From: Flavobacteriia bacterium
GTDB lineage: Bacteria > Bacteroidota > Bacteroidia > Flavobacteriales > Schleiferiaceae
NCBI GenBank assembly: GCA_013373425.1
Contig: JABXHW010000024.1
Location: forward strand, 1 to 56,412
Length of the DNA stretch: 56,412 nucleotides
Reading direction: 5' to 3'
The position numbers and the translations under genes were made by a program. This document shows positions 1 to 56,412 of this stretch, piece after piece (the first letter of the stretch is position 1; each line of letters starts with the position of its first letter). Under the pieces are notes generated by a model. That model had not been told where the DNA came from. It did no database searches and saw only the letters and a program-made list of their open reading frames with translations.

Positions 1-586
1 CGGTGCGACTGTGCGTTAAGGTAACCGTTGCGTTACCAGGGTTTGAATTGCGCGCCATTAAAATACTCATTGGCGAGCCTACAATATTGGAGCGACCGAT
101 AACCACACAGTGCTTTCCGCTTGTTTCGATGTTGTAATGCTCGAGCATCATGAGAATGCCATGAGGCGTAGCTGGTAGGTAAGTTGGAAGATTCAAGGCC
201 ATCTTCCCTACGTTTTCAGGATGGAACCCGTCCACATCTTTTGCCGGATCAATCGCCAAGGTAACGGTCTTCTCGTCGATGTGCTTCGGAAGCGGTAACT
301 GAACAATAAACCCGTCAATTTCCGGATTATCATTGAGTTCATGCACATTTGAGAGCAACTCTTCTTGACTCGTATCTTCAGACAACCTCACCAATGTGGA
401 TGTAAATCCGACTTCTTCACAGTCCTTTACTTTTCCGTTGACATACGCGATGCTAGCTGGATTCTCTCCTACTAGAATCGCAGCCAAATGAGGAGCTCTT
501 TTTCCTTCTCCCTTCAGCTGTTCAACTTCTAATGCGATTCTCTCTTTGTAAGCTCTGGCCGTGACTTTTCCGTCGATTAACTCCAT
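1..586 (-). CDS. folD: FolD, methylene-THF dehydrogenase/cyclohydrolase (partial, C-terminus outside window)
   Basis: FolD makes 10-formyl-THF from 5,10-methylene-THF through NADP-dependent dehydrogenase and cyclohydrolase steps in the cytoplasm, supplying one-carbon units for purines and formyl-Met. About 195 of the usual ~290 residues are visible. They start MELIDGKVTA at the ATG at 586 and include SIAYVNGKVKDC (the family Tyr, catalytic Lys and Cys near residues 48, 52 and 56), VQLPLPKHID and DVDGFHPENVG. The Rossmann start VVIGRSNIVGSP comes near the window edge. The gene sits 11 bp downstream of ffh on the same strand and is probably cotranscribed with it. The frame is open to base 1, so the truncation is only the window border. 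Confidence 0.96.
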   Translation of the reverse strand, partial: MELIDGKVTARAYKERIALEVEQLKGEGKRAPHLAAILVGENPASIAYVNGKVKDCEEVGFTSTLVRLSEDTSQEELLSNVHELNDNPEIDGFIVQLPLPKHIDEKTVTLAIDPAKDVDGFHPENVGKMALNLPTYLPATPHGILMMLEHYNIETSGKHCVVIGRSNIVGSPMSILMARNSNPGNATVTLTHSRT

Positions 587-597
587 CTATGGTAGGT

Positions 598-1929
598 TTA
601 GCGCATTCCGCGCATCATGTTCATCATATTTCTTCGGCCTCCACTGCCCTGCATCATCTTCATCATTTTGCTCATATCAGCAAACTGCTTTAGAAGCTTG
701 TTTACTTCAGTCACATCGCGACCAGCTCCTCGAGCAATACGCTTCTTGCGAGAACCATTGATGATCTTCGGATCAGTTCGCTCTTGTGGAGTCATGGAGT
801 GAATGATAGCTTCAATGTGCTTGAATGCATCATCATCAATATCGATGTTGCGCATCATCTTACCCATTCCTGGAATCATGCCCATCAAATCCTTCATGTT
901 GCCCATCTTCTTGATTTGCTGGATTTGATCTAAGAAGTCGTCGAAACCAAATTGGTTCTTCGCAATCTTCTTTTGCATGTCGCGCGCTTTCTCCTCGTCG
1001 AACTGCTCTTGAGCACGTTCTACAAGAGAAACTACGTCACCCATCCCGAGAATTCGATCGGCCATACGCTCCGGATAGAACACATCTAATGCATCCATCT
1101 TCTCGCCAGTACCAACGAATTTGATCGGCTTGTCTACTACCGCCTTAATCGTAAGCGCCGCACCACCGCGGGTATCACCGTCGAGTTTCGTGAGAATTAC
1201 ACCGTCGTAATCAAGCACATCATTGAAGGCCTTGGCTGTGTTCACAGCATCCTGACCCGTCATAGAATCGACAACGAAGAGCGTTTCATTTGGCTGGATG
1301 GCCTGGTGAACCGACTTGATTTCTTTCATCATCTGCTCGTCGATGGCCAAACGACCTGCAGTATCGACGATCACTACATTGTGACCATTTGCTTTGGCGT
1401 ACTCAATCGCCGCCTTTGAGATGGAAACTGGATCGTTATTCCCTTTGTCAGAGAAAACATCAACGCCAATCTGCTCACCCAAAACGTGAAGCTGATCAAT
1501 CGCAGCAGGTCGGTACACGTCACACGCTACCAAAAGTGGCTTTTTAGTCTTCTTCGTCTTGAGGTAGTTCGCCAGCTTTGCTGAGAAGGTCGTTTTACCT
1601 GAACCTTGCAAACCCGACATTAACACTACGGCTGGCTTGCCTTCAATCTGGAAGTCGGCTGCTTTACCCCCCATTAGCTCAGCCATCTCGTCGCGGACGA
1701 TCTTGGTCATTACCTGACCAGGCTTCAAGCTCACAAGAACGTCGCCACCAAGGGCTTTATCCTTTACGGTATCAGTAAACTGCTTTGCAATTTTGTAGCT
1801 AACATCGGCATCAACGAGAGCACGGCGAATTTCCTTAACCGTTTCGGCGATGTTGATTTCTGAAATCTTATTGCGTCCCTTTAAAATGTGGAACGCACTA
1901 TCTAAGCGATCGCTAAGACTTTCAAACAT
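598..1929 (-). CDS. ffh: Ffh, signal recognition particle GTPase (SRP54)
   Basis: Ffh binds 4.5S RNA and signal peptides of nascent membrane proteins and delivers ribosomes to FtsY at the inner membrane. The 443 residues show the N domain (1-~95), a GTPase G domain with GLQGSGKTT at 106-114, DVYRPAA, DTAGR at 189-193 and TKLDGD at 247-252, and a methionine-rich M domain (~320-443) ending in a run of Met, Arg and Gly. Length is normal. The ATG at 1929 lies 27 bp downstream of a TACCTTTG box. It probably heads a two-gene transcript with folD. Confidence 0.97.
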   Translation of the reverse strand: MFESLSDRLDSAFHILKGRNKISEINIAETVKEIRRALVDADVSYKIAKQFTDTVKDKALGGDVLVSLKPGQVMTKIVRDEMAELMGGKAADFQIEGKPAVVLMSGLQGSGKTTFSAKLANYLKTKKTKKPLLVACDVYRPAAIDQLHVLGEQIGVDVFSDKGNNDPVSISKAAIEYAKANGHNVVIVDTAGRLAIDEQMMKEIKSVHQAIQPNETLFVVDSMTGQDAVNTAKAFNDVLDYDGVILTKLDGDTRGGAALTIKAVVDKPIKFVGTGEKMDALDVFYPERMADRILGMGDVVSLVERAQEQFDEEKARDMQKKIAKNQFGFDDFLDQIQQIKKMGNMKDLMGMIPGMGKMMRNIDIDDDAFKHIEAIIHSMTPQERTDPKIINGSRKKRIARGAGRDVTEVNKLLKQFADMSKMMKMMQGSGGRRNMMNMMRGMR

Positions 1930-1955
1930 AAATTCGGCTTTTGCTGAATGAGTTG

Positions 1956-1963
1956 CAAAGGTA
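1956..1963 (-). promoter_or_regulatory. Bacteroidota -7 box upstream of ffh
   Basis: TACCTTTG on the minus strand matches the TAnnTTTG consensus and lies 27 bp before the ffh ATG. No clear TTTG -33 element was found. A 6-bp inverted repeat (CCACTT/AAGTGG, 1973-1990) sits just upstream; it lacks a T-tract and is weak as an argS terminator. Confidence 0.6.
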
Positions 1964-2024
1964 AGGAATGAACCACTTCGAATAAAGTGGAACTCACTTG
2001 CCCCAACTCAACAGTAAATCAATA

Positions 2025-3803
2025 TTACATGCGCTCGGGAACCTCAATTCCCAATACGCCTAATCCTCTTTCAATAATTCCACCTACGGTACTAGCCAAT
2101 TTCAATCTGAATGCAGCTTCTGCTGCAGTGTCGGCATTCAAAATACTAGTAGACTGATAGTATCCGTTGAACTGCTTCGTCAAGTCGTAGGTATAGCTCG
2201 CCACCAATGCCGGGCTCCATTCATTGCCCGCCTGTTGAATCACTTTTGGGAACTGGCTCATTACTTTGATGAGTTCACGCTCACGTTCATTCAATTCGTA
2301 TGCGTCATAGTCCACCGCTGGTAAAGCATCAGCTTTTCGCTTTAGCGATTGAATCCTTGCAAATGTGTATTGAATGAATGGTCCAGTATTACCAGTAAAA
2401 TCAATCGACTCCTCCGGATTGAACATCATTCTGCGTTTAGGATCCACGCGAAGGATGTAGTACTTCAAAGCGCCCATACCGATTTTGCGATACAGCTCCC
2501 CTTTTTCTTCTTCTTCCAATCCGTCGAGTTTACCGAGCTCTTCTGCAATCTCTCTTGCGGTTTGCTCCATCTCGTCCATCAGGTCGTCCGCATCCACAAC
2601 AGTACCTTCTCTCGACTTCATCTTACCGCTTGGAAGGTCCACCATTCCATACGATAAATGATAAAGCTTATCCGCCCATTCGTAGCCTAGTTTAGCTAGA
2701 ATTAAGAATAGAACCCGGAAGTGGTAATCCTGCTCATTTCCAACTACATATGTTAGACTGTCAATATTGAAATCAACAAAGCGCTGAATGGCAGTGCCGA
2801 TGTCTTGAGTGATGTAAACTGAGGTTCCATCTTTTCTCAAAACGAGCTTTTCATCCAAGCCTTCATCAGTAAGATCAATCCAAACGGATCCATCCTCTTT
2901 CTTGAAGAAAACTCCTTTATCAAGTCCCTTATCTACATCGGCTTTACCGAGGATATACGTTTCACTTTCGTAGTAGTTCTTGTCGAATTCTGTCCCCAAG
3001 CGGGCATAGGTTTCATCAAAACCACTGTAAACCCACTGGTTCATGGTTTTCCAGAGACTAACCACTTCCTCATCTCCGGCTTCCCATTTTAAAAGCATTT
3101 CCTGAGCCTCCTTCATGAGCGGCGCTTTTGCCTCCGCCTCTTTCTTTTCCATCCCTCCTTCAACAAGTTCCGCGATTTGTGCACGGTAATGCTTGTCGAA
3201 TTCTACATAGTATTTACCCACCAACTTGTCGCCTTTCAATCCGCTCGATTCAGGGGTTTCGCCTTCACCAAACTTCTGCCAGGCCAACATGCTTTTACAG
3301 ATGTGGATACCTCTATCATTGATAATCTGAACCTTCACAACGTTCTTTCCTCCTGCTTCCAAGATTCTAGCTACAGATGCGCCGAGAAGGTTGTTGCGGA
3401 TATGTCCTAAGTGAAGTGGCTTATTGGTATTTGGCGATGAAAACTCCACCATGGTAGATGGCGCATTTGGATCAGGCTTTTGAAAACCCCATTGTGGGTG
3501 TTCAGCCATTTCTCGAAATGCCGTAGACCATTGAGCTCCTCCAATCACAATGTTGAGGAAGCCTTTTACTACGTTGAATCCCGACACTTCGTCAAGTCGT
3601 TCTACAAGCGCATTCCCGATTTCTTCACCAGTTTCCTCTGGTCGCTTTTTGCTCGCACGCAAGTAAGGGAATACTACCACAGTAACATCACCTTCGAAGT
3701 CTTTTCGGGTTTCTTGCAAATCAACTTGTTCAACTTCCAAGTCGTAGAGGTCCTTCAAAATCAATTGAACCTCGCTGGCTACTTTTTGACGAATGTCGCT
3801 CAT
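2025..3803 (-). CDS. argS: ArgS, arginyl-tRNA synthetase
   Basis: This class I aminoacyl-tRNA synthetase charges tRNA-Arg with arginine using ATP. The 592-residue protein shows the N-terminal Add1-like domain (~1-90), the HIGH-type signature HLGH at 131-134, a KMSKS-like GKMKSREGT near 390, and a helical DALR-type anticodon-binding C-terminus ending in GLGVLGIEVPERM. Length is normal for a bacterial ArgRS. It follows the arginase gene by 11 bp on the same strand, so the two probably share a transcript and link arginine use in translation with arginine breakdown. Confidence 0.96.
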   Translation of the reverse strand: MSDIRQKVASEVQLILKDLYDLEVEQVDLQETRKDFEGDVTVVVFPYLRASKKRPEETGEEIGNALVERLDEVSGFNVVKGFLNIVIGGAQWSTAFREMAEHPQWGFQKPDPNAPSTMVEFSSPNTNKPLHLGHIRNNLLGASVARILEAGGKNVVKVQIINDRGIHICKSMLAWQKFGEGETPESSGLKGDKLVGKYYVEFDKHYRAQIAELVEGGMEKKEAEAKAPLMKEAQEMLLKWEAGDEEVVSLWKTMNQWVYSGFDETYARLGTEFDKNYYESETYILGKADVDKGLDKGVFFKKEDGSVWIDLTDEGLDEKLVLRKDGTSVYITQDIGTAIQRFVDFNIDSLTYVVGNEQDYHFRVLFLILAKLGYEWADKLYHLSYGMVDLPSGKMKSREGTVVDADDLMDEMEQTAREIAEELGKLDGLEEEEKGELYRKIGMGALKYYILRVDPKRRMMFNPEESIDFTGNTGPFIQYTFARIQSLKRKADALPAVDYDAYELNERERELIKVMSQFPKVIQQAGNEWSPALVASYTYDLTKQFNGYYQSTSILNADTAAEAAFRLKLASTVGGIIERGLGVLGIEVPERM

Positions 3804-3814
3804 CTATCTTTCGC

Positions 3815-4753
3815 TTACTTTCTTTTTTCTAGGGTGGCTACGGTGTCCTGCAAGCATCTAAATGCTGCCTCACCCATGGCATTTCCTTTATCGTCGAGCA
3901 ATGGGTTCACCTCTGTAAACTCCATGCAGACTACCTTCTCTTCTTTCGCAAAACGACGAAGGAAATCCTTTGCTTCATCTTCTGTTAGACCACCGGGAAC
4001 TGGAGTACCCGTTCCAATGGAAACTTCAGGATCCATGCTATCTACATCGAAAGTGACATAAATAATGTCACAGTTTTTCAAGCGCTCCATAGCGGCTTGG
4101 AAGACATGTTCCACACCTTTTTCACGCACTTCAGCGGTACGGTGCACGGCCATGTCGTATTTATTGATGAGATGAACCTCTGGCTCCTCTGAACTTCGCA
4201 AAGCGATAAAGACGATGTCTTCAGGCTTCACTCGCTGACGAGGCCCTTTCATCTGATCCCAGCTCGCTAGAGCCGTACCGCGAACCTCGTTGATGGCGCT
4301 TTCTTTATTATCCTCTGAAATGGCCGTAGCCAATGGCATACCGTGAACGTTACCAGAAGGCGACGTGTATGGAGAATGAAGATCGGAATGCGCATCAATC
4401 CAAACCACACCGAGACGTTTGTCTGGTCTTGCTTGAGAAATCCCAGCGATGGTCCCTCCGGCGTTACTGTGATCCCCAGAGATTACCAATGGGAAATCGC
4501 CATCATCCATGGTCTCCGCTACAGTTGCCGCCAATCGACGGTACATCTTGACCACCCCTTTGATTCTCTTTCCGTAGGGATTGTCAACATGCTCGAACAA
4601 CAACTCGTTTGCAGTTTCTACCACAACAGGCTTGTAATGCTTGAAGAACTTGGGGTCAACATGTAGCGAGGCGGTCTTCATCGCTTCGTATCCCAAACTT
4701 GCTCCTCGTGTGCCGGCTCCTAGTTCCGACGCGGCGCTAATCAATTGAATCAT
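3815..4753 (-). CDS. rocF: Arginase/agmatinase-family ureohydrolase, probably arginase
   Basis: This Mn-dependent ureohydrolase most likely converts arginine to ornithine and urea. The 312 residues carry the family metal motifs: GDHSNAGG (GGDHS-like), DAHSDLHSP (DAHxD), FDVDSMDP (SFDxDxxDP) and GTPVPGGLT, with a conserved acidic ME-x-TEVNP segment near the C-terminus. Spacing fits the arginase rather than the agmatinase branch, though formiminoglutamase-like activity cannot be excluded from sequence alone. It lies upstream of argS (11-bp gap) and is transcribed away from ftsK. Confidence 0.85.
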   Translation of the reverse strand: MIQLISAASELGAGTRGASLGYEAMKTASLHVDPKFFKHYKPVVVETANELLFEHVDNPYGKRIKGVVKMYRRLAATVAETMDDGDFPLVISGDHSNAGGTIAGISQARPDKRLGVVWIDAHSDLHSPYTSPSGNVHGMPLATAISEDNKESAINEVRGTALASWDQMKGPRQRVKPEDIVFIALRSSEEPEVHLINKYDMAVHRTAEVREKGVEHVFQAAMERLKNCDIIYVTFDVDSMDPEVSIGTGTPVPGGLTEDEAKDFLRRFAKEEKVVCMEFTEVNPLLDDKGNAMGEAAFRCLQDTVATLEKRK

Positions 4754-4781
4754 AAAGGTCTTTTCAACTCATTTCAATGCG

Positions 4782-4789
4782 CAAAAGTA
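4782..4789 (-). promoter_or_regulatory. -7 box for the arginase-argS transcript
   Basis: TACTTTTG on the minus strand fits TAnnTTTG and is 28 bp before the arginase ATG. A -33 TTTG at the right distance was not seen. Confidence 0.55.
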
Positions 4790-4892
4790 GCAAGATGACG
4801 CCAACTATCCTCGGAATTTTAGACTTTCGGTTGTTTACATTGAGTTGTGTAAAACCTGTACTTCCTCGGCGTTCACGACGGAGCAATTATTT

Positions 4893-4900
4893 TACCTTTG
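4893..4900 (+). promoter_or_regulatory. -7 box for the ftsK operon
   Basis: TACCTTTG, 20 bp before the ATG at 4921. It decides the ftsK start: an in-frame ATG at 4777 would lie upstream of this promoter and would add 48 residues unlike FtsK. Confidence 0.65.
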
Positions 4901-4920
4901 AGTCGTTCCGAACTACGCCT

Positions 4921-7374
4921 ATGGCCAAATCCAAGAAACAAACTAAAAAGACAGCTTCGAAGAAACCATCACTTCTAGAGTCATGGGAAGCTGCAGCAAA
5001 AGATAGAAGTGTTCATGTAGTCGTTGGACTCGCGTTGATTTTCATCGCGTTGTTCATGACGATTGGATTCATCTCGTTCTTCTTCTCCTGGCAAGCCGAT
5101 CAAAGCCAATTCCAGCAGTCGTTTTGGGAGCTTATGAGCAACCCAGACTACCGCGTGAACAATGTGCTTAGTAAAATCGGAGCTGCCATGGGACAGGTCT
5201 TTGTGTACCGCTGGTTCGGGATTGCAGCCTTTAGTATTCCTGTGCTCATTGCCGCTATCGGACTTCGAATCAGTTTTAAATATCAGCCTTACCCCCTCCT
5301 CAAAATATTTCGCGTTGCTGTATTTAGTTCAATATGGGTATCGGCATTCACAGCCTATCTAGGTGGGGTAAATCACAATGTATTTTCAGGTGGTGTCGGC
5401 TTTGCTTTGGCCAGATATCTAGAATCCTGGATGGGTATGGTTGGAAGCGGCCTGCTCTTCCTATTTACATTGCTCGCTTGGCTAGTACTCATTATGAAGG
5501 TCACTCCTGATGCTTTATCGGCTTGGCTTTCTAAGAGATTTGCCAAGAAAGAGAAAGCTGAAGAAGAAGCAGTGATTGCTGATGACACCGATGACGAAGT
5601 GGCCGAAACCCCTCTAACGGTTGAAGAGGCACCAACGGAGGTGAACTTCGACAAAGAGCCTGAAAAAGAAGAAGCGCCAAAACCGCAGCAGGAAATTGAG
5701 ATTGAACCTATGGAAGTTGAAGCTCCTGTCGAGGAGACGAAACCAGAACCTGTGGTTGAAGAAAAAGCAGATGGTCCTGAAATGGACGTTGAAGCAGCCG
5801 TAGAGGAAGAGTCGCTTTCAGAAAAAGACATCAATAAGAAGCTCAAGGACTTTGGCGAATACGACCCAAAACTCGATTTGTCTAGGTTCAAACTTCCACC
5901 ACTCGACTTACTCGAAGAACATGGCGATGGAAACATCTACATCGACGATAGCGAGTTGGAAGCCAACAAGAATCGTATTGTCGAGACGCTTCAGAATTAT
6001 AAAATCGGAATTGCAAAGATCAAGGCGACTATCGGGCCCACTGTTACTTTGTATGAAATAGTCCCTGAAGCGGGCGTTAGAATTTCTAAGATTAAAAACT
6101 TGGAGGACGATATTGCCCTGAGCCTTTCAGCCTTAGGCATCCGTATCATCGCTCCAATTCCAGGTCGCGGAACCATCGGTATTGAAGTACCTAATAAGAA
6201 TGCAAGTATCGTTTCAATGAAAGCGGTGCTTTCTTCAGAGAAGTATCAAAATTCGAAGTTCGAACTGCCCGTTGCTTTGGGTAAGACGATTAGCAACGAA
6301 ACGTTCGTGACCGACCTTGCCAAGATGCCTCACCTCCTCATGGCTGGTGCTACAGGTCAAGGTAAATCGGTTGGATTGAATGCAATCTTGGCCAGTATCC
6401 TTTATCGCAAGCACCCAGCCCAGGTCAAGTTTGTATTGGTGGACCCGAAGAAGGTGGAACTGACGCTCTTCAATAAAATTGAACGTCATTATTTGGCGAA
6501 ACTCCCTGATACAGAGGATGCGATCATCACAGATACGAGCAAGGTGATCAATACTTTGAACTCACTGTGTATCGAGATGGACAATCGCTATGAACTCCTC
6601 AAGAACGCCATGGTGCGTAATATTAAGGAGTACAATACGAAGTTTATCAAGCGTAAGCTCAACCCAGAAGAAGGACATAAATACTTGCCATACATCGTGT
6701 TGGTAATTGACGAATTTGCCGACCTCATCATGACCGCCGGCAAAGAAGTAGAAACTCCAATCGCCCGTTTGGCGCAGCTCGCGCGTGCCATCGGCATTCA
6801 CTTGATCATTGCTACGCAGCGTCCATCTGTGAATGTGATCACTGGTATTATTAAAGCCAACTTCCCCGCGAGAATCGCCTTCAGAGTAACCTCAAAGATT
6901 GACTCTAGAACCATTCTTGACGCAGGTGGTGCTGATCAGTTGATTGGTAAAGGGGATATGCTGTTCTCTTCAGGCAATGAGCTCATTCGTCTGCAGTGTG
7001 CGTTCCTCGATACTCCGGAGGTAGACGAAATCACAGAATACATCGGAAACCAGCAGGCGTATCCAGAAGCTTACCTCCTACCTGAATATGTAGGGGAAGA
7101 TGCCAGCAGTGCCATTGGTGGTATTGATGATGATGACAGAGACGCACTCTTCGAGGATGCAGCACGCATCATCGTGATTCATCAACAGGGCTCCGCCTCT
7201 TTGCTTCAACGCAAGTTGAAATTGGGATACAACCGAGCCGGTCGAATTATCGACCAATTGGAAGCGGCCGGAATCATTGGTCCGTTTGAAGGATCAAAAG
7301 CACGCCAAGTACTCGTTCCAGATGAACTATCTTTGGAACAGAAATTGAATCCAGGTAAATCCGAACCTGAATAA
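4921..7374 (+). CDS. ftsK: FtsK/SpoIIIE-type DNA translocase
   Basis: FtsK pumps DNA through the closing septum and aligns chromosome dimers for XerCD. The 817-residue protein has a basic N-terminus, four membrane segments (about 32-58, 100-117, 127-148, 174-197), a Glu/Pro-rich acidic linker (~210-330), and the RecA-like motor with Walker A GATGQGKSV near 476 and Walker B VLVIDEFADL near 593. A C-terminal winged-helix gamma domain (~740-805) should read KOPS-like sites. The start at MAKSKKQTKK was chosen over an upstream in-frame ATG because a TACCTTTG box precedes it closely. It heads the plus-strand run through ribBA; lolA follows after 8 bp. Confidence 0.96.
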   Translation: MAKSKKQTKKTASKKPSLLESWEAAAKDRSVHVVVGLALIFIALFMTIGFISFFFSWQADQSQFQQSFWELMSNPDYRVNNVLSKIGAAMGQVFVYRWFGIAAFSIPVLIAAIGLRISFKYQPYPLLKIFRVAVFSSIWVSAFTAYLGGVNHNVFSGGVGFALARYLESWMGMVGSGLLFLFTLLAWLVLIMKVTPDALSAWLSKRFAKKEKAEEEAVIADDTDDEVAETPLTVEEAPTEVNFDKEPEKEEAPKPQQEIEIEPMEVEAPVEETKPEPVVEEKADGPEMDVEAAVEEESLSEKDINKKLKDFGEYDPKLDLSRFKLPPLDLLEEHGDGNIYIDDSELEANKNRIVETLQNYKIGIAKIKATIGPTVTLYEIVPEAGVRISKIKNLEDDIALSLSALGIRIIAPIPGRGTIGIEVPNKNASIVSMKAVLSSEKYQNSKFELPVALGKTISNETFVTDLAKMPHLLMAGATGQGKSVGLNAILASILYRKHPAQVKFVLVDPKKVELTLFNKIERHYLAKLPDTEDAIITDTSKVINTLNSLCIEMDNRYELLKNAMVRNIKEYNTKFIKRKLNPEEGHKYLPYIVLVIDEFADLIMTAGKEVETPIARLAQLARAIGIHLIIATQRPSVNVITGIIKANFPARIAFRVTSKIDSRTILDAGGADQLIGKGDMLFSSGNELIRLQCAFLDTPEVDEITEYIGNQQAYPEAYLLPEYVGEDASSAIGGIDDDDRDALFEDAARIIVIHQQGSASLLQRKLKLGYNRAGRIIDQLEAAGIIGPFEGSKARQVLVPDELSLEQKLNPGKSEPE

Positions 7375-7382
7375 CATTTACT

Positions 7383-8048
7383 ATGCGTAAGATTTTCATT
7401 GGAGCATTTGCTGTTTTATCTCTATTCGCAACTGCCCAGACTACTGCTGAAGCAAGAGCAATTCTGGACGATGTAAAGGAAAACCTACTCTCCTTCTCTG
7501 ATCAAAGCTTCGACTTCACCAGCACTATTGAAATACCCACTGGCAACGCCGACAACCCACGTATGACGCGAGAAAGCTCTGGTTCTGTAATCGTAGTTGG
7601 ACAGAACTACAAAGTGGAAACTCAAGGGCAAATCGCTATGCTCAATGGCAACCGTGCTTATATCATCGTACCGGACGACCGAGAAGTAACGGTTCGCATT
7701 CTAGAAGACGACAACATGGCCTTCACGCCGAATGGTGTTGTTTCACGATTTGAAAATGGATCAAGTCTTTCAATGGCGGGTCGCGAAACCATCGCTGGTA
7801 AAAACATCCAATACATTCGCGTTCGTCCAAATGGCGATGAAGAGATTCGTGACATTGTACTCGGCGTTGACATGACAACGAAGCGCATTTACTCTTTCAC
7901 AGAATACGGCACAAACGACGTTGTCACGAAATACGTTGTTTCAAATTACCGCGTTAATCAAGGGCTACCCGCATCTACCGTTGAATTCGACAGAGCTGAT
8001 TATGACGGCTGGAGAATCAACGAACCGCGCTCACGCCGCCGCCGATGA
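7383..8048 (+). CDS. lolA: LolA-like outer-membrane lipoprotein carrier protein
   Basis: LolA is the periplasmic chaperone that carries lipoproteins from LolCDE to the outer membrane. The 221 residues begin with a signal peptide (MRKIFIGAFAVLSLFATAQ, cleavage near 19). The mature part has the LolA/LolB-type opening helix (AEARAILDDVKENLLSF) followed by beta-rich sequence around GSVIVVGQNYKVET, ending in an Arg-rich tail. The call rests on fold pattern and on position between ftsK and lptG, a common flavobacterial order. It overlaps lptG by 4 bp (ATGA), suggesting translational coupling. Confidence 0.85.
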   Translation: MRKIFIGAFAVLSLFATAQTTAEARAILDDVKENLLSFSDQSFDFTSTIEIPTGNADNPRMTRESSGSVIVVGQNYKVETQGQIAMLNGNRAYIIVPDDREVTVRILEDDNMAFTPNGVVSRFENGSSLSMAGRETIAGKNIQYIRVRPNGDEEIRDIVLGVDMTTKRIYSFTEYGTNDVVTKYVVSNYRVNQGLPASTVEFDRADYDGWRINEPRSRRRR

Positions 8049-9490
8049 AAAGACTGGACAGATATGTTCTAATCAGCTTTATCAAGGTTTTTATCCCCAC
8101 TTTGATAGTGAGTGTATTCACCTTGATGATGCAGTTACTGTGGAAGTACATCGATATCCTCGTTGGTAGAGGTATTGAATGGTACTACATCGTAGAACTT
8201 CTGTTTTTTTGGTCGGCTCAGGTTGTACCTATGGCTTTGCCTATTGCTGTCCTCCTCAGCTCCATCATGACATTTGGTGGTTATGGCGAGCACTACGAAC
8301 TGGCCGCCATGCGATCTTCCGGGATTTCGCTATACCGAATAATGCGCCCCTTGATTGTCGTAATGACCTTCGTTGCCATCGGCACTTACTACTTCACGAA
8401 CGATTTGGTTCCAGTAGCCAACTTCAAAGGTGAGAACCTCCTAATCAATATATCTAAGCAGAAGCCTGCATTCAACCTTACCCCTGGTGTGTTCTACGAT
8501 GGAATTGAAGGATACGCTATCAAGATTGGAGGTAAAACCGATGAAGAAATTACAGACGTCTTTATCCGCGATTTCACCTCCGCTGATCGCCGACAGAGCA
8601 AGGTAATTCTGGCCGAGCGAGGTGAAATGAAACTCATCGAGAATCAGTCCTTTTTAGAGTTCAAGCTCTACAACGGCAGCACTTATGAAGAAATTCCGCC
8701 TGAGGAACGTCATGATCGTCAAGATGCGCTTCACGTAAAGTCATCTTTTGAAGAAACCACGCTTCGCATTTCCATGATCAGTTTGGCTCAAGGCGATATG
8801 GGAGAAGTAAATCGCCGCAAGCACTACCGGATGTTGAATACGGATCAGCTACTTGAAGCGTATGACTCGCTGGCCATTCATTTGAATAATCGCAAGAATA
8901 GTATGACTGAGGTGATGACCAAGAAGTATTGGTACACCGAGGTAAACTCTGACACTGTATTTGACGCAGAGCGAGGTCCAAACTTCATGACCACCGTGCC
9001 AGTCTCGCTTCGCCCAAGAGCCATTGAGAACGCGCTGCGTCTCGCCTCAAACAACCGCTCCCAGTTCTTCGATCAAAAGGATGAATATGAGTACCGCGAG
9101 GAATATATGATTCGTCACCTCATCGAATGGCATCGCAAATTCGCAGTGAGTATTGGCTGTATTGTGCTCTTCTTCATCGGAGCCCCATTTGGCGCTATCA
9201 TTCGCAAAGGTGGAGTCGGACTTCCTTTCGTAATTAGTATCGTTCTCTTTCTTCTTTACCACGTCCTAATTACCATATTTGAGAAAATGGGACGAGGTGG
9301 TGATTTGACAGCGGCTTGGTCCGTTTGGCTTCCTTCGCTCATTCTCTTACCCATTGGTGTGTATCTCACTGTAAAAGCGGCAAGGGACTCGTCGATTCTC
9401 GACGCGGAGTCTTACCTTCGCCCCTTCCGTTGGCTAACACAGCTTTTCAAGCGTCGGAAGAATGAGAAAAATCCTGCTCCTCAGCAATAA
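8045..9490 (+). CDS. lptG: LptF/LptG-family LPS export permease
   Basis: YjgP/YjgQ-family permease of the LPS transport ABC system, moving LPS from the inner membrane to the Lpt bridge. The 481-residue protein has N-terminal membrane helices (first LISFIKVFIPTLIVSVFTL), the family segment PMALPIAVLLSSIMTFG near 75, a long periplasmic domain (~125-350), then helices including GCIVLFFIGAPFGAIIRKGG near 375. It is longer than the ~360 residues of Escherichia coli because of the enlarged periplasmic part, which is usual in Bacteroidota. F and G cannot be separated by eye. Its C-terminal coding region overlaps the next gene by 29 bp. Confidence 0.9.
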   Translation: MKRLDRYVLISFIKVFIPTLIVSVFTLMMQLLWKYIDILVGRGIEWYYIVELLFFWSAQVVPMALPIAVLLSSIMTFGGYGEHYELAAMRSSGISLYRIMRPLIVVMTFVAIGTYYFTNDLVPVANFKGENLLINISKQKPAFNLTPGVFYDGIEGYAIKIGGKTDEEITDVFIRDFTSADRRQSKVILAERGEMKLIENQSFLEFKLYNGSTYEEIPPEERHDRQDALHVKSSFEETTLRISMISLAQGDMGEVNRRKHYRMLNTDQLLEAYDSLAIHLNNRKNSMTEVMTKKYWYTEVNSDTVFDAERGPNFMTTVPVSLRPRAIENALRLASNNRSQFFDQKDEYEYREEYMIRHLIEWHRKFAVSIGCIVLFFIGAPFGAIIRKGGVGLPFVISIVLFLLYHVLITIFEKMGRGGDLTAAWSVWLPSLILLPIGVYLTVKAARDSSILDAESYLRPFRWLTQLFKRRKNEKNPAPQQ

Positions 9491-10643
9491 AGTCCCTTTT
9501 CCCCCAAGAGATGGCAGCACCATCGCCATGGCGAGTCACATTCGTGGTTTACTCGCAAATGAGGCCGAGGTTACTGTATTGGCTCTGAACACAGTGAAGC
9601 ACAGGGTTTCTGAACTTCCCACGAACACGCCTGTAGGTGTTGAGTGGGAAATTATCGATTGCGATACCACCCCCAATATCCCAGGTCTACTCTGGAATAC
9701 CCTCTTTTCGAAAGAGAGTTACATGGTGTCTAGATTTAACCGAAGAGATGTTCGCCAGAAGTTAGAAACACTCCTTCAGAACAACGCATTCGACGTTGTC
9801 ATTCTGGAGGGATTGTTCATGACTCCATATATCAAGACCATCAAGTCATTCAACATCCCGGTCTACCTTAGAGCGCATAATGTTGAGCATCAAATTTGGA
9901 ATCGTCAGATAGAACAAGAGTCTTCGTCCCTACGAAAGGCCATTCTCAGCATTCAAAACAGGCGTCTCAAAAGCTTTGAGGAACAAATGACGCCTGCCGT
10001 TGATGGTGTTATTGCTATTACCGAGGTAGATGCAGAATGGTATCGCACGCTTCTATCAAAGGATAAGGTATATGTGATGCCGACAGGTATCGATCCGAGT
10101 ATCTATCCAAATTTCGAATCCAAGAGTCCAGATGTGTTCCATTTAGGTGCCATGGACTGGATTCCAAATGTAGATGGCATTGAGTGGTTCGCTAAGAGCG
10201 TTTGGCCTGAAGTGCTGAAGCGCAATGCACAGACGAGTTTCCACCTTGCAGGTCGAGATTCTGAAAAGCTCAACCTCCATGATCCTTCTCGTGGATTCTT
10301 TGTGGAGGGTAAGGTTGAAGATGCATCCAAATTCTATGAGAAACACGGCATCTTCGTAGTTCCATTGCGTGCTGGCAGCGGTATGCGAATCAAGGTTCTC
10401 GAAGCTATGGCCTATGGAAAAGCGATTGTTGGCACAAGTATCGGTGTTGAGGGAATCCCTTTTGAAAATGGCATCCACGGACTGACTGCGAACACCGAAA
10501 CTGAATTTGCAGACGCCATTGCAAAGCTTCTACGATCGCCTGAGCTCCGCACAGAACTGGGACAAAATGCACGTAAACTCATTCATTCTGAGTTTAACGA
10601 ATCCCAACTCGCCAAAGAACTCCTTAACTTCCTCAACAAATGA
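9462..10643 (+). CDS. Glycosyltransferase family 4-like protein
   Basis: Predicted GT-B retaining glycosyltransferase for surface polysaccharide or LPS sugars; donor and acceptor are unknown. The 393 residues open with MRKILLLSNKVPFPPRDG (GT4-type N-terminal Rossmann domain), contain YLRAHNVEHQIW near 140, and in the C-terminal domain carry a GT4-like site: FVVPLRAGSGMRIKVLEAM followed by GKAIVGTSIGVEGI. This resembles exosortase/PEP-CTERM-type GT4 enzymes. It overlaps lptG by 29 bp and the next glycosyltransferase by 4 bp (ATGA). The pair separates lptG from ribBA, which are usually adjacent in relatives. Confidence 0.88.
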   Translation: MRKILLLSNKVPFPPRDGSTIAMASHIRGLLANEAEVTVLALNTVKHRVSELPTNTPVGVEWEIIDCDTTPNIPGLLWNTLFSKESYMVSRFNRRDVRQKLETLLQNNAFDVVILEGLFMTPYIKTIKSFNIPVYLRAHNVEHQIWNRQIEQESSSLRKAILSIQNRRLKSFEEQMTPAVDGVIAITEVDAEWYRTLLSKDKVYVMPTGIDPSIYPNFESKSPDVFHLGAMDWIPNVDGIEWFAKSVWPEVLKRNAQTSFHLAGRDSEKLNLHDPSRGFFVEGKVEDASKFYEKHGIFVVPLRAGSGMRIKVLEAMAYGKAIVGTSIGVEGIPFENGIHGLTANTETEFADAIAKLLRSPELRTELGQNARKLIHSEFNESQLAKELLNFLNK

Positions 10644-11818
10644 TTGTTGCGGAAATTTCATTTTGGTCAACTATCGGATTGGTACTCTGGAGTTACCTTG
10701 GGTATCCAGCGTTGCTTGCCCTTTTGGCCCCAAAATCTTCAACCGATGCACTCGATTTGGATTCGAAGCCGGAGGTCGATGTCATTTTCGCTGCCTATAA
10801 TGAAGAGTCTGTCATCGAAGACAAAATTCACTCTATTTTCAGCGGTAGCTATCCTTCAGAGAAACTGCACGTCCACATTGGAAGTGACGCCAGCACTGAT
10901 GCCACGGATGAAATTGTGACTCGCCTCGAGAAGCAATATCCAACTTTGAAGCTACATAGAATGCCGGGCAGGACGGGTAAATCTGGGATCATCAATCATC
11001 TTGTTAGCATCAGCACCTCCCCTATCATTCTGGCATCAGACGCCAATATCTTCTTCGAGAGGGATATGATAAGTAGGATGGTGGCGAACATCCAACAGGA
11101 CAACGTAGCCTTGGTCGGCGGGAACATTGTGTATCGTGATGCAAGATCTGAGGGGATTGCCCAAGAGGAGAACTTCTACTTAGGGTATGAAAACACCATA
11201 AAGAGCAGAGAATCTAAACTATGGGGGTTTGCCCTCGGTGTTGAAGGAGGCTGCTACATGATTGAAAGAAATGCTTTTAGCACCATACCGCCCCTCACAT
11301 TCATGGAAGATTTTTACATGACCATGAGTGTACTTCAGCACGGTCATAACGTCAATTTTGATGCACAAGCGATTTGTACAGAAGATGTATCTGTTGATCG
11401 CAGTGAGGAATTCAAACGAAAGATTCGAATCTCTATAGGTAACTACCAGAATCTCAGTCGATTCAAGGGGATGGTTCTCCGCCGCTTCTGGCCGCTCGGG
11501 TTTGCATTCTTATCCCATAAGATCATACGATGGATTACTCCATTATTGATTTTATTCAATTTGATAGCCTGTGCAATTCTATCTGGTTTCGAGGATGACT
11601 GGATCTATCAAGCCGCACTACTTACACACCTCATATTACTTGCAACGTTCGCCATTGACGCTGTTCTTCCTCGTCTTGCCGGCAGAAGTTCAGTCATACG
11701 CTTCGTAGGTCATTTTTATTTGATGAACTTTGCACTTCTCAAAGGGTTGATTATTTATTTACAAGGAGTTGATACCAATGTCTGGCAGCCTACCAAAAGA
11801 GCCCAAAAGCGCTCTTAA
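10640..11818 (+). CDS. Glycosyltransferase family 2, membrane-anchored
   Basis: GT-A inverting glycosyltransferase, probably processive or acting on lipid-linked glycans. The 392 residues have an N-terminal membrane helix (~1-25), the GT2 start VDVIFAAYNEESVIEDKI near 50, HIGSDASTDATDEI, ASDANIFFE (DxD-like metal site), an acceptor motif with MEDFYM near 225, and three C-terminal membrane helices (~300-385). It resembles the BcsA/HAS/IcaA-like topology. It lies between the GT4 gene and ribBA, overlapping both, so it is surely in the same transcript. Product unknown. Confidence 0.87.
   Translation: MIVAEISFWSTIGLVLWSYLGYPALLALLAPKSSTDALDLDSKPEVDVIFAAYNEESVIEDKIHSIFSGSYPSEKLHVHIGSDASTDATDEIVTRLEKQYPTLKLHRMPGRTGKSGIINHLVSISTSPIILASDANIFFERDMISRMVANIQQDNVALVGGNIVYRDARSEGIAQEENFYLGYENTIKSRESKLWGFALGVEGGCYMIERNAFSTIPPLTFMEDFYMTMSVLQHGHNVNFDAQAICTEDVSVDRSEEFKRKIRISIGNYQNLSRFKGMVLRRFWPLGFAFLSHKIIRWITPLLILFNLIACAILSGFEDDWIYQAALLTHLILLATFAIDAVLPRLAGRSSVIRFVGHFYLMNFALLKGLIIYLQGVDTNVWQPTKRAQKRS
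11763..11768 (+). promoter_or_regulatory. Shine-Dalgarno-like AAGGAG for ribBA
   Basis: AAGGAG lies 9 nt before the ATG at 11778, inside the end of the GT2 gene. Strong Shine-Dalgarno sites are uncommon in Bacteroidota; it supports the ATG at 11778 over an in-frame TTG at 11769. Confidence 0.5.
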
Positions 11819-12929
11819 CACCATAGAAGAAGCTATCGAAGATATTCGCAACGGCAAAGTTGTGATTGTTGTTGATGATGAGGACCGTGAAAACGAAGGT
11901 GACTTCGTGGCTGCGGCTGAAGTGGTAACCCCTGAAATGATCAACTTCATGGCTACACATGGCCGTGGTCTGATCTGTACCCCTCTTATCGATACTCGAT
12001 GTGACGAATTAGGTCTGAACCTAATGGTGAACAACAATACCGACCCATTACACACTCAATTTACAGTGAGTGTCGACTTGATTGGTGATGGTGTTACCAC
12101 GGGCATTTCTGCCGCAGATCGTGCTAAAACGGTAAAAGCCCTTGTGAATCCTGAAACCAAGCCAGAAGACCTCGGACGTCCTGGACATATCTTCCCACTC
12201 CGCGCAAAGCCAGGCGGTGTATTGAGAAGAACGGGACACACCGAAGCGGCCATCGACCTGGCTCGCCTCGCTGGAAAGTATCCTGCAGGTGTCATCGTTG
12301 AAATCATGAATGAAGATGGCACAATGGCGCGTCTTCCTCAACTCCTCGAAATAGCCGCTGAACACGGTTTGAAAGTGGTTTCTATTGAAGATTTGGTGGC
12401 CTATCGAATGCAAAAGGAGTCACTCATCCAAAAGAAGGAAGAGTTTGATATTGATACCGACTTTGGGAACTTCACCCTCCACGCATACGAGCAAACAACA
12501 AACGGTCAGGTTCACCTCGCACTCACTATGGGAGAGTGGGAAAAAGCAGAGCCAACCCTGGTCCGTGTTCACTCCTCGGGTGTTGGAAACGACATCTTCC
12601 ACTTACTCACACAATCTCCAGGTGTTCAACTTGAGAAAGCCATGAAGGCCGTACAGAATGAGGGCAAAGGTGTGATCGTATATATGAATCAACGTCAGCT
12701 TTCAGGCTCTTTGCTCGACAAGTTGCGTGCCTACAAAGAATCGCTCGATCAAGGAAGTACGCCTACTCCAAGTACTTCTTTCACTAAAGATTCTCGAGAT
12801 TACGGCATTGGAGCTCAGATTCTTCACGACTTAGGTGTTTCCAAGGTTCGCCTGCTTACCAACAATCCAATCAAGCGTGTGGGTATTGTAGGGTACGGTT
12901 TGGAGATTGTGGAGAATGTAACGATGTGA
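11778..12929 (+). CDS. ribB: RibBA-like protein: active DHBP synthase fused to degenerate GTP cyclohydrolase II domain
   Basis: The N-terminal half (~1-205) is 3,4-dihydroxy-2-butanone-4-phosphate synthase of riboflavin synthesis, with [10 protein letters not shown] at 33-42, [10 protein letters not shown] and [17 protein letters not shown], so it looks active. The C-terminal half (~225-383) aligns with GTP cyclohydrolase II ([36 protein letters not shown]). It lacks the three zinc Cys residues (the segment reads [13 protein letters not shown]) and the RQEGRGIGL site (reads [10 protein letters not shown]). This half is probably not a working cyclohydrolase, matching the RibBX-type architecture. 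A separate RibA elsewhere is expected. The start is the ATG at 11778, 383 residues. It is the last gene of the ftsK operon. Confidence 0.9.
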
Positions 12930-12940
12930 TGAGGGTGTAG

Positions 12941-13004
12941 TAGTGACCTTGTGACCAAGTAACTAGGTAACTAGCTCACCAGGTAACTAGCTCACTAGCT
13001 ATCC
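12941..13004. repeat. Degenerate 8-bp tandem repeat array between convergent genes
   Basis: Eight consecutive octamers can be read in register: TAGTGACC, TTGTGACC, AAGTAACT, AGGTAACT, AGCTCACC, AGGTAACT, AGCTCACT, AGCTATCC. The rough consensus is AG(G/C)T(A/C)AC(C/T). AGGTAACT occurs exactly twice, and a 16-bp unit is repeated back to back (12965-12996) with one mismatch. The array fills nearly all the space between the ends of ribBA and tamB. It has no T-tract and no clear hairpin, so it is not an ordinary terminator. Confidence 0.8.
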
Positions 13005-13007
13005 ACT

Positions 13008-16000
13008 CTACCTCGCATCAGCAGATTCATCTTGATCTTCCAATTCCTCTTGGCCTTCTTGTCCCTCGTCCACTCTGGTTTCTTCTGGGCGGTAACCAAA
13101 GACCTTTTCGATTAAGTCGTTCCAAGTATTGAAGTCTGTTCGATAGAACACACCAACGCCTTGACTGTAAGAAGAAAGCTGAACCAGAGCTGGGTTGTTC
13201 TGATTGCTTCGGTTGAAGGCTCTCGCTCTAAATCGACCATCTTCTGTGATTTTGTACTCTACCTCAACGTCGCCAGTAGGATCTTGTTGAGTACCACTAT
13301 TCACTGGAATATCCACGTTCGTATTGAGAGTCAATCTATCATCCAACAATTGTGTAGAATAGCCAACTTCCCACTCTGTGCCCTGTGCGGCTTCGGGATC
13401 ATTCAAGTTGTCGTTGCTTTGGTAGGTAACATTAAAGTCGCCTATGTCTCCTAAGGATCGGTTTGCCCAACTCGACATCAGGTTTGTCAATTGGGTCACC
13501 CCTTGTGAGCCCACGTCTTCCACGATGGAGCCATTCGGATCCACAAAGCCATAACCAGCGAGAATAGAGAATGCATTCTCCGTAAGTTTATCCTGGTCAT
13601 TCAAGCGGTTTCGTATCTCCTCTTGCCAAGCTACAGGAGCATTTGGAACCTCGATATCAAACTCAATATTCGGGTTCATCAAATCGCCAGTGAGGTGCAT
13701 GATTAGGTTGACGCGGTAACGCTGACCTTCATATCCATTGACTTCAGAGACCATTCCGTAGAGTGAAGTTCTATCCTGGCGAATGGCACGTAAATCAATT
13801 TGAGCATCGAATGGATCACCGTTCCAGCGCAAAGTTGAGCCCGATTGAATCACGAAGGGCCTGCGGACTACATTCTGCAAGTTGAAGTTGTAGCGACCTT
13901 CAGAAACCTCATAATTCCCTAGAATACTCAAATCACCGGAGGGTGAAAGGCTAATTTTGATAAGGCCTTCGCCTTTGGCAATCATATCGCCACCTACTGT
14001 TTCATCCATTACCAGACGCACCTCGGCTTCAGGACGCATATTCGCATTTACGGTGATACTCAGCCCTCCAAGATCATCTACCTTCAATTCTCTTCTAAAC
14101 CCAAAAGCCGTAGAATCCTCACTCTCAGTAGGATCCACAAAGGTGATGAAGTCGCTTCGCCCCACTTCTGTTGCACTGGTAAGTGGTAGACGAATAGCAG
14201 TCCCCTCCTGTGCCTCAACGTCAATTCTCAAGTTCATTTGGTCGGTTGGTCCAATGATTCTAACCTTCCCTGAAGCAAACGCCTTACCATAGAAATATTG
14301 ATTTTCGCCTGCTTTCAAATCCATTCCAAGGAGTCGATCGGCATCAATCTCAAGGTCAAAGTTTAAATCGGATAGGTTGCGGTGATTGATAACACCCGAT
14401 GCATATCCTACAGACTGTTCCTTGGTATCTCTCATCTTCACTCGATCCAGCACAATCTGGCTTGAATTCAAGTGGACGATTGGACTTCCCTCAAAGTTGT
14501 AATCTGTTCCTAAGAACGGAATTGAGAAAGCCGCATTTGGCAAACGTAAATCACCATCCAAGGTAGGCTTGGCCAAGGTTCCAGCGATTTGAATCTTGCC
14601 TTCCACCGTACCTCTCAAGTTGTCCATTACACCTGCCAGGTATGGGTTGAAAGCGGAAAGCCTGAATCGACTTAAATCCAAATTGATGAGCAATGGATTG
14701 AGCGAGTCTTGGGCGATTCTACCAGATAGCGCAAAGGTCTGACGCGTACCCAATGTGATTCCACCTTGCAAGCGCTGTACGTTGTTCTGAATGTCCCAGT
14801 CGATATTTAAATCGAGATGACCGAGCTGTTGATCGTTTAATTCAAGACTGTCCACCTCTAACCTACCACCAACACTTGGATGGTTGAACAGGTCATTGAA
14901 GTACACCATGCCGTGAGCTTGACCTCTAAAGTAGGTGTTGGGTTCTCTTAGCAAGTAATTGACAATCGACAAATCAAGACCTACCAGCCTCGCTCTCAAG
15001 ATCTCATACGGTTCGGAAGACAGTGTTCCATTTAAGTATAGCTGTCCGTTGTTACCTTCAAACGCGTAATTATCAAAGACATATCGATTATCCTCAATCA
15101 ACAATTTATTGTCTGGACCAATTTCCAAAGTATCAATGCCGACGTTGAATATGGCCTCATTCCAATGCACGGCGAAGGTCTCTCGCTCTGGTTGCACGAC
15201 ATACCCATTGAAATGCAAATCGGAGTCAACAGAATCCTTGAGCAATGCGCGAACATCTACTAATGAGCTGTCCTTGAGGAAGGTTGCGCGAAAAGCAAGG
15301 TTGTCAGATTCGAAGTTATCCGCGGTGAATACACTTCTCACTTTAGCATTGGCCACATAACGGCCGTCGGCTCCTTTCAGTCTGAACTCTGAAGTGTCAA
15401 GATAGGTGCCATAGAGGTCCATTCCGGGGGAACTGAATCGAACATCCACGTAGTTGTTCTCAGATCTCAATGAGCCGTTCACCTTGGTTCCAGGAGCGAA
15501 TCGAATGCCAGGTAGGATCAAGGAAGTCAGGATATCGGTTTGTTTGAGTACCAGACGATAGTCGCAATTGATATCTATCAGTTCATCTGGTTCGTATGGG
15601 AAATGTTGATTAACCGAAGCTAGAGCCATCATTAAGGGTTGGTAAACATCCAGCAATTGGTACTGCCCCTCAATGTATCCATCAAGAATATCAGATGCGA
15701 TTTCGTTACGAGTAACGTTCCCGGCATTTGAGCTATTAAGGAAAACCTCATTGTATGCAAAAACCTCATCCGCTCTGCGATAAGTGATATCATCAATCTT
15801 GATGCTCCCCTGCCACCACTCTTGCTTGTAGAGCGAGAAATCCGCATCTACCTCTGCTGAGAACCAGCTGATGGTGTCGTTTATCAATCCGATACTATGG
15901 AGATCTGTTGAATCTACTATGGCCGTAAATGAAAGCGCGGCGGTATCGCGTGTAAAGTCTAGGAGGCCGTCGAAGTCGACATTTACTAAGTCATCATGAA

Positions 16001-17450
16001 TATGGAAATCACCGATAAACTTCCGATCGGCAACAACTCCTTCTACCGCTAGGTTGTTGATTTCTGATTGACGAAACTCCACTGCAGAGCCTTCCAAGTC
16101 TAACGATGCCGAAGCTGAACGCGGTGTCAGGCCTGATCCTTGTACACTTCCAGATGCTGTAATTCTACCTAGGTCTGTATTGTTCAACAAGGTGCCAGCA
16201 TCAAAACGCTTAATATCTACTTCACCTTCGTAGCTAGCCTTCTCTAGGTTACTTAGGTTGTTGAATGTGACATCAGCGGTCAGATCTCCCAGATTGGTCT
16301 GGAATGATCCATTGGAACTAAAGTCCTTCAATGTCCCTTCGAAATGCCCGTCGAATGTCACCGCCGTAAACAAACCCACCTCTTCCGGGAGCTCGTTCTC
16401 TAAGAATTGAGGAAGATAACGTTGCACATCTAAGCCAATCGTTGAACATCGGCCAACGTAGGCATCGATATAGAGTTGGTCTGGCGTGGTGCAATCCTTA
16501 AGGTACACATCACCGTAGAAACGCGTGCTTCCCAATCTTGCATCCACTTTCGTAGTTGTCAGGTCATTCACCAATCCTTGAAACTCGCCCTGAAACTGGA
16601 ACTTATCGAATTGTGGAAACTCAGGAATGTATGAGATAAACTCGTCAGAACTGACTTCAGCTTGAACAAACTCACCTTTCATCTGAACGGCATTTACGAA
16701 GTCGCTGAAATCGTTAAGTTCACTGTAGTTCAACCTTGCCGAACCTTTCACATGAGAATTATCCGTGTGAAACTCTAGGTCTTCGATGGACATATATTCT
16801 GCTTGGTAATCGGCACGACCACTGAACTGCAAGAGGTTGAAACGTCTATCGTCCTTATAGCGCAATTGCTCTACATCGGCGCTTACGTAAGCACCAATGA
16901 GCTCGAAATCACTTGCGCGAATTTCTCCATCGTAGAAATCTAGCCAGGTACATTCTTCACAGCCCAAGGGATGCTTGTAAAAATCAAATTCGGTTACGTT
17001 GATGTCTGCAACAGACATTTTGAAGACATTTCCCGTTGAGGCAGTAGTGTCGTTGAAGTGTTCTAACCAAATAGCAAAGTTGTAAAGATCATCTCCCTGA
17101 TACTTTCGCATTTGCAAATCACCTCCAGCTAGAGCTATCTCCCCTACCTTAAGGTGGTTGTTTTGAAAACCATTGAATTCAAACTTGATTTCCTTGGCGA
17201 AAATCAACGTATCGTTGTGATGATCTGGAGCATAAACCCCTCTTAAATAAGCGGTTCCCGGTAGCTGAATGGCTGCTGAAGCGATTTGAACTTCCACACC
17301 GTACTCACTCTCAAGATACTTAGCCGCCTCTTGTGCGATACGGGTTTGTACAGCCGGAATGGCTAAGATGAAGCCACATATGACAATCAGGGCCAATAGG
17401 ATACCTACGGTCCACTTAAAGAGTTTCCAAATCCGGCGAAGCTTAACCAT
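13008..17450 (-). CDS. tamB: TamB-like translocation and assembly module protein (DUF490/AsmA-like)
   Basis: TamB-type proteins bridge inner and outer membranes and support outer-membrane protein insertion or lipid transport. The 1480-residue protein has one N-terminal membrane helix (TVGILLALIVICGFILAIPAV), a very long beta-rich region (beta-taco-like repeats of short strands), and a conserved C-terminal DUF490 domain (~1100-1460). There the sequence SEGRYNFNLQNVVRRPFVI is typical. An acidic, Glu/Asp/Gln-rich tail ends the protein. The ATG at 17450 (MVKLRRIWKL) was chosen over a TTG at 17465. It is divergent from tsaD, the usual Bacteroidota arrangement. Confidence 0.92.
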   Translation of the reverse strand: MVKLRRIWKLFKWTVGILLALIVICGFILAIPAVQTRIAQEAAKYLESEYGVEVQIASAAIQLPGTAYLRGVYAPDHHNDTLIFAKEIKFEFNGFQNNHLKVGEIALAGGDLQMRKYQGDDLYNFAIWLEHFNDTTASTGNVFKMSVADINVTEFDFYKHPLGCEECTWLDFYDGEIRASDFELIGAYVSADVEQLRYKDDRRFNLLQFSGRADYQAEYMSIEDLEFHTDNSHVKGSARLNYSELNDFSDFVNAVQMKGEFVQAEVSSDEFISYIPEFPQFDKFQFQGEFQGLVNDLTTTKVDARLGSTRFYGDVYLKDCTTPDQLYIDAYVGRCSTIGLDVQRYLPQFLENELPEEVGLFTAVTFDGHFEGTLKDFSSNGSFQTNLGDLTADVTFNNLSNLEKASYEGEVDIKRFDAGTLLNNTDLGRITASGSVQGSGLTPRSASASLDLEGSAVEFRQSEINNLAVEGVVADRKFIGDFHIHDDLVNVDFDGLLDFTRDTAALSFTAIVDSTDLHSIGLINDTISWFSAEVDADFSLYKQEWWQGSIKIDDITYRRADEVFAYNEVFLNSSNAGNVTRNEIASDILDGYIEGQYQLLDVYQPLMMALASVNQHFPYEPDELIDINCDYRLVLKQTDILTSLILPGIRFAPGTKVNGSLRSENNYVDVRFSSPGMDLYGTYLDTSEFRLKGADGRYVANAKVRSVFTADNFESDNLAFRATFLKDSSLVDVRALLKDSVDSDLHFNGYVVQPERETFAVHWNEAIFNVGIDTLEIGPDNKLLIEDNRYVFDNYAFEGNNGQLYLNGTLSSEPYEILRARLVGLDLSIVNYLLREPNTYFRGQAHGMVYFNDLFNHPSVGGRLEVDSLELNDQQLGHLDLNIDWDIQNNVQRLQGGITLGTRQTFALSGRIAQDSLNPLLINLDLSRFRLSAFNPYLAGVMDNLRGTVEGKIQIAGTLAKPTLDGDLRLPNAAFSIPFLGTDYNFEGSPIVHLNSSQIVLDRVKMRDTKEQSVGYASGVINHRNLSDLNFDLEIDADRLLGMDLKAGENQYFYGKAFASGKVRIIGPTDQMNLRIDVEAQEGTAIRLPLTSATEVGRSDFITFVDPTESEDSTAFGFRRELKVDDLGGLSITVNANMRPEAEVRLVMDETVGGDMIAKGEGLIKISLSPSGDLSILGNYEVSEGRYNFNLQNVVRRPFVIQSGSTLRWNGDPFDAQIDLRAIRQDRTSLYGMVSEVNGYEGQRYRVNLIMHLTGDLMNPNIEFDIEVPNAPVAWQEEIRNRLNDQDKLTENAFSILAGYGFVDPNGSIVEDVGSQGVTQLTNLMSSWANRSLGDIGDFNVTYQSNDNLNDPEAAQGTEWEVGYSTQLLDDRLTLNTNVDIPVNSGTQQDPTGDVEVEYKITEDGRFRARAFNRSNQNNPALVQLSSYSQGVGVFYRTDFNTWNDLIEKVFGYRPEETRVDEGQEGQEELEDQDESADAR

Positions 17451-17477
17451 CAAAAGGTTGGGCAATTAATTGCTGAA

Positions 17478-17485
17478 CAAATCTA
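17478..17485 (-). promoter_or_regulatory. -7 box for tamB
   Basis: TAGATTTG on the minus strand fits TAnnTTTG and lies 27 bp before the tamB ATG. Confidence 0.5.
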
Positions 17486-17564
17486 CAAATATCAAGCCTT
17501 ACTCACGTTCAGGCTAGGCATGTTCACATGAGTTTAGCAATTGATTGCTATCGCTAGGATAACG

Positions 17565-17597
17565 TTGTAGACATCATGGTTCTTGTTCCTACCTTTG
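17565..17597 (+). promoter_or_regulatory. tsaD promoter: TTG -33 and TACCTTTG -7, nearly leaderless
   Basis: TTG at 17565-17567 and TACCTTTG at 17590-17597 are 22 bp apart, an acceptable Bacteroidota spacing. The box ends only 4 bp before the tsaD ATG at 17602, so the transcript would start at or within a few bases of the start codon. Confidence 0.6.
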
Positions 17598-17601
17598 CAA
17601 G

Positions 17602-18621
17602 ATGAAGGAAACGGAACTCATTCTTGCCATAGAATCTTCTTGCGATGACACATCTTGTGCGGTCCTCCGCGGCAAGCAAGTCCTCTCCAATGTGGTATCT
17701 GGACAAGAAGTTCACTCTGCATATGGAGGTGTAGTACCTGAGCTTGCAAGCCGTGCACATCAAGCGCATATCGTACCTGTAGTGAATGAAGCTTTGAAGA
17801 AGGCCGAAGTGAGCAAGGATGACCTTTCCGCCATTGCCTTTACGAGTGGTCCAGGCTTGATGGGCTCCTTATTGGTGGGCACCTCATTCGCCAAATCACT
17901 TAGTTTGGCACTAGATATCCCATTGATTGACGTGCATCACATGCGTGCCCACGTTCTCGCTCACCTCATCGAAGGAGATGACCTGAAGAATCCAGAGTTC
18001 CCATTCTTGTGCTTGACCGTGAGTGGAGGCCATACCCAAATCGTGCGAGTGGATAGTCCACTTGATATGACGGTACTTGGCGAAACCATTGATGATGCCG
18101 CAGGCGAGGCATTTGATAAAGCAGCCAAGCTATTAGGTCTTCCTTATCCTGGCGGACCTGAAATTGACAGACGAGCTGTTCTTGGAAATGCGGATGAAAT
18201 CACTTTTTCTAAGCCCAAAGTAAACAACCTCGATTTCAGTTTTAGCGGATTAAAAACAAGCATCTTATATACACTTCAAGCCAAACTCAAGGAAGACGAG
18301 GCGTATGTTCGAGATCATTTGGACGATATCTGTGCAGCAGTTCAGCAAACCATTATCGACATCCTAATGGACAAGTTGGTGAAGGCTACGAAGCAAACAG
18401 GTATTCGTCGTGTGGCAATAGCCGGAGGGGTTTCGGCGAATCGCGGTCTTCGCCACCGATTATATGAACTTTCGAAGAAGAATAATTGGGAGCTCTTCCT
18501 TCCTCCTTTTGAATTCACAACCGACAATGCCGCGATGATTGGCATCACAGGGTATTTCATGTGGAAAGCTGGCCACGTAGCTGATCTTAGTATCTCCGCA
18601 AAAGCTCGCATGAAATTATAG
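17602..18621 (+). CDS. tsaD: TsaD, tRNA N6-threonylcarbamoyladenosine transferase catalytic subunit
   Basis: TsaD (Kae1/Gcp family) moves the threonylcarbamoyl group onto A37 of ANN-reading tRNAs, acting with TsaB and TsaE. The 339 residues start LAIESSCDDTSCAVL (ASKHA phosphate 1 motif) and contain HHMRAHVLAH near 113 (metal His pair), CLTVSGGHTQIV, the segment DDAAGEAFDKAAKLLGLPYPG around 155-175, DFSFSGLKTS, and IAGGVSANRGLR near 275. Length is normal. It is divergent from tamB and followed on the same strand by the protease, rimK and rsmE genes. Confidence 0.97.
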   Translation: MKETELILAIESSCDDTSCAVLRGKQVLSNVVSGQEVHSAYGGVVPELASRAHQAHIVPVVNEALKKAEVSKDDLSAIAFTSGPGLMGSLLVGTSFAKSLSLALDIPLIDVHHMRAHVLAHLIEGDDLKNPEFPFLCLTVSGGHTQIVRVDSPLDMTVLGETIDDAAGEAFDKAAKLLGLPYPGGPEIDRRAVLGNADEITFSKPKVNNLDFSFSGLKTSILYTLQAKLKEDEAYVRDHLDDICAAVQQTIIDILMDKLVKATKQTGIRRVAIAGGVSANRGLRHRLYELSKKNNWELFLPPFEFTTDNAAMIGITGYFMWKAGHVADLSISAKARMKL

Positions 18622-18652
18622 TTCTCTTCACGTACCTTCGATTCGGTTTTAA

Positions 18653-18660
18653 TACGTTTG
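18653..18660 (+). promoter_or_regulatory. -7 box for the protease-rimK-rsmE transcript
   Basis: TACGTTTG fits TAnnTTTG and ends 16 bp before the ATG at 18677, so this trio can be transcribed independently of tsaD. Confidence 0.55.
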
Positions 18661-18676
18661 GTAAAAGAAATTTGAA

Positions 18677-19120
18677 ATGGCCAAGAAGCAAAAGGTGACC
18701 ATTGGTCGGGTAGACGAGATTAACCTACCTGAATTTGGGTTGGAAAGCCTGAGCAGCAAAATCGACACGGGTGCCGCTTTATCAGCGATTCATTGCCACT
18801 CCATCAAAGTTGTAGAGAAAGATGGACATGAAGAACTGTGGTTCAAACTCTTGGATAAGAAGCATCCTGGCTATCAAAACAAGTATTATAAGACCACTGA
18901 CTTTAGAGAACGTAAAATTCGCAATAGCTTTGGCCAGGAGCAGATGCGTTATAGCATCACGACAAATGTGAATGTCTTTGGAATGACCTTCCCTTGTGAA
19001 TTCACCCTGGCCGATCGAGATAAGATGAATTATCCATGCTTGATTGGGCGAAACATGCTCAAAGGACGATTTATCGTCGACGTAACAAAGAAGAACCTCT
19101 CCGTTAAAAAGGAAAACTGA
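18677..19120 (+). CDS. Retropepsin-like RimK-associated zinc protease (PF05618-type)
   Basis: Small (147 residues) protein of the family annotated as ATP-dependent zinc protease or RimK/LysX-associated retropepsin-like protease. The aspartic-protease-like motif [12 protein letters not shown] at about 27-38 is clear, as is the second-half [19 protein letters not shown] near 120-138. It directly precedes rimK (8-bp gap), a known pairing suggesting that it trims or regulates a RimK-modified substrate. That role is inference. No signal peptide, so cytoplasmic. Confidence 0.85.
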
Positions 19121-19128
19121 AAGCGCCC

Positions 19129-20040
19129 ATGAACCTGGTTATCCTCTCAGCAAACAAGAACTTATACAGCACGAAGCGTTTAATCGAAGCGGCAGAAGCT
19201 CGCGGACATAATGTAAGTGTTATCAATCACACCAGAACCTATGTGGTTATGGAAAGTGGTTCATTGAACATCTATTACGGAGATCACATTATCTCCGATG
19301 TGGATGCAATCATCCCTAGAATTGGAGCTTCAGTTACTTACTACGGTAGTGCGATGATTCGCCAATTTGAGATGCGTCAAGTATTCACCACGGTGAGCAG
19401 CCTTGCATTAGGTCGTTCTAGAGATAAGCTACGTGCCACTCAAATTCTTGCAAAACACGGCGTGGGTATACCAAAAACTGCTTTCGCGAAGCAGCCAAAC
19501 GACGTTGAATCTCTCATCAAACAAGTTGGCGGCACTCCACTCATTGTCAAGCTACTGGAAGGCACTCAAGGGTTGGGAGTTGTTTTGGCCGAAACGCGAA
19601 AAGCAGCAAAGAGCGTAATTGAAGCTTTCTATGGATTGAATGCGAACATTCTTGTTCAAGAATTTATCGAAGAAGCTGGTGGTGCTGATATCCGAGCGGT
19701 TGTGGTTGGTGGCAAAGTAGTGGCCGCATACAAACGTCAGGGTAAGGAGGGCGAGTTCAGAAGCAATATTCATCGCGGTGGATCGGGCATGCCTGTGAAA
19801 TTGAAGAAAGCCGAGAAGGATATGGCGGTGAAAGCTGCACGAGCACTCGGTCTTCATGTTGCGGGTGTCGATATGCTGCAGAGTTCTCGCGGTCCGTTAA
19901 TTCTCGAAGTGAATTCAAGTCCGGGCTTGAAAGGAGTTGAAAGCACTACCGGTATCGACGTGGCTTCTCACATTATCCAATACGTGGAGGATAACTACCA
20001 AAAACCTCCTGGTCAGAAGAAGGATAAAGTCGGCGCATAA
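19129..20040 (+). CDS. rimK: RimK, ATP-grasp ligase (ribosomal protein S6 glutamylation type)
   Basis: RimK adds glutamates to the C-terminus of ribosomal protein S6 in E. coli; related enzymes act on other peptides. The 303-residue protein opens [22 protein letters not shown] and shows ATP-grasp features: [16 protein letters not shown] near 100, [19 protein letters not shown] (P-loop-like ATP-binding), [20 protein letters not shown], and [13 protein letters not shown] (Mg-binding Glu and Asn). Length matches E. coli RimK (300). Whether S6 is the substrate here cannot be told, because rpsF is not in the window. It overlaps rsmE by 1 nt (TAATG). Confidence 0.92.
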
Positions 20041-20747
20041 TGCAACTATTCTACGGTTACAAAGAAGGAGATCGTGTGATGCTTTCAGAAGATGAGAGCA
20101 AGCATGCAGTAAAAGTCTTGCGCAAGTCGGTTGGAGACGAACTCAACGTTTTCGACGGGAAAGGCAATTTGTACACCGGCCGAATTATCGACAATCATCC
20201 CAAACATTGTGGTATTACGTTAGATAAAGTGGAAGAGAATTGGGGAGCACTTCCCTACTCTTTTCATTTGGCTATTGCTCCTACAAAGAACATGGACCGA
20301 TTGGAATGGCTCGTGGAAAAAGCCGTTGAGATTGGTATTTCGAGAATCACGCCATTGCTCTGTGAGCACTCTGAACGCAAGGTTCTGAAGCCTGCACGAC
20401 TCGAGCGAATCCTCTTATCTGCAACCAAGCAGAGTTTAAAGGGAACACTACCACAACTGGACGAGCTCACTCCCTTCAAAGAATTCATCCAGCAGCAAAA
20501 CGCTACGCCTACCTTCATCGGTTATTGTGGAGAAGGCACCAAGACGCCTTTACACATGAAGATGCGTGAACACGGTAGTTCCGTATGTGTGATGATTGGT
20601 CCGGAAGGTGACTTTTCTCCTACAGAGTTTGAAGCCGCACTGAAGGCTGGCATTCAAGGCATCACTTTAGGCGATCAACGTATGCGCACCGAAACGGCGG
20701 GGTTGGCAGCCGTTCACACCGCACATCTCGTTCATATTTCTCAGTAA
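20040..20747 (+). CDS. rsmE: RsmE, 16S rRNA (uracil-1498-N3)-methyltransferase
   Basis: SPOUT-class methyltransferase that methylates U1498 in the 30S decoding region using SAM. The 235 residues have an N-terminal PUA-like part (LSEDESKHAVKVLRK) and the knotted C-terminal domain with APTKNMDRLEWLVEKAVEIG, SEHSERK-like CEHSERKVLKPARLERI, MIGPEGDFSPTEFEAAL and LGDQRMRTETAGLAAVH. These are all RsmE hallmarks. Its start overlaps the rimK stop by 1 nt and its 3' end overlaps the convergent hutH by 7 bp. With tsaD and rimK it forms a translation-modification neighbourhood. Confidence 0.95.
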   Translation: MQLFYGYKEGDRVMLSEDESKHAVKVLRKSVGDELNVFDGKGNLYTGRIIDNHPKHCGITLDKVEENWGALPYSFHLAIAPTKNMDRLEWLVEKAVEIGISRITPLLCEHSERKVLKPARLERILLSATKQSLKGTLPQLDELTPFKEFIQQQNATPTFIGYCGEGTKTPLHMKMREHGSSVCVMIGPEGDFSPTEFEAALKAGIQGITLGDQRMRTETAGLAAVHTAHLVHISQ

Positions 20748-22246
20748 ATCAACTCTGGGTCGAACTGCAAACCTTGGATGAACTCTGTAGCCTTCATCAT
20801 ATCGTTGTGAAGGACTCTGTCCACTTCCACAAAAGGAACTTCTTCTCTGAATAGCTCTACAAACGACTGTAAGAACTCGCTTGGTTGATTATCTCTGAAA
20901 GCCAAAGCTTGAGAAGCGTTCATACACTCTATCCCTAGAATACGCTCCAAGTTCTCTATCACTCGATATCCTTTAGTAGCAGCGTTTGAACCCATAGAAA
21001 CATGGTCTTCCTGACCATTTGAAGACTCAATGCTATCCACAGAAGCCGGTGTACATAACTGTTTGTTCTGAGACACGATACTAGCTGCAGTGTACTGTGG
21101 AATCATAAAACCGCTGTTCAGTCCTGGTTTAGCAACCAAGAACGGAGGTAGATCTCTCTTCCCTGAAATCAGCTGATATACTCGGCGTTCTGAAATATTC
21201 CCTAGCTCTGCCAAGGCAATCGCCAGATGGTCGAGTGCAAGAGCAAGTGGTTGCCCATGAAAGTTTCCGGCAGAGATAATCACGTCATCATCCGGAAATA
21301 CATTCGGATTGTCAGTTGCAGAGTTAATCTCTACTTCAACCACCTGTGTAACATAGCGGATCGCGTCTTTAGAGGCGCCATGAACTTGCGGCATGCATCG
21401 GAAGGAGTATGGATCTTGAACATGCTTCTTCTCTCCTTGTTGCAATGCACTCCCTTCCAAAAACTCTCGAATATTCTGTGCAGTTTTAATTTGGCCGCGG
21501 TGTGAACGAATCATATGAACGCGCTCATCAAAAGGCTCAGAGCGACCGTCGTACGCTTCGAGGCTCATAGCCCCAACCAAGTCTGCAACATAAGCCAACT
21601 TGTGCGCTTGTATCAGCTCCCATGTGGCATAGGCCGACATGAACTGAGTTCCGTTGAGAAGAGCTAAACCTTCCTTTGACTTCAAGCGAATAGGCTCATG
21701 GTTGAAAAGCTCCAATATTTCGGAAGCTTCCTTGCGTTCACCATTGTAATAAACTTCACCCTTACCAATTAACGGCAAAGAGAGGTGGGCCAATGGCGCC
21801 AAATCACCAGATGCACCCAATGAACCCTGTTGGTAAACCACTGGCAGAACGCCTTCATTATAGAAATGAATCAACCGCTCAACGGTAGCGAGTTGAGCTC
21901 CGGAGTACCCATAGCTCAAACTTTGAATCTTGAGCAAAAGCATGATCTTAACCACATCGGCAGGAACTTCATCGCCCAATCCACACGCGTGACTCATCAC
22001 TAGGTTTACTTGAAGATCTTCCAACTCTTCCTTTGAGATTGAGACATTACAAAGCGATCCGAATCCTGTGTTAATCCCGTAAATCGGCTTTTCCTCAACA
22101 CGCATTTTCTCGTCGAGGTAGTTTCTCGCCTTTTCAATTCGCCGAACCGCGTCAGCACTCAATTCAAGTGCTTTATCTTCTAATAGGATTTCTTCAACAA
22201 GTCGAATGGTCAATGGCGCAGAGCCAATCGCAAAAGTCTCTCTCAT
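20741..22246 (-). CDS. hutH: Histidine ammonia-lyase (HAL)
   Basis: HAL deaminates histidine to urocanate using the autocatalytic MIO cofactor. The protein contains the MIO-forming Ala-Ser-Gly in GSLGASGDLAPLAH near 145, plus YGINTGFGSL near 54, NGTQFMSAYA, and the later SVDSIESSNGQEDHVSMG. Starting at the ATG at 22246 (MRETFAIGS) it has 501 residues, a normal HAL length. A longer in-frame start at 22375 would add 43 hydrophobic/basic residues and lie upstream of the promoter box, so it was rejected. No hutU, hutI or hutG lies nearby. Tyrosine ammonia-lyase activity is less likely but not excluded. Confidence 0.93.
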   Translation of the reverse strand: MRETFAIGSAPLTIRLVEEILLEDKALELSADAVRRIEKARNYLDEKMRVEEKPIYGINTGFGSLCNVSISKEELEDLQVNLVMSHACGLGDEVPADVVKIMLLLKIQSLSYGYSGAQLATVERLIHFYNEGVLPVVYQQGSLGASGDLAPLAHLSLPLIGKGEVYYNGERKEASEILELFNHEPIRLKSKEGLALLNGTQFMSAYATWELIQAHKLAYVADLVGAMSLEAYDGRSEPFDERVHMIRSHRGQIKTAQNIREFLEGSALQQGEKKHVQDPYSFRCMPQVHGASKDAIRYVTQVVEVEINSATDNPNVFPDDDVIISAGNFHGQPLALALDHLAIALAELGNISERRVYQLISGKRDLPPFLVAKPGLNSGFMIPQYTAASIVSQNKQLCTPASVDSIESSNGQEDHVSMGSNAATKGYRVIENLERILGIECMNASQALAFRDNQPSEFLQSFVELFREEVPFVEVDRVLHNDMMKATEFIQGLQFDPELIY

Positions 22247-22265
22247 GGTAAGCTGGTTAAGACCG

Positions 22266-22297
22266 CAAAGGTAGCGTTCTAGCCAAAGAACCACCAA
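22266..22297 (-). promoter_or_regulatory. hutH promoter (-7 TACCTTTG, -33 TTG)
   Basis: TACCTTTG (22266-22273) lies 19 bp before the ATG at 22246, with TTG (22295-22297) 21 bp further upstream. This pair fixes the hutH start. Confidence 0.6.
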
Positions 22298-22362
22298 GTG
22301 AAGGGCGAATGAAAAGAATCTAACTCGCCAAAATATTCTCTTTAGGATTCCGCTTAGGATAG

Positions 22363-22370
22363 TATCTTTG
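22363..22370 (+). promoter_or_regulatory. -7 box for the DPM1-like glycosyltransferase
   Basis: TATCTTTG fits TAnnTTTG, 31 bp before the ATG at 22402. The hutH and glycosyltransferase promoters diverge within about 100 bp. Confidence 0.5.
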
Positions 22371-22401
22371 GCCACCGTTCGTTTTCGAAGAAACAGAAGT
22401 T

Positions 22402-23133
22402 ATGAGCAGCCCATTCAAGAAACTATCGATTGTCATTCCAGCCTATAATGAAGGTCCGACCATTCACTTGATTCTCAACCGAATCAAAGAGGTCACCCTG
22501 CCGAATGGAATTGAGAAGGAGCTCATTATCGTTAACGACTGCTCTAAGGACAATACTGAAGAGTCAATTCTCAAATACAAGGCTGAGAATCCCGACATGA
22601 ACATTCAGTATCACAAGCACGAGGTGAATCAAGGTAAGGGCGCTGCTCTGCATACGGGGATTGGCAAAGCTTCTGGAGAGTACACCATTATTCAGGATGC
22701 CGACTTAGAGTACGATCCGCAAGAATACCACCAAGTGCTCAAGCCTGTTTTGTCGGGTGATGCTGATGTAGTTTATGGTTCCCGATTCATGGGTGGAAAC
22801 CCACACCGCATCCTCTTCTTTTGGCACAGTATCGGAAACAAGATGCTCACTTTCTTGTCGAACATGCTCACCAACTTGAATCTAACGGATATGGAGACTT
22901 GCTACAAGCTCTTCAGAACGGACATGGTTCAAGGCTTAAAGCTCAAGGAGAAGCGCTTTGGATTCGAACCTGAAGTTACCGCCAAAATTTCCAGAATTCC
23001 GAAAGTTAGAATTTACGAAGTGGGTATTTCTTACTACGGAAGAACATTTGAAGAAGGCAAGAAAATCAATTGGAAGGACGGTTTCAGAGCGATTTATTGC
23101 ATCCTCAAGTACAACCTATTCTCTAAGAAATAG
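22402..23133 (+). CDS. Glycosyltransferase family 2, polyprenyl-phosphate mannose synthase-like (DPM1-type)
   Basis: Cytoplasmic GT-A enzyme that likely transfers a sugar from a nucleotide donor to polyprenyl phosphate. The 243 residues contain LSIVIPAYNEGPTIHLIL near 8, ELIIVNDCSKDNTEE, NQGKGAALHTGIGKASG, and the DxD-bearing IIQDADLEYDPQEY near 95. VYGSRFMGGNPHR and the acceptor-side METCYKLFRTDMV then follow. There is no C-terminal membrane pair, so it resembles soluble DPM1 rather than the GtrB/ArnC type. It stands alone: divergent from hutH and ending 3 bp from the convergent copA. Confidence 0.9.
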   Translation: MSSPFKKLSIVIPAYNEGPTIHLILNRIKEVTLPNGIEKELIIVNDCSKDNTEESILKYKAENPDMNIQYHKHEVNQGKGAALHTGIGKASGEYTIIQDADLEYDPQEYHQVLKPVLSGDADVVYGSRFMGGNPHRILFFWHSIGNKMLTFLSNMLTNLNLTDMETCYKLFRTDMVQGLKLKEKRFGFEPEVTAKISRIPKVRIYEVGISYYGRTFEEGKKINWKDGFRAIYCILKYNLFSKK

Positions 23134-23136
23134 GAA

Positions 23137-25386
23137 TCACATTCCATCCTCTTTCACTTTAGAAGAGAACACGGTTCTCAACCTCAAGCTGTTAGTCACT
23201 ACACTTACAGAGGACAAACCCATTGCCGCACTGGCAATCATCGGACTCAAAAGGAATTCGTTGTACGGATATAGTACACCCGCGGCAATTGGGATTCCGA
23301 TGAGGTTATAAATGAAGGCCCAGAACAAATTCTGACGAATGGTATTCACGGTATGACGTGAGAGTTTTAATGCATCCGGCACTCCATTCAAATCATTTTT
23401 CATCAAAGTGATTCGCGCGGTATCCATAGCGATATCCGTTCCACTGCCCATGGCAATAGATACGTCGGCTAGAGCCAAAGCTTGTGCGTCGTTAATTCCA
23501 TCTCCCACCATGGCAACGTGCTTACCAGAATGTTGAAGAGCTTCTACATACTCATACTTCTCGTCAGGCTCTACTTCAGCTTTCACATGATCGATCCCCA
23601 CTTCGCGTGCAACCGCCGTGGCTGTTGAAATGTGATCACCTGTGAGAAGGTGTACGGTGATTCCTTTGCGAATCATCCTCTGCACCGCTTCGGCCGCTTC
23701 TGGTTTTACAGGGTCCGCGATAGCGAACAGACCAAGTAATTCCTGATCTACTGCAAAGGCAACTACAGAACGTGCATTCTCTCCTTGGATGACCGTCCAC
23801 GCTTCGGCTTCATCGTTCCATTGCACGCCTTCAGAAATGATCCACGAAGGTTTACCCACCTTATAGTGCTTGCCTTCATGCGTCGCCACTGCTCCATGAC
23901 CAATGATAGCCTCAAATGATTCGATGACAGGCTTTTCTGCACTTGGAAGCTCTTGATTTCTAACATAACCTACAATGGCATCCGCAAGTGGGTGCTCAGA
24001 TAAAGACTCAATGGCCTCAAGAATGGACCAATTCATCTGTTCGCTTGTTCTCAATACTTCACGAACCTCCATCTTACCAGTAGTGACCGTACCCGTTTTA
24101 TCCAGTACCACATCGGTTATACGATGTCCGCGTTCTAATGCATCGGCATCGCGAATTAGAATTCCATGTCTAGCTCCTGCCCCTACACCCGCCATGATAG
24201 CCGTTGGTGTGGCAAGGCCCAATGCACATGGACAAGCAATTACCAATACAGTAATAGCAGCGATCATTCCCATCGTGATGGCTTGATCTACGCCACTAAA
24301 GTTCCAGACCAAGAAGGTCGCCAATGCAAGAATCAAGACCACAGGAACAAAGATGCCCGCTACTTTATCTACCAATCGTTGCACTGGAGCTTTACTGCCC
24401 TGAGCGTCTCTAACACGCTGAACGATGCGAGCAAGAACCGTTTCACTTCCAACTTCCGAGGCTCTATAAGTGAGTGTTCCTTTCTGATTGATGGTGCCGG
24501 CCACCACTCTATCTCCCTTGACTTTGAGAACGGGGACAGGTTCACCTGTGAGCATGGATTCTTCTACATAACTTTCTCCCTCTTCCACAAATCCATCAAC
24601 GGCGATCCTGCCTCCTGGCTTGACACGAAGTAAATCACCAGCCATTACGTCTTCTACTGCTACAATAACTTCACTGTCTCCGTCGACCAAAACCACTTCA
24701 TCGGGTTGCAAAGCAATCAGTCCTTTGATGGCATCCGAAGCTTTAGAAGTGGCGCGAGACTCGAGCAGCTTTCCCAGTAGAATAAAAGAGATGATAACAG
24801 CCGCTGCTTCGTAATATACATGGGCTTCGAGCCCTGTCCCTTCAATGATTTCTGGAAAGAAGGTATTGATTACGGAATATCCATATGCGATACCCGTGCT
24901 CACCGCCACGAGGGTATCCATGTTCGCATGGAATCGTGCTGCTTGACGAGCAGCATGTATGTAGAACGATCGTCCGAACCAGAGGACTACTGGTGTTGTA
25001 ATGGCAAACAATACGTAGTTCGTCCACGATTGCTCGGGAATGAACATACTGAGAACAATTACAGGTAGTGTAAGCAGAATCGCTCCAATACTCTTGCCTT
25101 TCAAACTTTGATAAGACTTCTCTTGAAGCTTTCTAACCTTTTCATAGACATCCTCAGCATTCTCACCGTTCTTCTCAGGAATAACAAGGTCGTAACCCGC
25201 ATCTTTAACCGATTGGCGGAGCTTTTCTAAAGAAGTTGATTTATCGTAATCAACATGAGCAGTGTGGTTTGCGAAATTCACGCTAGCTGAGTTGACTCCT
25301 TGAGATGCATTGAGGGCTTTCTCAACATTCACGGCGCATGCAGCGCAGCTCATGCCTGAAACAGGAAGTGTCTTCTTGGTGCTCAT
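23137..25386 (-). CDS. copA: CopA-type copper-exporting P1B ATPase
   Basis: ATP-driven exporter of Cu(I) from the cytoplasm. The 749-residue protein has one N-terminal HMA domain with GMSCAAC (Cys 14 and 17), eight predicted membrane helices, the ion-site motif CPC in [13 protein letters not shown] near 385, the phosphorylation loop [10 protein letters not shown] near 430, HPLADAIV, and [14 protein letters not shown] near 660. The CPC plus MSCAAC motifs favour Cu(I). It lies downstream of copZ, but a strong terminator between them (25422-25468) means it probably has its own promoter. Confidence 0.94.
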
Positions 25387-25421
25387 ATCAGTCTTGGTTC
25401 TTACTACGAAGGTCGCAATTG

Positions 25422-25468
25422 AAAAAAGAAAAGGCGCATGAGATTGTGTTTTTCAATCCAATGCGCCT
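25422..25468 (-). terminator. Rho-independent terminator after copZ
   Basis: Interrupted stem AGGCGCAT..ATTG/CAAT..ATGCGCCT (25432-25446 with 25454-25468), followed on the minus strand by a T-rich run (25422-25431). It ends the chaperone-moxR-copZ transcript just before copA. Confidence 0.8.
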
Positions 25469-25489
25469 CTTTATTGATGACATCTATCC

Positions 25490-25684
25490 TTATTTGACTT
25501 TGAAGCCTGCTTTTGATACTGCTTCAGATACTTGAGATAGATTCACTGTTTCCGAAGAAGTGAAACTCGCTTTCCCCTCTTCCAAGGATACATCTATATC
25601 GTCTATTCCGGGAACAGATTTCAATGCGTTAGTCACGCCTTCCACGCAACCTTGGCACTTCATTCCTTCAACTCGGATTTCCAT
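25490..25684 (-). CDS. copZ: CopZ-like HMA-domain copper chaperone
   Basis: A 64-residue stand-alone heavy-metal-associated domain with the Cys-x-x-Cys site in VEGMKCQGCVEGV (Cys 10 and 13) and the ferredoxin-like pattern ending VSKAGFKVK. It likely carries Cu(I) to CopA. It starts 2 bp after the moxR stop, so it should be cotranscribed with the envelope chaperone operon rather than with copA, from which it is separated by a terminator. Confidence 0.9.
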   Translation of the reverse strand: MEIRVEGMKCQGCVEGVTNALKSVPGIDDIDVSLEEGKASFTSSETVNLSQVSEAVSKAGFKVK

Positions 25685-25686
25685 AA

Positions 25687-26667
25687 TTATTTCATTTGTG
25701 CCGATGCTTCATCCACAATGCGTTTGATAATATCTGATTCAGATAAACCTTCAGCCTCTGCGCGATAGTTCTTCACAATACGGTGGCGTAAGATTGGTTC
25801 CGCAACTGCTCTCACATCCTCGCGATCAGGCGCATACTTACCCCGCGTAGCTGCATGAGCTTTGGCTCCTAGCACCAAATATTGCGAAGCTCTAGGTCCG
25901 GCACCCCAACTGAGGTAGTCCTTCACGAAGCTTGGAGCATCCGGATTATTTGGACGTGTATTCGTTGCAATCCTTACGGCATACTCCATCACTTGGTCGG
26001 ATACTGGAATACGTCGGATGAGCGCTTGAATATCCTTAATCTGATCTGAGTTCAGAATGTGTTTGAGCTCCGCTCGAGAATCTCCAGTGGTTCCTTTCAC
26101 GATCTGGACTTCCTCTGCAAATGATGGGTAATCCACACTAATATTGAACATGAATCGGTCGAGCTGCGCTTCAGGTAAAGGATAGGTACCTTCTTGCTCA
26201 ATCGGGTTCTGGGTAGCCAAAACGAAGAATGGACTTTCCATTTTGAAGGTTTGTCCAGAGCTCGTCACGGATCTTTCCTGCATCGCCTCAAGCAGCGCCG
26301 ATTGTGTCTTTGGCGGTGTACGGTTAATCTCATCCGCCAAAACAATATTGGCGAAAATGGGACCACGGATGAACTTGAAATGTCTGTTCTCATCCAAAAT
26401 CTCAGCACCGATGATGTCAGACGGCATCAAATCAGGCGTGAACTGGATTCGAGAAAAGCTTAATCCTAACACTTCCGATATAGTGTTCACGAGCAAGGTC
26501 TTCGCAAGTCCCGGAACCCCCACCAAAAGGGAGTGTCCTTTACAAAAGATGGACAATACGACCTGATCGACAACTTCTTCCTGACCTACAATCACTTTCG
26601 CAATTTCGTCACGAAGCTCCTTGTATTGAACGACCAGGTGGTCGATGGCTTTAATATCTTGACTCAT
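25687..26667 (-). CDS. MoxR-family AAA+ ATPase
   Basis: Cytoplasmic chaperone-like ATPase, often working with VWA-domain proteins. The 326 residues show Walker A GVPGLAKT near 55, LSFSRIQFTPDLMPSDI (MoxR signature), Walker B IVLADEINRTPPKTQSALLEAMQE, and sensor ATQNPIEQEGTYPLPEAQLDRF. No VWA, DUF58 or BatA-like partner is in the window, although these usually follow moxR in Bacteroidota. Here copZ follows instead. Its ATG abuts the surA stop with a 1-nt overlap. Confidence 0.93.
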   Translation of the reverse strand: MSQDIKAIDHLVVQYKELRDEIAKVIVGQEEVVDQVVLSIFCKGHSLLVGVPGLAKTLLVNTISEVLGLSFSRIQFTPDLMPSDIIGAEILDENRHFKFIRGPIFANIVLADEINRTPPKTQSALLEAMQERSVTSSGQTFKMESPFFVLATQNPIEQEGTYPLPEAQLDRFMFNISVDYPSFAEEVQIVKGTTGDSRAELKHILNSDQIKDIQALIRRIPVSDQVMEYAVRIATNTRPNNPDAPSFVKDYLSWGAGPRASQYLVLGAKAHAATRGKYAPDREDVRAVAEPILRHRIVKNYRAEAEGLSESDIIKRIVDEASAQMK

Positions 26668-28061
26668 TAGTTCGATGTTGCTGCACCGTTATCTTCCCAA
26701 TCCTGCTCGAAGGTGCAATCGTAATAGCTTGGATTGATTCGAATGTATGTCTCTTTAATCTTCTCCTCTACCCATTCACTCATTACTCGAGACTGCTTTT
26801 GCTGAAGCGCAATATTTCTCAATCGGCCGTAGTCGTCGCGCATGTTAGCACGGTGTGGCTCCACCTTGTTTACCACGCGAATCAATCGATACGCATCTTG
26901 CTGTTCGATATCTGTCCATCGCGCCGGTTCAGAGATTCCACCTTCCTCAAGGCCTTGGATTGCATAGAATGTAGCTTGATCTAAGTTGGAAATATCCCAT
27001 TTCGTATCCCCCGTTTGAGGATTCATCAACATGCCATTGTTATAGCGCGTTCCATCGTCCTCCGAATACTCTTCTACAGCTTCCTCGAAAGTGATAGTTC
27101 CATTTTCAATTGCAGACTGTAAACTGTCGAGAATCAAACGTGCCTCATTGAGGTTGTTCATGTTCACGTCAGGCTTGATTAAGATGTGACGTAAGTCCAG
27201 TTCCTCACCGCGTTTCTCTTCAAGCAAGACGATGTGATAACCGTAAACTGTGCGGAATGGCTCACTGATTTCTCCCGGTTGCATGTTGAAGGCTACCGCT
27301 TCGAATTCCTTTACAAACTGCCCACGACGGATTCCCTCGTACAATCCACCGTTTCGGCTAGAACCTGGATCTTCCGACTTAATAATGGCCATCGCCGAGA
27401 AGCTTCTGCCGTTCTCAATGCGCTCTTTAATATTGAGTAATTCATCGATTGCAGCTTGCTCTGCCTCTTGGTCTACCGTAGGGTAGATTACGATTTGTGC
27501 GAGTTCCACCTCCGTATTAATCAGGGGGAGTGAATCTCGTGGAATGCTCTCGTAGAACTCCTGAACTTCCGTTGGAGTAACTTCCACATCTTGGGTGATG
27601 GAAAACTGCATGCGTTGAGCTGTGAGCTGGTTCTTCATCAACGGCATGAGCTCTGCGCGAATCTGCGCAATAGATTTACCATAATACTCTTCCAAGGCAT
27701 CTTCAGAACCCACTTGAGCCACCAAAGCTTGGATTCGTCTATTGACGTTTTGCTCCACTTCTGAATTATCCACAACCACACTGTCGACTTCAGCATGGTG
27801 AAGAAGAAGCTTCTCCATTAATTGATCCTCAACAATGTTACACTTAGTGATGGTAATTCCTTGTCTTTCAAGCTGACGACGAGTCGCTTCGAAATTGCCC
27901 TCTACTTCACTTTTGAGAATGATATTATTCCCCACAACGGCAACGATGCCTTCAGCGATGGTTCCGCCGGTTCCTGGCTGTGCGTATGCCATTGCCGGCA
28001 AGAACACAGCAAGAACTGTGGTTTTAATAAATCTCGAAATCACTCTTCTCATATGCGTCAT
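26667..28061 (-). CDS. surA: SurA-like periplasmic peptidyl-prolyl isomerase, two parvulin domains
   Basis: Periplasmic chaperone for outer-membrane proteins. The 464-residue protein has a signal peptide ending AMAYAQ, a SurA N-terminal helical domain (~25-170, with VVGNNIILKSEVE), then two parvulin domains (~178-285 and ~288-400). Both have the family pattern DPGSSRNGGLYEGIRRGQFV/GEISEPFRTVYGYHIVLLEE and LRHILIKP. A C-terminal helix follows. The ATG at 28052 (MRRVISRF) is an alternative start. It overlaps the upstream lipoprotein gene by 38 bp. Confidence 0.92.
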   Translation of the reverse strand: MTHMRRVISRFIKTTVLAVFLPAMAYAQPGTGGTIAEGIVAVVGNNIILKSEVEGNFEATRRQLERQGITITKCNIVEDQLMEKLLLHHAEVDSVVVDNSEVEQNVNRRIQALVAQVGSEDALEEYYGKSIAQIRAELMPLMKNQLTAQRMQFSITQDVEVTPTEVQEFYESIPRDSLPLINTEVELAQIVIYPTVDQEAEQAAIDELLNIKERIENGRSFSAMAIIKSEDPGSSRNGGLYEGIRRGQFVKEFEAVAFNMQPGEISEPFRTVYGYHIVLLEEKRGEELDLRHILIKPDVNMNNLNEARLILDSLQSAIENGTITFEEAVEEYSEDDGTRYNNGMLMNPQTGDTKWDISNLDQATFYAIQGLEEGGISEPARWTDIEQQDAYRLIRVVNKVEPHRANMRDDYGRLRNIALQQKQSRVMSEWVEEKIKETYIRINPSYYDCTFEQDWEDNGAATSN

Positions 28062-28875
28062 TTACAATTCGCTCCTCCATGGTAGCGATAATTTCTTGTT
28101 TCCTCTTGTTGAGGATGATGTTGCGGATGGTGTTCTTCACGTATGGCAACGGTGATACATCATCTGCTATTTTATAACTCACGATATCCACAAAATAAAT
28201 TCCAGTGGTATCACTGATTTCAACAAACTTGTTTCGACTGATAAAGTCTTGCTGATTGTACGTTCTAAGTGGAATAAACTTCGCCAGGTCATTAAACCTA
28301 ACCCAGTTGGTATCGCCAAAACTTGAAGTACGTGCATACTTGAATGCATAATCGGTCATTTCCGTGGTCACTTCTTCTGAAGAAGCTCTAAACCAGCGTC
28401 TCACGTCGTCTACTTCTGGAGCATCGGGATTCAACACGAGGTAATTCACCTTCAGGATATTTTCCTTCAATTCAAACTCCTCTGTATTCTCTTCGTAGTA
28501 CGCTTGAATCTGTTCCTTGGTAATGGTAGTGTCCAAGTGCTGGTCTACATAGCGCTGCTGATACGTGAACTTCAGCAAATCATTTCGATACTGTTCAACC
28601 AACTCATCGAAGTTCTTTTCTTCATCGGCCAAGTTGAACTCAGCCTTCTTAATGATGAGTTGCTCCTTGCCCCAATTATTCACATACTTTCGAACCCAAA
28701 TCGTGCTATCTTCTTCAGATAAACCCGAAGGCATCACTTCTCGAATATCCTCCTCATAAAGCACTGCATCGTACACTCTTGCCACTTTAGCTCCCCTTTC
28801 TTCTTCTCCAATAACGAGAGAACAGGAACTGAGTAAAAGTCCGATAGATGCTATGTGAAAGGTCGATTTAATCAA
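28024..28875 (-). CDS. PPIase/SurA-N-like lipoprotein without a clear parvulin domain
   Basis: A 283-residue lipoprotein between two parvulin genes. The signal peptide ends in a lipobox LLSSC (Cys near 18), so it is probably outer-membrane anchored. The rest is helix-rich and looks like a SurA N-terminal chaperone domain (WGKEQLIIKKAEFNLADEE, ITKEQIQAYYEENTEEFEL), but the parvulin signature glycines and FGYHII motif are absent. The first codon is TTG, overlapping the upstream TGA stop as TTGA. No in-frame ATG would keep the signal peptide, so the TTG start is likely real and translationally coupled. Confidence 0.8.
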   Translation of the reverse strand: MIKSTFHIASIGLLLSSCSLVIGEEERGAKVARVYDAVLYEEDIREVMPSGLSEEDSTIWVRKYVNNWGKEQLIIKKAEFNLADEEKNFDELVEQYRNDLLKFTYQQRYVDQHLDTTITKEQIQAYYEENTEEFELKENILKVNYLVLNPDAPEVDDVRRWFRASSEEVTTEMTDYAFKYARTSSFGDTNWVRFNDLAKFIPLRTYNQQDFISRNKFVEISDTTGIYFVDIVSYKIADDVSPLPYVKNTIRNIILNKRKQEIIATMEERIVNDAYEKSDFEIY

Positions 28876-30821
28876 AGCTCGGCTTCCAAAGATGACATTA
28901 CTCCTTCATTGACATCCACGTCATACTTCTCACGCAATTCAGCAATCCAATCTGCTTCCAATTGCTTCTGATAGTCACTCGTAACAATACCGCGAATTTC
29001 ATTCAGTGGACGAATCCCTGCAGGAATGGTACGTACTACGTAAGGTACAATCCATCTTCCATCAGCTTCGAATGTTTTCCATTCTCCATTGGCCGCAGCA
29101 TCAATAGCTTCATTCTCGCCAACTCCTACTTTCAGGGTATCCATTCGTACGGTAAGCTGACTTTCGGTATTGAATTGGTCAAGAATGGCTGAACCTGAAG
29201 TAGAGCCATTGCGCAATTCAGTCATGATATTGTCGGCCACTTCTCTAGAAGCCGCTGAGAAACGTACATACTCGTAACGCTCTCCAACACTGTAATTCTG
29301 CTTATTCGCCTCATAGAAGTTCACCAACCCCGTTGAGTCGCTACTCGCTCTATCCCAGACGCGCTCTTTCTTCAAGTCGAACAACAAAATGCCTTCGCGG
29401 TACTCTTGAACAAGGAATCTAAACTCTGGGTATTTTTCAGCGAGCTGATCGTTTTCATAGCTCATCAACCTGCGCTTCGCAAAATCCTGAATGGTTCCGT
29501 AAGCAGCTGTTCTTAAATCTTCACTCCCATTGAGACGCTCTGCTACATCTTTCAAGAAATTCGCGATGTCTTCCTGAGTAATGACTTGATCGGCAAAGCT
29601 GTAAACCGCTCCGTCTTCTCCTTCAAACTCTTCGTACCACTCTTCATCATCTCCCATCTCTTCTACCATTTCATCAATAACCTCCAAAAGGTTGTCCGAG
29701 TCTTCGGTGAAATTGTAGTCGCGCTTGAGTTTATTCAAGAATACAGTTTGCCCCATATTCGAGCGTGTATCGCGTTGAATCTTGCGAGTAAGCTCATCAC
29801 GCATCATGTCAAACGTTCCCATCTGTTGACGGTGAATTCGCTTCACGATGTGCCAACCAATCTTTGTTCTAAAAGGTTCAGAATACTCACCGTTCTCTTG
29901 AAGTCCAAATGAAACTTCCTCAAAAGCTGGGAGCATTTCTTTCATTCCAAAGGCAGGAAGAACTCCACCTTGTTGCGCTGAAGTGCGATCATCGCTGTAT
30001 CTGCGCGCCATAGCAGCAAAGTCTGCTCCGGCCTGCAATGAGTCATACACCTCGCGAATTGTACGCTCAGCTTCTGCCATTTGCTCTTCTGAACTTCCCT
30101 CAGGTACATGAGCCAAGATATGGGCAACTTCGATTGTGCCACGTGCATATCTTCTGTCGGTGGTTTTGATGAGGTGATATCCAAATTGAGTGCGAACAGG
30201 CTTTGAAATCTCACCCGCTTCAAGACTGTAAGCAGCCTGCTCGAAAGGATATACCATGTTGAAAGCCGTAAACCAACCCACGTCGCCATCGCGTTGTGCG
30301 GAATAGGTATCGCTGCTCATCACTCGTGCCGCTTCCTCAAAAGTGCGTTGGCCGTTGAGAATCTGCTCTCTAACGGTCATAAGCTGGTTGTAGACACGAG
30401 CTGTATCCTCTGGAAGTGCGTTTGTAGGCAGGTCGATCATAATGTGACTTGCACGCACATCCCAGTTCATGTTGTTGTAAGCCTCACGAAGAATTTGCTC
30501 GTTTACTTCCTTAACCGTCATGTAAGGACGGGCAAGTTGTTCGCGATACGATCGGAATTCGCGCAAGAAGGCAGTGGTTGTATCCATACCCAATTGCTCG
30601 GCTTCGTGAACTTGTAGCTTAAAATTAATGTAAAGCTCGAGGTATTCTCTAGGTGTTTTTGGGTCGATTTGGCGACCAACATCCTTGTTCTTGTTGTAGA
30701 CGTAGGAGAATTCCTCAGCGGTAACAGGCTCACCCTCAATGGTGAACAATACTTCTTCTTGGGCTAACCCAAGGAGTGATGTACTCAGAGCGAATGCGAG
30801 AAGGTGTTTCTTCATATTCAT
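28872..30821 (-). CDS. Periplasmic peptidyl-prolyl isomerase with two parvulin domains (PpiC/SurA family)
   Basis: Large foldase for exported proteins, first gene of the chaperone operon. About 649 residues: signal peptide (MKKHLLAFALSTSLLGLAQ), an N-terminal helical part (~25-115), parvulin 1 (~118-225, VRASHIMIDLP, GDVGWFTAFNMV, FGYHLIKT), parvulin 2 (~228-335, VAHILAHVP, GGVLPAFGMKEM, IGWHIVKR), and a long helical C-terminal region of unknown role. The start is at ATG 30821 or 30815; a TTG at 30827 was not used. A TATATTTG box lies upstream. Downstream genes follow with overlaps, giving one operon through copZ. Confidence 0.92.
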   Translation of the reverse strand: MNMKKHLLAFALSTSLLGLAQEEVLFTIEGEPVTAEEFSYVYNKNKDVGRQIDPKTPREYLELYINFKLQVHEAEQLGMDTTTAFLREFRSYREQLARPYMTVKEVNEQILREAYNNMNWDVRASHIMIDLPTNALPEDTARVYNQLMTVREQILNGQRTFEEAARVMSSDTYSAQRDGDVGWFTAFNMVYPFEQAAYSLEAGEISKPVRTQFGYHLIKTTDRRYARGTIEVAHILAHVPEGSSEEQMAEAERTIREVYDSLQAGADFAAMARRYSDDRTSAQQGGVLPAFGMKEMLPAFEEVSFGLQENGEYSEPFRTKIGWHIVKRIHRQQMGTFDMMRDELTRKIQRDTRSNMGQTVFLNKLKRDYNFTEDSDNLLEVIDEMVEEMGDDEEWYEEFEGEDGAVYSFADQVITQEDIANFLKDVAERLNGSEDLRTAAYGTIQDFAKRRLMSYENDQLAEKYPEFRFLVQEYREGILLFDLKKERVWDRASSDSTGLVNFYEANKQNYSVGERYEYVRFSAASREVADNIMTELRNGSTSGSAILDQFNTESQLTVRMDTLKVGVGENEAIDAAANGEWKTFEADGRWIVPYVVRTIPAGIRPLNEIRGIVTSDYQKQLEADWIAELREKYDVDVNEGVMSSLEAEL

Positions 30822-30841
30822 TTTCAATTCTTGAAGGGTAG

Positions 30842-30849
30842 CAAATATA
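30842..30849 (-). promoter_or_regulatory. -7 box for the chaperone-moxR-copZ operon
   Basis: TATATTTG fits TAnnTTTG and lies 20 bp before the ATG at 30821. Confidence 0.55.
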
Positions 30850-30891
30850 AGGAATGAGGCTCGGAGGAAATTGTGAAAGAAATCCTAATTC

Positions 30892-30920
30892 AAAAAGAAA
30901 GGCCCCGACGAATCGGGGCC
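30892..30920 (-). terminator. Terminator after the first T9SS surface-protein gene
   Basis: Perfect 8-bp stem GGCCCCGA/TCGGGGCC with a 4-nt TTCG loop (30901-30920), followed on the minus strand by TTTCTTTTTG. It sits 24 bp past the stop at 30945 and isolates this gene from the PPIase operon. Confidence 0.88.
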
Positions 30921-30944
30921 TTGTTAAACGAGTGTGATACTCTG

Positions 30945-33900
30945 TTATCTCAATAGGGTAATTGTACCTCTATCTTCTTTCAACTTACCTTCTACAGAGC
31001 GGTACTTCACTACGAAGAAATACACTGCTTCTGGAGAGTCTTGACCTCTGAAGGTACCGTCCCATCCTTCTTCAGGATCATCAGACTTAAACACTTCATT
31101 GCCCCATCTATCCACGATGCTCACTGAGTATTCTGAATCCTTCTCGAACAACATTTGAGGTCTCCAAACTCGGTTCTCAGGTACGGCACTGTTTGGATTA
31201 AATGCGTTAGGATAGAATCCTCGAGAATCGTGATCGACACAAGCTTGATTACTGTGCGATTGCATAGGTGCTCCAGTTTCGTCTAAGAAGCCTAGTGGGT
31301 TATTAGATTCCACAGCTACCACCTTGTAGCAGAACACACCATTGCCTTGGGCAAACTGACGAATATTATCCGTGTAATTGGTATCGGTAATGCCAGTTTC
31401 GATTTCATTCCACTGTGCGTTTTCATTTGGACGACGGAACACGGAGTAAGTCGTATTGCCACCGAAGTCGCGATAGCGATTCCAACGAAGCTGGTTAGTC
31501 AAGTTCTCATTTGTACTTACTTCCAAGAGAATGTTAGTACCGTAATTCGAAATGGTGTCCAATCCACCACACTGATTCAGTGTACGTATGCGATAGATGT
31601 ATCTTGATGAATTCGTATTTGCACTAAAGTCGGTGTAGCGAATCTCGAAAGGCGCTGCAGCCGGCATCGGAACGATACCTAATGTCACCCATGGGCCAAG
31701 CTCATCTTCAGCACGCTGAATTTGGAACTCATCCACATCGGCATTTCCATCGATGAACGCCCAGACTTCAACCGATTCGTCGTTTCTCACGGTAGCTCTA
31801 GCGAGGTAAGACAACTGCGAACCCACAACTACACTAGAGTTGATACAATATTCACTTGAAATCGATGTATCATTGAGTGATGTATCGATAGCCATGATGT
31901 AGTAGCAGTAAATCGCTCCAGACTGTAAGTTCTCGTGTACGAAGGTGGTATCGTCACCTAGATTGGTTCCGATGATCACACCTTGATTCATTGGCCCACC
32001 TGGAGGAGTTACATCCGCCATAATGTAGTAGCGGTCTACTTCCCAACCTTGGTAATTGTTCCATTCTAGACGCATACGCGCTTCACACGGATTCAAATCA
32101 CCTTCCAAATACATGGTGGTATGGGCAGGAACAATGAGGTCACTACTCTGATTCATGCATGAATCCAAACTCACAACCTTGTACGTCTCAGGTGTCGTAC
32201 CCGCAATAGAAGACGGTATCGTATACGGCGTAGGAGTTCCTACTGCAATTGTGTCGACGGTCTGCCACCCAATACCAGGGAGACGCTGAAGTAGCAAGTA
32301 ATTCAACACGTCGCCGTGTGGAGTTGAAGGGAAATCAATTACCGCCTGACCGTTATCAACGGTTGCATAGAACAGCGGCAATGAGTCGTTGTTGATTTGA
32401 TCTGCAAAGTAGCCTGATGCTTCTGTAGAGTTACATGAGCTATCGATACGAATCTGGTAGTCCAAGAAGTCACCACAGAGATCTACATAATCTTGATAGA
32501 ATGTATCTGTAGTCGTTGCAATCATCTGATTTTGTCTCCATACCTGATACGTTCCATTGAAACCATGCACACGTGGTGAGTTCCAACTCAAGTCGGCTCT
32601 ATACGGACTTGTTGCAGGGAACGGACTAATATTCAAATTGATTACGGAAAGCGTATCTGATGGGAAAGAGAACTGGCTACATCCTCCGAAAGTTCTAACG
32701 AAGTAGTAGTTATTACCTGCAAGCGGACTCATATCCGTGTAATTGTTGGTGCTGTAATCAAACACTGTATCCAATTCGGTGAATGGCACTCCGTTACCGC
32801 CACGATAAATCACATAGTAGTCGAAATTCTGCGCGGTATCTCCAGGTACAGGAATTCCCCAATCGAAAGTCACAGAACTATCTGGATTCACGGATATGCA
32901 CGCATTAGCCATACTTGGTGCCACAGGTTGAGGCGAGACTACGTTAATTCGTGCTGTGATGAGTTTAAAGGATGGCGCAGGACAGTAATTATCTTCCATT
33001 TTGAAGTAAAAGAGATACTGACTTCGAGCTGCACCACAGGCATTCGGATTATAACTCAAGTGATTACATTCTGTTTTCCAACTGAACTCTACGTTGTTCG
33101 TCAATGCCGTTGTGAAGCCAGTTTGAGGTGCAATAGGTCGAATAGTAGCACAAGGCGGATTGAACAAGCAGTTCGAAGGGTTATTCAAAGGCTGACCTAG
33201 GTTACCACCGACACCCACAAACTTAATTTGCTGTGGCGAGAAGCCCGGGGTAAAGTCGTTATCCGCAGACTGCATTCTAAAGTATATGGAGTCACCAGCG
33301 CGGACGGTCATTTCGTAGTAAAGTGTATCCCCGCTTTGAACCACCGGCAATAGCTGTGGCGCTGGAAGTGGGTCGTTAATAACGTCAAGTGAAGGTGGAT
33401 CATTCGTTCCACCGCCTCCAACTCCACCTGTACAGGCGAGAAGGATAATTGGGATATCACGATAGATTTCGGCAACCTTTTGTCCACATTTAAAAGCAGA
33501 CACCCGCATACATGTGGCGTACTTACCGGTTAACTGAGTATTGATGGTTACCTGTCCAGCATCTTGTGAGAAAGATTCGATACCAGGAACAGGGTTGTTG
33601 AAGGTGTATCCACCCGTAAAGGTAACTGCACTAGTAAGACTATTATCCAGAGGTTGGGCCCAATCGAAATAGAGAGAATCGAGCTCATTGTCGAAGGCGA
33701 AGTTGTTAAAAGCAAAAGGATAGCCTGCACACGTAGTGACCTTTGGGGCTTCCAGAAACTCTGGTGAGTTATCATAACATGGGTTAGCATTCAAGTTACC
33801 GGTACCGGGGTTATAGGGGAACATAAAGGCTCGAAGGAAATAACAACCTCCATTGATATTCGCCATTCCGCCCGGCCGTGCACAAGAGGTCCATGTAAAG

Positions 33901-34271
33901 TTCCAACCTGCTGCTGGTGGCACACCATTTAAAGTTACAGGGTTACTCTTGAAAAGGTGTTCCTCCACAGCCCCCGTTGTTGGGTTATTACAATTGATAT
34001 CTAAGGAACCCGTACAGTTTGGCCCACTAGGCGAAACGTCTTTTGGGTAACCAGACACGAGAGTTACAGGAATACTCCCAGCCGGACTGTTGGAGTTAAT
34101 TGAACCCGCTGCACCGAGTGGAATACCCGTACAGTCGCGGTAGAGGCGTAGATAAAAGACATACTGTCCGTTCGGTTGACAGTCCCACCAGATTTCCCCA
34201 CCTAGCAAGTGGGAGGCGGAAAGTCCAAGTGATGAGAGGAGGATCACTAAAGTTGTTAATAGCCTTTTCAT
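30945..34271 (-). CDS. Large secreted surface protein with T9SS type B (gliding-motility-associated) C-terminal domain, paralog 1
   Basis: A 1108-residue secreted protein: signal peptide (MKRLLTTLVILLSSLGLSAS), N-terminal SHLLGGEIWWDC region common in Bacteroidota surface proteins, fibronectin-III/Ig-like beta modules across the middle, and a C-terminal CHU_C/type B sorting domain (~1020-1108: YPNAFNPNS, SVSIVDRWGNEVF, WDGTFRG, YFFVVKY). Type B substrates leave through the T9SS and are kept at the cell surface. Function is probably adhesion or matrix; no enzyme motif seen. It is a tandem paralog of the next gene upstream. The ATG at 34271 was chosen over a TTG at 34325. Confidence 0.88.
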   Translation of the reverse strand: MKRLLTTLVILLSSLGLSASHLLGGEIWWDCQPNGQYVFYLRLYRDCTGIPLGAAGSINSNSPAGSIPVTLVSGYPKDVSPSGPNCTGSLDINCNNPTTGAVEEHLFKSNPVTLNGVPPAAGWNFTWTSCARPGGMANINGGCYFLRAFMFPYNPGTGNLNANPCYDNSPEFLEAPKVTTCAGYPFAFNNFAFDNELDSLYFDWAQPLDNSLTSAVTFTGGYTFNNPVPGIESFSQDAGQVTINTQLTGKYATCMRVSAFKCGQKVAEIYRDIPIILLACTGGVGGGGTNDPPSLDVINDPLPAPQLLPVVQSGDTLYYEMTVRAGDSIYFRMQSADNDFTPGFSPQQIKFVGVGGNLGQPLNNPSNCLFNPPCATIRPIAPQTGFTTALTNNVEFSWKTECNHLSYNPNACGAARSQYLFYFKMEDNYCPAPSFKLITARINVVSPQPVAPSMANACISVNPDSSVTFDWGIPVPGDTAQNFDYYVIYRGGNGVPFTELDTVFDYSTNNYTDMSPLAGNNYYFVRTFGGCSQFSFPSDTLSVINLNISPFPATSPYRADLSWNSPRVHGFNGTYQVWRQNQMIATTTDTFYQDYVDLCGDFLDYQIRIDSSCNSTEASGYFADQINNDSLPLFYATVDNGQAVIDFPSTPHGDVLNYLLLQRLPGIGWQTVDTIAVGTPTPYTIPSSIAGTTPETYKVVSLDSCMNQSSDLIVPAHTTMYLEGDLNPCEARMRLEWNNYQGWEVDRYYIMADVTPPGGPMNQGVIIGTNLGDDTTFVHENLQSGAIYCYYIMAIDTSLNDTSISSEYCINSSVVVGSQLSYLARATVRNDESVEVWAFIDGNADVDEFQIQRAEDELGPWVTLGIVPMPAAAPFEIRYTDFSANTNSSRYIYRIRTLNQCGGLDTISNYGTNILLEVSTNENLTNQLRWNRYRDFGGNTTYSVFRRPNENAQWNEIETGITDTNYTDNIRQFAQGNGVFCYKVVAVESNNPLGFLDETGAPMQSHSNQACVDHDSRGFYPNAFNPNSAVPENRVWRPQMLFEKDSEYSVSIVDRWGNEVFKSDDPEEGWDGTFRGQDSPEAVYFFVVKYRSVEGKLKEDRGTITLLR

Positions 34272-34501
34272 GATGTGTTGTAATAAATTCTGACTCGAAT
34301 GTATTGTATACAATTCTGTGTGCAAAGCGATTTGGAGAGCAGCCAGTATAAGCGCAAAAATGAGAGCTATCGTAGGCTCACCACACTTGTTGGTTTACTT
34401 ACTCGGAGTTCAATTCGCAGAATATTTTACTCAACGAAATTCTCCGTTCCCTGTATTTCAATTGAACATGCCTCTTCAAATGCTCTTCTAAATTAGCTGA
34501 A
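34272..34501. other. Intergenic region upstream of paralog 1, with a 12-bp palindrome
   Basis: No gene seen. The perfect palindrome ATTGTATACAAT (34303-34314) lies about 31 bp upstream of the paralog 1 ATG and could be an operator. No TAnnTTTG box was found. Confidence 0.35.
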
Positions 34502-34530
34502 ATAAAAAAGCCCTCCGAAATTCGGAGGGC
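34502..34530 (-). terminator. Terminator after paralog 2
   Basis: Near-perfect inverted repeat GCCCTCCGAA/TTCGGAGGGC (34510-34530) with a T-rich run on the minus strand (34502-34509), 26 bp past the stop at 34557. Paralogs 1 and 2 are therefore likely separate transcripts. Confidence 0.88.
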
Positions 34531-34556
34531 TAATTCTTAAGAGTCAATTGTTTATA

Positions 34557-37500
34557 TCACTCGATGAGCGTAAAGAAGCCGCGCTGTTCTTGCTGCTTGC
34601 CTTCTTCTGCACGGTAGCGTACGATGTAGGTGTACACTCCCATTTGTGCCGCATCACCGCGATACGTTCCATCCCATCCTTCTGATGGATCCGTGGTGCG
34701 GAATACTTCCTGACCCCAACGGTTCTGAATCATCAATAGATAGTCATCTTCATTCTCGAACAAGTTTACTGGCTTCCATACTCTGTTTTCTGGAACCGCA
34801 CTATTCGGACGGAATGCCGATGGGAAGAATCCGCGTGCATCGTGATCTACACAAACATCGTTCGAGTTAGATCGGAACGGTGCGCCTGTCTCATCTGTAA
34901 ACCCTAATGGGTTGTTAGATTCCACAGCAGCTACTCGGTAGCAGAACATTCCATTTCCTTGAGCAAACTGACGAATATTATCCGTGTAGTTCGTGTCGTT
35001 GATGTTTGATTCTACAAGCACCCACGGTTGAGACGCATTCATTCTTCTGAATACAGAGTAAGATACGTCACCTCCGAATTCACGGTAGTTGTTCCAACGA
35101 AGTTGATTCGTCAAGTTCTCGTTTGTACTCACTTCCAAGAGGATGTTAGTACCGAAGTTCGAGATAGTATCCAAGCCACCACACTCATTCAAAGTACGTA
35201 CTCTATAGATGTAGCGTGCATCATCCGTGTTCGCACTAAAATCAGTAAAACGAACCTGATAAGGAGGAGTAGCCGGCTTTGGTACGATGCCAATGGTAAT
35301 CCATGGTCCGAGCTCATCTTCTGCTCTCTGAATCATATACTCCTCTACGTCAGCAGCCTGATCAATGAAGGTCCAAGTTTCAACAGAACCATCATCTTGA
35401 ACAGTTGCGCGAGCCATGTACTGAAGCTGTGATCCTACAACTACACTTGAGTTGATACAGTACTCACTTGAGATGGATGTATCATTCAGTGCGGTGTCCA
35501 CGGCCATAATGTAGTAGCAGTAAATTGCTCCTGACTGCAAGTTCTCGTGAACGAAGGTCGTATCATCACTCAGGTTAGTGCCAATGAGAACGCCTTGGTT
35601 CATCGGTCCACCTGGAGGAGTGACATCCGCCATAATGTAGTAGCGGTCTACTTCCCAACCTTGGTAATTGTTCCACTCTAGACGCATGCGCGCTTCGCAT
35701 GGATTCAAATCACCTTCCAAATACATGGTCGTGTGCGCAGGAACGATGAGGTCACTACTCTGATTCATACAAGAGTCCAAACTCACAACCTTATACGTCT
35801 CAGGGGTTGTTCCGGCAATTGAAGACGGAATGGTATATGGTGTTGGAGTACCCACCGGAATGGTGTCTATCGTCTGCCATCCAATACCTGGGAGGCGCTG
35901 AAGTAACAAGTAATTCAAAACATCTCCATGCGGAGTTGATGGGAAGTCGATTACCGCCTGACCATTATCAACGGTTGCATAGAACAGCGGCAACGAATCG
36001 TTATTGATTTGATCAGCGAAGTATCCAGATGCCTTGAATGAGTTACAAGCACTGTCGATACGAATCTGGTAGTCCAAGAAAGCACCACAAAGGTCTACGT
36101 AATCCTGGTAGAAAGTATCCGTAGTCGTAGCAATCATTTGGTTTTGTCTCCAAATCTGGTAGGTACCATTGAATCCGTGTACTCGAGGCTTATTCCAGTT
36201 CAAGTCAGCTCTATACGGGCTAGTTGCTGGGAATGGAGAGATGTTCAATACAATCGCTGAAAGCGTATCTGATGGGAAAGACATTTGATCACAACCGCCG
36301 AACGTGCGAACGAAGTAGTAGTTGTTACCCGATAGCGGACTCATGTCTGTATAAGTAGTGGTGTTATAGTCCCAAACAGTATCGAGCTCTGAGTAAGCTA
36401 CGCCGTTACCACCGCGGTAAACCACGTAGTAATCGAAGTTCTGACCTGTATCCACTGGTAACGGAGCTCCCCAGCTAAAGGTCACTGAGCTATCCGGATT
36501 CACATTGATACAAGCATTATTCATGTCGGGCGCCACAGGCTGTGGACTCTCAACGGTAATTCTTGCAGTAATCAGTTTGAAAGAAGGAGCAGGACAGAAA
36601 TCGTCCTCCATCTTGAAGTAAAACAGATATTGGTTCCTTCGTGTACCACAGGCCGAACTCTGATAAGACAAGTGATCACAAGTGGTCTGCCACGAGAATT
36701 CTACGTTATTGGCCAAGGATGTTGTATAGCCCGACTGAGGCGCTATCGGCGTTACCGTAGCACAAGGCTGTTGGAATAAACAGTTGGTCGCGCTATTCAT
36801 AGGCGAACCAAGGTTACCCCCGTTTCCAATGAACTTAATGGCTTGAGGTGAGAAGTTCGGGTGGAAGTCGTCATCGAACGACTGCATCCTGAAGTGAATG
36901 TATTCACCAGCTGTAACCGTCATCTCCCAATAAATCGTATCACCACCTACTACCACTGGCGTAAGCTGCTTTGCAGGTAGAGGATCATTGATAATATCCA
37001 ATGTTGGTGGGTCATTCGTACTACCCGGACAACCGATTAGGACAATTGGAATATCACGGAAAATAGATGCAACACGCTGACCACACTTAAATGCATCTAC
37101 GCGCATACATGTAGCATACTGACCTGTAAGAGATGTATTGATGGTTACCTGACCAGCATCTTGGGCAAAGTTGGTAATCCCAGGAAGAGGATTCGTTGCG
37201 GAATAGCCTCCAGTAAACGTCGCAGAAGTGGAGGCACCTGTTAGAGGCTGATCCCATGCGAAGTAAAGCGAATCCAATTCATTATCGTATGCAAAGTTAT
37301 TGTACGCAAATTCATAGCCTGTACACGTAGCCACCTTAGGTGTTTCCAAGAAACGAGGTGATGAATCGTAACATGGGTTGGCGTTCAAGTTACCCGTACC
37401 GTTATTGTAAGGATACATGATTGCCCGCAGGAAGTAACTAGGCTGTCCACTCAAGTTTGCCGTAGCTGGACGGCAGCACAAACTCCAGCTGAAAGTCCAA

Positions 37501-37913
37501 CCACCTGCTGGCGGAACACCAGCCAAGGTCACCGGACTAGAAGTTCGCCAAACCGATTCTTGTATCGCACCCGAGCCTGGTGTAGTTGCTGTGGCACACG
37601 TAATCTGTGTACCATTCACATTACAATCCGGCGAGGCATCACGTGGAAAGCCACCCGTCACATAGTACGGGTCAGTTTGATCTGTGAGGATAGATAGAGA
37701 CATACTTCCGAGTGGACCACCATTCAAGGTTTGGTTACCTCCTGGCATTGTAGCACCACTACAGTCGCGATACAGTCTCAAGTAAAAGTGATACTTCCCC
37801 GCATTCGGACCAGAGGTGATACATGTCCACCAAATTTCCCCTCCCAAAAGGTGTGAGGCAAAGCTCTGCGTCGAAAGCGTTAAAGCGAATAAGAGTACAA
37901 TTAGTTTTTTCAT
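34557..37913 (-). CDS. Large secreted surface protein with T9SS type B C-terminal domain, paralog 2
   Basis: An 1118-residue paralog of the preceding surface protein, with the same order: signal peptide (MKKLIVLLFALTLSTQSFA), SHLLGGEIWWTC N-terminus, beta-sandwich modules, and a type B sorting domain (~1028-1118: FPSAFRPNS, LLMIQNRWGQEVF, WDGTYRG). A 203-residue block (~632-834) differs from paralog 1 at only six positions. The sorting domains, in contrast, are only moderately similar. It is probably an adhesin-like T9SS cargo, and no catalytic motif is visible. Confidence 0.88.
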   Translation of the reverse strand: MKKLIVLLFALTLSTQSFASHLLGGEIWWTCITSGPNAGKYHFYLRLYRDCSGATMPGGNQTLNGGPLGSMSLSILTDQTDPYYVTGGFPRDASPDCNVNGTQITCATATTPGSGAIQESVWRTSSPVTLAGVPPAGGWTFSWSLCCRPATANLSGQPSYFLRAIMYPYNNGTGNLNANPCYDSSPRFLETPKVATCTGYEFAYNNFAYDNELDSLYFAWDQPLTGASTSATFTGGYSATNPLPGITNFAQDAGQVTINTSLTGQYATCMRVDAFKCGQRVASIFRDIPIVLIGCPGSTNDPPTLDIINDPLPAKQLTPVVVGGDTIYWEMTVTAGEYIHFRMQSFDDDFHPNFSPQAIKFIGNGGNLGSPMNSATNCLFQQPCATVTPIAPQSGYTTSLANNVEFSWQTTCDHLSYQSSACGTRRNQYLFYFKMEDDFCPAPSFKLITARITVESPQPVAPDMNNACINVNPDSSVTFSWGAPLPVDTGQNFDYYVVYRGGNGVAYSELDTVWDYNTTTYTDMSPLSGNNYYFVRTFGGCDQMSFPSDTLSAIVLNISPFPATSPYRADLNWNKPRVHGFNGTYQIWRQNQMIATTTDTFYQDYVDLCGAFLDYQIRIDSACNSFKASGYFADQINNDSLPLFYATVDNGQAVIDFPSTPHGDVLNYLLLQRLPGIGWQTIDTIPVGTPTPYTIPSSIAGTTPETYKVVSLDSCMNQSSDLIVPAHTTMYLEGDLNPCEARMRLEWNNYQGWEVDRYYIMADVTPPGGPMNQGVLIGTNLSDDTTFVHENLQSGAIYCYYIMAVDTALNDTSISSEYCINSSVVVGSQLQYMARATVQDDGSVETWTFIDQAADVEEYMIQRAEDELGPWITIGIVPKPATPPYQVRFTDFSANTDDARYIYRVRTLNECGGLDTISNFGTNILLEVSTNENLTNQLRWNNYREFGGDVSYSVFRRMNASQPWVLVESNINDTNYTDNIRQFAQGNGMFCYRVAAVESNNPLGFTDETGAPFRSNSNDVCVDHDARGFFPSAFRPNSAVPENRVWKPVNLFENEDDYLLMIQNRWGQEVFRTTDPSEGWDGTYRGDAAQMGVYTYIVRYRAEEGKQQEQRGFFTLIE

Positions 37914-38034
37914 CTTCTAATAAGGTCGATGTTACAGGCTCTAAATTACCACTTATAATGAGAGTAGTAAACCGAGGAGTGTCAAGAGTCTTAACAATTT
38001 ATTTAACGACAACTTTCATAAATTAAATGCACAC

Positions 38035-39249
38035 TCAATGAGAAATCGACAAAAGGTAGATCAGACTGAGAATTGCGAGTGCAAAGAGCCCCGCCTGTGC
38101 CCAGAGCTTCACTCCTCGTCCAGGTCTATGCGATTCAGGAAAGTCCTTTGATACTACAAGTCTGTAGTTCAAGTACCCCACTAATGGAGCCACAACAAGA
38201 GATATCAACATCGCAAGCTGCACAAGTGCTGTCATCTTAGATTGATAGGTCGTTACTAGTAACCACCCTCCTATGCTCACGATGAAAACGGTTAATGCAT
38301 AGGGCATCCCCCACTTCGGGTGTATGGCTTTAACAAGCCGGCCCAAGGTTCTTCCATACCCATCAAACACACTAAGAGTGGTGCTAAACATTGCGGCGGT
38401 AGCGGATAAAACGATGACAATCTTAAAGTTGCTTCCCAACGCCTCTGTATATAAATCGACAAGCGCACCAGTGAAGCCAACGGCCTGATCCGGCAAACCT
38501 TCGTTCTTATTGAACATCAACATCGTTCCTATTCCCAGGAAGAGTAAAGCGGACACTGCCGATAACCAATACCCCAAGTGAAACTCTCGAAGGACCTGCC
38601 GCTTGTTCTTACCAATATCATCCTTGCTCATTTTATCGACGGTCCAGATACTATTCCAAACACTCAAATCCACCGCTGTTGGCATCCATCCTACCAGAGC
38701 CATAGTGAAGGCTAAGTCAAGTTTTCTATCAAAATCTGGAAATGTTTGCCACTCCCAATGAAGTCCTACATCGACTGCAGTTGTTGCAAAAGCAGCTATG
38801 GTCGATAGAAAGAGCAACCCAATAATCACCTTGATGCTCAAGTCGAGAAACTTAAATTTACCGAGCGCTAGCCATATAAAACACAACAGAAACACCCCAG
38901 CGGTTAGAATTCCGAAGCTTCCCTCCCAGCCTATCAAATTCGCGAACAAGCCTGCGGTAACGATAGAAACTGCGCCAGTAACTGTAAATATGGCCACGAG
39001 TGTTACTCCTGCATAAACATAAACAGCCCAAGCACCTAACTTCTTATACCCTTCAATAAGCGACTCCCCCGTTGCATTGGCATACCGAGTGCCGAACTCA
39101 AAAAATGGGAACTTAATGAGATTGGCAATTAAGATGATCCAGATGAAACTCCAACCATAATCCGCTCCTGCTCGAGTGGATTGAACTAAATGAGAAACGC
39201 CAATCGCTGTAGCGGCAAACAAAACACCCGGACCTAGAAACTTTCGCAT
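38035..39249 (-). CDS. Nramp-related membrane transporter lacking canonical metal-site motifs
   Basis: A 404-residue integral membrane protein with about eleven helices and an Nramp-like layout (opening GPGVLFAATAIGVSHLVQS, helix 6 region ALVGWMPTAVDLSVW, later FDGYGRTLGRL). In classical Nramp proteins helix 1 carries DPGN and helix 6 carries MPH as metal ligands. Here these positions read GVSH and MPT, so divalent-metal transport by the known mechanism is doubtful. The substrate is unknown. The nearest promoter-like box, TATCTTTC at 39253-39260, is one mismatch off TAnnTTTG and 3 bp from the ATG. It is separated from the acyl-CoA dehydrogenase by a terminator. Confidence 0.75.
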   Translation of the reverse strand: MRKFLGPGVLFAATAIGVSHLVQSTRAGADYGWSFIWIILIANLIKFPFFEFGTRYANATGESLIEGYKKLGAWAVYVYAGVTLVAIFTVTGAVSIVTAGLFANLIGWEGSFGILTAGVFLLCFIWLALGKFKFLDLSIKVIIGLLFLSTIAAFATTAVDVGLHWEWQTFPDFDRKLDLAFTMALVGWMPTAVDLSVWNSIWTVDKMSKDDIGKNKRQVLREFHLGYWLSAVSALLFLGIGTMLMFNKNEGLPDQAVGFTGALVDLYTEALGSNFKIVIVLSATAAMFSTTLSVFDGYGRTLGRLVKAIHPKWGMPYALTVFIVSIGGWLLVTTYQSKMTALVQLAMLISLVVAPLVGYLNYRLVVSKDFPESHRPGRGVKLWAQAGLFALAILSLIYLLSISH

Positions 39250-39277
39250 CCCGAAAGATAGAACGAGGCATGAAACT

Positions 39278-39307
39278 AAAAAAGCCTCTCGAAATGAATC
39301 GAGAGGC
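39278..39307 (-). terminator. Terminator after the acyl-CoA dehydrogenase gene
   Basis: Stem GCCTCTCGA/TCGAGAGGC (39284-39307) with a T6 run on the minus strand, 26 bp past the dehydrogenase stop and about 29 bp before the transporter ATG. Confidence 0.87.
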
Positions 39308-39332
39308 CTTGATATGATATGAGGCGTAAAAA

Positions 39333-40487
39333 TTACTCCTTCAATAGATTTCTTGAGATGACTAACTTCTGGATTTCAGAAGTCCCTTCCCCAATAGTAC
39401 ACAGCTTGGAATCGCGATAGTACTTCTCAGCAGGATAGTCCTTTGTATACCCATAGCCACCGTGAATCTGAATTCCGTCCGTTGAAACTTCTACAGCTAC
39501 TTCTGAAGCGTAGTATTTCGCCATAGCCGACTCTTGGGTCATTTTCTTGCCGGCATCTTTCAACTCACCCGCATGGCGAGTCATGAGTTCAGCACCGTGG
39601 ATCTTCGTTGCCATATCGGCCAACTTGAAGGCGATAGCTTGAAATCCGCTGATCGGCTTGCCGAATTGCTCGCGCTCTTTTGAGTACGCTCTAGCGGCTT
39701 TGTATGCACCTTTAGCAATACCGATAGAAAGGGCGGCAATTGAAATGCGACCACCATCGAGAATCTTCATAGCCTGGATGAATCCATCACCTACTTCGCC
39801 GAGCACGTTCTCTTTTGGAATGCGACAATTATCAAAGAACAAACATGCCGTTTCAGAGGCACGCATCCCCAACTTATTCTCCTTCTTTCCTCCAGAGAAG
39901 CCTGGAGTGCCTTTTTCAACGACAAAGGCTGTCATACCATGTGAATCTCCTTTCTCACCTGTACGTGCAATTACGACAGCAATGTCACCTGAAATTGCGT
40001 GTGTGATGAAGTTCTTCGATCCATTCAAAACCCACTCATCACCTTCTAGAACAGCTGTGGTTGCCATTCCTCCAGCATCAGATCCAGTGCCGGTTTCTGT
40101 TAAGCCCCAAGCCCCAATATGCTCAGCGGTAGCCAATTTTGGAATCCACTTCTTCTTTTGTTCTTCCGTTCCAAAAGTCAGAATATGATTGGTGCACAAA
40201 CTGTTGTGTGCAGCCACTGAAAGTCCAATTGAACCGCACACTTGTGCGATCTCGTCAATGACTGTGATATATTCTTGATAACCCATTCCAGAACCTCCGA
40301 GTTCTTCGGGAACAAGAACCCCCATGAAGCCTTGCTGGCCCATCATTTTAAAGAGTTCAACAGGAAAAGTTTGGGCTTCGTCCCATTCCATAACATGTGG
40401 ACGAATATGTGTTTCTGCAAAAGAGCGAGCGCTTTCTTTGATAAACTTCAGCGCTTCTTCCTTTTCTGGTGTCAACAACATTTGCAT
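39333..40487 (-). CDS. Acyl-CoA dehydrogenase (short/branched-chain type)
   Basis: FAD enzyme that makes the first alpha,beta double bond in fatty-acid or branched-chain acyl-CoA breakdown. The 384 residues have the helical N-domain ([19 protein letters not shown]), FAD/substrate loop [16 protein letters not shown] near 132-147, [22 protein letters not shown], and the C-terminal [16 protein letters not shown] followed by [11 protein letters not shown], whose Glu is the usual catalytic base. Chain-length preference cannot be read from sequence. It is monocistronic, with a terminator on its 3' side. Confidence 0.93.
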
Positions 40488-40686
40488 AGCAACGGTTCTA
40501 TTGATTATTTGACTGGGTTTGCGAATGTACTTATTAGTAGCGAATCTCGCCTGTCATTTGACGTATAAGACAAACGGATAATGGCTTTTGTTCACTTCCA
40601 GCCTACAACCTCTAGCTCTCTCGAATATTGTATGATCCTGTCGAGCTAAGATAACTTTAACAACAGGTCAGTTCTGGGACTCCTAC
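40488..40686. other. Intergenic region between porin-like and acyl-CoA dehydrogenase genes
   Basis: No gene or RNA recognised in this space. It must hold the dehydrogenase promoter, but no perfect TAnnTTTG box was found on the minus strand. Confidence 0.4.
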
Positions 40687-40717
40687 AAATAAGAAAGGCG
40701 CCCCAATGGGCGCCTTT
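40687..40717 (-). terminator. Terminator after the porin-like gene
   Basis: Perfect 10-bp stem AAAGGCGCCC/GGGCGCCTTT with loop CAAT (40694-40717), and a T-rich run on the minus strand. It ends the YceI-porin transcript. Confidence 0.88.
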
Positions 40718-40735
40718 CCGACGTTTAACTGAAGT

Positions 40736-42037
40736 CTAAAAAGAAACCACTGCTTCAGCAATCACACCATTAAAGTTTCCTTCGTGGCGGATATCTGTAG
40801 TTGCGAATCCGTCGTACGTTTGATTCACATATCCCACTTTCATCATTACATTGCGAGTGATGAACCAGCCAGCGCTACCTTGTAGTCGAGTAATGGTAAC
40901 ATCATTACCTGCGACTGGACCGTTCACTGTGTTGTATTGAACACCTACGAATACTTGCTCATTCTCCATGAATCGATATACCAAGTCACCTAGAATTTGA
41001 GTGTAGCCTCTGGTTTCAGTTTCACCGGTATTCATTCCGCTTGTCATTTCGTACATACCGAAGAGCTCAAGTCCTCCCCACTTCACAAATGGGTTAATCA
41101 TGATACTTGTTACTTCGTTTCTGAGGTTTGGATTGAAACGACCACTTGTGAAGTTGCTGCTCGCTCTCGCAGAAGTATTCTCCATTGCGAGGTAGAATCT
41201 ACTGCCGGCACGGTCACCTGCATACAATGTGCTGCGGCTACTGTTAGCGGTGTAGATAGATGCTGTCAAGCGTACTCGAGTCATGTCATCCAATTTCTTA
41301 TCGTATCCAATCTTACCCAAGATTGCCGCTCCTCTTGCATCGTTGTTGCTCAAGTTGCCGTTAATTTCACCATTGGTCATACCTACCATGGCTAAGAATC
41401 CACTTGGATGTTGGTAAGTCAAGTCAGCTCCAATCTCGGTTGCGAAGGCATCCATGATTGAGTTACCTACAAATGGGTTGTACAAGCTGTTACCGTTATC
41501 CGTTCTTCTGAAGTGTTGGTCGCCATAGTTGATTTCCATGTGACCCACACGAAGTGTCATGTAATCGTCGAACCAAGAGTTGTCACCTCCAAATGGAAGT
41601 TGGTCAACTTGGATAAATCCGCCTTTTACCCATGCTTCAGGGTGGTGACGAGCAGATAGATAGGTAATCATATTCAATCTGATACCTTGAGCCAATTGCA
41701 CGTCTACATTCAAGTTTGCTGTTGCAAGATTGAATCCAGGAGCAATATCGTAAAGCTCATTTAGGTTCTCAGAGTTTGGATCTGCTGGATCGGCCAATAC
41801 CACATCAGCGTTGTTGCTATGAGAAATGGCTTGGAACTGTTGTGTAAACGCTCCGCCCACACGAACACGGAGTCCTTCAAATTCAGACGCTTCTTCTTTA
41901 GGCGTTTCGAATACATTCAAACCTCTTTGGTCGTACTGTCTGAAGTAATCGATATTCGGTTGTTGAGCTAAGACCACCGTACTAGACAATAGTAGTACAG
42001 CTCCTAGTGTGTTGCGAAAGATGGTGTTTGCTTTCAT
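40736..42037 (-). CDS. Porin-like outer-membrane beta-barrel protein
   Basis: A 433-residue exported protein: signal peptide ending VVLAQQ near 25, then alternating short strands and Gly/Asn-rich turns across the whole length, ending in a Phe (EAVVSF) as in outer-membrane barrels. Segments such as VGHMEINYGDQHFRR and FNLATANLNVDVQLAQG resemble phosphate-selective or OprO-type porins, but the substrate cannot be named. It lies 56 bp after the YceI gene on the same strand and may share its transcript. Confidence 0.72.
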   Translation of the reverse strand: MKANTIFRNTLGAVLLLSSTVVLAQQPNIDYFRQYDQRGLNVFETPKEEASEFEGLRVRVGGAFTQQFQAISHSNNADVVLADPADPNSENLNELYDIAPGFNLATANLNVDVQLAQGIRLNMITYLSARHHPEAWVKGGFIQVDQLPFGGDNSWFDDYMTLRVGHMEINYGDQHFRRTDNGNSLYNPFVGNSIMDAFATEIGADLTYQHPSGFLAMVGMTNGEINGNLSNNDARGAAILGKIGYDKKLDDMTRVRLTASIYTANSSRSTLYAGDRAGSRFYLAMENTSARASSNFTSGRFNPNLRNEVTSIMINPFVKWGGLELFGMYEMTSGMNTGETETRGYTQILGDLVYRFMENEQVFVGVQYNTVNGPVAGNDVTITRLQGSAGWFITRNVMMKVGYVNQTYDGFATTDIRHEGNFNGVIAEAVVSF

Positions 42038-42093
42038 GGCATTAGAGTTAAGGTGATTGAGTGTTACAGTGAATATCCCGTGACTGATTTCGC

Positions 42094-42633
42094 CTACGGG
42101 ATCAAGACGATGTTATACTTAATGTGAACTGTGTTTCCGACTTTCATCGCTCCAAACATGAAGCTTGGTGCGTCCATTCCATGGTCGCTGAACTCTACAG
42201 GGTGACTTCCTTGGATGCGGATGTTTCCATTGCTCAGCTCTCTCATTTCTCCGGTTACAGTAATTTGGCGACGCACGCCATTGATGGTTAAGTTTCCCGT
42301 CATGGTAAGGCGCTGTCCTTGAACAGAAGAATCTGTGATGTTGAAAACAATCTCAGGATGATCCTCAGAATTCAGCGTGGCGTAGATTCTTCGGTTCATC
42401 AATCCATCACCGCTTTCCATACTTTCTACGACAAAGCGGACACGGATGCCATTTAATACGTCGTTCGTGCGTGTACCTTCGAATCGAACATCTTCGACAA
42501 CGGCATTCCAATCATGCACGTTAGAGGTTCCTTCTACTTTCACTTCAGAAGTATTGCTTACGCGCATGTTCTGACCAAAAGCGGGCACTGCGAGTGCAAG
42601 TGCGAGGATAACAGTGGTGATTTGTAGTCTCAT
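42094..42633 (-). CDS. YceI-family periplasmic lipocalin-like protein
   Basis: A 179-residue secreted protein: signal peptide ending PAFGQ, then a beta-barrel with YceI features (EVKVEGTSNVHDWNAVVEDV, MNRRIYATLNSEDHPEIVF, LTMTGNLTINGVRRQITV). YceI proteins bind isoprenoid-type lipids; here the ligand is unknown. The gene diverges from the S1/P1 nuclease. An imperfect -7-like TACTTTAG lies upstream. Confidence 0.88.
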   Translation of the reverse strand: MRLQITTVILALALAVPAFGQNMRVSNTSEVKVEGTSNVHDWNAVVEDVRFEGTRTNDVLNGIRVRFVVESMESGDGLMNRRIYATLNSEDHPEIVFNITDSSVQGQRLTMTGNLTINGVRRQITVTGEMRELSNGNIRIQGSHPVEFSDHGMDAPSFMFGAMKVGNTVHIKYNIVLIP

Positions 42634-42765
42634 AATCGTGGTCTCTTAATTACTGGTACTAAAGTATCCTAGCATGAAGAGGAGGAATATGATGTACATC
42701 AGAGGTGCACATGACTTTTATCATATGGATGAAATGCAGAGATTTGTCCTAAATCAATAAATCAG

Positions 42766-43527
42766 ATGAAAAAGCTCATTACCTACAGTTTACTCTTCGC
42801 CTCTACCCTAGCCTTTGGATGGGGACAGATTGGTCACCGTGTGGTTGGTGAAATTGCATGGAGATATATGACGCCAGAAGCTCGCGCGAATGTTCTCGCT
42901 GTATTAGAAGGTGAATCACCCGCCATGGCGAGTACGTGGATGGACTTTATCAAATCTGATAATCATTACGACCACATGCGTCCATGGCATTATGTAACGA
43001 TACCTGATTCATTGGACTATATGGAAGTCGGTGCACCAGAAGAAGGAGATGCCTATGTGACTATCCTTCGCATCATAGAGGAAATCGAAAGTGGCGAGTT
43101 TCATGGATGGAGCGAACAAGAAGCATTGAAATCACTCATTCACCTTGTTGGAGATGTACATCAGCCACTTCATGTAGGGAATGGAGAAGATCGCGGTGGA
43201 AATGATGTTCGCGTTCAATGGTTTGGAGATGGTTCCAACCTGCATAGAGTTTGGGATTCTGAACTTATCGAAGGTCAACAGCTCAGCTATACAGAATACG
43301 CAGAATGGATTGATCGTGCTGATGCTACACAGGTGGCAGAGTGGCAATCTGCACCGATTCTCCAATGGCTTCAAGAATCCAAGGATATGCGCGAATCGGT
43401 TTATGAAATCGACAACCCAGAGCGTATGGGTTATCGATATAACTTCGATCACATTGAGGAGTTGAATCAAAGACTTCTTCAAGCAGGGGTCCGACTTGCG
43501 TCGATGCTTAACGAACTTTATGGATAA
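42766..43527 (+). CDS. S1/P1-type zinc nuclease
   Basis: Secreted single-strand nuclease/3'-nucleotidase with three zinc ions. The 253 residues have a signal peptide whose cleavage would leave an N-terminal Trp (FA-FG-WGQIGH), as this family requires for zinc binding. Other ligands are in HYDHMRPWHYV near 65-75 and in LIHLVGDVHQPLHVGN followed by DRGGND near 125-150. It probably salvages nucleotides or phosphate from external nucleic acids. Confidence 0.93.
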   Translation: MKKLITYSLLFASTLAFGWGQIGHRVVGEIAWRYMTPEARANVLAVLEGESPAMASTWMDFIKSDNHYDHMRPWHYVTIPDSLDYMEVGAPEEGDAYVTILRIIEEIESGEFHGWSEQEALKSLIHLVGDVHQPLHVGNGEDRGGNDVRVQWFGDGSNLHRVWDSELIEGQQLSYTEYAEWIDRADATQVAEWQSAPILQWLQESKDMRESVYEIDNPERMGYRYNFDHIEELNQRLLQAGVRLASMLNELYG

Positions 43528-43557
43528 AAAAAACCGCCCCGAGCAATCGGGGCGGTT
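43526..43557 (-). terminator. Terminator between convergent S1/P1 nuclease and SprB-repeat genes
   Basis: Perfect 11-bp stem AACCGCCCCGA/TCGGGGCGGTT with a GCAA tetraloop (43532-43557), followed on the minus strand by T8. The plus-strand side lacks a good T run, so it mainly serves the minus-strand gene but may stop both. Confidence 0.88.
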
Positions 43558-43579
43558 CTGTTATATAGCATCGCGAGTA

Positions 43580-46500
43580 TTATTGAATACTCACTCTTTC
43601 TACGTAAACTTCATCACCCGTGATAAAGCGTACCAAATAGATACCGCTCGGCTGTGATGATAGGTCAACTTGAGTTTGATAGTGACCTGCAATCTCATCT
43701 AGGAGACCTTCAGCCATCATTCTTCCACTCATGTCTACAATTTGATATACTACTTCTGTCGCCTCATTTAAGTCGAAGGCCAAAGTGAATACGCCGCTGT
43801 TCGGATTTGGGAATACAGTAAACTCATTTCCAGTCCATCCGCCGGTCTTGTTCGTACAAGGTCCGAGGTAAGAACCAGTAGCCAAATGAGAAGCTACTGC
43901 ATTCGCACTCACACAGATGTTGTGTGCATTTCCAGGGTTTCCTGGAGGAACCTTACAAACCAGCACCTTGTTGCCTTTCTTTCCACATGTAGCATCAATT
44001 ACTGTAATTGTAACCGACTGTGAAGTAATACAACCGTTCGCGTCTGTGATGGTCACAGAATAGTTGGTAGTGATAGTTGGTGATGCACTCACACTCGCTC
44101 CAGAACCACTAGAGAGGGTTCCTGAATTCGACCATGAATATGAGTAAGGAGCAGTACCACCTGATGCACTTGCATCGAGTGTCAGCGACTGTGGTCCGTA
44201 GCCCAAGAAGATCGTATTCACAGCCCCACCAGGATTCACACCAATGGCTGGAGTCACCGAAAGTGAACCGAGAAGTACAGACGGCTCTGTCAAGGTTGCA
44301 CTAGCAGAAGTGGTACATCCATTGGCATCAGTTACAGTTACCGAGTAAGTTCCTGCGCTAAGACCAGAAACATCTTCACTGGTAGCACCATTGCTCCATG
44401 CATATGTATAAGGAGCTGTACCACCTGCAACTGTAATGTCGATTGATCCATCACTTGCGCCATTACAGCTGATGTTATGACCTCCTGCATAGGTAGCAGC
44501 CGAAGCTGAGCTTGTCAACAAATCAGGTTGTGTAATATCGGCATTGAACACTACTGTACACCCGTTAGCATCAGTGATTGTATACACATAAGATGCTGCA
44601 TATGTAGCGCCTGTTAGAGTTACACCCTCACCAAGACCGAGTGCAAGCGCACCGCCATTTTGGTTGTGAACATCGTATGGAGGAGTTCCTCCTGTGATAG
44701 TAATAGATTCCTGGCTTAGTCCGCCGTAACATAGAATTGGAGTAGCAGAATAAACATGGCTAATCGCTGTAGGCTCTCCTACAGTGAAGGATGCTGACTC
44801 CACACATCCGAATGCATCGGTTACTGTAACTGAATAGGTTCCAGCAGCTAATCCGGATAGATCTTCTGTAGTTGCTCCATTCGACCAGGCGTAAGTTGGT
44901 GTTCCGTTGGCACCTGAAACAATAAGATCAATAGATCCACTCGTTCCTCCGTTACACAATGCATCGCTAGCAGAGCCGCTCAATGCCATCACGCATGGAT
45001 TTACAGCAAGTTGATAAGACTGACGAGCAACGACACCATGGTGGTGGTTGATATCTTCAGCCGCTATTTCGATAGTAAATGTTCCTGCATCAGCCAAGCC
45101 TGGAGTACCAGAGATTGAAGCAGTACCATCACCGTTGTCTGTCAATGTCAGGAACGATGGTAGTGGTGAGGTAGCAATAATATCCACGTGATCACCATAG
45201 GCGATATCTTGGTCAGCGACTGTGATGTTATATGCATAGTTCGCACCCACGTTGGTTTGATCTACAGGAGTAGATGTAATAACAGGATCGGTATTGATCA
45301 ACATGCTCACTTCGTGAACCGTTTGCTCACCACCCAAATCTTCAGCGGTAAAGAACACGTGTCTGTGTCCCCAATCTGAAGGAGCAGGTGTCCATGAGAA
45401 GGTTGCACTTGTTGGGTTTGCCCATGCACTAGGAGTTGGAGACATAGAAGCTCCGATGTAGAGCGGAATGTGCATACCCATCATATCTTTTCCTTCAGCT
45501 GATACGATAGAAACCTGATCGGCTGGATCTGGATCCGATGCCTGAACAGTATAGCTAATCGGAGTGCCTGGAGCATATACGTTGTGGATATTCTTCGCCG
45601 GTGTTGGCGGAACATCAAATACAGGCTTCAAAGAAACAAGAATGGTTACCGTGGTATTCGTCTGGTTTCCGAAGTTATCCGTTGCGGTGAAGTTCACGAT
45701 GTTCGCTCCAAAGTTAGATGGACCAGGAGTCCAGCTAAAGCTTGATGCTACAGGCTGACCAGTAGTTGGTAGGGAAGGGTTCATCGATGCTGATCCAGGA
45801 AGACCTGCAGCTGTAAGAGTCACTGTATTACCTGCGTCCGGGTCTGAAGCGAGAACGCTAAAGTTGATGGTCTGGCCCGGACCTGTTTCAATGGTAGAAC
45901 CATTTTGAGGAGTTACCGAGTAATCGAAAACAGGTGGATTGGATGGCTGAACCATTTTAAATACAACGTCCATTAGAATGACATTGGTTCCATCACTGAT
46001 TACGAACGCAGCATTGTAAATCCAGCCCACTCCGAGGCCTCTAGTATCGAAAGAAATCAAACCGCTAGAGGTGATATTCACTTGCGAAGGATTACCAGAA
46101 CCGGTTCCAGATTCACCGTAATTGGTCTCTCTGAAGGTCAATGGATCTCCATCAGGGTCAACCGCAGGAAGCTGGTATGTCGCAGCTGGCGAACCTACCG
46201 GAAGGTTAATTACCGGAGGGAGTGTTGCCGACGGAGGATTGTTGCCAGAACCTATAGTTACCGTGGCAAACTGTCGATAGTTTCTGTCCGCATTGTTCCG
46301 CAGGTTGGAAACACGGCAACAACTATTGAACTCCAAGTTATAGTTACCATTTCCAGGGAGCGTAATGGTATATAACTGCTCACCAATCCAATAGTCATCT
46401 GTTGGATTGAAGGAGGTCATCACCAGTTGATTGACACGATAATTCTGAGCAAAATACGCTCCGGACGATGACCTCACAGTCATTGTACCGAAGTTGTAAT

Positions 46501-46723
46501 TAATCGGGCTACCCACTGGAGTGTACCCCGCTGGAGTTTGTTGGAAAGTCCACCCGCCATAAGACTGGGTCACTTTCACGATAATGGTGCGACCCGTTGG
46601 GTCACTTTGGTCCACACTCCAGCCTATGTACCCACCACGATAGTGAGCGGCATAAACTGTCGAGCATACCAACGAAAGGAAAAGCACAAGCACATTCCTT
46701 TTCAAAGAAGTAAAATTCTTCAT
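43580..46723 (-). CDS. SprB-repeat surface protein with T9SS type A sorting domain
   Basis: A 1047-residue secreted protein: signal peptide ending VYA, AHYRGGYIGW N-terminus, several cadherin/Ig-like modules (~190-560, e.g. DPDGDPLTF, DNFGNQTN), and three SprB-type repeats (~575-840, recurring YAWSNGATxEDLSGLxAGTY and VTVTDAxGC). A PKD-like unit follows, then a type A sorting domain (~965-1047: FTVFPNPNSGVFTL ... GIYLVRF). SprB repeats are known from the Flavobacterium gliding adhesin. Type A signals direct T9SS export and anchoring to anionic LPS. Probably a surface adhesin. The ATG at 46723 was chosen over a TTG at 46765. Confidence 0.87.
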   Translation of the reverse strand: MKNFTSLKRNVLVLFLSLVCSTVYAAHYRGGYIGWSVDQSDPTGRTIIVKVTQSYGGWTFQQTPAGYTPVGSPINYNFGTMTVRSSSGAYFAQNYRVNQLVMTSFNPTDDYWIGEQLYTITLPGNGNYNLEFNSCCRVSNLRNNADRNYRQFATVTIGSGNNPPSATLPPVINLPVGSPAATYQLPAVDPDGDPLTFRETNYGESGTGSGNPSQVNITSSGLISFDTRGLGVGWIYNAAFVISDGTNVILMDVVFKMVQPSNPPVFDYSVTPQNGSTIETGPGQTINFSVLASDPDAGNTVTLTAAGLPGSASMNPSLPTTGQPVASSFSWTPGPSNFGANIVNFTATDNFGNQTNTTVTILVSLKPVFDVPPTPAKNIHNVYAPGTPISYTVQASDPDPADQVSIVSAEGKDMMGMHIPLYIGASMSPTPSAWANPTSATFSWTPAPSDWGHRHVFFTAEDLGGEQTVHEVSMLINTDPVITSTPVDQTNVGANYAYNITVADQDIAYGDHVDIIATSPLPSFLTLTDNGDGTASISGTPGLADAGTFTIEIAAEDINHHHGVVARQSYQLAVNPCVMALSGSASDALCNGGTSGSIDLIVSGANGTPTYAWSNGATTEDLSGLAAGTYSVTVTDAFGCVESASFTVGEPTAISHVYSATPILCYGGLSQESITITGGTPPYDVHNQNGGALALGLGEGVTLTGATYAASYVYTITDANGCTVVFNADITQPDLLTSSASAATYAGGHNISCNGASDGSIDITVAGGTAPYTYAWSNGATSEDVSGLSAGTYSVTVTDANGCTTSASATLTEPSVLLGSLSVTPAIGVNPGGAVNTIFLGYGPQSLTLDASASGGTAPYSYSWSNSGTLSSGSGASVSASPTITTNYSVTITDANGCITSQSVTITVIDATCGKKGNKVLVCKVPPGNPGNAHNICVSANAVASHLATGSYLGPCTNKTGGWTGNEFTVFPNPNSGVFTLAFDLNEATEVVYQIVDMSGRMMAEGLLDEIAGHYQTQVDLSSQPSGIYLVRFITGDEVYVERVSIQ

Positions 46724-46953
46724 GGTTGTTTTCGATTGCCAATAGACAACCAAACCAATCAGCAAGTCGGTAAGTCAGGTCTTGGGAAATAAATACGAAT
46801 TGAAGTTAGGTTGGGTAGTCGATTGTAGGTTAGTTATGCTACCGAAGATAAGAACTTTCATTCTAGTTCCAACATTAAATCTCTGTAAAGCTGTAAGTTA
46901 CGTGGAACTACGTAGTCTTTTCGGACTTTACCTAGGGTCGTTAGATAGTCGGT
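46724..46953. other. Divergent intergenic region, with a 10-bp palindrome
   Basis: No gene seen. It holds the palindrome ACTACGTAGT (about 46907-46916), roughly 38 bp before the ATG at 46954. No perfect -7 box was found for either flanking gene. Confidence 0.3.
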
Positions 46954-47703
46954 ATGAACAGTAATTTTTATACTTTCGAAAATCATAACACCAACACACC
47001 TCTTAGCTACTTGAGCGCGTTAAGTAACATTTCGAAACACAATGATCACTGGGGAGCCGTAATGGGCTACGACTGGATGGTGGAAACCCCTAGCTTGATT
47101 TTTACGGAGATTGATGACAGCGAATCTATTGGCGTCATTGAAGACATCGAGTGTCTTACCAAAGCTCAGAATGGTGCTGAGATCAGAGCATTTTTGTTCA
47201 AGAACAAGCTCATTACCGCTTTCCCTGTTCTGAATTCATCTCACTATACAAACGTAAAGTGCTCGGCCATCTCGGATTGGAATAGTTTTCCCATTGAGCG
47301 CACCGTTCAAGTCACTCTTCCCAATCAATCTATACTCTCTGCTTTCTGTGTAGATTCATGGAACAATAAGTCCACGTATCAGCCTAATGCAGATGTTAAA
47401 CTGGGCTTCTCCGCTTTCCCGTACAGAATGAGTCAGAGTTCCGACGAATTCTCATTGAAGCCTATGGATGAATACGATGATGAGGGAACGAGTTATGAAT
47501 TCTCAGGAGGTCAATTGAGCGATATCGAACCAGCGGAAACCTTCTACCATTTAGGTTGGTTTGCTAATCTAAACTTCCCAGAGGAATCCGATCTTCCTCC
47601 TATTCGAGTTTGGATTCACAAGAAAAACATCGAGGGCACTCCAAATTCTGAAGCTCGTTACAGCGGAACGTTCTGGCTTCAGTGTTCCCTAGAAGCGTTG
47701 TAA
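46954..47703 (+). CDS. Conserved-looking protein of unknown function
   Basis: I do not recognise this 249-residue protein. It has no signal peptide, membrane helix or cofactor motif. It is acidic, rich in Asp, Ser, Asn and aromatic residues, and looks beta-rich in its first half (WMVETPSLIFTEIDD, AEIRAFLFKNKLITAFPV). The ATG at 46954 begins MNSNFYTFENHN. Its 3' end overlaps the convergent REC gene by 25 bp, so transcription of either could interfere with the other. The reading frame is long and has a plausible start, but it is less certain than its neighbours. Confidence 0.65.
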   Translation: MNSNFYTFENHNTNTPLSYLSALSNISKHNDHWGAVMGYDWMVETPSLIFTEIDDSESIGVIEDIECLTKAQNGAEIRAFLFKNKLITAFPVLNSSHYTNVKCSAISDWNSFPIERTVQVTLPNQSILSAFCVDSWNNKSTYQPNADVKLGFSAFPYRMSQSSDEFSLKPMDEYDDEGTSYEFSGGQLSDIEPAETFYHLGWFANLNFPEESDLPPIRVWIHKKNIEGTPNSEARYSGTFWLQCSLEAL

Positions 47704-48116
47704 GATTCCAACGTCCACTTAAAAATATTGGAAAGGACTTCTTGATTGAGCGGCTTGCTCACAAACTTCTTGATGAGCATCCTGTCCTCGACCTTACTCA
47801 TGTCACCCCCATCAATACTGGAACTGAGCATGAAGATGGCAAAGCGATTCCGAACGCTCTCAGGCAGTTCTCCAAAAGCATCTACGAAACTGAAGCCGTT
47901 CATTTCAGGCATATGAATGTCTAATAGCAAGGCGCAATGATCCTTGCCAACCAATACAGTATCTGCCTTCAACGCTTCCAGAGCATCCGTTGCAGAAATG
48001 AAGTACTCCATATCACGGTTCGGATAGAAGAGCTCCATGTTCTTGCTTACAATCGTGCGATCGATGAAACTGTCATCGATGAGCACTAAACCGATATTTG
48101 GCTCTTGATCGCTCAT
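47679..48116 (-). CDS. Stand-alone response regulator receiver (REC) protein
   Basis: A 145-residue single REC domain: acidic pocket LIDDSF near 12-17, phospho-acceptor Asp 66 in LLLDIHMPEMNGF, Ser in MLSSS, and Lys in FVSKPLN near 120. There is no output domain, so it works like CheY/Spo0F as a phosphorelay carrier or by protein binding. It overlaps the upstream REC-kinase gene by 4 bp (ATGA) and is the last gene of the five-gene signalling operon. Confidence 0.92.
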   Translation of the reverse strand: MSDQEPNIGLVLIDDSFIDRTIVSKNMELFYPNRDMEYFISATDALEALKADTVLVGKDHCALLLDIHMPEMNGFSFVDAFGELPESVRNRFAIFMLSSSIDGGDMSKVEDRMLIKKFVSKPLNQEVLSNIFKWTLESYNASREH

Positions 48117-49216
48117 CGGTCTACATCTTCGTTAACAGGAAGCTCCACGATCATTGTGGTGCCTTCATTTTTCACGGACTCCACGCTGATTCTACCTTCA
48201 AGTCGCTTTACAGCTTCTTTCACCAAGTAGAGTCCCAGTCCGCTTCCACTGTTGCTCTTGGAATCGCGATAGAACATTTGGAAGACTTTCTGTTGATTTT
48301 CTTCCGCAATACCGACCCCTGAATCCTTCACCTCAATGCGTGCACCGGAATCATCGGTTACCACTTTCACGTCCACGTTGTGAACATTATCGTGTTCCTT
48401 ACGGTACTTTATTGCGTTAGATATCAGATTATTAAGTATGATCCTCACCTTCACTTCATTAGAAGAGAATGGAACTTTGTTATCAACGTTGTAATTCAAC
48501 TCCAAATTCTCCATGGCCGGGTGATAGCGATACTCCCCTGCAATGTCCTTGAGCATTTTATCGAAGTTGATTTCTTCAAGCATGTTGCCAGAGTGTGTCG
48601 ACTTGTAGTAGTCGATAATGTTATGAATGAACTCATCGAGCTTATCCACCATCTCCTTGGTCATCTTGAAGTACTCCAGCGCTTTCTCGTCCTTGACCTC
48701 TTGATTAGCGAGGTAAATGACTCCTTGAATACTCACCAATGGCGCTCTCAAATCGTGAGAAACACTGTACACGAAACGATCCAACTCGTCGTACGCCTTC
48801 TGAAGAGATTCGTTCTTCTCTTTCAGCTCACGTCGGGCATCATAGATATCCTTTGCATTATTGATAGCAACTCGAAGCGTGTCCTCATTCCATGGTTTAG
48901 AAATGAACTTGTAGATCTGCCCTTTGTTGATCGCATTGATAACCGCTTCAATGTCGGCGTATCCCGTTAGGAGAATTCTTATGCAGTCTGGATATTCATC
49001 AACAATGCTCTCGAAAAACTCCACACCAGTCATTTCTGGCATACGTTGATCAGCCACAACGATCTCGATAGGCTCGCTCGCCATGACTTCAATTCCCTCT
49101 TTAGCTGAGATTGCAGTGAATACCTTATACTCCCTTCTAAAATTAGCCTTGAAGGAATTCAAGTTATTCTGCTCATCGTCCACATAAAGAACTCTTGGTT
49201 TGCTTCTACTTCCCAT
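48113..49216 (-). CDS. REC-histidine kinase (soluble hybrid)
   Basis: A 367-residue cytoplasmic protein: REC domain (1-125; VLYVDDEQNNL, Asp 56 in ADQRMPEMTG, Lys 107), coiled coil (~128-145), HisKA with His 154 in SVSHDLRAPL, and HATPase (~255-362; NNLISNAIKY, VKDSGVGI, GSGLGLYLVKEAV). With REC at the N-terminus, its kinase activity is likely controlled by phosphorylation of its own receiver. It lies between the membrane kinase and the lone REC, 9 bp after the former. Its receiver closely resembles the divergent REC protein at 53306. Confidence 0.93.
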   Translation of the reverse strand: MGSRSKPRVLYVDDEQNNLNSFKANFRREYKVFTAISAKEGIEVMASEPIEIVVADQRMPEMTGVEFFESIVDEYPDCIRILLTGYADIEAVINAINKGQIYKFISKPWNEDTLRVAINNAKDIYDARRELKEKNESLQKAYDELDRFVYSVSHDLRAPLVSIQGVIYLANQEVKDEKALEYFKMTKEMVDKLDEFIHNIIDYYKSTHSGNMLEEINFDKMLKDIAGEYRYHPAMENLELNYNVDNKVPFSSNEVKVRIILNNLISNAIKYRKEHDNVHNVDVKVVTDDSGARIEVKDSGVGIAEENQQKVFQMFYRDSKSNSGSGLGLYLVKEAVKRLEGRISVESVKNEGTTMIVELPVNEDVDR

Positions 49217-49225
49217 AGTTCCCCA

Positions 49226-51337
49226 CTATTGATGATGCACTGGTAGAGTAATGATGAAGGATGTTCCCTTTCCTACTTCAGATTCTACCTCAATGGTGCC
49301 ATTATGATTCTTAACAATATTATACACAATTGAAAGACCGAGTCCGGTTCCCTCACCTACCGCCTTGGTAGTGAAGAATGGCTCAAAAATCTTCTTCTTA
49401 ACCTCCTCTGGGATTCCTGGGCCATTGTCCGAGATAATCACACGCACATGCGACTCTCCGACAGGCTCTGTCTTCAATATTATTTTACCGCGTGTAGTCC
49501 GCGACTCGTCGTCTTTAATCGCTTGAGCTGCATTGTTCAAGATGTTCATAAACACTTGATTCAGCTTACCCGCATAGCACTCCACTTTCGGGAGCTTACC
49601 ATAATCCTTCTCGAGGTCCATCAAATCCTTGATGCTGTTGTTGAGGAGAATTAATGTGCTGTCCAGTCCCTCGTGTAAGTTCACAAACTTGATGTCTTGC
49701 TCATCTACTCGGGAGAAGACCTTCAGGCCTTTAATGATTTCAACCGTTCGATCTGTTCCATCCTGCATCCCTTGGAGGAGGTCGTCCACCTCTTCTATGA
49801 TGTAATCAAACTCAATTTCCTCTTTGAATTCATCGAGCTCCTTGACCGTCTGGATGTTCTCGCTTTCACGCAGCTTCTCTTCAAGCCATTCTAACAGCTC
49901 TTTGATATCGTCTAGGTCGCGACGCAAAGGACCGATGTTCGCGGAAATAAAGTTGACTGGGTTGTTGATTTCGTGGGCAATACCTGCGGTCAACTGACCC
50001 AGTGAAGCCATCTTTTCCGCGTCCACAAGTTGACTTTGAGCCTCTTTCAAGTTCTCAAGAGTATCCTGCAATTTTTGTGTTCGCTCCTGGACCATTTGCT
50101 CCAAGATTTCGTTTTGCTCACGAACAATTCTTTCGTTCTCCTTCGAAACACGAAGTGCTTCTTCTTGCGAAGCTTCTTTCTCTTTCTTGAGTGTGTTGAT
50201 GCGGTCTGCCAAGGCGATAGAAAGCAAAATTGCTTCAACACCACTTCCTAACTCAATTATGCTCTTCGTCCAGAAAGTGTACTCTACCACCCCAAAGTTT
50301 CGAAGCGCGAATATGAAAATCCCTGCCAAGAACGCAGTCCACGCTATCAAGAAGAACTTTGCAGGACGATAACCTTTTCGAGCAATCACACTAACGAAGA
50401 TCAGTGCATAAATACTGACGGTCAACGCACCCGCGTCTGTCAATGTGAAGCTCAATGCAACCTCACCAATGAGGTAAGTAACGATCGCAAGCGCGTAGAT
50501 GATTTGGAAAATAATCAGCCCTTTGTGAAGCTTTGGTGTGAACTCCTTGGTCCTCACGAAGACCTTGGCAAATTCAATAGCCGCAAAACCTGTCAGAGCG
50601 CTAAAGAAGACGGGAGTAGCATTGTACGCTGCCGGACTTCCTGGAAGCACAAATTGGAAAATGAGACCTTCCAAACTCGCTTGAGTCAGGCCGATAAAGA
50701 GGATGTAAAGGATATACCACAAATAGCTAGAATCTCTGGTCGTGATATAAACGAAGAGATTGTAGAAGAACATGACGAAGATGACGCCCAAGTAAATACC
50801 GAGGAATATGGACTTCTTGCCGTTATCGATGGATATAGATTCAACATCTCCAATCCGCAATGGAAGAAAGAGTTGATCTTTACTTTTCACTCGGATGTAA
50901 AAGACCGTACTATCGCCATGAGTCAACTCAAACGGAAATAGAAATGTAGGGTGATTAACAGGGCGATGATCGTAGTGATATCGGTCTCCGGTAAGATAAA
51001 CGGGCTCATTTGAGCTACCAATGAATACCTCAATGCTATCGATCATGGGATGTTCTAGCTGTAGGTAGAATCGGTCGGTTTGAGATTCATTATAAACAGG
51101 CACTTTTATCCAGTATGCTGCATCATCCCTGTTGAAATTCAGAACCCTGTTCTCACTGAAAACATACATAGCATTACGCGCATCGATAATGCTGCCTGCA
51201 CTTGTAGAGTCTCTCCAGTAGGATGCAGAATTTCCAACGTACCCTAGCTCTGCATCTCCAGAAATCACCCAGGGGCCGTTTGCAAGGACTGTAGAAGAGA
51301 GCAGCCCGAAAAGTAGTATGGCTAAATACCGCTTCAT
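49226..51337 (-). CDS. 7TMR-DISM membrane sensor histidine kinase
   Basis: A 703-residue receptor kinase: signal peptide ([19 protein letters not shown]), extracellular 7TMR-DISM jelly-roll domain (~25-175; [18 protein letters not shown]), seven membrane helices (~180-375), a long coiled coil (~380-435), then HisKA with His ~455 in [14 protein letters not shown] and HATPase ([42 protein letters not shown]). The extracellular module is thought to bind small ligands. The ATG at 51337 was chosen over a TTG at 51382. It begins 1 bp after the GNAT-like gene, so coupling is tight. Confidence 0.93.
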
Positions 51338-51338
51338 C

Positions 51339-52106
51339 TTAAGGCTTGGACGTTTCCAGGTTGAATGGATTCTTGAACTCACCTGGCTTGATTCCCTCGA
51401 GCTTTAAATCGTACTCCACCTCTACCTCAATCCTTCTTCCTGGAGAAACTTCAGTGGTTACTTGCTTAAGGTTCTTTCTGAGCTTGTAGATTTTCTTTTG
51501 TTCGGATGGTCGCGCATGCGCTAGAGTGGAGGTATCTTCCAAAAGGACCGCCGTTGCTAGAAGATCTAGTTTTGGATAGTAGAATGTTCCTTGATTACCA
51601 AGTTCTGTAATCACCTTACATCCTACTCTTTCCGCCCAACGCACGGTGTAAGGTGCACATAGGGCAAAAAGTGATTTAATTCCAAGTTGTTCTGTAATCA
51701 CAGCTCCTGCTCGGGTTGCAAAAAAGCTTCCCACACCAAGCCCGGCGACTTCTAAGCTATTCCAAAGACCACATAACTCACCTGTGCCTTCCATGGACAG
51801 TTCTTTCACCAACTCATGAATACCAGGATCCATGAAGCCTGTAGCCTCTTCGATTGGAAGTTGTTGGGTTCCGCCTGCAGCATGCACGCGGGCACCTCCA
51901 TACACTTTCTCTCCATCGAGGGACTCAACTATAATCACAAAAACAGCAGGGTTTTGAGCCCAGGAATTGTTGGCAGAGGTAACTTTCTTAACCCCGTGAA
52001 CTTCCAATACTTTCCTGTGACCGTCGATGAACTTTTGTGAGCTCACCGGGTCATCTACTGCCCGAAAGGCACGTAATCTAACTTCTGGTTGATTTAAATC
52101 ATCCAT
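51339..52106 (-). CDS. GNAT-fold acyltransferase-like protein, possibly N-acyltransferase
   Basis: A 255-residue cytoplasmic protein without a familiar name. The middle looks like a GNAT or autoinducer-synthase-type fold: VYGGARVHAAGGTQQLP (~69-84), GELCGLWNS (~109-117), motif A-like VAGLGVGS (~120-127) followed by a helix, then LFALCAPYTVRWAERVGCKV (motif B-like, ~146-165). An Arg/Lys-rich C-terminus follows. Substrate unknown; the acyl donor could be acyl-CoA or acyl-ACP. The start is ATG 52106, overlapping the ThiF stop by 8 bp; a TTG at 52118 also exists. It is flanked by an E1-like enzyme and a sensor kinase. Confidence 0.6.
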   Translation of the reverse strand: MDDLNQPEVRLRAFRAVDDPVSSQKFIDGHRKVLEVHGVKKVTSANNSWAQNPAVFVIIVESLDGEKVYGGARVHAAGGTQQLPIEEATGFMDPGIHELVKELSMEGTGELCGLWNSLEVAGLGVGSFFATRAGAVITEQLGIKSLFALCAPYTVRWAERVGCKVITELGNQGTFYYPKLDLLATAVLLEDTSTLAHARPSEQKKIYKLRKNLKQVTTEVSPGRRIEVEVEYDLKLEGIKPGEFKNPFNLETSKP

Positions 52107-53184
52107 CAATTCCTCCAATCAACGCTTCCAGGTCGACGTAAAATCTACCCGAATGTACTGGTCCGTCCAAGAGTATTCGTCTTGCTGTATCGGCCATCAA
52201 TGCTCCACCTAAGTTCACAGCGGATGCCAATTGTGGCCATGTGTTTATTGTTTTTCCAATTTCAGCGAATGAGGTTTTTGCTCGCTCACTTGTCTTTTCG
52301 TAATCGACGAGCGCAAATAACAAATTCCTTCTGTCTTCTGCCGTAAATTCAGCAGGATTCTTTCCTTCCCAAGGCGCCAGTCTCCCGTGAAAAATCGCTC
52401 GATCGGATTCCTTGTCAAACCGCTCTACATCGACCATTCCGCGATCACTTGTATCCATGATCACCGGTAATTTCATCTTTTGTGCGAATTTTCTGAGCAT
52501 CACTTTTACGGGCAAAGAGTCACATTCCTCGACTAATATGTCCAATCCGCTTAAGAATTCCGAGGCGTTCTTGTCATGGATGCCTTCGTGGTATAGCTCT
52601 ATTTTAATGTAGGGGTCAATTTGTGCAATCTCCCTTGCTGCTAGCACCGTCTTTGGCAAACCAAGTTGATGTACACCTGCACGAAGTCTATTGAGATTAC
52701 TCAAGTCTAGCGTGTCAAAATCTGCAAGTCGCAGTACACCTCCAATCGACTCCATAGCCAAAGTTACCGCGGCTGATTGACCTACACTGAGACCAACTAT
52801 GCCTACTACTTTAGACTGAAGAGTCTCTTGTTCCTGATGTGTAATCTTATGCTTATTCCGAGAAGTTCGTACTTGCTTGAAGAGGGGTTCCTCTAGGATT
52901 CGAACGACGGTATCTAACCATGGGTAATAAACCCAGTTCCCTAGGCCTATTCTTTTTGAATCAATGGACTCGTGCGCCGCTTCGGTTAGTTCCTCTGGGG
53001 TGAAGGCCTTGATAGGGTTTTCAATCCTTATCCATTCTTTTACTTGAGCCAAATATTCGTCAACGATTTGTGTTGGCGATTCTGAAGACAATTCTTCTGG
53101 CAAGGTCTCAGCTTCGGTCACAGGGTAAATGAGAGGAGTGCTAATGAAGCGACTCTCCTCGGCGGTGATTTCACCAGCAGACAT
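52099..53184 (-). CDS. ThiF/E1-like adenylating enzyme, Rv1355c-like
   Basis: A 361-residue E1-superfamily protein that likely adenylates a carboxylate. It has an N-terminal family-specific part (~1-122, with LGNWVYYPWLDTVV and RTSRNKHKIT), then the ThiF fold: VGIVGLSVGQS (131-137 glycine-rich loop), ADFDTLDLSNLNR (Asp 155/157, Arg 166), PKTVLAAREIAQIDP and EECDSLPVKVMLRKFA. I see no CxxC zinc motif and no obvious catalytic Cys. Sequence features match the Rv1355c (MoeY-like) family, whose members often also carry a nitroreductase half; that half is missing. First gene of the five-gene operon. Confidence 0.8.
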   Translation of the reverse strand: MSAGEITAEESRFISTPLIYPVTEAETLPEELSSESPTQIVDEYLAQVKEWIRIENPIKAFTPEELTEAAHESIDSKRIGLGNWVYYPWLDTVVRILEEPLFKQVRTSRNKHKITHQEQETLQSKVVGIVGLSVGQSAAVTLAMESIGGVLRLADFDTLDLSNLNRLRAGVHQLGLPKTVLAAREIAQIDPYIKIELYHEGIHDKNASEFLSGLDILVEECDSLPVKVMLRKFAQKMKLPVIMDTSDRGMVDVERFDKESDRAIFHGRLAPWEGKNPAEFTAEDRRNLLFALVDYEKTSERAKTSFAEIGKTINTWPQLASAVNLGGALMADTARRILLDGPVHSGRFYVDLEALIGGIDG

Positions 53185-53305
53185 AGAGAAATGTTAGAAT
53201 TAATAGTCAAATCTGTTTGCGGCATCCCACAATTTCCACAAACATTGCAGTCGAATTTACAAGAATTTGATTTGTTTAAATAATTTTATGCCAGGAGCAA
53301 ACCTT

Positions 53306-53779
53306 ATGAGTGAAACTAAAGAGCATAAAATTTCAGTCTTATATGTTGACGACGAAGAGAATAACCTACGTTCCTTCAAAGCAACATTTAGAAGATTGTA
53401 CCAAGTGCACACCGCAATTTCAGGCGAAGAAGGCCTAAAGTTGTTGGAGACGACACCCGTGGAGATAATTATTACCGACCAACGAATGCCTGAAATGACG
53501 GGCATTGAGTTCTTGACTCACGTACTCGATCGTGATAAGGAACCGATGAGAATGCTGCTAACAGGGTATTCAGACATCAATGCGGTAATTGATTCCATCA
53601 ACAAAGGTGAAGTATACCGTTACCTCACCAAGCCGTGGAACGAAGACGAATTGCGTTCAGCGATTGAGTCGGCTTTTGAGGTGTACTCCTTGAGAAAGGA
53701 GAACAAAGAGCTTCTTAAAAAGCTTGAAATCGCCAATGATCAACTGGAGTTTCTCCTACGTCAGAGACTCCTTTCCTGA
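53306..53779 (+). CDS. REC-domain response regulator
   Basis: A 157-residue receiver protein: VLYVDDEENNL, Asp 58 in TDQRMPEMTG, and Lys in YLTKPWNED, followed by a C-terminal helical/coiled-coil tail (~130-157). The sequence is strikingly like the receiver of the REC-kinase at 48113 (shared VDDE-NNL-SFKA-FRR, DQRMPEMTG and KPWNED), so it could be a competing phosphate acceptor. ATG 53306 follows AGGAG; an alternative ATG at 53288 adds six residues. It diverges from the ThiF gene and overlaps the Rrf2 gene by 1 nt (TGATG). Confidence 0.9.
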   Translation: MSETKEHKISVLYVDDEENNLRSFKATFRRLYQVHTAISGEEGLKLLETTPVEIIITDQRMPEMTGIEFLTHVLDRDKEPMRMLLTGYSDINAVIDSINKGEVYRYLTKPWNEDELRSAIESAFEVYSLRKENKELLKKLEIANDQLEFLLRQRLLS

Positions 53780-54249
53780 TGCTTTCTAAAAAGTCTAAAT
53801 ACGCTATAAATGCCCTCGTTTATCTTGCCAAGCAAGAGGATAATCGGATGGTAGTGGTTCAAGAAATTGCCGAAGAAGAGCACATTCCCCGCAAATTCTT
53901 GGAAGCAATTCTCCTCGATCTGAAGCGTAACGGGATTCTCGGTTCGAAGAAGGGAAAAGGTGGCGGCTACTACATGTTGCAACGACCGGATGAAATCAAT
54001 CTTGCCGATGTGATGCGCCTGTTCGATGGACCAATCGCCCTCCTACCCTGTGCCACTTATAAGTTCTTCGAGAAATGCGATGAATGTAAGGATGAGCAGA
54101 TTTGCGGCATTCGTGATGCTATGGTAGAGCTTCGCAATCAAACGGTAAACTTTCTCAAGGCAACATCGCTTCAGGACCTCTTGAATCGCGAGAATGAACT
54201 CATAGACGGAGCGCGACAAACGCGCCAGCCAAAGCGCTCACAGTCATAA
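53779..54249 (+). CDS. Rrf2-family transcriptional regulator with a Cys cluster
   Basis: A 156-residue winged-helix regulator: MLSKKSKYAINALVYLA start, VVVQEIAEEEHIPRKFLEAIL (recognition region), GSKKGKGGGYYM wing, and a Cys set at 91, 100, 103 and 109 (LPCATYKFFEKCDECKD). Rrf2 proteins such as IscR and NsrR bind an Fe-S cluster through this region; CymR-like members control cysteine genes instead. Four Cys favour metal or cluster binding. It is cotranscribed with the REC gene, and a cystathionine beta-synthase/cysteine synthase gene follows two genes later. Confidence 0.92.
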   Translation: MLSKKSKYAINALVYLAKQEDNRMVVVQEIAEEEHIPRKFLEAILLDLKRNGILGSKKGKGGGYYMLQRPDEINLADVMRLFDGPIALLPCATYKFFEKCDECKDEQICGIRDAMVELRNQTVNFLKATSLQDLLNRENELIDGARQTRQPKRSQS

Positions 54250-54351
54250 TTATCCAGGCTGCAGCAAATAGTCATACAATTGATGTCGAACCGCTGGGTT
54301 CGGCTCTCAAAGATTGTAAATTGCACTTCTAAACTATCAACGACGTAAGTA

Positions 54352-54801
54352 ATGAAGCGCTTCACCCGATTGGCCCTAGCCATTTCTGCCTTTCTCGCCC
54401 TTGCCTCTTGCAATTCTGCACCATCGATTTCGTCTCCAGAGCATGTGGAGTGGGCAGTGGAAAGCATGGCAGAGTACAATGTTGAATTTACAAAAGAGAC
54501 TACGCCTACATTGAAGCTCTTCATGGCGAAAGCTACTGGAAAAACGGGCTGCAATAACTTCAATGGCTCATTCTCAATGCAGGGTGAAGGCATCAAATTT
54601 CCAACTCCAACTTTTGCAGTCACCAAGAAAATGTGTCCACCAGAAGTCATGGAAATTGAAGAACACTACCTGGGCTTGCTCGGCCGTGTTCAATCATGGA
54701 AAATTGCAGATAACAACAAACTTTTATTGCTCGACGAGCTTGGAAATGAACTTCTAACTCTGAGTTTCGTTCGAGAATTGGAAAGCACTGAAACTTTATA
54801 A
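54352..54801 (+). CDS. META-domain (HslJ-like) lipoprotein
   Basis: A 149-residue lipoprotein: signal peptide with lipobox LASC (Cys 20), then a META domain (~40-140) with the family core GKTGCNNFNGSF near 62-73 and TFAVTKKMC. HslJ-like proteins have been linked to stress tolerance, without a clear activity. The region 54250-54351 upstream contains a small hairpin (CGAACC/GGTTCG) but no perfect -7 box. Confidence 0.88.
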   Translation: MKRFTRLALAISAFLALASCNSAPSISSPEHVEWAVESMAEYNVEFTKETTPTLKLFMAKATGKTGCNNFNGSFSMQGEGIKFPTPTFAVTKKMCPPEVMEIEEHYLGLLGRVQSWKIADNNKLLLLDELGNELLTLSFVRELESTETL

Positions 54802-54819
54802 ATAGAGACAACTTCATAG

Positions 54820-56193
54820 ATGTCAGATACAAAGAAGATTTACGACAATATCCTTGAAACCATCGGTAACACGCCGATGATCAAGTTGAACGAAATAGCC
54901 AAAGACATTCCAGGACAAGTTCTCGCAAAGGTGGAATACTTCAACCCAGGGCATTCTGTAAAAGATAGAATGGCTTTGAAAATGATTGAAGATGCTGAAG
55001 CAAGAGGTGACCTAAAGCCAGGTGGAACTATCATCGAATGTACTTCTGGAAACACAGGTATGGGACTTGCTCTCGCCGCTATTGTGAAAGGATACAAGCT
55101 TATCTGTACCTTGAGCGATAAGCAGAGTAAGGAGAAAATGGACATCCTCCGTGCTATGGGTGCGGAGCTATATGTTTGTCCAACGAATGTGGCACCAGAA
55201 CACCCAGAAAGCTACTATTCGGTAGCAAACAGACTCGCAGCCGAGATTCCTAACAGCTTCTACCCCTATCAGTACGACAACCTTTCTAACCGCGCCGCGC
55301 ACTACGAATCAACAGGTCCTGAAATTTGGGACCAAACCGATGGCAAGATTACGCACTTTGTAGTTGGAGTCGGAACAGGCGGAACGATTTCGGGCGTAGC
55401 TAAATACTTGAAAGAAAAGAATCCAGACGTTCAGATTTGGGGTGTGGACAGCTATGGATCGGTATTCAAGAAATACCATGAAACGGGTGAGTTCGACACC
55501 AGCGAAATCTACTCTTACATCACTGAAGGCATTGGTGAAGACATCCTTCCTAAGAATGTGGATTTCAGCTTGATAGACAAGTTTGAGAAAGTAACAGATA
55601 GGGATGGTGCTCTTGTCACTCGTGAACTCGCTCGAAAAGAAGGTCTACTCTTGGGTTGGTCTGCCGGCTCTGCTTTCCAAGCGATTCGTCAGCTCAAGCA
55701 TGAGCTCAATGAGGACAGTGTGGTTGTAGTTCTTTTCCATGATCACGGATCTCGCTATGTAGGGAAATTGTTCAATGATGATTGGATGGAAGAGCGCGGG
55801 TTCCTCAACCACAAGAACAAGATGGCAAAAGACTTGGTCGACAAGCACCGCCACCTTCCACTATTGATAGCCAATCCTAACGAGCCTATCGACAATGTCA
55901 TTCAACGAATGAGAAAGCACGAAGTGTCTCAGCTTCCAGTTTTCGATGGAAATACGCAAGTTGGAGCGTTAGACGATAGTAAGCTATTGCAAGCCATTCT
56001 CGAAGATCCAAACGTTGCTAGTAAAGCCGTTAAGGAAATTATGGATGCTCCATTCCCAGAGGTTAGTCCAACGGTAGAACTACGCGATTTGGCGAAAAAG
56101 CTTGATAAGAATACAGGCGCCGTTCTCGTCAAGTTTGGTGAGGATGAATTCCACATTCTCTCACGTCACGATTTAGTTTCTGCCCTGAGTTAA
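54820..56193 (+). CDS. PLP-dependent cystathionine beta-synthase/cysteine synthase with C-terminal CBS pair
   Basis: Fold-type II PLP enzyme making cystathionine from serine and homocysteine, or cysteine from acetylserine. The 457 residues show the PLP lysine Lys 48 in HSVKDRMA, CTSGNTGMGLALA at 74-86, phosphate loop GVGTGGTISGVAKYL near 185, then two CBS domains (~340-457) as in eukaryotic-type CBS. Those domains often sense SAM or adenine nucleotides. There is no N-terminal heme domain. Which substrate is used cannot be settled from sequence. The next gene starts on its stop (TAATG). Confidence 0.93.
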   Translation: MSDTKKIYDNILETIGNTPMIKLNEIAKDIPGQVLAKVEYFNPGHSVKDRMALKMIEDAEARGDLKPGGTIIECTSGNTGMGLALAAIVKGYKLICTLSDKQSKEKMDILRAMGAELYVCPTNVAPEHPESYYSVANRLAAEIPNSFYPYQYDNLSNRAAHYESTGPEIWDQTDGKITHFVVGVGTGGTISGVAKYLKEKNPDVQIWGVDSYGSVFKKYHETGEFDTSEIYSYITEGIGEDILPKNVDFSLIDKFEKVTDRDGALVTRELARKEGLLLGWSAGSAFQAIRQLKHELNEDSVVVVLFHDHGSRYVGKLFNDDWMEERGFLNHKNKMAKDLVDKHRHLPLLIANPNEPIDNVIQRMRKHEVSQLPVFDGNTQVGALDDSKLLQAILEDPNVASKAVKEIMDAPFPEVSPTVELRDLAKKLDKNTGAVLVKFGEDEFHILSRHDLVSALS

Positions 56194-56412
56194 TGGAAGT
56201 AATCGACCAATTTGGAAGAAAGGTGAATGTGCCAGATGATCCTCAGCGGATTATCAGCTTGGTACCCTCTCAGTCTGAATATTTGGCCGATTTGAATTTA
56301 GACCATCGCGTGGTTGGCATCACAAGGTTTTGTGAACGACCACGCGATTGGTTTTATAAGAAAGCTCGTGTTGGAGGAACAAAAGATCCCGATATAGAGC
56401 GTATCGCCGCCC
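56193..56412 (+). CDS. BtuF-like ABC transporter substrate-binding protein (partial, C-terminus outside window)
   Basis: Only the first 73 residues are visible: MEVIDQFGRKVNVPDDPQRIISLVPSQSEY and continuing GITRFCERPRD and GGTKDPDIERIAA. This pattern is typical of helical-backbone metal receptor proteins that bind vitamin B12, heme or siderophores, here without a signal peptide. Soluble cytoplasmic-looking members of this family are common next to cysteine and corrinoid genes in Bacteroidota. It overlaps the CBS gene by 1 nt. Truncation is the window edge. Confidence 0.82.
   Translation, partial: MEVIDQFGRKVNVPDDPQRIISLVPSQSEYLADLNLDHRVVGITRFCERPRDWFYKKARVGGTKDPDIERIAA

Follow-up and report, generated by a model that had tools for sequence, protein, structure and literature searches.

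Acyltransferase genes that adjoin ThiF-type cyclase genes are known from the oxazolone systems OxzAB of Pseudoalteromonas rubra and TyzACB and TrzAS of Mycobacterium and Rhodococcus, and the chemistry of this cyclase family has been described (PMC10404671, PMC12856293). The role of bacterial acyl-oxazolones is, according to their researchers, a major unresolved question; a possible signalling role has been named by the same authors, and c-di-GMP genes lie beside trzAS (PMC12856293). In the Phc system of Ralstonia (phcBSRQ), a signal-making enzyme, a sensor kinase, a REC-kinase without DNA-binding domain and a lone REC share one operon (PMC8578825); the compounds that PhcB produces are hydroxy fatty acid methyl esters. 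In the ComQXPA pherotypes of Bacillus, variability is high in the signal-making gene and in the receptor kinase's N-terminal membrane half, the cytoplasmic half being conserved (PMC4008528), with comQ clusters 65-70% identical (PMC4408185). LuxI-type AHL synthases and FeeM have an acyltransferase fold, and a ring is closed on an acylated amino acid.

The locus described here, termed the module, resembles each of these systems in part. As in the oxazolone systems, its putative acyltransferase adjoins a cyclase of the ThiF type that belongs to their clade, and the flavin oxidase, fused or adjacent in those systems, is fused in many Bacteroidota relatives. It differs from them in that no flavin oxidase was found in the window (the whole stretch of 56,412 nucleotides analyzed), the acyltransferase is very divergent, a dedicated 7TMR-DISM kinase and relay are added, and an ICMT-family protein takes the place of the cyclase in two relatives. 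The likeness to Phc is one of architecture; no LysR-type regulator, a Phc feature, was found among the window proteins tested, and the methyl ester signal of Phc resembles the product expected from the ICMT variant of the module. ComQXPA uses peptide pheromones in Firmicutes, whereas the module, in Bacteroidota, is predicted to pair a small acyl-amino-acid compound with a receptor of the 7TMR-DISM type. The acyltransferase fold and ring closure recall LuxI and FeeM, but the ring would come from a separate ATP-dependent cyclase and the receptor would be a membrane kinase; of nine proteins tested from the part of the window that surrounds the synthase, none was a LuxR-type receptor.

Results

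Gene starts were picked from the translations, and the features of the locus are as follows.

47679-48116, minus strand: REC1, lone receiver 3' of HK2, overlapping HK2 by 4 bp
48113-49216, minus strand: HK2, receiver plus histidine kinase (Pfam REC, HisKA, HATPase), 9 bp gap to HK1
51337 (ATG) to 49226, minus strand: HK1, 7TMR-DISM sensor histidine kinase (ORF opens at GTG 51382), 1 bp gap to the GNAT-like gene
52106 (ATG) to 51339, minus strand: GNAT-like protein (ORF opens at TTG 52118), overlapping E1 by 8 bp
52099-53184, minus strand: E1/ThiF protein, 361 aa
53185-53305, no strand: intergenic region common to REC2 and E1; three loci of the same genus share a conserved block in it
53306 (probable ATG) to 53779, plus strand: REC2, divergent lone receiver (ORF opens at TTG 53267)
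53779-54249, plus strand: Rrf2, overlapping REC2 by 1 bp

The close packing of five minus-strand genes reported in the first-pass annotation was confirmed (overlaps of 8 and 4 bp, gaps of 1 and 9 bp). Its domain motifs were recovered by Pfam as well (ThiF 1.2e-21; 7TMR-DISM_7TM 5.5e-49; DISMED2 1.3e-24; Rrf2 2.7e-36; HATPase and REC domains in the proteins described earlier), except for the GNAT-like protein, which was assigned by structure prediction, and REC1, whose REC match (7e-06, 26.6 bits) lies below the 30.2-bit cut-off. A promoter scan gave 6 sites against 10.4 expected.

Among 395 genomes of the phylum, the window's own included, GNAT was present in 13, and HK1 adjoined it, or stood one enzyme gene away, in all 13. 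E1 was present in 10 of the 395 (own genome included; an eleventh was cut by a contig end), each of which also had GNAT, and an ICMT-family methyltransferase replaced the cyclase in 2 of the 13. The enzymes of the module proposed earlier co-occur with the kinase. In three other genomes GNAT, E1 and REC2 are not beside HK1, but an HK1 (41-46% identity) is encoded at another place; in two of these the contig continues, and HK2 comes next. Chance does not explain the arrangement, since the module is found again in several orders of Bacteroidota; it is a real operon and an old one, and the lack of conservation that the first-pass annotation had named as grounds for abandoning its proposal was not seen. 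Module genes were also scored in 77 loci, including contig-cut loci and near-duplicates; the HK1 scored in L069 is, by its locus map, a false hit.

Judged by its sequence, E1 belongs with the ThiF-type cyclases of oxazolone biosynthesis (OxzB/TyzB/TrzS clade) but lacks the flavin oxidase half. It had been read as an E1-like adenylating enzyme, and the ThiF/E1 type stands, corrected to a specific oxazolone cyclase; since this type is known, the chemistry can be named. E1 matches the NCBIfam Rv1355c family at 1.5e-125 over positions 28-341 of 722, corresponding to the N-terminal half of the Rv1355c/TrzS type, with 420 bits against a 476-bit cut-off that was set for the 722-residue fusion, and it shares 44% identity over 270 residues with the N half of a family member from Rhodococcus. 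The ATP-site residues N163, N165, R166, K178 and D222 are invariant in 72 of 72 aligned relatives (near-duplicates included); the EECDS motif that holds D222 is also found in the Rhodococcus protein, and by this motif D222 would correspond to D217, the Asp needed by M. smegmatis TrzS. No flavin oxidase was found in the window or its own genome (96% complete; best E 0.157), which has three short nitroreductases, and a fused flavin oxidase occurs in 33 of the 77 related loci.

The GNAT-like protein had no match in Pfam or NCBIfam, no Pfam family matched more than two of 24 GNAT members, the best match of the GNAT profile against PDB sequences (E 0.084) was an unrelated protein, and no GNAT was found on plasmids at E 1e-3. 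The fold was assigned by structure prediction: with an AlphaFold2 model of pLDDT 89.9, the first Foldseek matches were MesI, FeeM, BjaI and TofI, and FeeM had the best structural Z (15.7), other GNATs being nearly equal (14.8). The modelled fold, that of N-acyl amino acid and AHL synthases, bears out the earlier reading of a GNAT-like acyltransferase and makes the protein a candidate N-acyl amino acid synthase. A weak sequence link (probability 41%) connects it to a TrzA-like protein.

HK1, the proposed receptor of the module product, has the DISMED2 ectodomain, 7TM domain and kinase that define a 7TMR-DISM kinase (Pfam), and in fold comparison the periplasmic domain of RetS is the match to its ectodomain, followed by weak matches that include carbohydrate-binding modules. 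Its 7TMR-DISM relatives occur in 39 of 395 genomes at 1e-30 and its kinase subfamily in 125 of 395 at 1e-40 (module genomes included in both; at most six candidates per genome scored for the kinase), some of them without the module. A kinase domain private to the module was rejected, this subfamily being widespread with other sensors. Kinases of the subfamily adjoin REC2-like or REC-kinase proteins in the five loci looked at, and on two plasmids, one from Vibrio and one from Burkholderia, they have HD phosphohydrolases nearby. The 13 module HK1s made up 13 of the 15 best matches for the sensor region, and likewise for the kinase. Among 19 ORFs compared from 39 non-module 7TMR-DISM places, none had an HK1-type kinase (at most 51 bits; module HK1s of full length score 262 or more, cut copies of module proteins less).

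REC2 is present in 69 of the 77 loci and is a core member of the module, an HK2-like protein is found in 62 (contig-cut loci included), and REC1 was matched in 24. HK2, a receiver plus histidine kinase without DNA-binding domain, has a PhcR-like architecture (Pfam) and is absent beside HK1 in some loci, such as L035, L044, L050, L060 and L072. REC2 has a conserved C-terminal tail (consensus N-D/E-QLEFLLRQ-x-LLS), and the HK2 receiver, 54% identical, is its nearest paralogue within the genome.

Covariation was analyzed in 22 of 29 Cyclobacteriaceae loci, all at one syntenic site and kept where all parts and flanks were present; L112 had been excluded in advance, its E1 being the same as in L045. 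GNAT distances were correlated with those of the HK1 7TM domain (r = 0.93) and ectodomain (0.89), and far less with the HK1 kinase half (0.36), HK2 (0.32) and the flanking genes (about 0.3), while the kinase half followed HK2 (0.86). Given the flanks, the partial Mantel value of GNAT was 0.92 with 7TM (p = 2e-4, the minimum for 5000 shuffles), 0.14 with the kinase half (p = 0.04), 0.04 with HK2 and 0.21 with REC2 (p = 0.002). GNAT and 7TM fell into the same three groups, which were named from the distances before tree building and which the background tree rejected as clades (AU p = 1e-71, 2e-40 and 9e-80). Swaps were found in the close pairs L037/L038 and L040/L066. Two Algoriphagus species with upstream DNA about 97% identical had GNAT and the sensor half swapped. 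The oxidase state agreed with the receptor group in 22/22 loci and each changed four times on the background tree, with only three well-supported independent pairs (sign test 0.25).

Outside Cyclobacteriaceae (25 loci; L049, L042 and all listed Cyclobacteriaceae left out) the GNAT-sensor pattern is weaker, GNAT giving 0.40 with 7TM, 0.08 with the kinase and 0.40 with REC2. The cyclase shows no preferential covariation with the sensor half: across the 52 loci with every part, E1 was correlated at 0.61 with 7TM vs 0.68 with the kinase half, and in the same 25 loci the partial values given HK2 were 0.33 and 0.50. No swap was seen in the window's own genus, where GNAT is 84-87% and the kinase 78-84% identical.

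Discussion

In the 22 Cyclobacteriaceae, the putative signal enzyme and the sensor half are polymorphic jointly and the kinase half is conserved with the species, as in pherotypes. We propose that GNAT and the sensor half may form a polymorphic specificity cassette in this family with a pherotype-like layout; the agr types are comparable to the ComQXPA pherotypes. A sensor half that evolves and swaps with a compound-making enzyme is the expectation if the sensor detects the compound. GNAT and the sensor half are adjacent, and therefore linkage can account for their co-inheritance, if the end points of recombination fall in the conserved genes that flank them.

We consider it likely that the module is a signalling system complete in itself, for cell-cell communication or self-sensing, in which the signal is an N-acyl amino acid/oxazolone and the relay resembles Phc. 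By its fold, the GNAT-like enzyme would link an amino acid to a fatty acyl chain, and the ThiF/E1 enzyme, as a close homologue of characterised cyclases, would adenylate the carboxylate and close the oxazolone, which in many relatives the fused flavin oxidase would then desaturate; as no flavin oxidase is found here, the expected product is an acyl-oxazolone that stays saturated, or a compound derived from it. A product of the GNAT line would be the HK1 ligand, as covariation and swaps suggest. Going by the architecture, HK1 would phosphorylate HK2 and REC2, whose receivers are related, and HK2 would probably pass the phosphate to REC1, as in the PhcS-PhcR-PhcQ relay of Ralstonia. The first-pass annotation placed sensing of the enzyme product in the 7TMR-DISM ectodomain. 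Sensing by HK1 is supported indirectly, by co-occurrence, the swap of tailoring enzymes while synthase and receptor stay paired, and the covariation and swaps of GNAT with the sensor half but not with the kinase half, but cannot be assigned to the ectodomain specifically, because 7TM covaries with GNAT as strongly.

We further lean towards a so far undescribed class of polymorphic 'pherotype' quorum sensing in Bacteroidota, in which the carboxylate of an N-acyl amino acid signal would be capped as a saturated or desaturated oxazolone or as a methyl ester. GNAT and an interchangeable tailoring enzyme would make this signal, and the reader would be a 7TMR-DISM kinase that trades its sensing half, along with GNAT, between species. 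Among the matches listed in one open-access library, no description of the module was apparent. It is unlikely, in our view, that the acyl-oxazolone is instead a lipid or secondary metabolite whose production the two-component genes only control, in response to an external stimulus unrelated to it, for instance a sugar that binds DISMED2. The RetS-like ectodomain fold with carbohydrate-binding modules in the next weak matches, the open question of the oxazolone role (PMC12856293), and E1 covarying outside Cyclobacteriaceae at least as much with the kinase half as with the sensor half would all agree with such a cue; a sensor of this kind should, however, not switch type with GNAT, and in Cyclobacteriaceae the sensor half tracks GNAT and the kinase half tracks the flanks.

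An antagonistic compound, with HK1 as a sensor for self-detection or immunity and hypervariability arising from an arms race rather than from communication, would agree with discrete types swapped at a single locus and with the antimicrobial activity reported for N-acyl tyrosine derivatives of Stieleria (PMC12856293), and we regard it as quite improbable. The locus maps, read by eye and with most neighbours unannotated, have no exporter or extra enzyme at a fixed place across orders, which argues against an outside cue, and no immunity or efflux gene, which argues against antagonism. We find it scarcely credible that the E1-like protein serves ubiquitin-like protein modification: PADLOC E1-E2 models match the ThiF fold (best 9.2e-11), but this role was rejected because no E2, JAB or ubiquitin-like protein was found among the nine window proteins tested and because E1 is of the Rv1355c/TrzS type, a small-molecule cyclase.

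If the favoured pherotype reading is true, a dedicated receptor kinase that switches type with the biosynthetic enzyme would answer the question of acyl-oxazolone role for Bacteroidota, and both a signal class and a receptor class would be added to quorum sensing in this phylum, in which, to our knowledge, few dedicated systems are known. We know of no receptor proposed earlier for oxazolone lipids, so that of the module would be the first. The role would then be directly testable, since the two nearly identical Algoriphagus species differ at the operon mainly by GNAT and the sensor half.

As to the output, no conserved gene was found when neighbours were read across loci. The earlier claim that a matching REC-Rrf2 pair diverges from the operon holds for REC2, whereas Rrf2 was rejected as a module member because it adjoins REC2 in the locus maps only in the window's genus (L023 and L067). 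In these two loci, Rrf2 is accompanied by META and a CBS/cysteine-synthase-type gene.

Gene set in the window and its conservation across Bacteroidota

The source genome comprises 3.09 Mb in 76 contigs (96% completeness), and its nearest named relative found was Phaeocystidibacter luteus (L023), with a 68% identical E1 (ThiF-type cyclase). Gene coordinates and translations bore out the first-pass annotation of five genes on the minus strand and a divergent receiver gene (REC2); with starts picked from the translations, adjacent genes of the operon overlap by 8 or 4 bp or stand 1 or 9 bp apart. Pfam and NCBIfam gave ThiF (E1), 7TMR-DISM plus histidine kinase (HK1), REC plus histidine kinase (HK2) and two lone receivers (REC1 and REC2), and no family match for the acyltransferase-like protein (GNAT). 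Other features of the window were:

46954-47703, plus strand: protein of 249 residues with no family match, transcribed convergently to the operon, with a 25-bp overlap at the REC1 end
53779-56193, after REC2: Rrf2 regulator, META-domain protein and CBS/cysteine-synthase-type gene
30945-34325: large protein whose C terminus carries a type IX secretion signal (CHU_C)

Among the gene maps, both the 249-residue protein and the Rrf2-META-CBS/cysteine-synthase-type order after REC2 were confined to L023 and L067, which belong to the same genus. The Rrf2 protein also matched the cysteine regulator CymR, under the CymR cut-off, and may therefore belong with the cysteine gene. Between REC2 and E1, a block of about 46 bp (window ~53258-53303) was nearly identical in three same-genus loci and is possibly an operator or promoter.

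The neighbourhood search proposed with the first-pass annotation found the gene set conserved across Bacteroidota taxa (gene maps, 395-genome sample), including Phaeocystidibacter, Algoriphagus, Cyclobacterium, Mongoliibacter, Pedobacter, Mucilaginibacter and Chitinophagales, among others. A scan of genome contigs yielded 44 loci, and E1 was present in 21 of 246 genomes of the order, own genome counted. In the even sample of the phylum (395 genomes), GNAT was found in 13 and E1 in 10, each of which also has GNAT, with an eleventh E1 cut by a contig end. HK1 lay beside GNAT or one enzyme gene off in 13/13 GNAT loci (the window and 12 others), a REC-kinase-like gene followed HK1 in all 13, and REC2 was recognisable in 10; of the remaining three, one was cut off by a contig end, one apparently lacked REC2 and one had a degenerate copy in which the REC2 tail is retained. 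The recurrent order was divergent REC2, E1 alone or fused to a flavin oxidase, GNAT, HK1, HK2 and often REC1; in Sphingobacteriales it was GNAT-E1-HK1-HK2-REC1, with REC2 at the far end in most loci. Of the 77 loci mapped, a set that counts near-duplicates and loci cut by contig ends, GNAT was found in 71 and E1 in 75; the oxidase occurred in 33, HK1 in 70 (one of these a false positive), an HK2-like protein in 62 and REC2 in 69, and REC1 had a match in 24. HK1 was not adjacent to GNAT-E1-REC2 in G082, in G223 and at one of the two copies of G178; all three genomes carried an HK1 of 41-46% identity elsewhere, with HK2 following it in the two whose contig continues. The parts are of known kinds, but as a set they seem to form a signalling system not yet described; among the open-access matches listed, no paper apparently describes it.

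Putative acyltransferase, cyclase and tailoring enzymes

The GNAT structure model (pLDDT 89.9) gave MesI, FeeM, BjaI and TofI as first rows in Foldseek, all of them synthases of AHLs or N-acyl amino acids. In VIA-align FeeM ranked first, with Z 15.7 and an rmsd of 2.6 over 178 residues, and the other GNATs scored 14.8 or less; a weak sequence link joined GNAT to the TrzA-like neighbour of a Rhodococcus Rv1355c-family protein (hhalign probability 41%). From the modelled fold and the gene context, we infer that GNAT is probably an N-acyl amino acid synthase.

E1 matched the N-terminal half of the NCBIfam Rv1355c family (1.5e-125, model positions 28-341 of 722), was 44% identical to the N half of the Rhodococcus protein, and kept the ATP-site residues, which were invariant in 72/72 relatives aligned. 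The flavin oxidase was absent from this E1, and none was found elsewhere in its own genome. In TrzS, whose relatives include OxzB and TyzB/TyzC (PMC12856293; PMC10404671), cyclisation is the first step, and the cyclised saturated intermediate forms under oxygen shortage or with a mutated oxidase (PMC12856293); therefore a lone cyclase is chemically plausible. A 75-cyclase tree required 4 changes of the oxidase state, 2 of them forced by well-supported branches.

In L106 and L107 (2/13 GNAT loci), a 213-residue isoprenylcysteine carboxyl methyltransferase family protein (1.5e-19 and 3.5e-18, above cut-off) stood in place of the cyclase. Both enzymes could act on a carboxylate, by ring closure or by methylation, and a constant GNAT and receptor with a changing cap is the pattern expected of a signal family.

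Covariation of GNAT with the sensor half of HK1

Were HK1 the sensor of the product, its sensor half would be expected to track the enzymes in evolution, and its kinase half the relay. Among 52 loci with all parts, GNAT distances correlated at 0.72 with the HK1 7TM and 0.40 with the HK1 kinase (0.66 and 0.02 given HK2), the kinase correlated at 0.95 with HK2, and E1 showed no preference for the sensor half (7TM 0.61, kinase 0.68). Moreover, 22 Cyclobacteriaceae carry the module at one syntenic place, flanked on one side by what we take, from size and order, to be a PorX-type regulator and an alanine-dehydrogenase-sized protein, and on the other by an inorganic pyrophosphatase (family-tested) and others. 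There, GNAT correlated with 7TM (0.93), ectodomain (0.89) and E1 (0.72) and less with the kinase half (0.36), HK2 (0.32) and flanks (0.26-0.36), and the kinase half followed HK2 (0.86) and the flanks (0.53-0.87); sliding windows put the switch point at HK1 residues ~360-420. In 25 loci outside Cyclobacteriaceae, given HK2, GNAT gave 0.40 with 7TM, 0.08 with the kinase and the same 0.40 with REC2. Mantel p-values are approximate where, as in these comparisons, the rows are related.

GNAT and 7TM sorted into the same three groups in the 22 Cyclobacteriaceae, and a background tree (kinase, HK2 and five flanking proteins) broke up all three (AU p 1e-71, 2e-40, 9e-80), with 7 changes between groups needed. 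Within the groups, GNAT-7TM correlations were 0.97, 0.92 and 0.91 vs 0.25, 0.79 and 0.13 for GNAT-PorX. A missing oxidase coincided with one receptor group in 22/22 loci (4 changes for each trait; only 3 independent pairs on well-supported branches).

A swap is seen between Algoriphagus formosus (L037) and A. marincola (L038), whose DNA was ~97% identical over 12 kb to the left, 46-61% between the E1-oxidase stop codon and roughly codon 360 of HK1, a stretch that includes GNAT, then 94-99% in the kinase half, 89-97% in HK2 and 79-91% from ~18 kb on. A second swap block (L040 vs L066) took in most of the E1-oxidase gene too; none was visible in the window's own genus. Linkage lets neighbours travel together by position alone, with breakpoints at conserved sequence. 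The case for GNAT and HK1 as a matched synthase-receptor pair is strong, if indirect. The layout is the same as that of ComQXPA, in which the synthase and the N-terminal half of ComP are variable, the cytoplasmic half is conserved and the pherotypes are functional (PMC4008528; PMC4408185).

Proposed receptor and its probable relay

The HK1 ectodomain has the RetS DISMED2 fold (model pLDDT 88.7). The non-module 7TMR-DISM ORFs examined carried other output parts than the HK1 kinase, and the HK1 kinase subfamily also occurred with other sensors, then beside REC2-like or REC-kinase proteins (five loci looked at). The nearest own-genome paralogue of REC2 was the HK2 receiver (54%; next 37%), so both are likely HK1 partners. 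REC2 has a conserved C-terminal tail of consensus N(D/E)QLEFLLRQxLLS, recognised by eye, with minor variation, in the 69 copies listed. The Ralstonia phc operon has the same architecture, with PhcB as methyltransferase, PhcS as kinase, PhcR as a REC-kinase that lacks a DNA-binding domain and PhcQ as lone receiver (PMC8578825; PMC6989110). HK2 was replaced by longer REC-kinases of 440-512 residues in L108 (3244-4653), L048 (13844-15166) and L054 (14009-15547), with an extra middle part, PAS-like by eye.

Related enzymes beyond Bacteroidota

On Streptomyces plasmid L149 (8131-11045), a 622-residue ThiF protein of TrzS type was followed by a beta-ketoacyl-ACP synthase III gene, not an acyltransferase. 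Rhodococcus plasmid L150 (3629-7953) had an Rv1355c-family gene near a GGDEF gene, the same proximity to a c-di-GMP gene as reported for mycobacterial trzAS, and c-di-GMP may be the relay partner at this locus. In addition, on two Patescibacteria contigs (L063 1649-5731, L064 6236-13470) a histidine kinase lay near both a TrzS-type ThiF gene and a gene resembling a flavin oxidase, so the link between oxazolone enzymes and kinases may reach beyond Bacteroidota.
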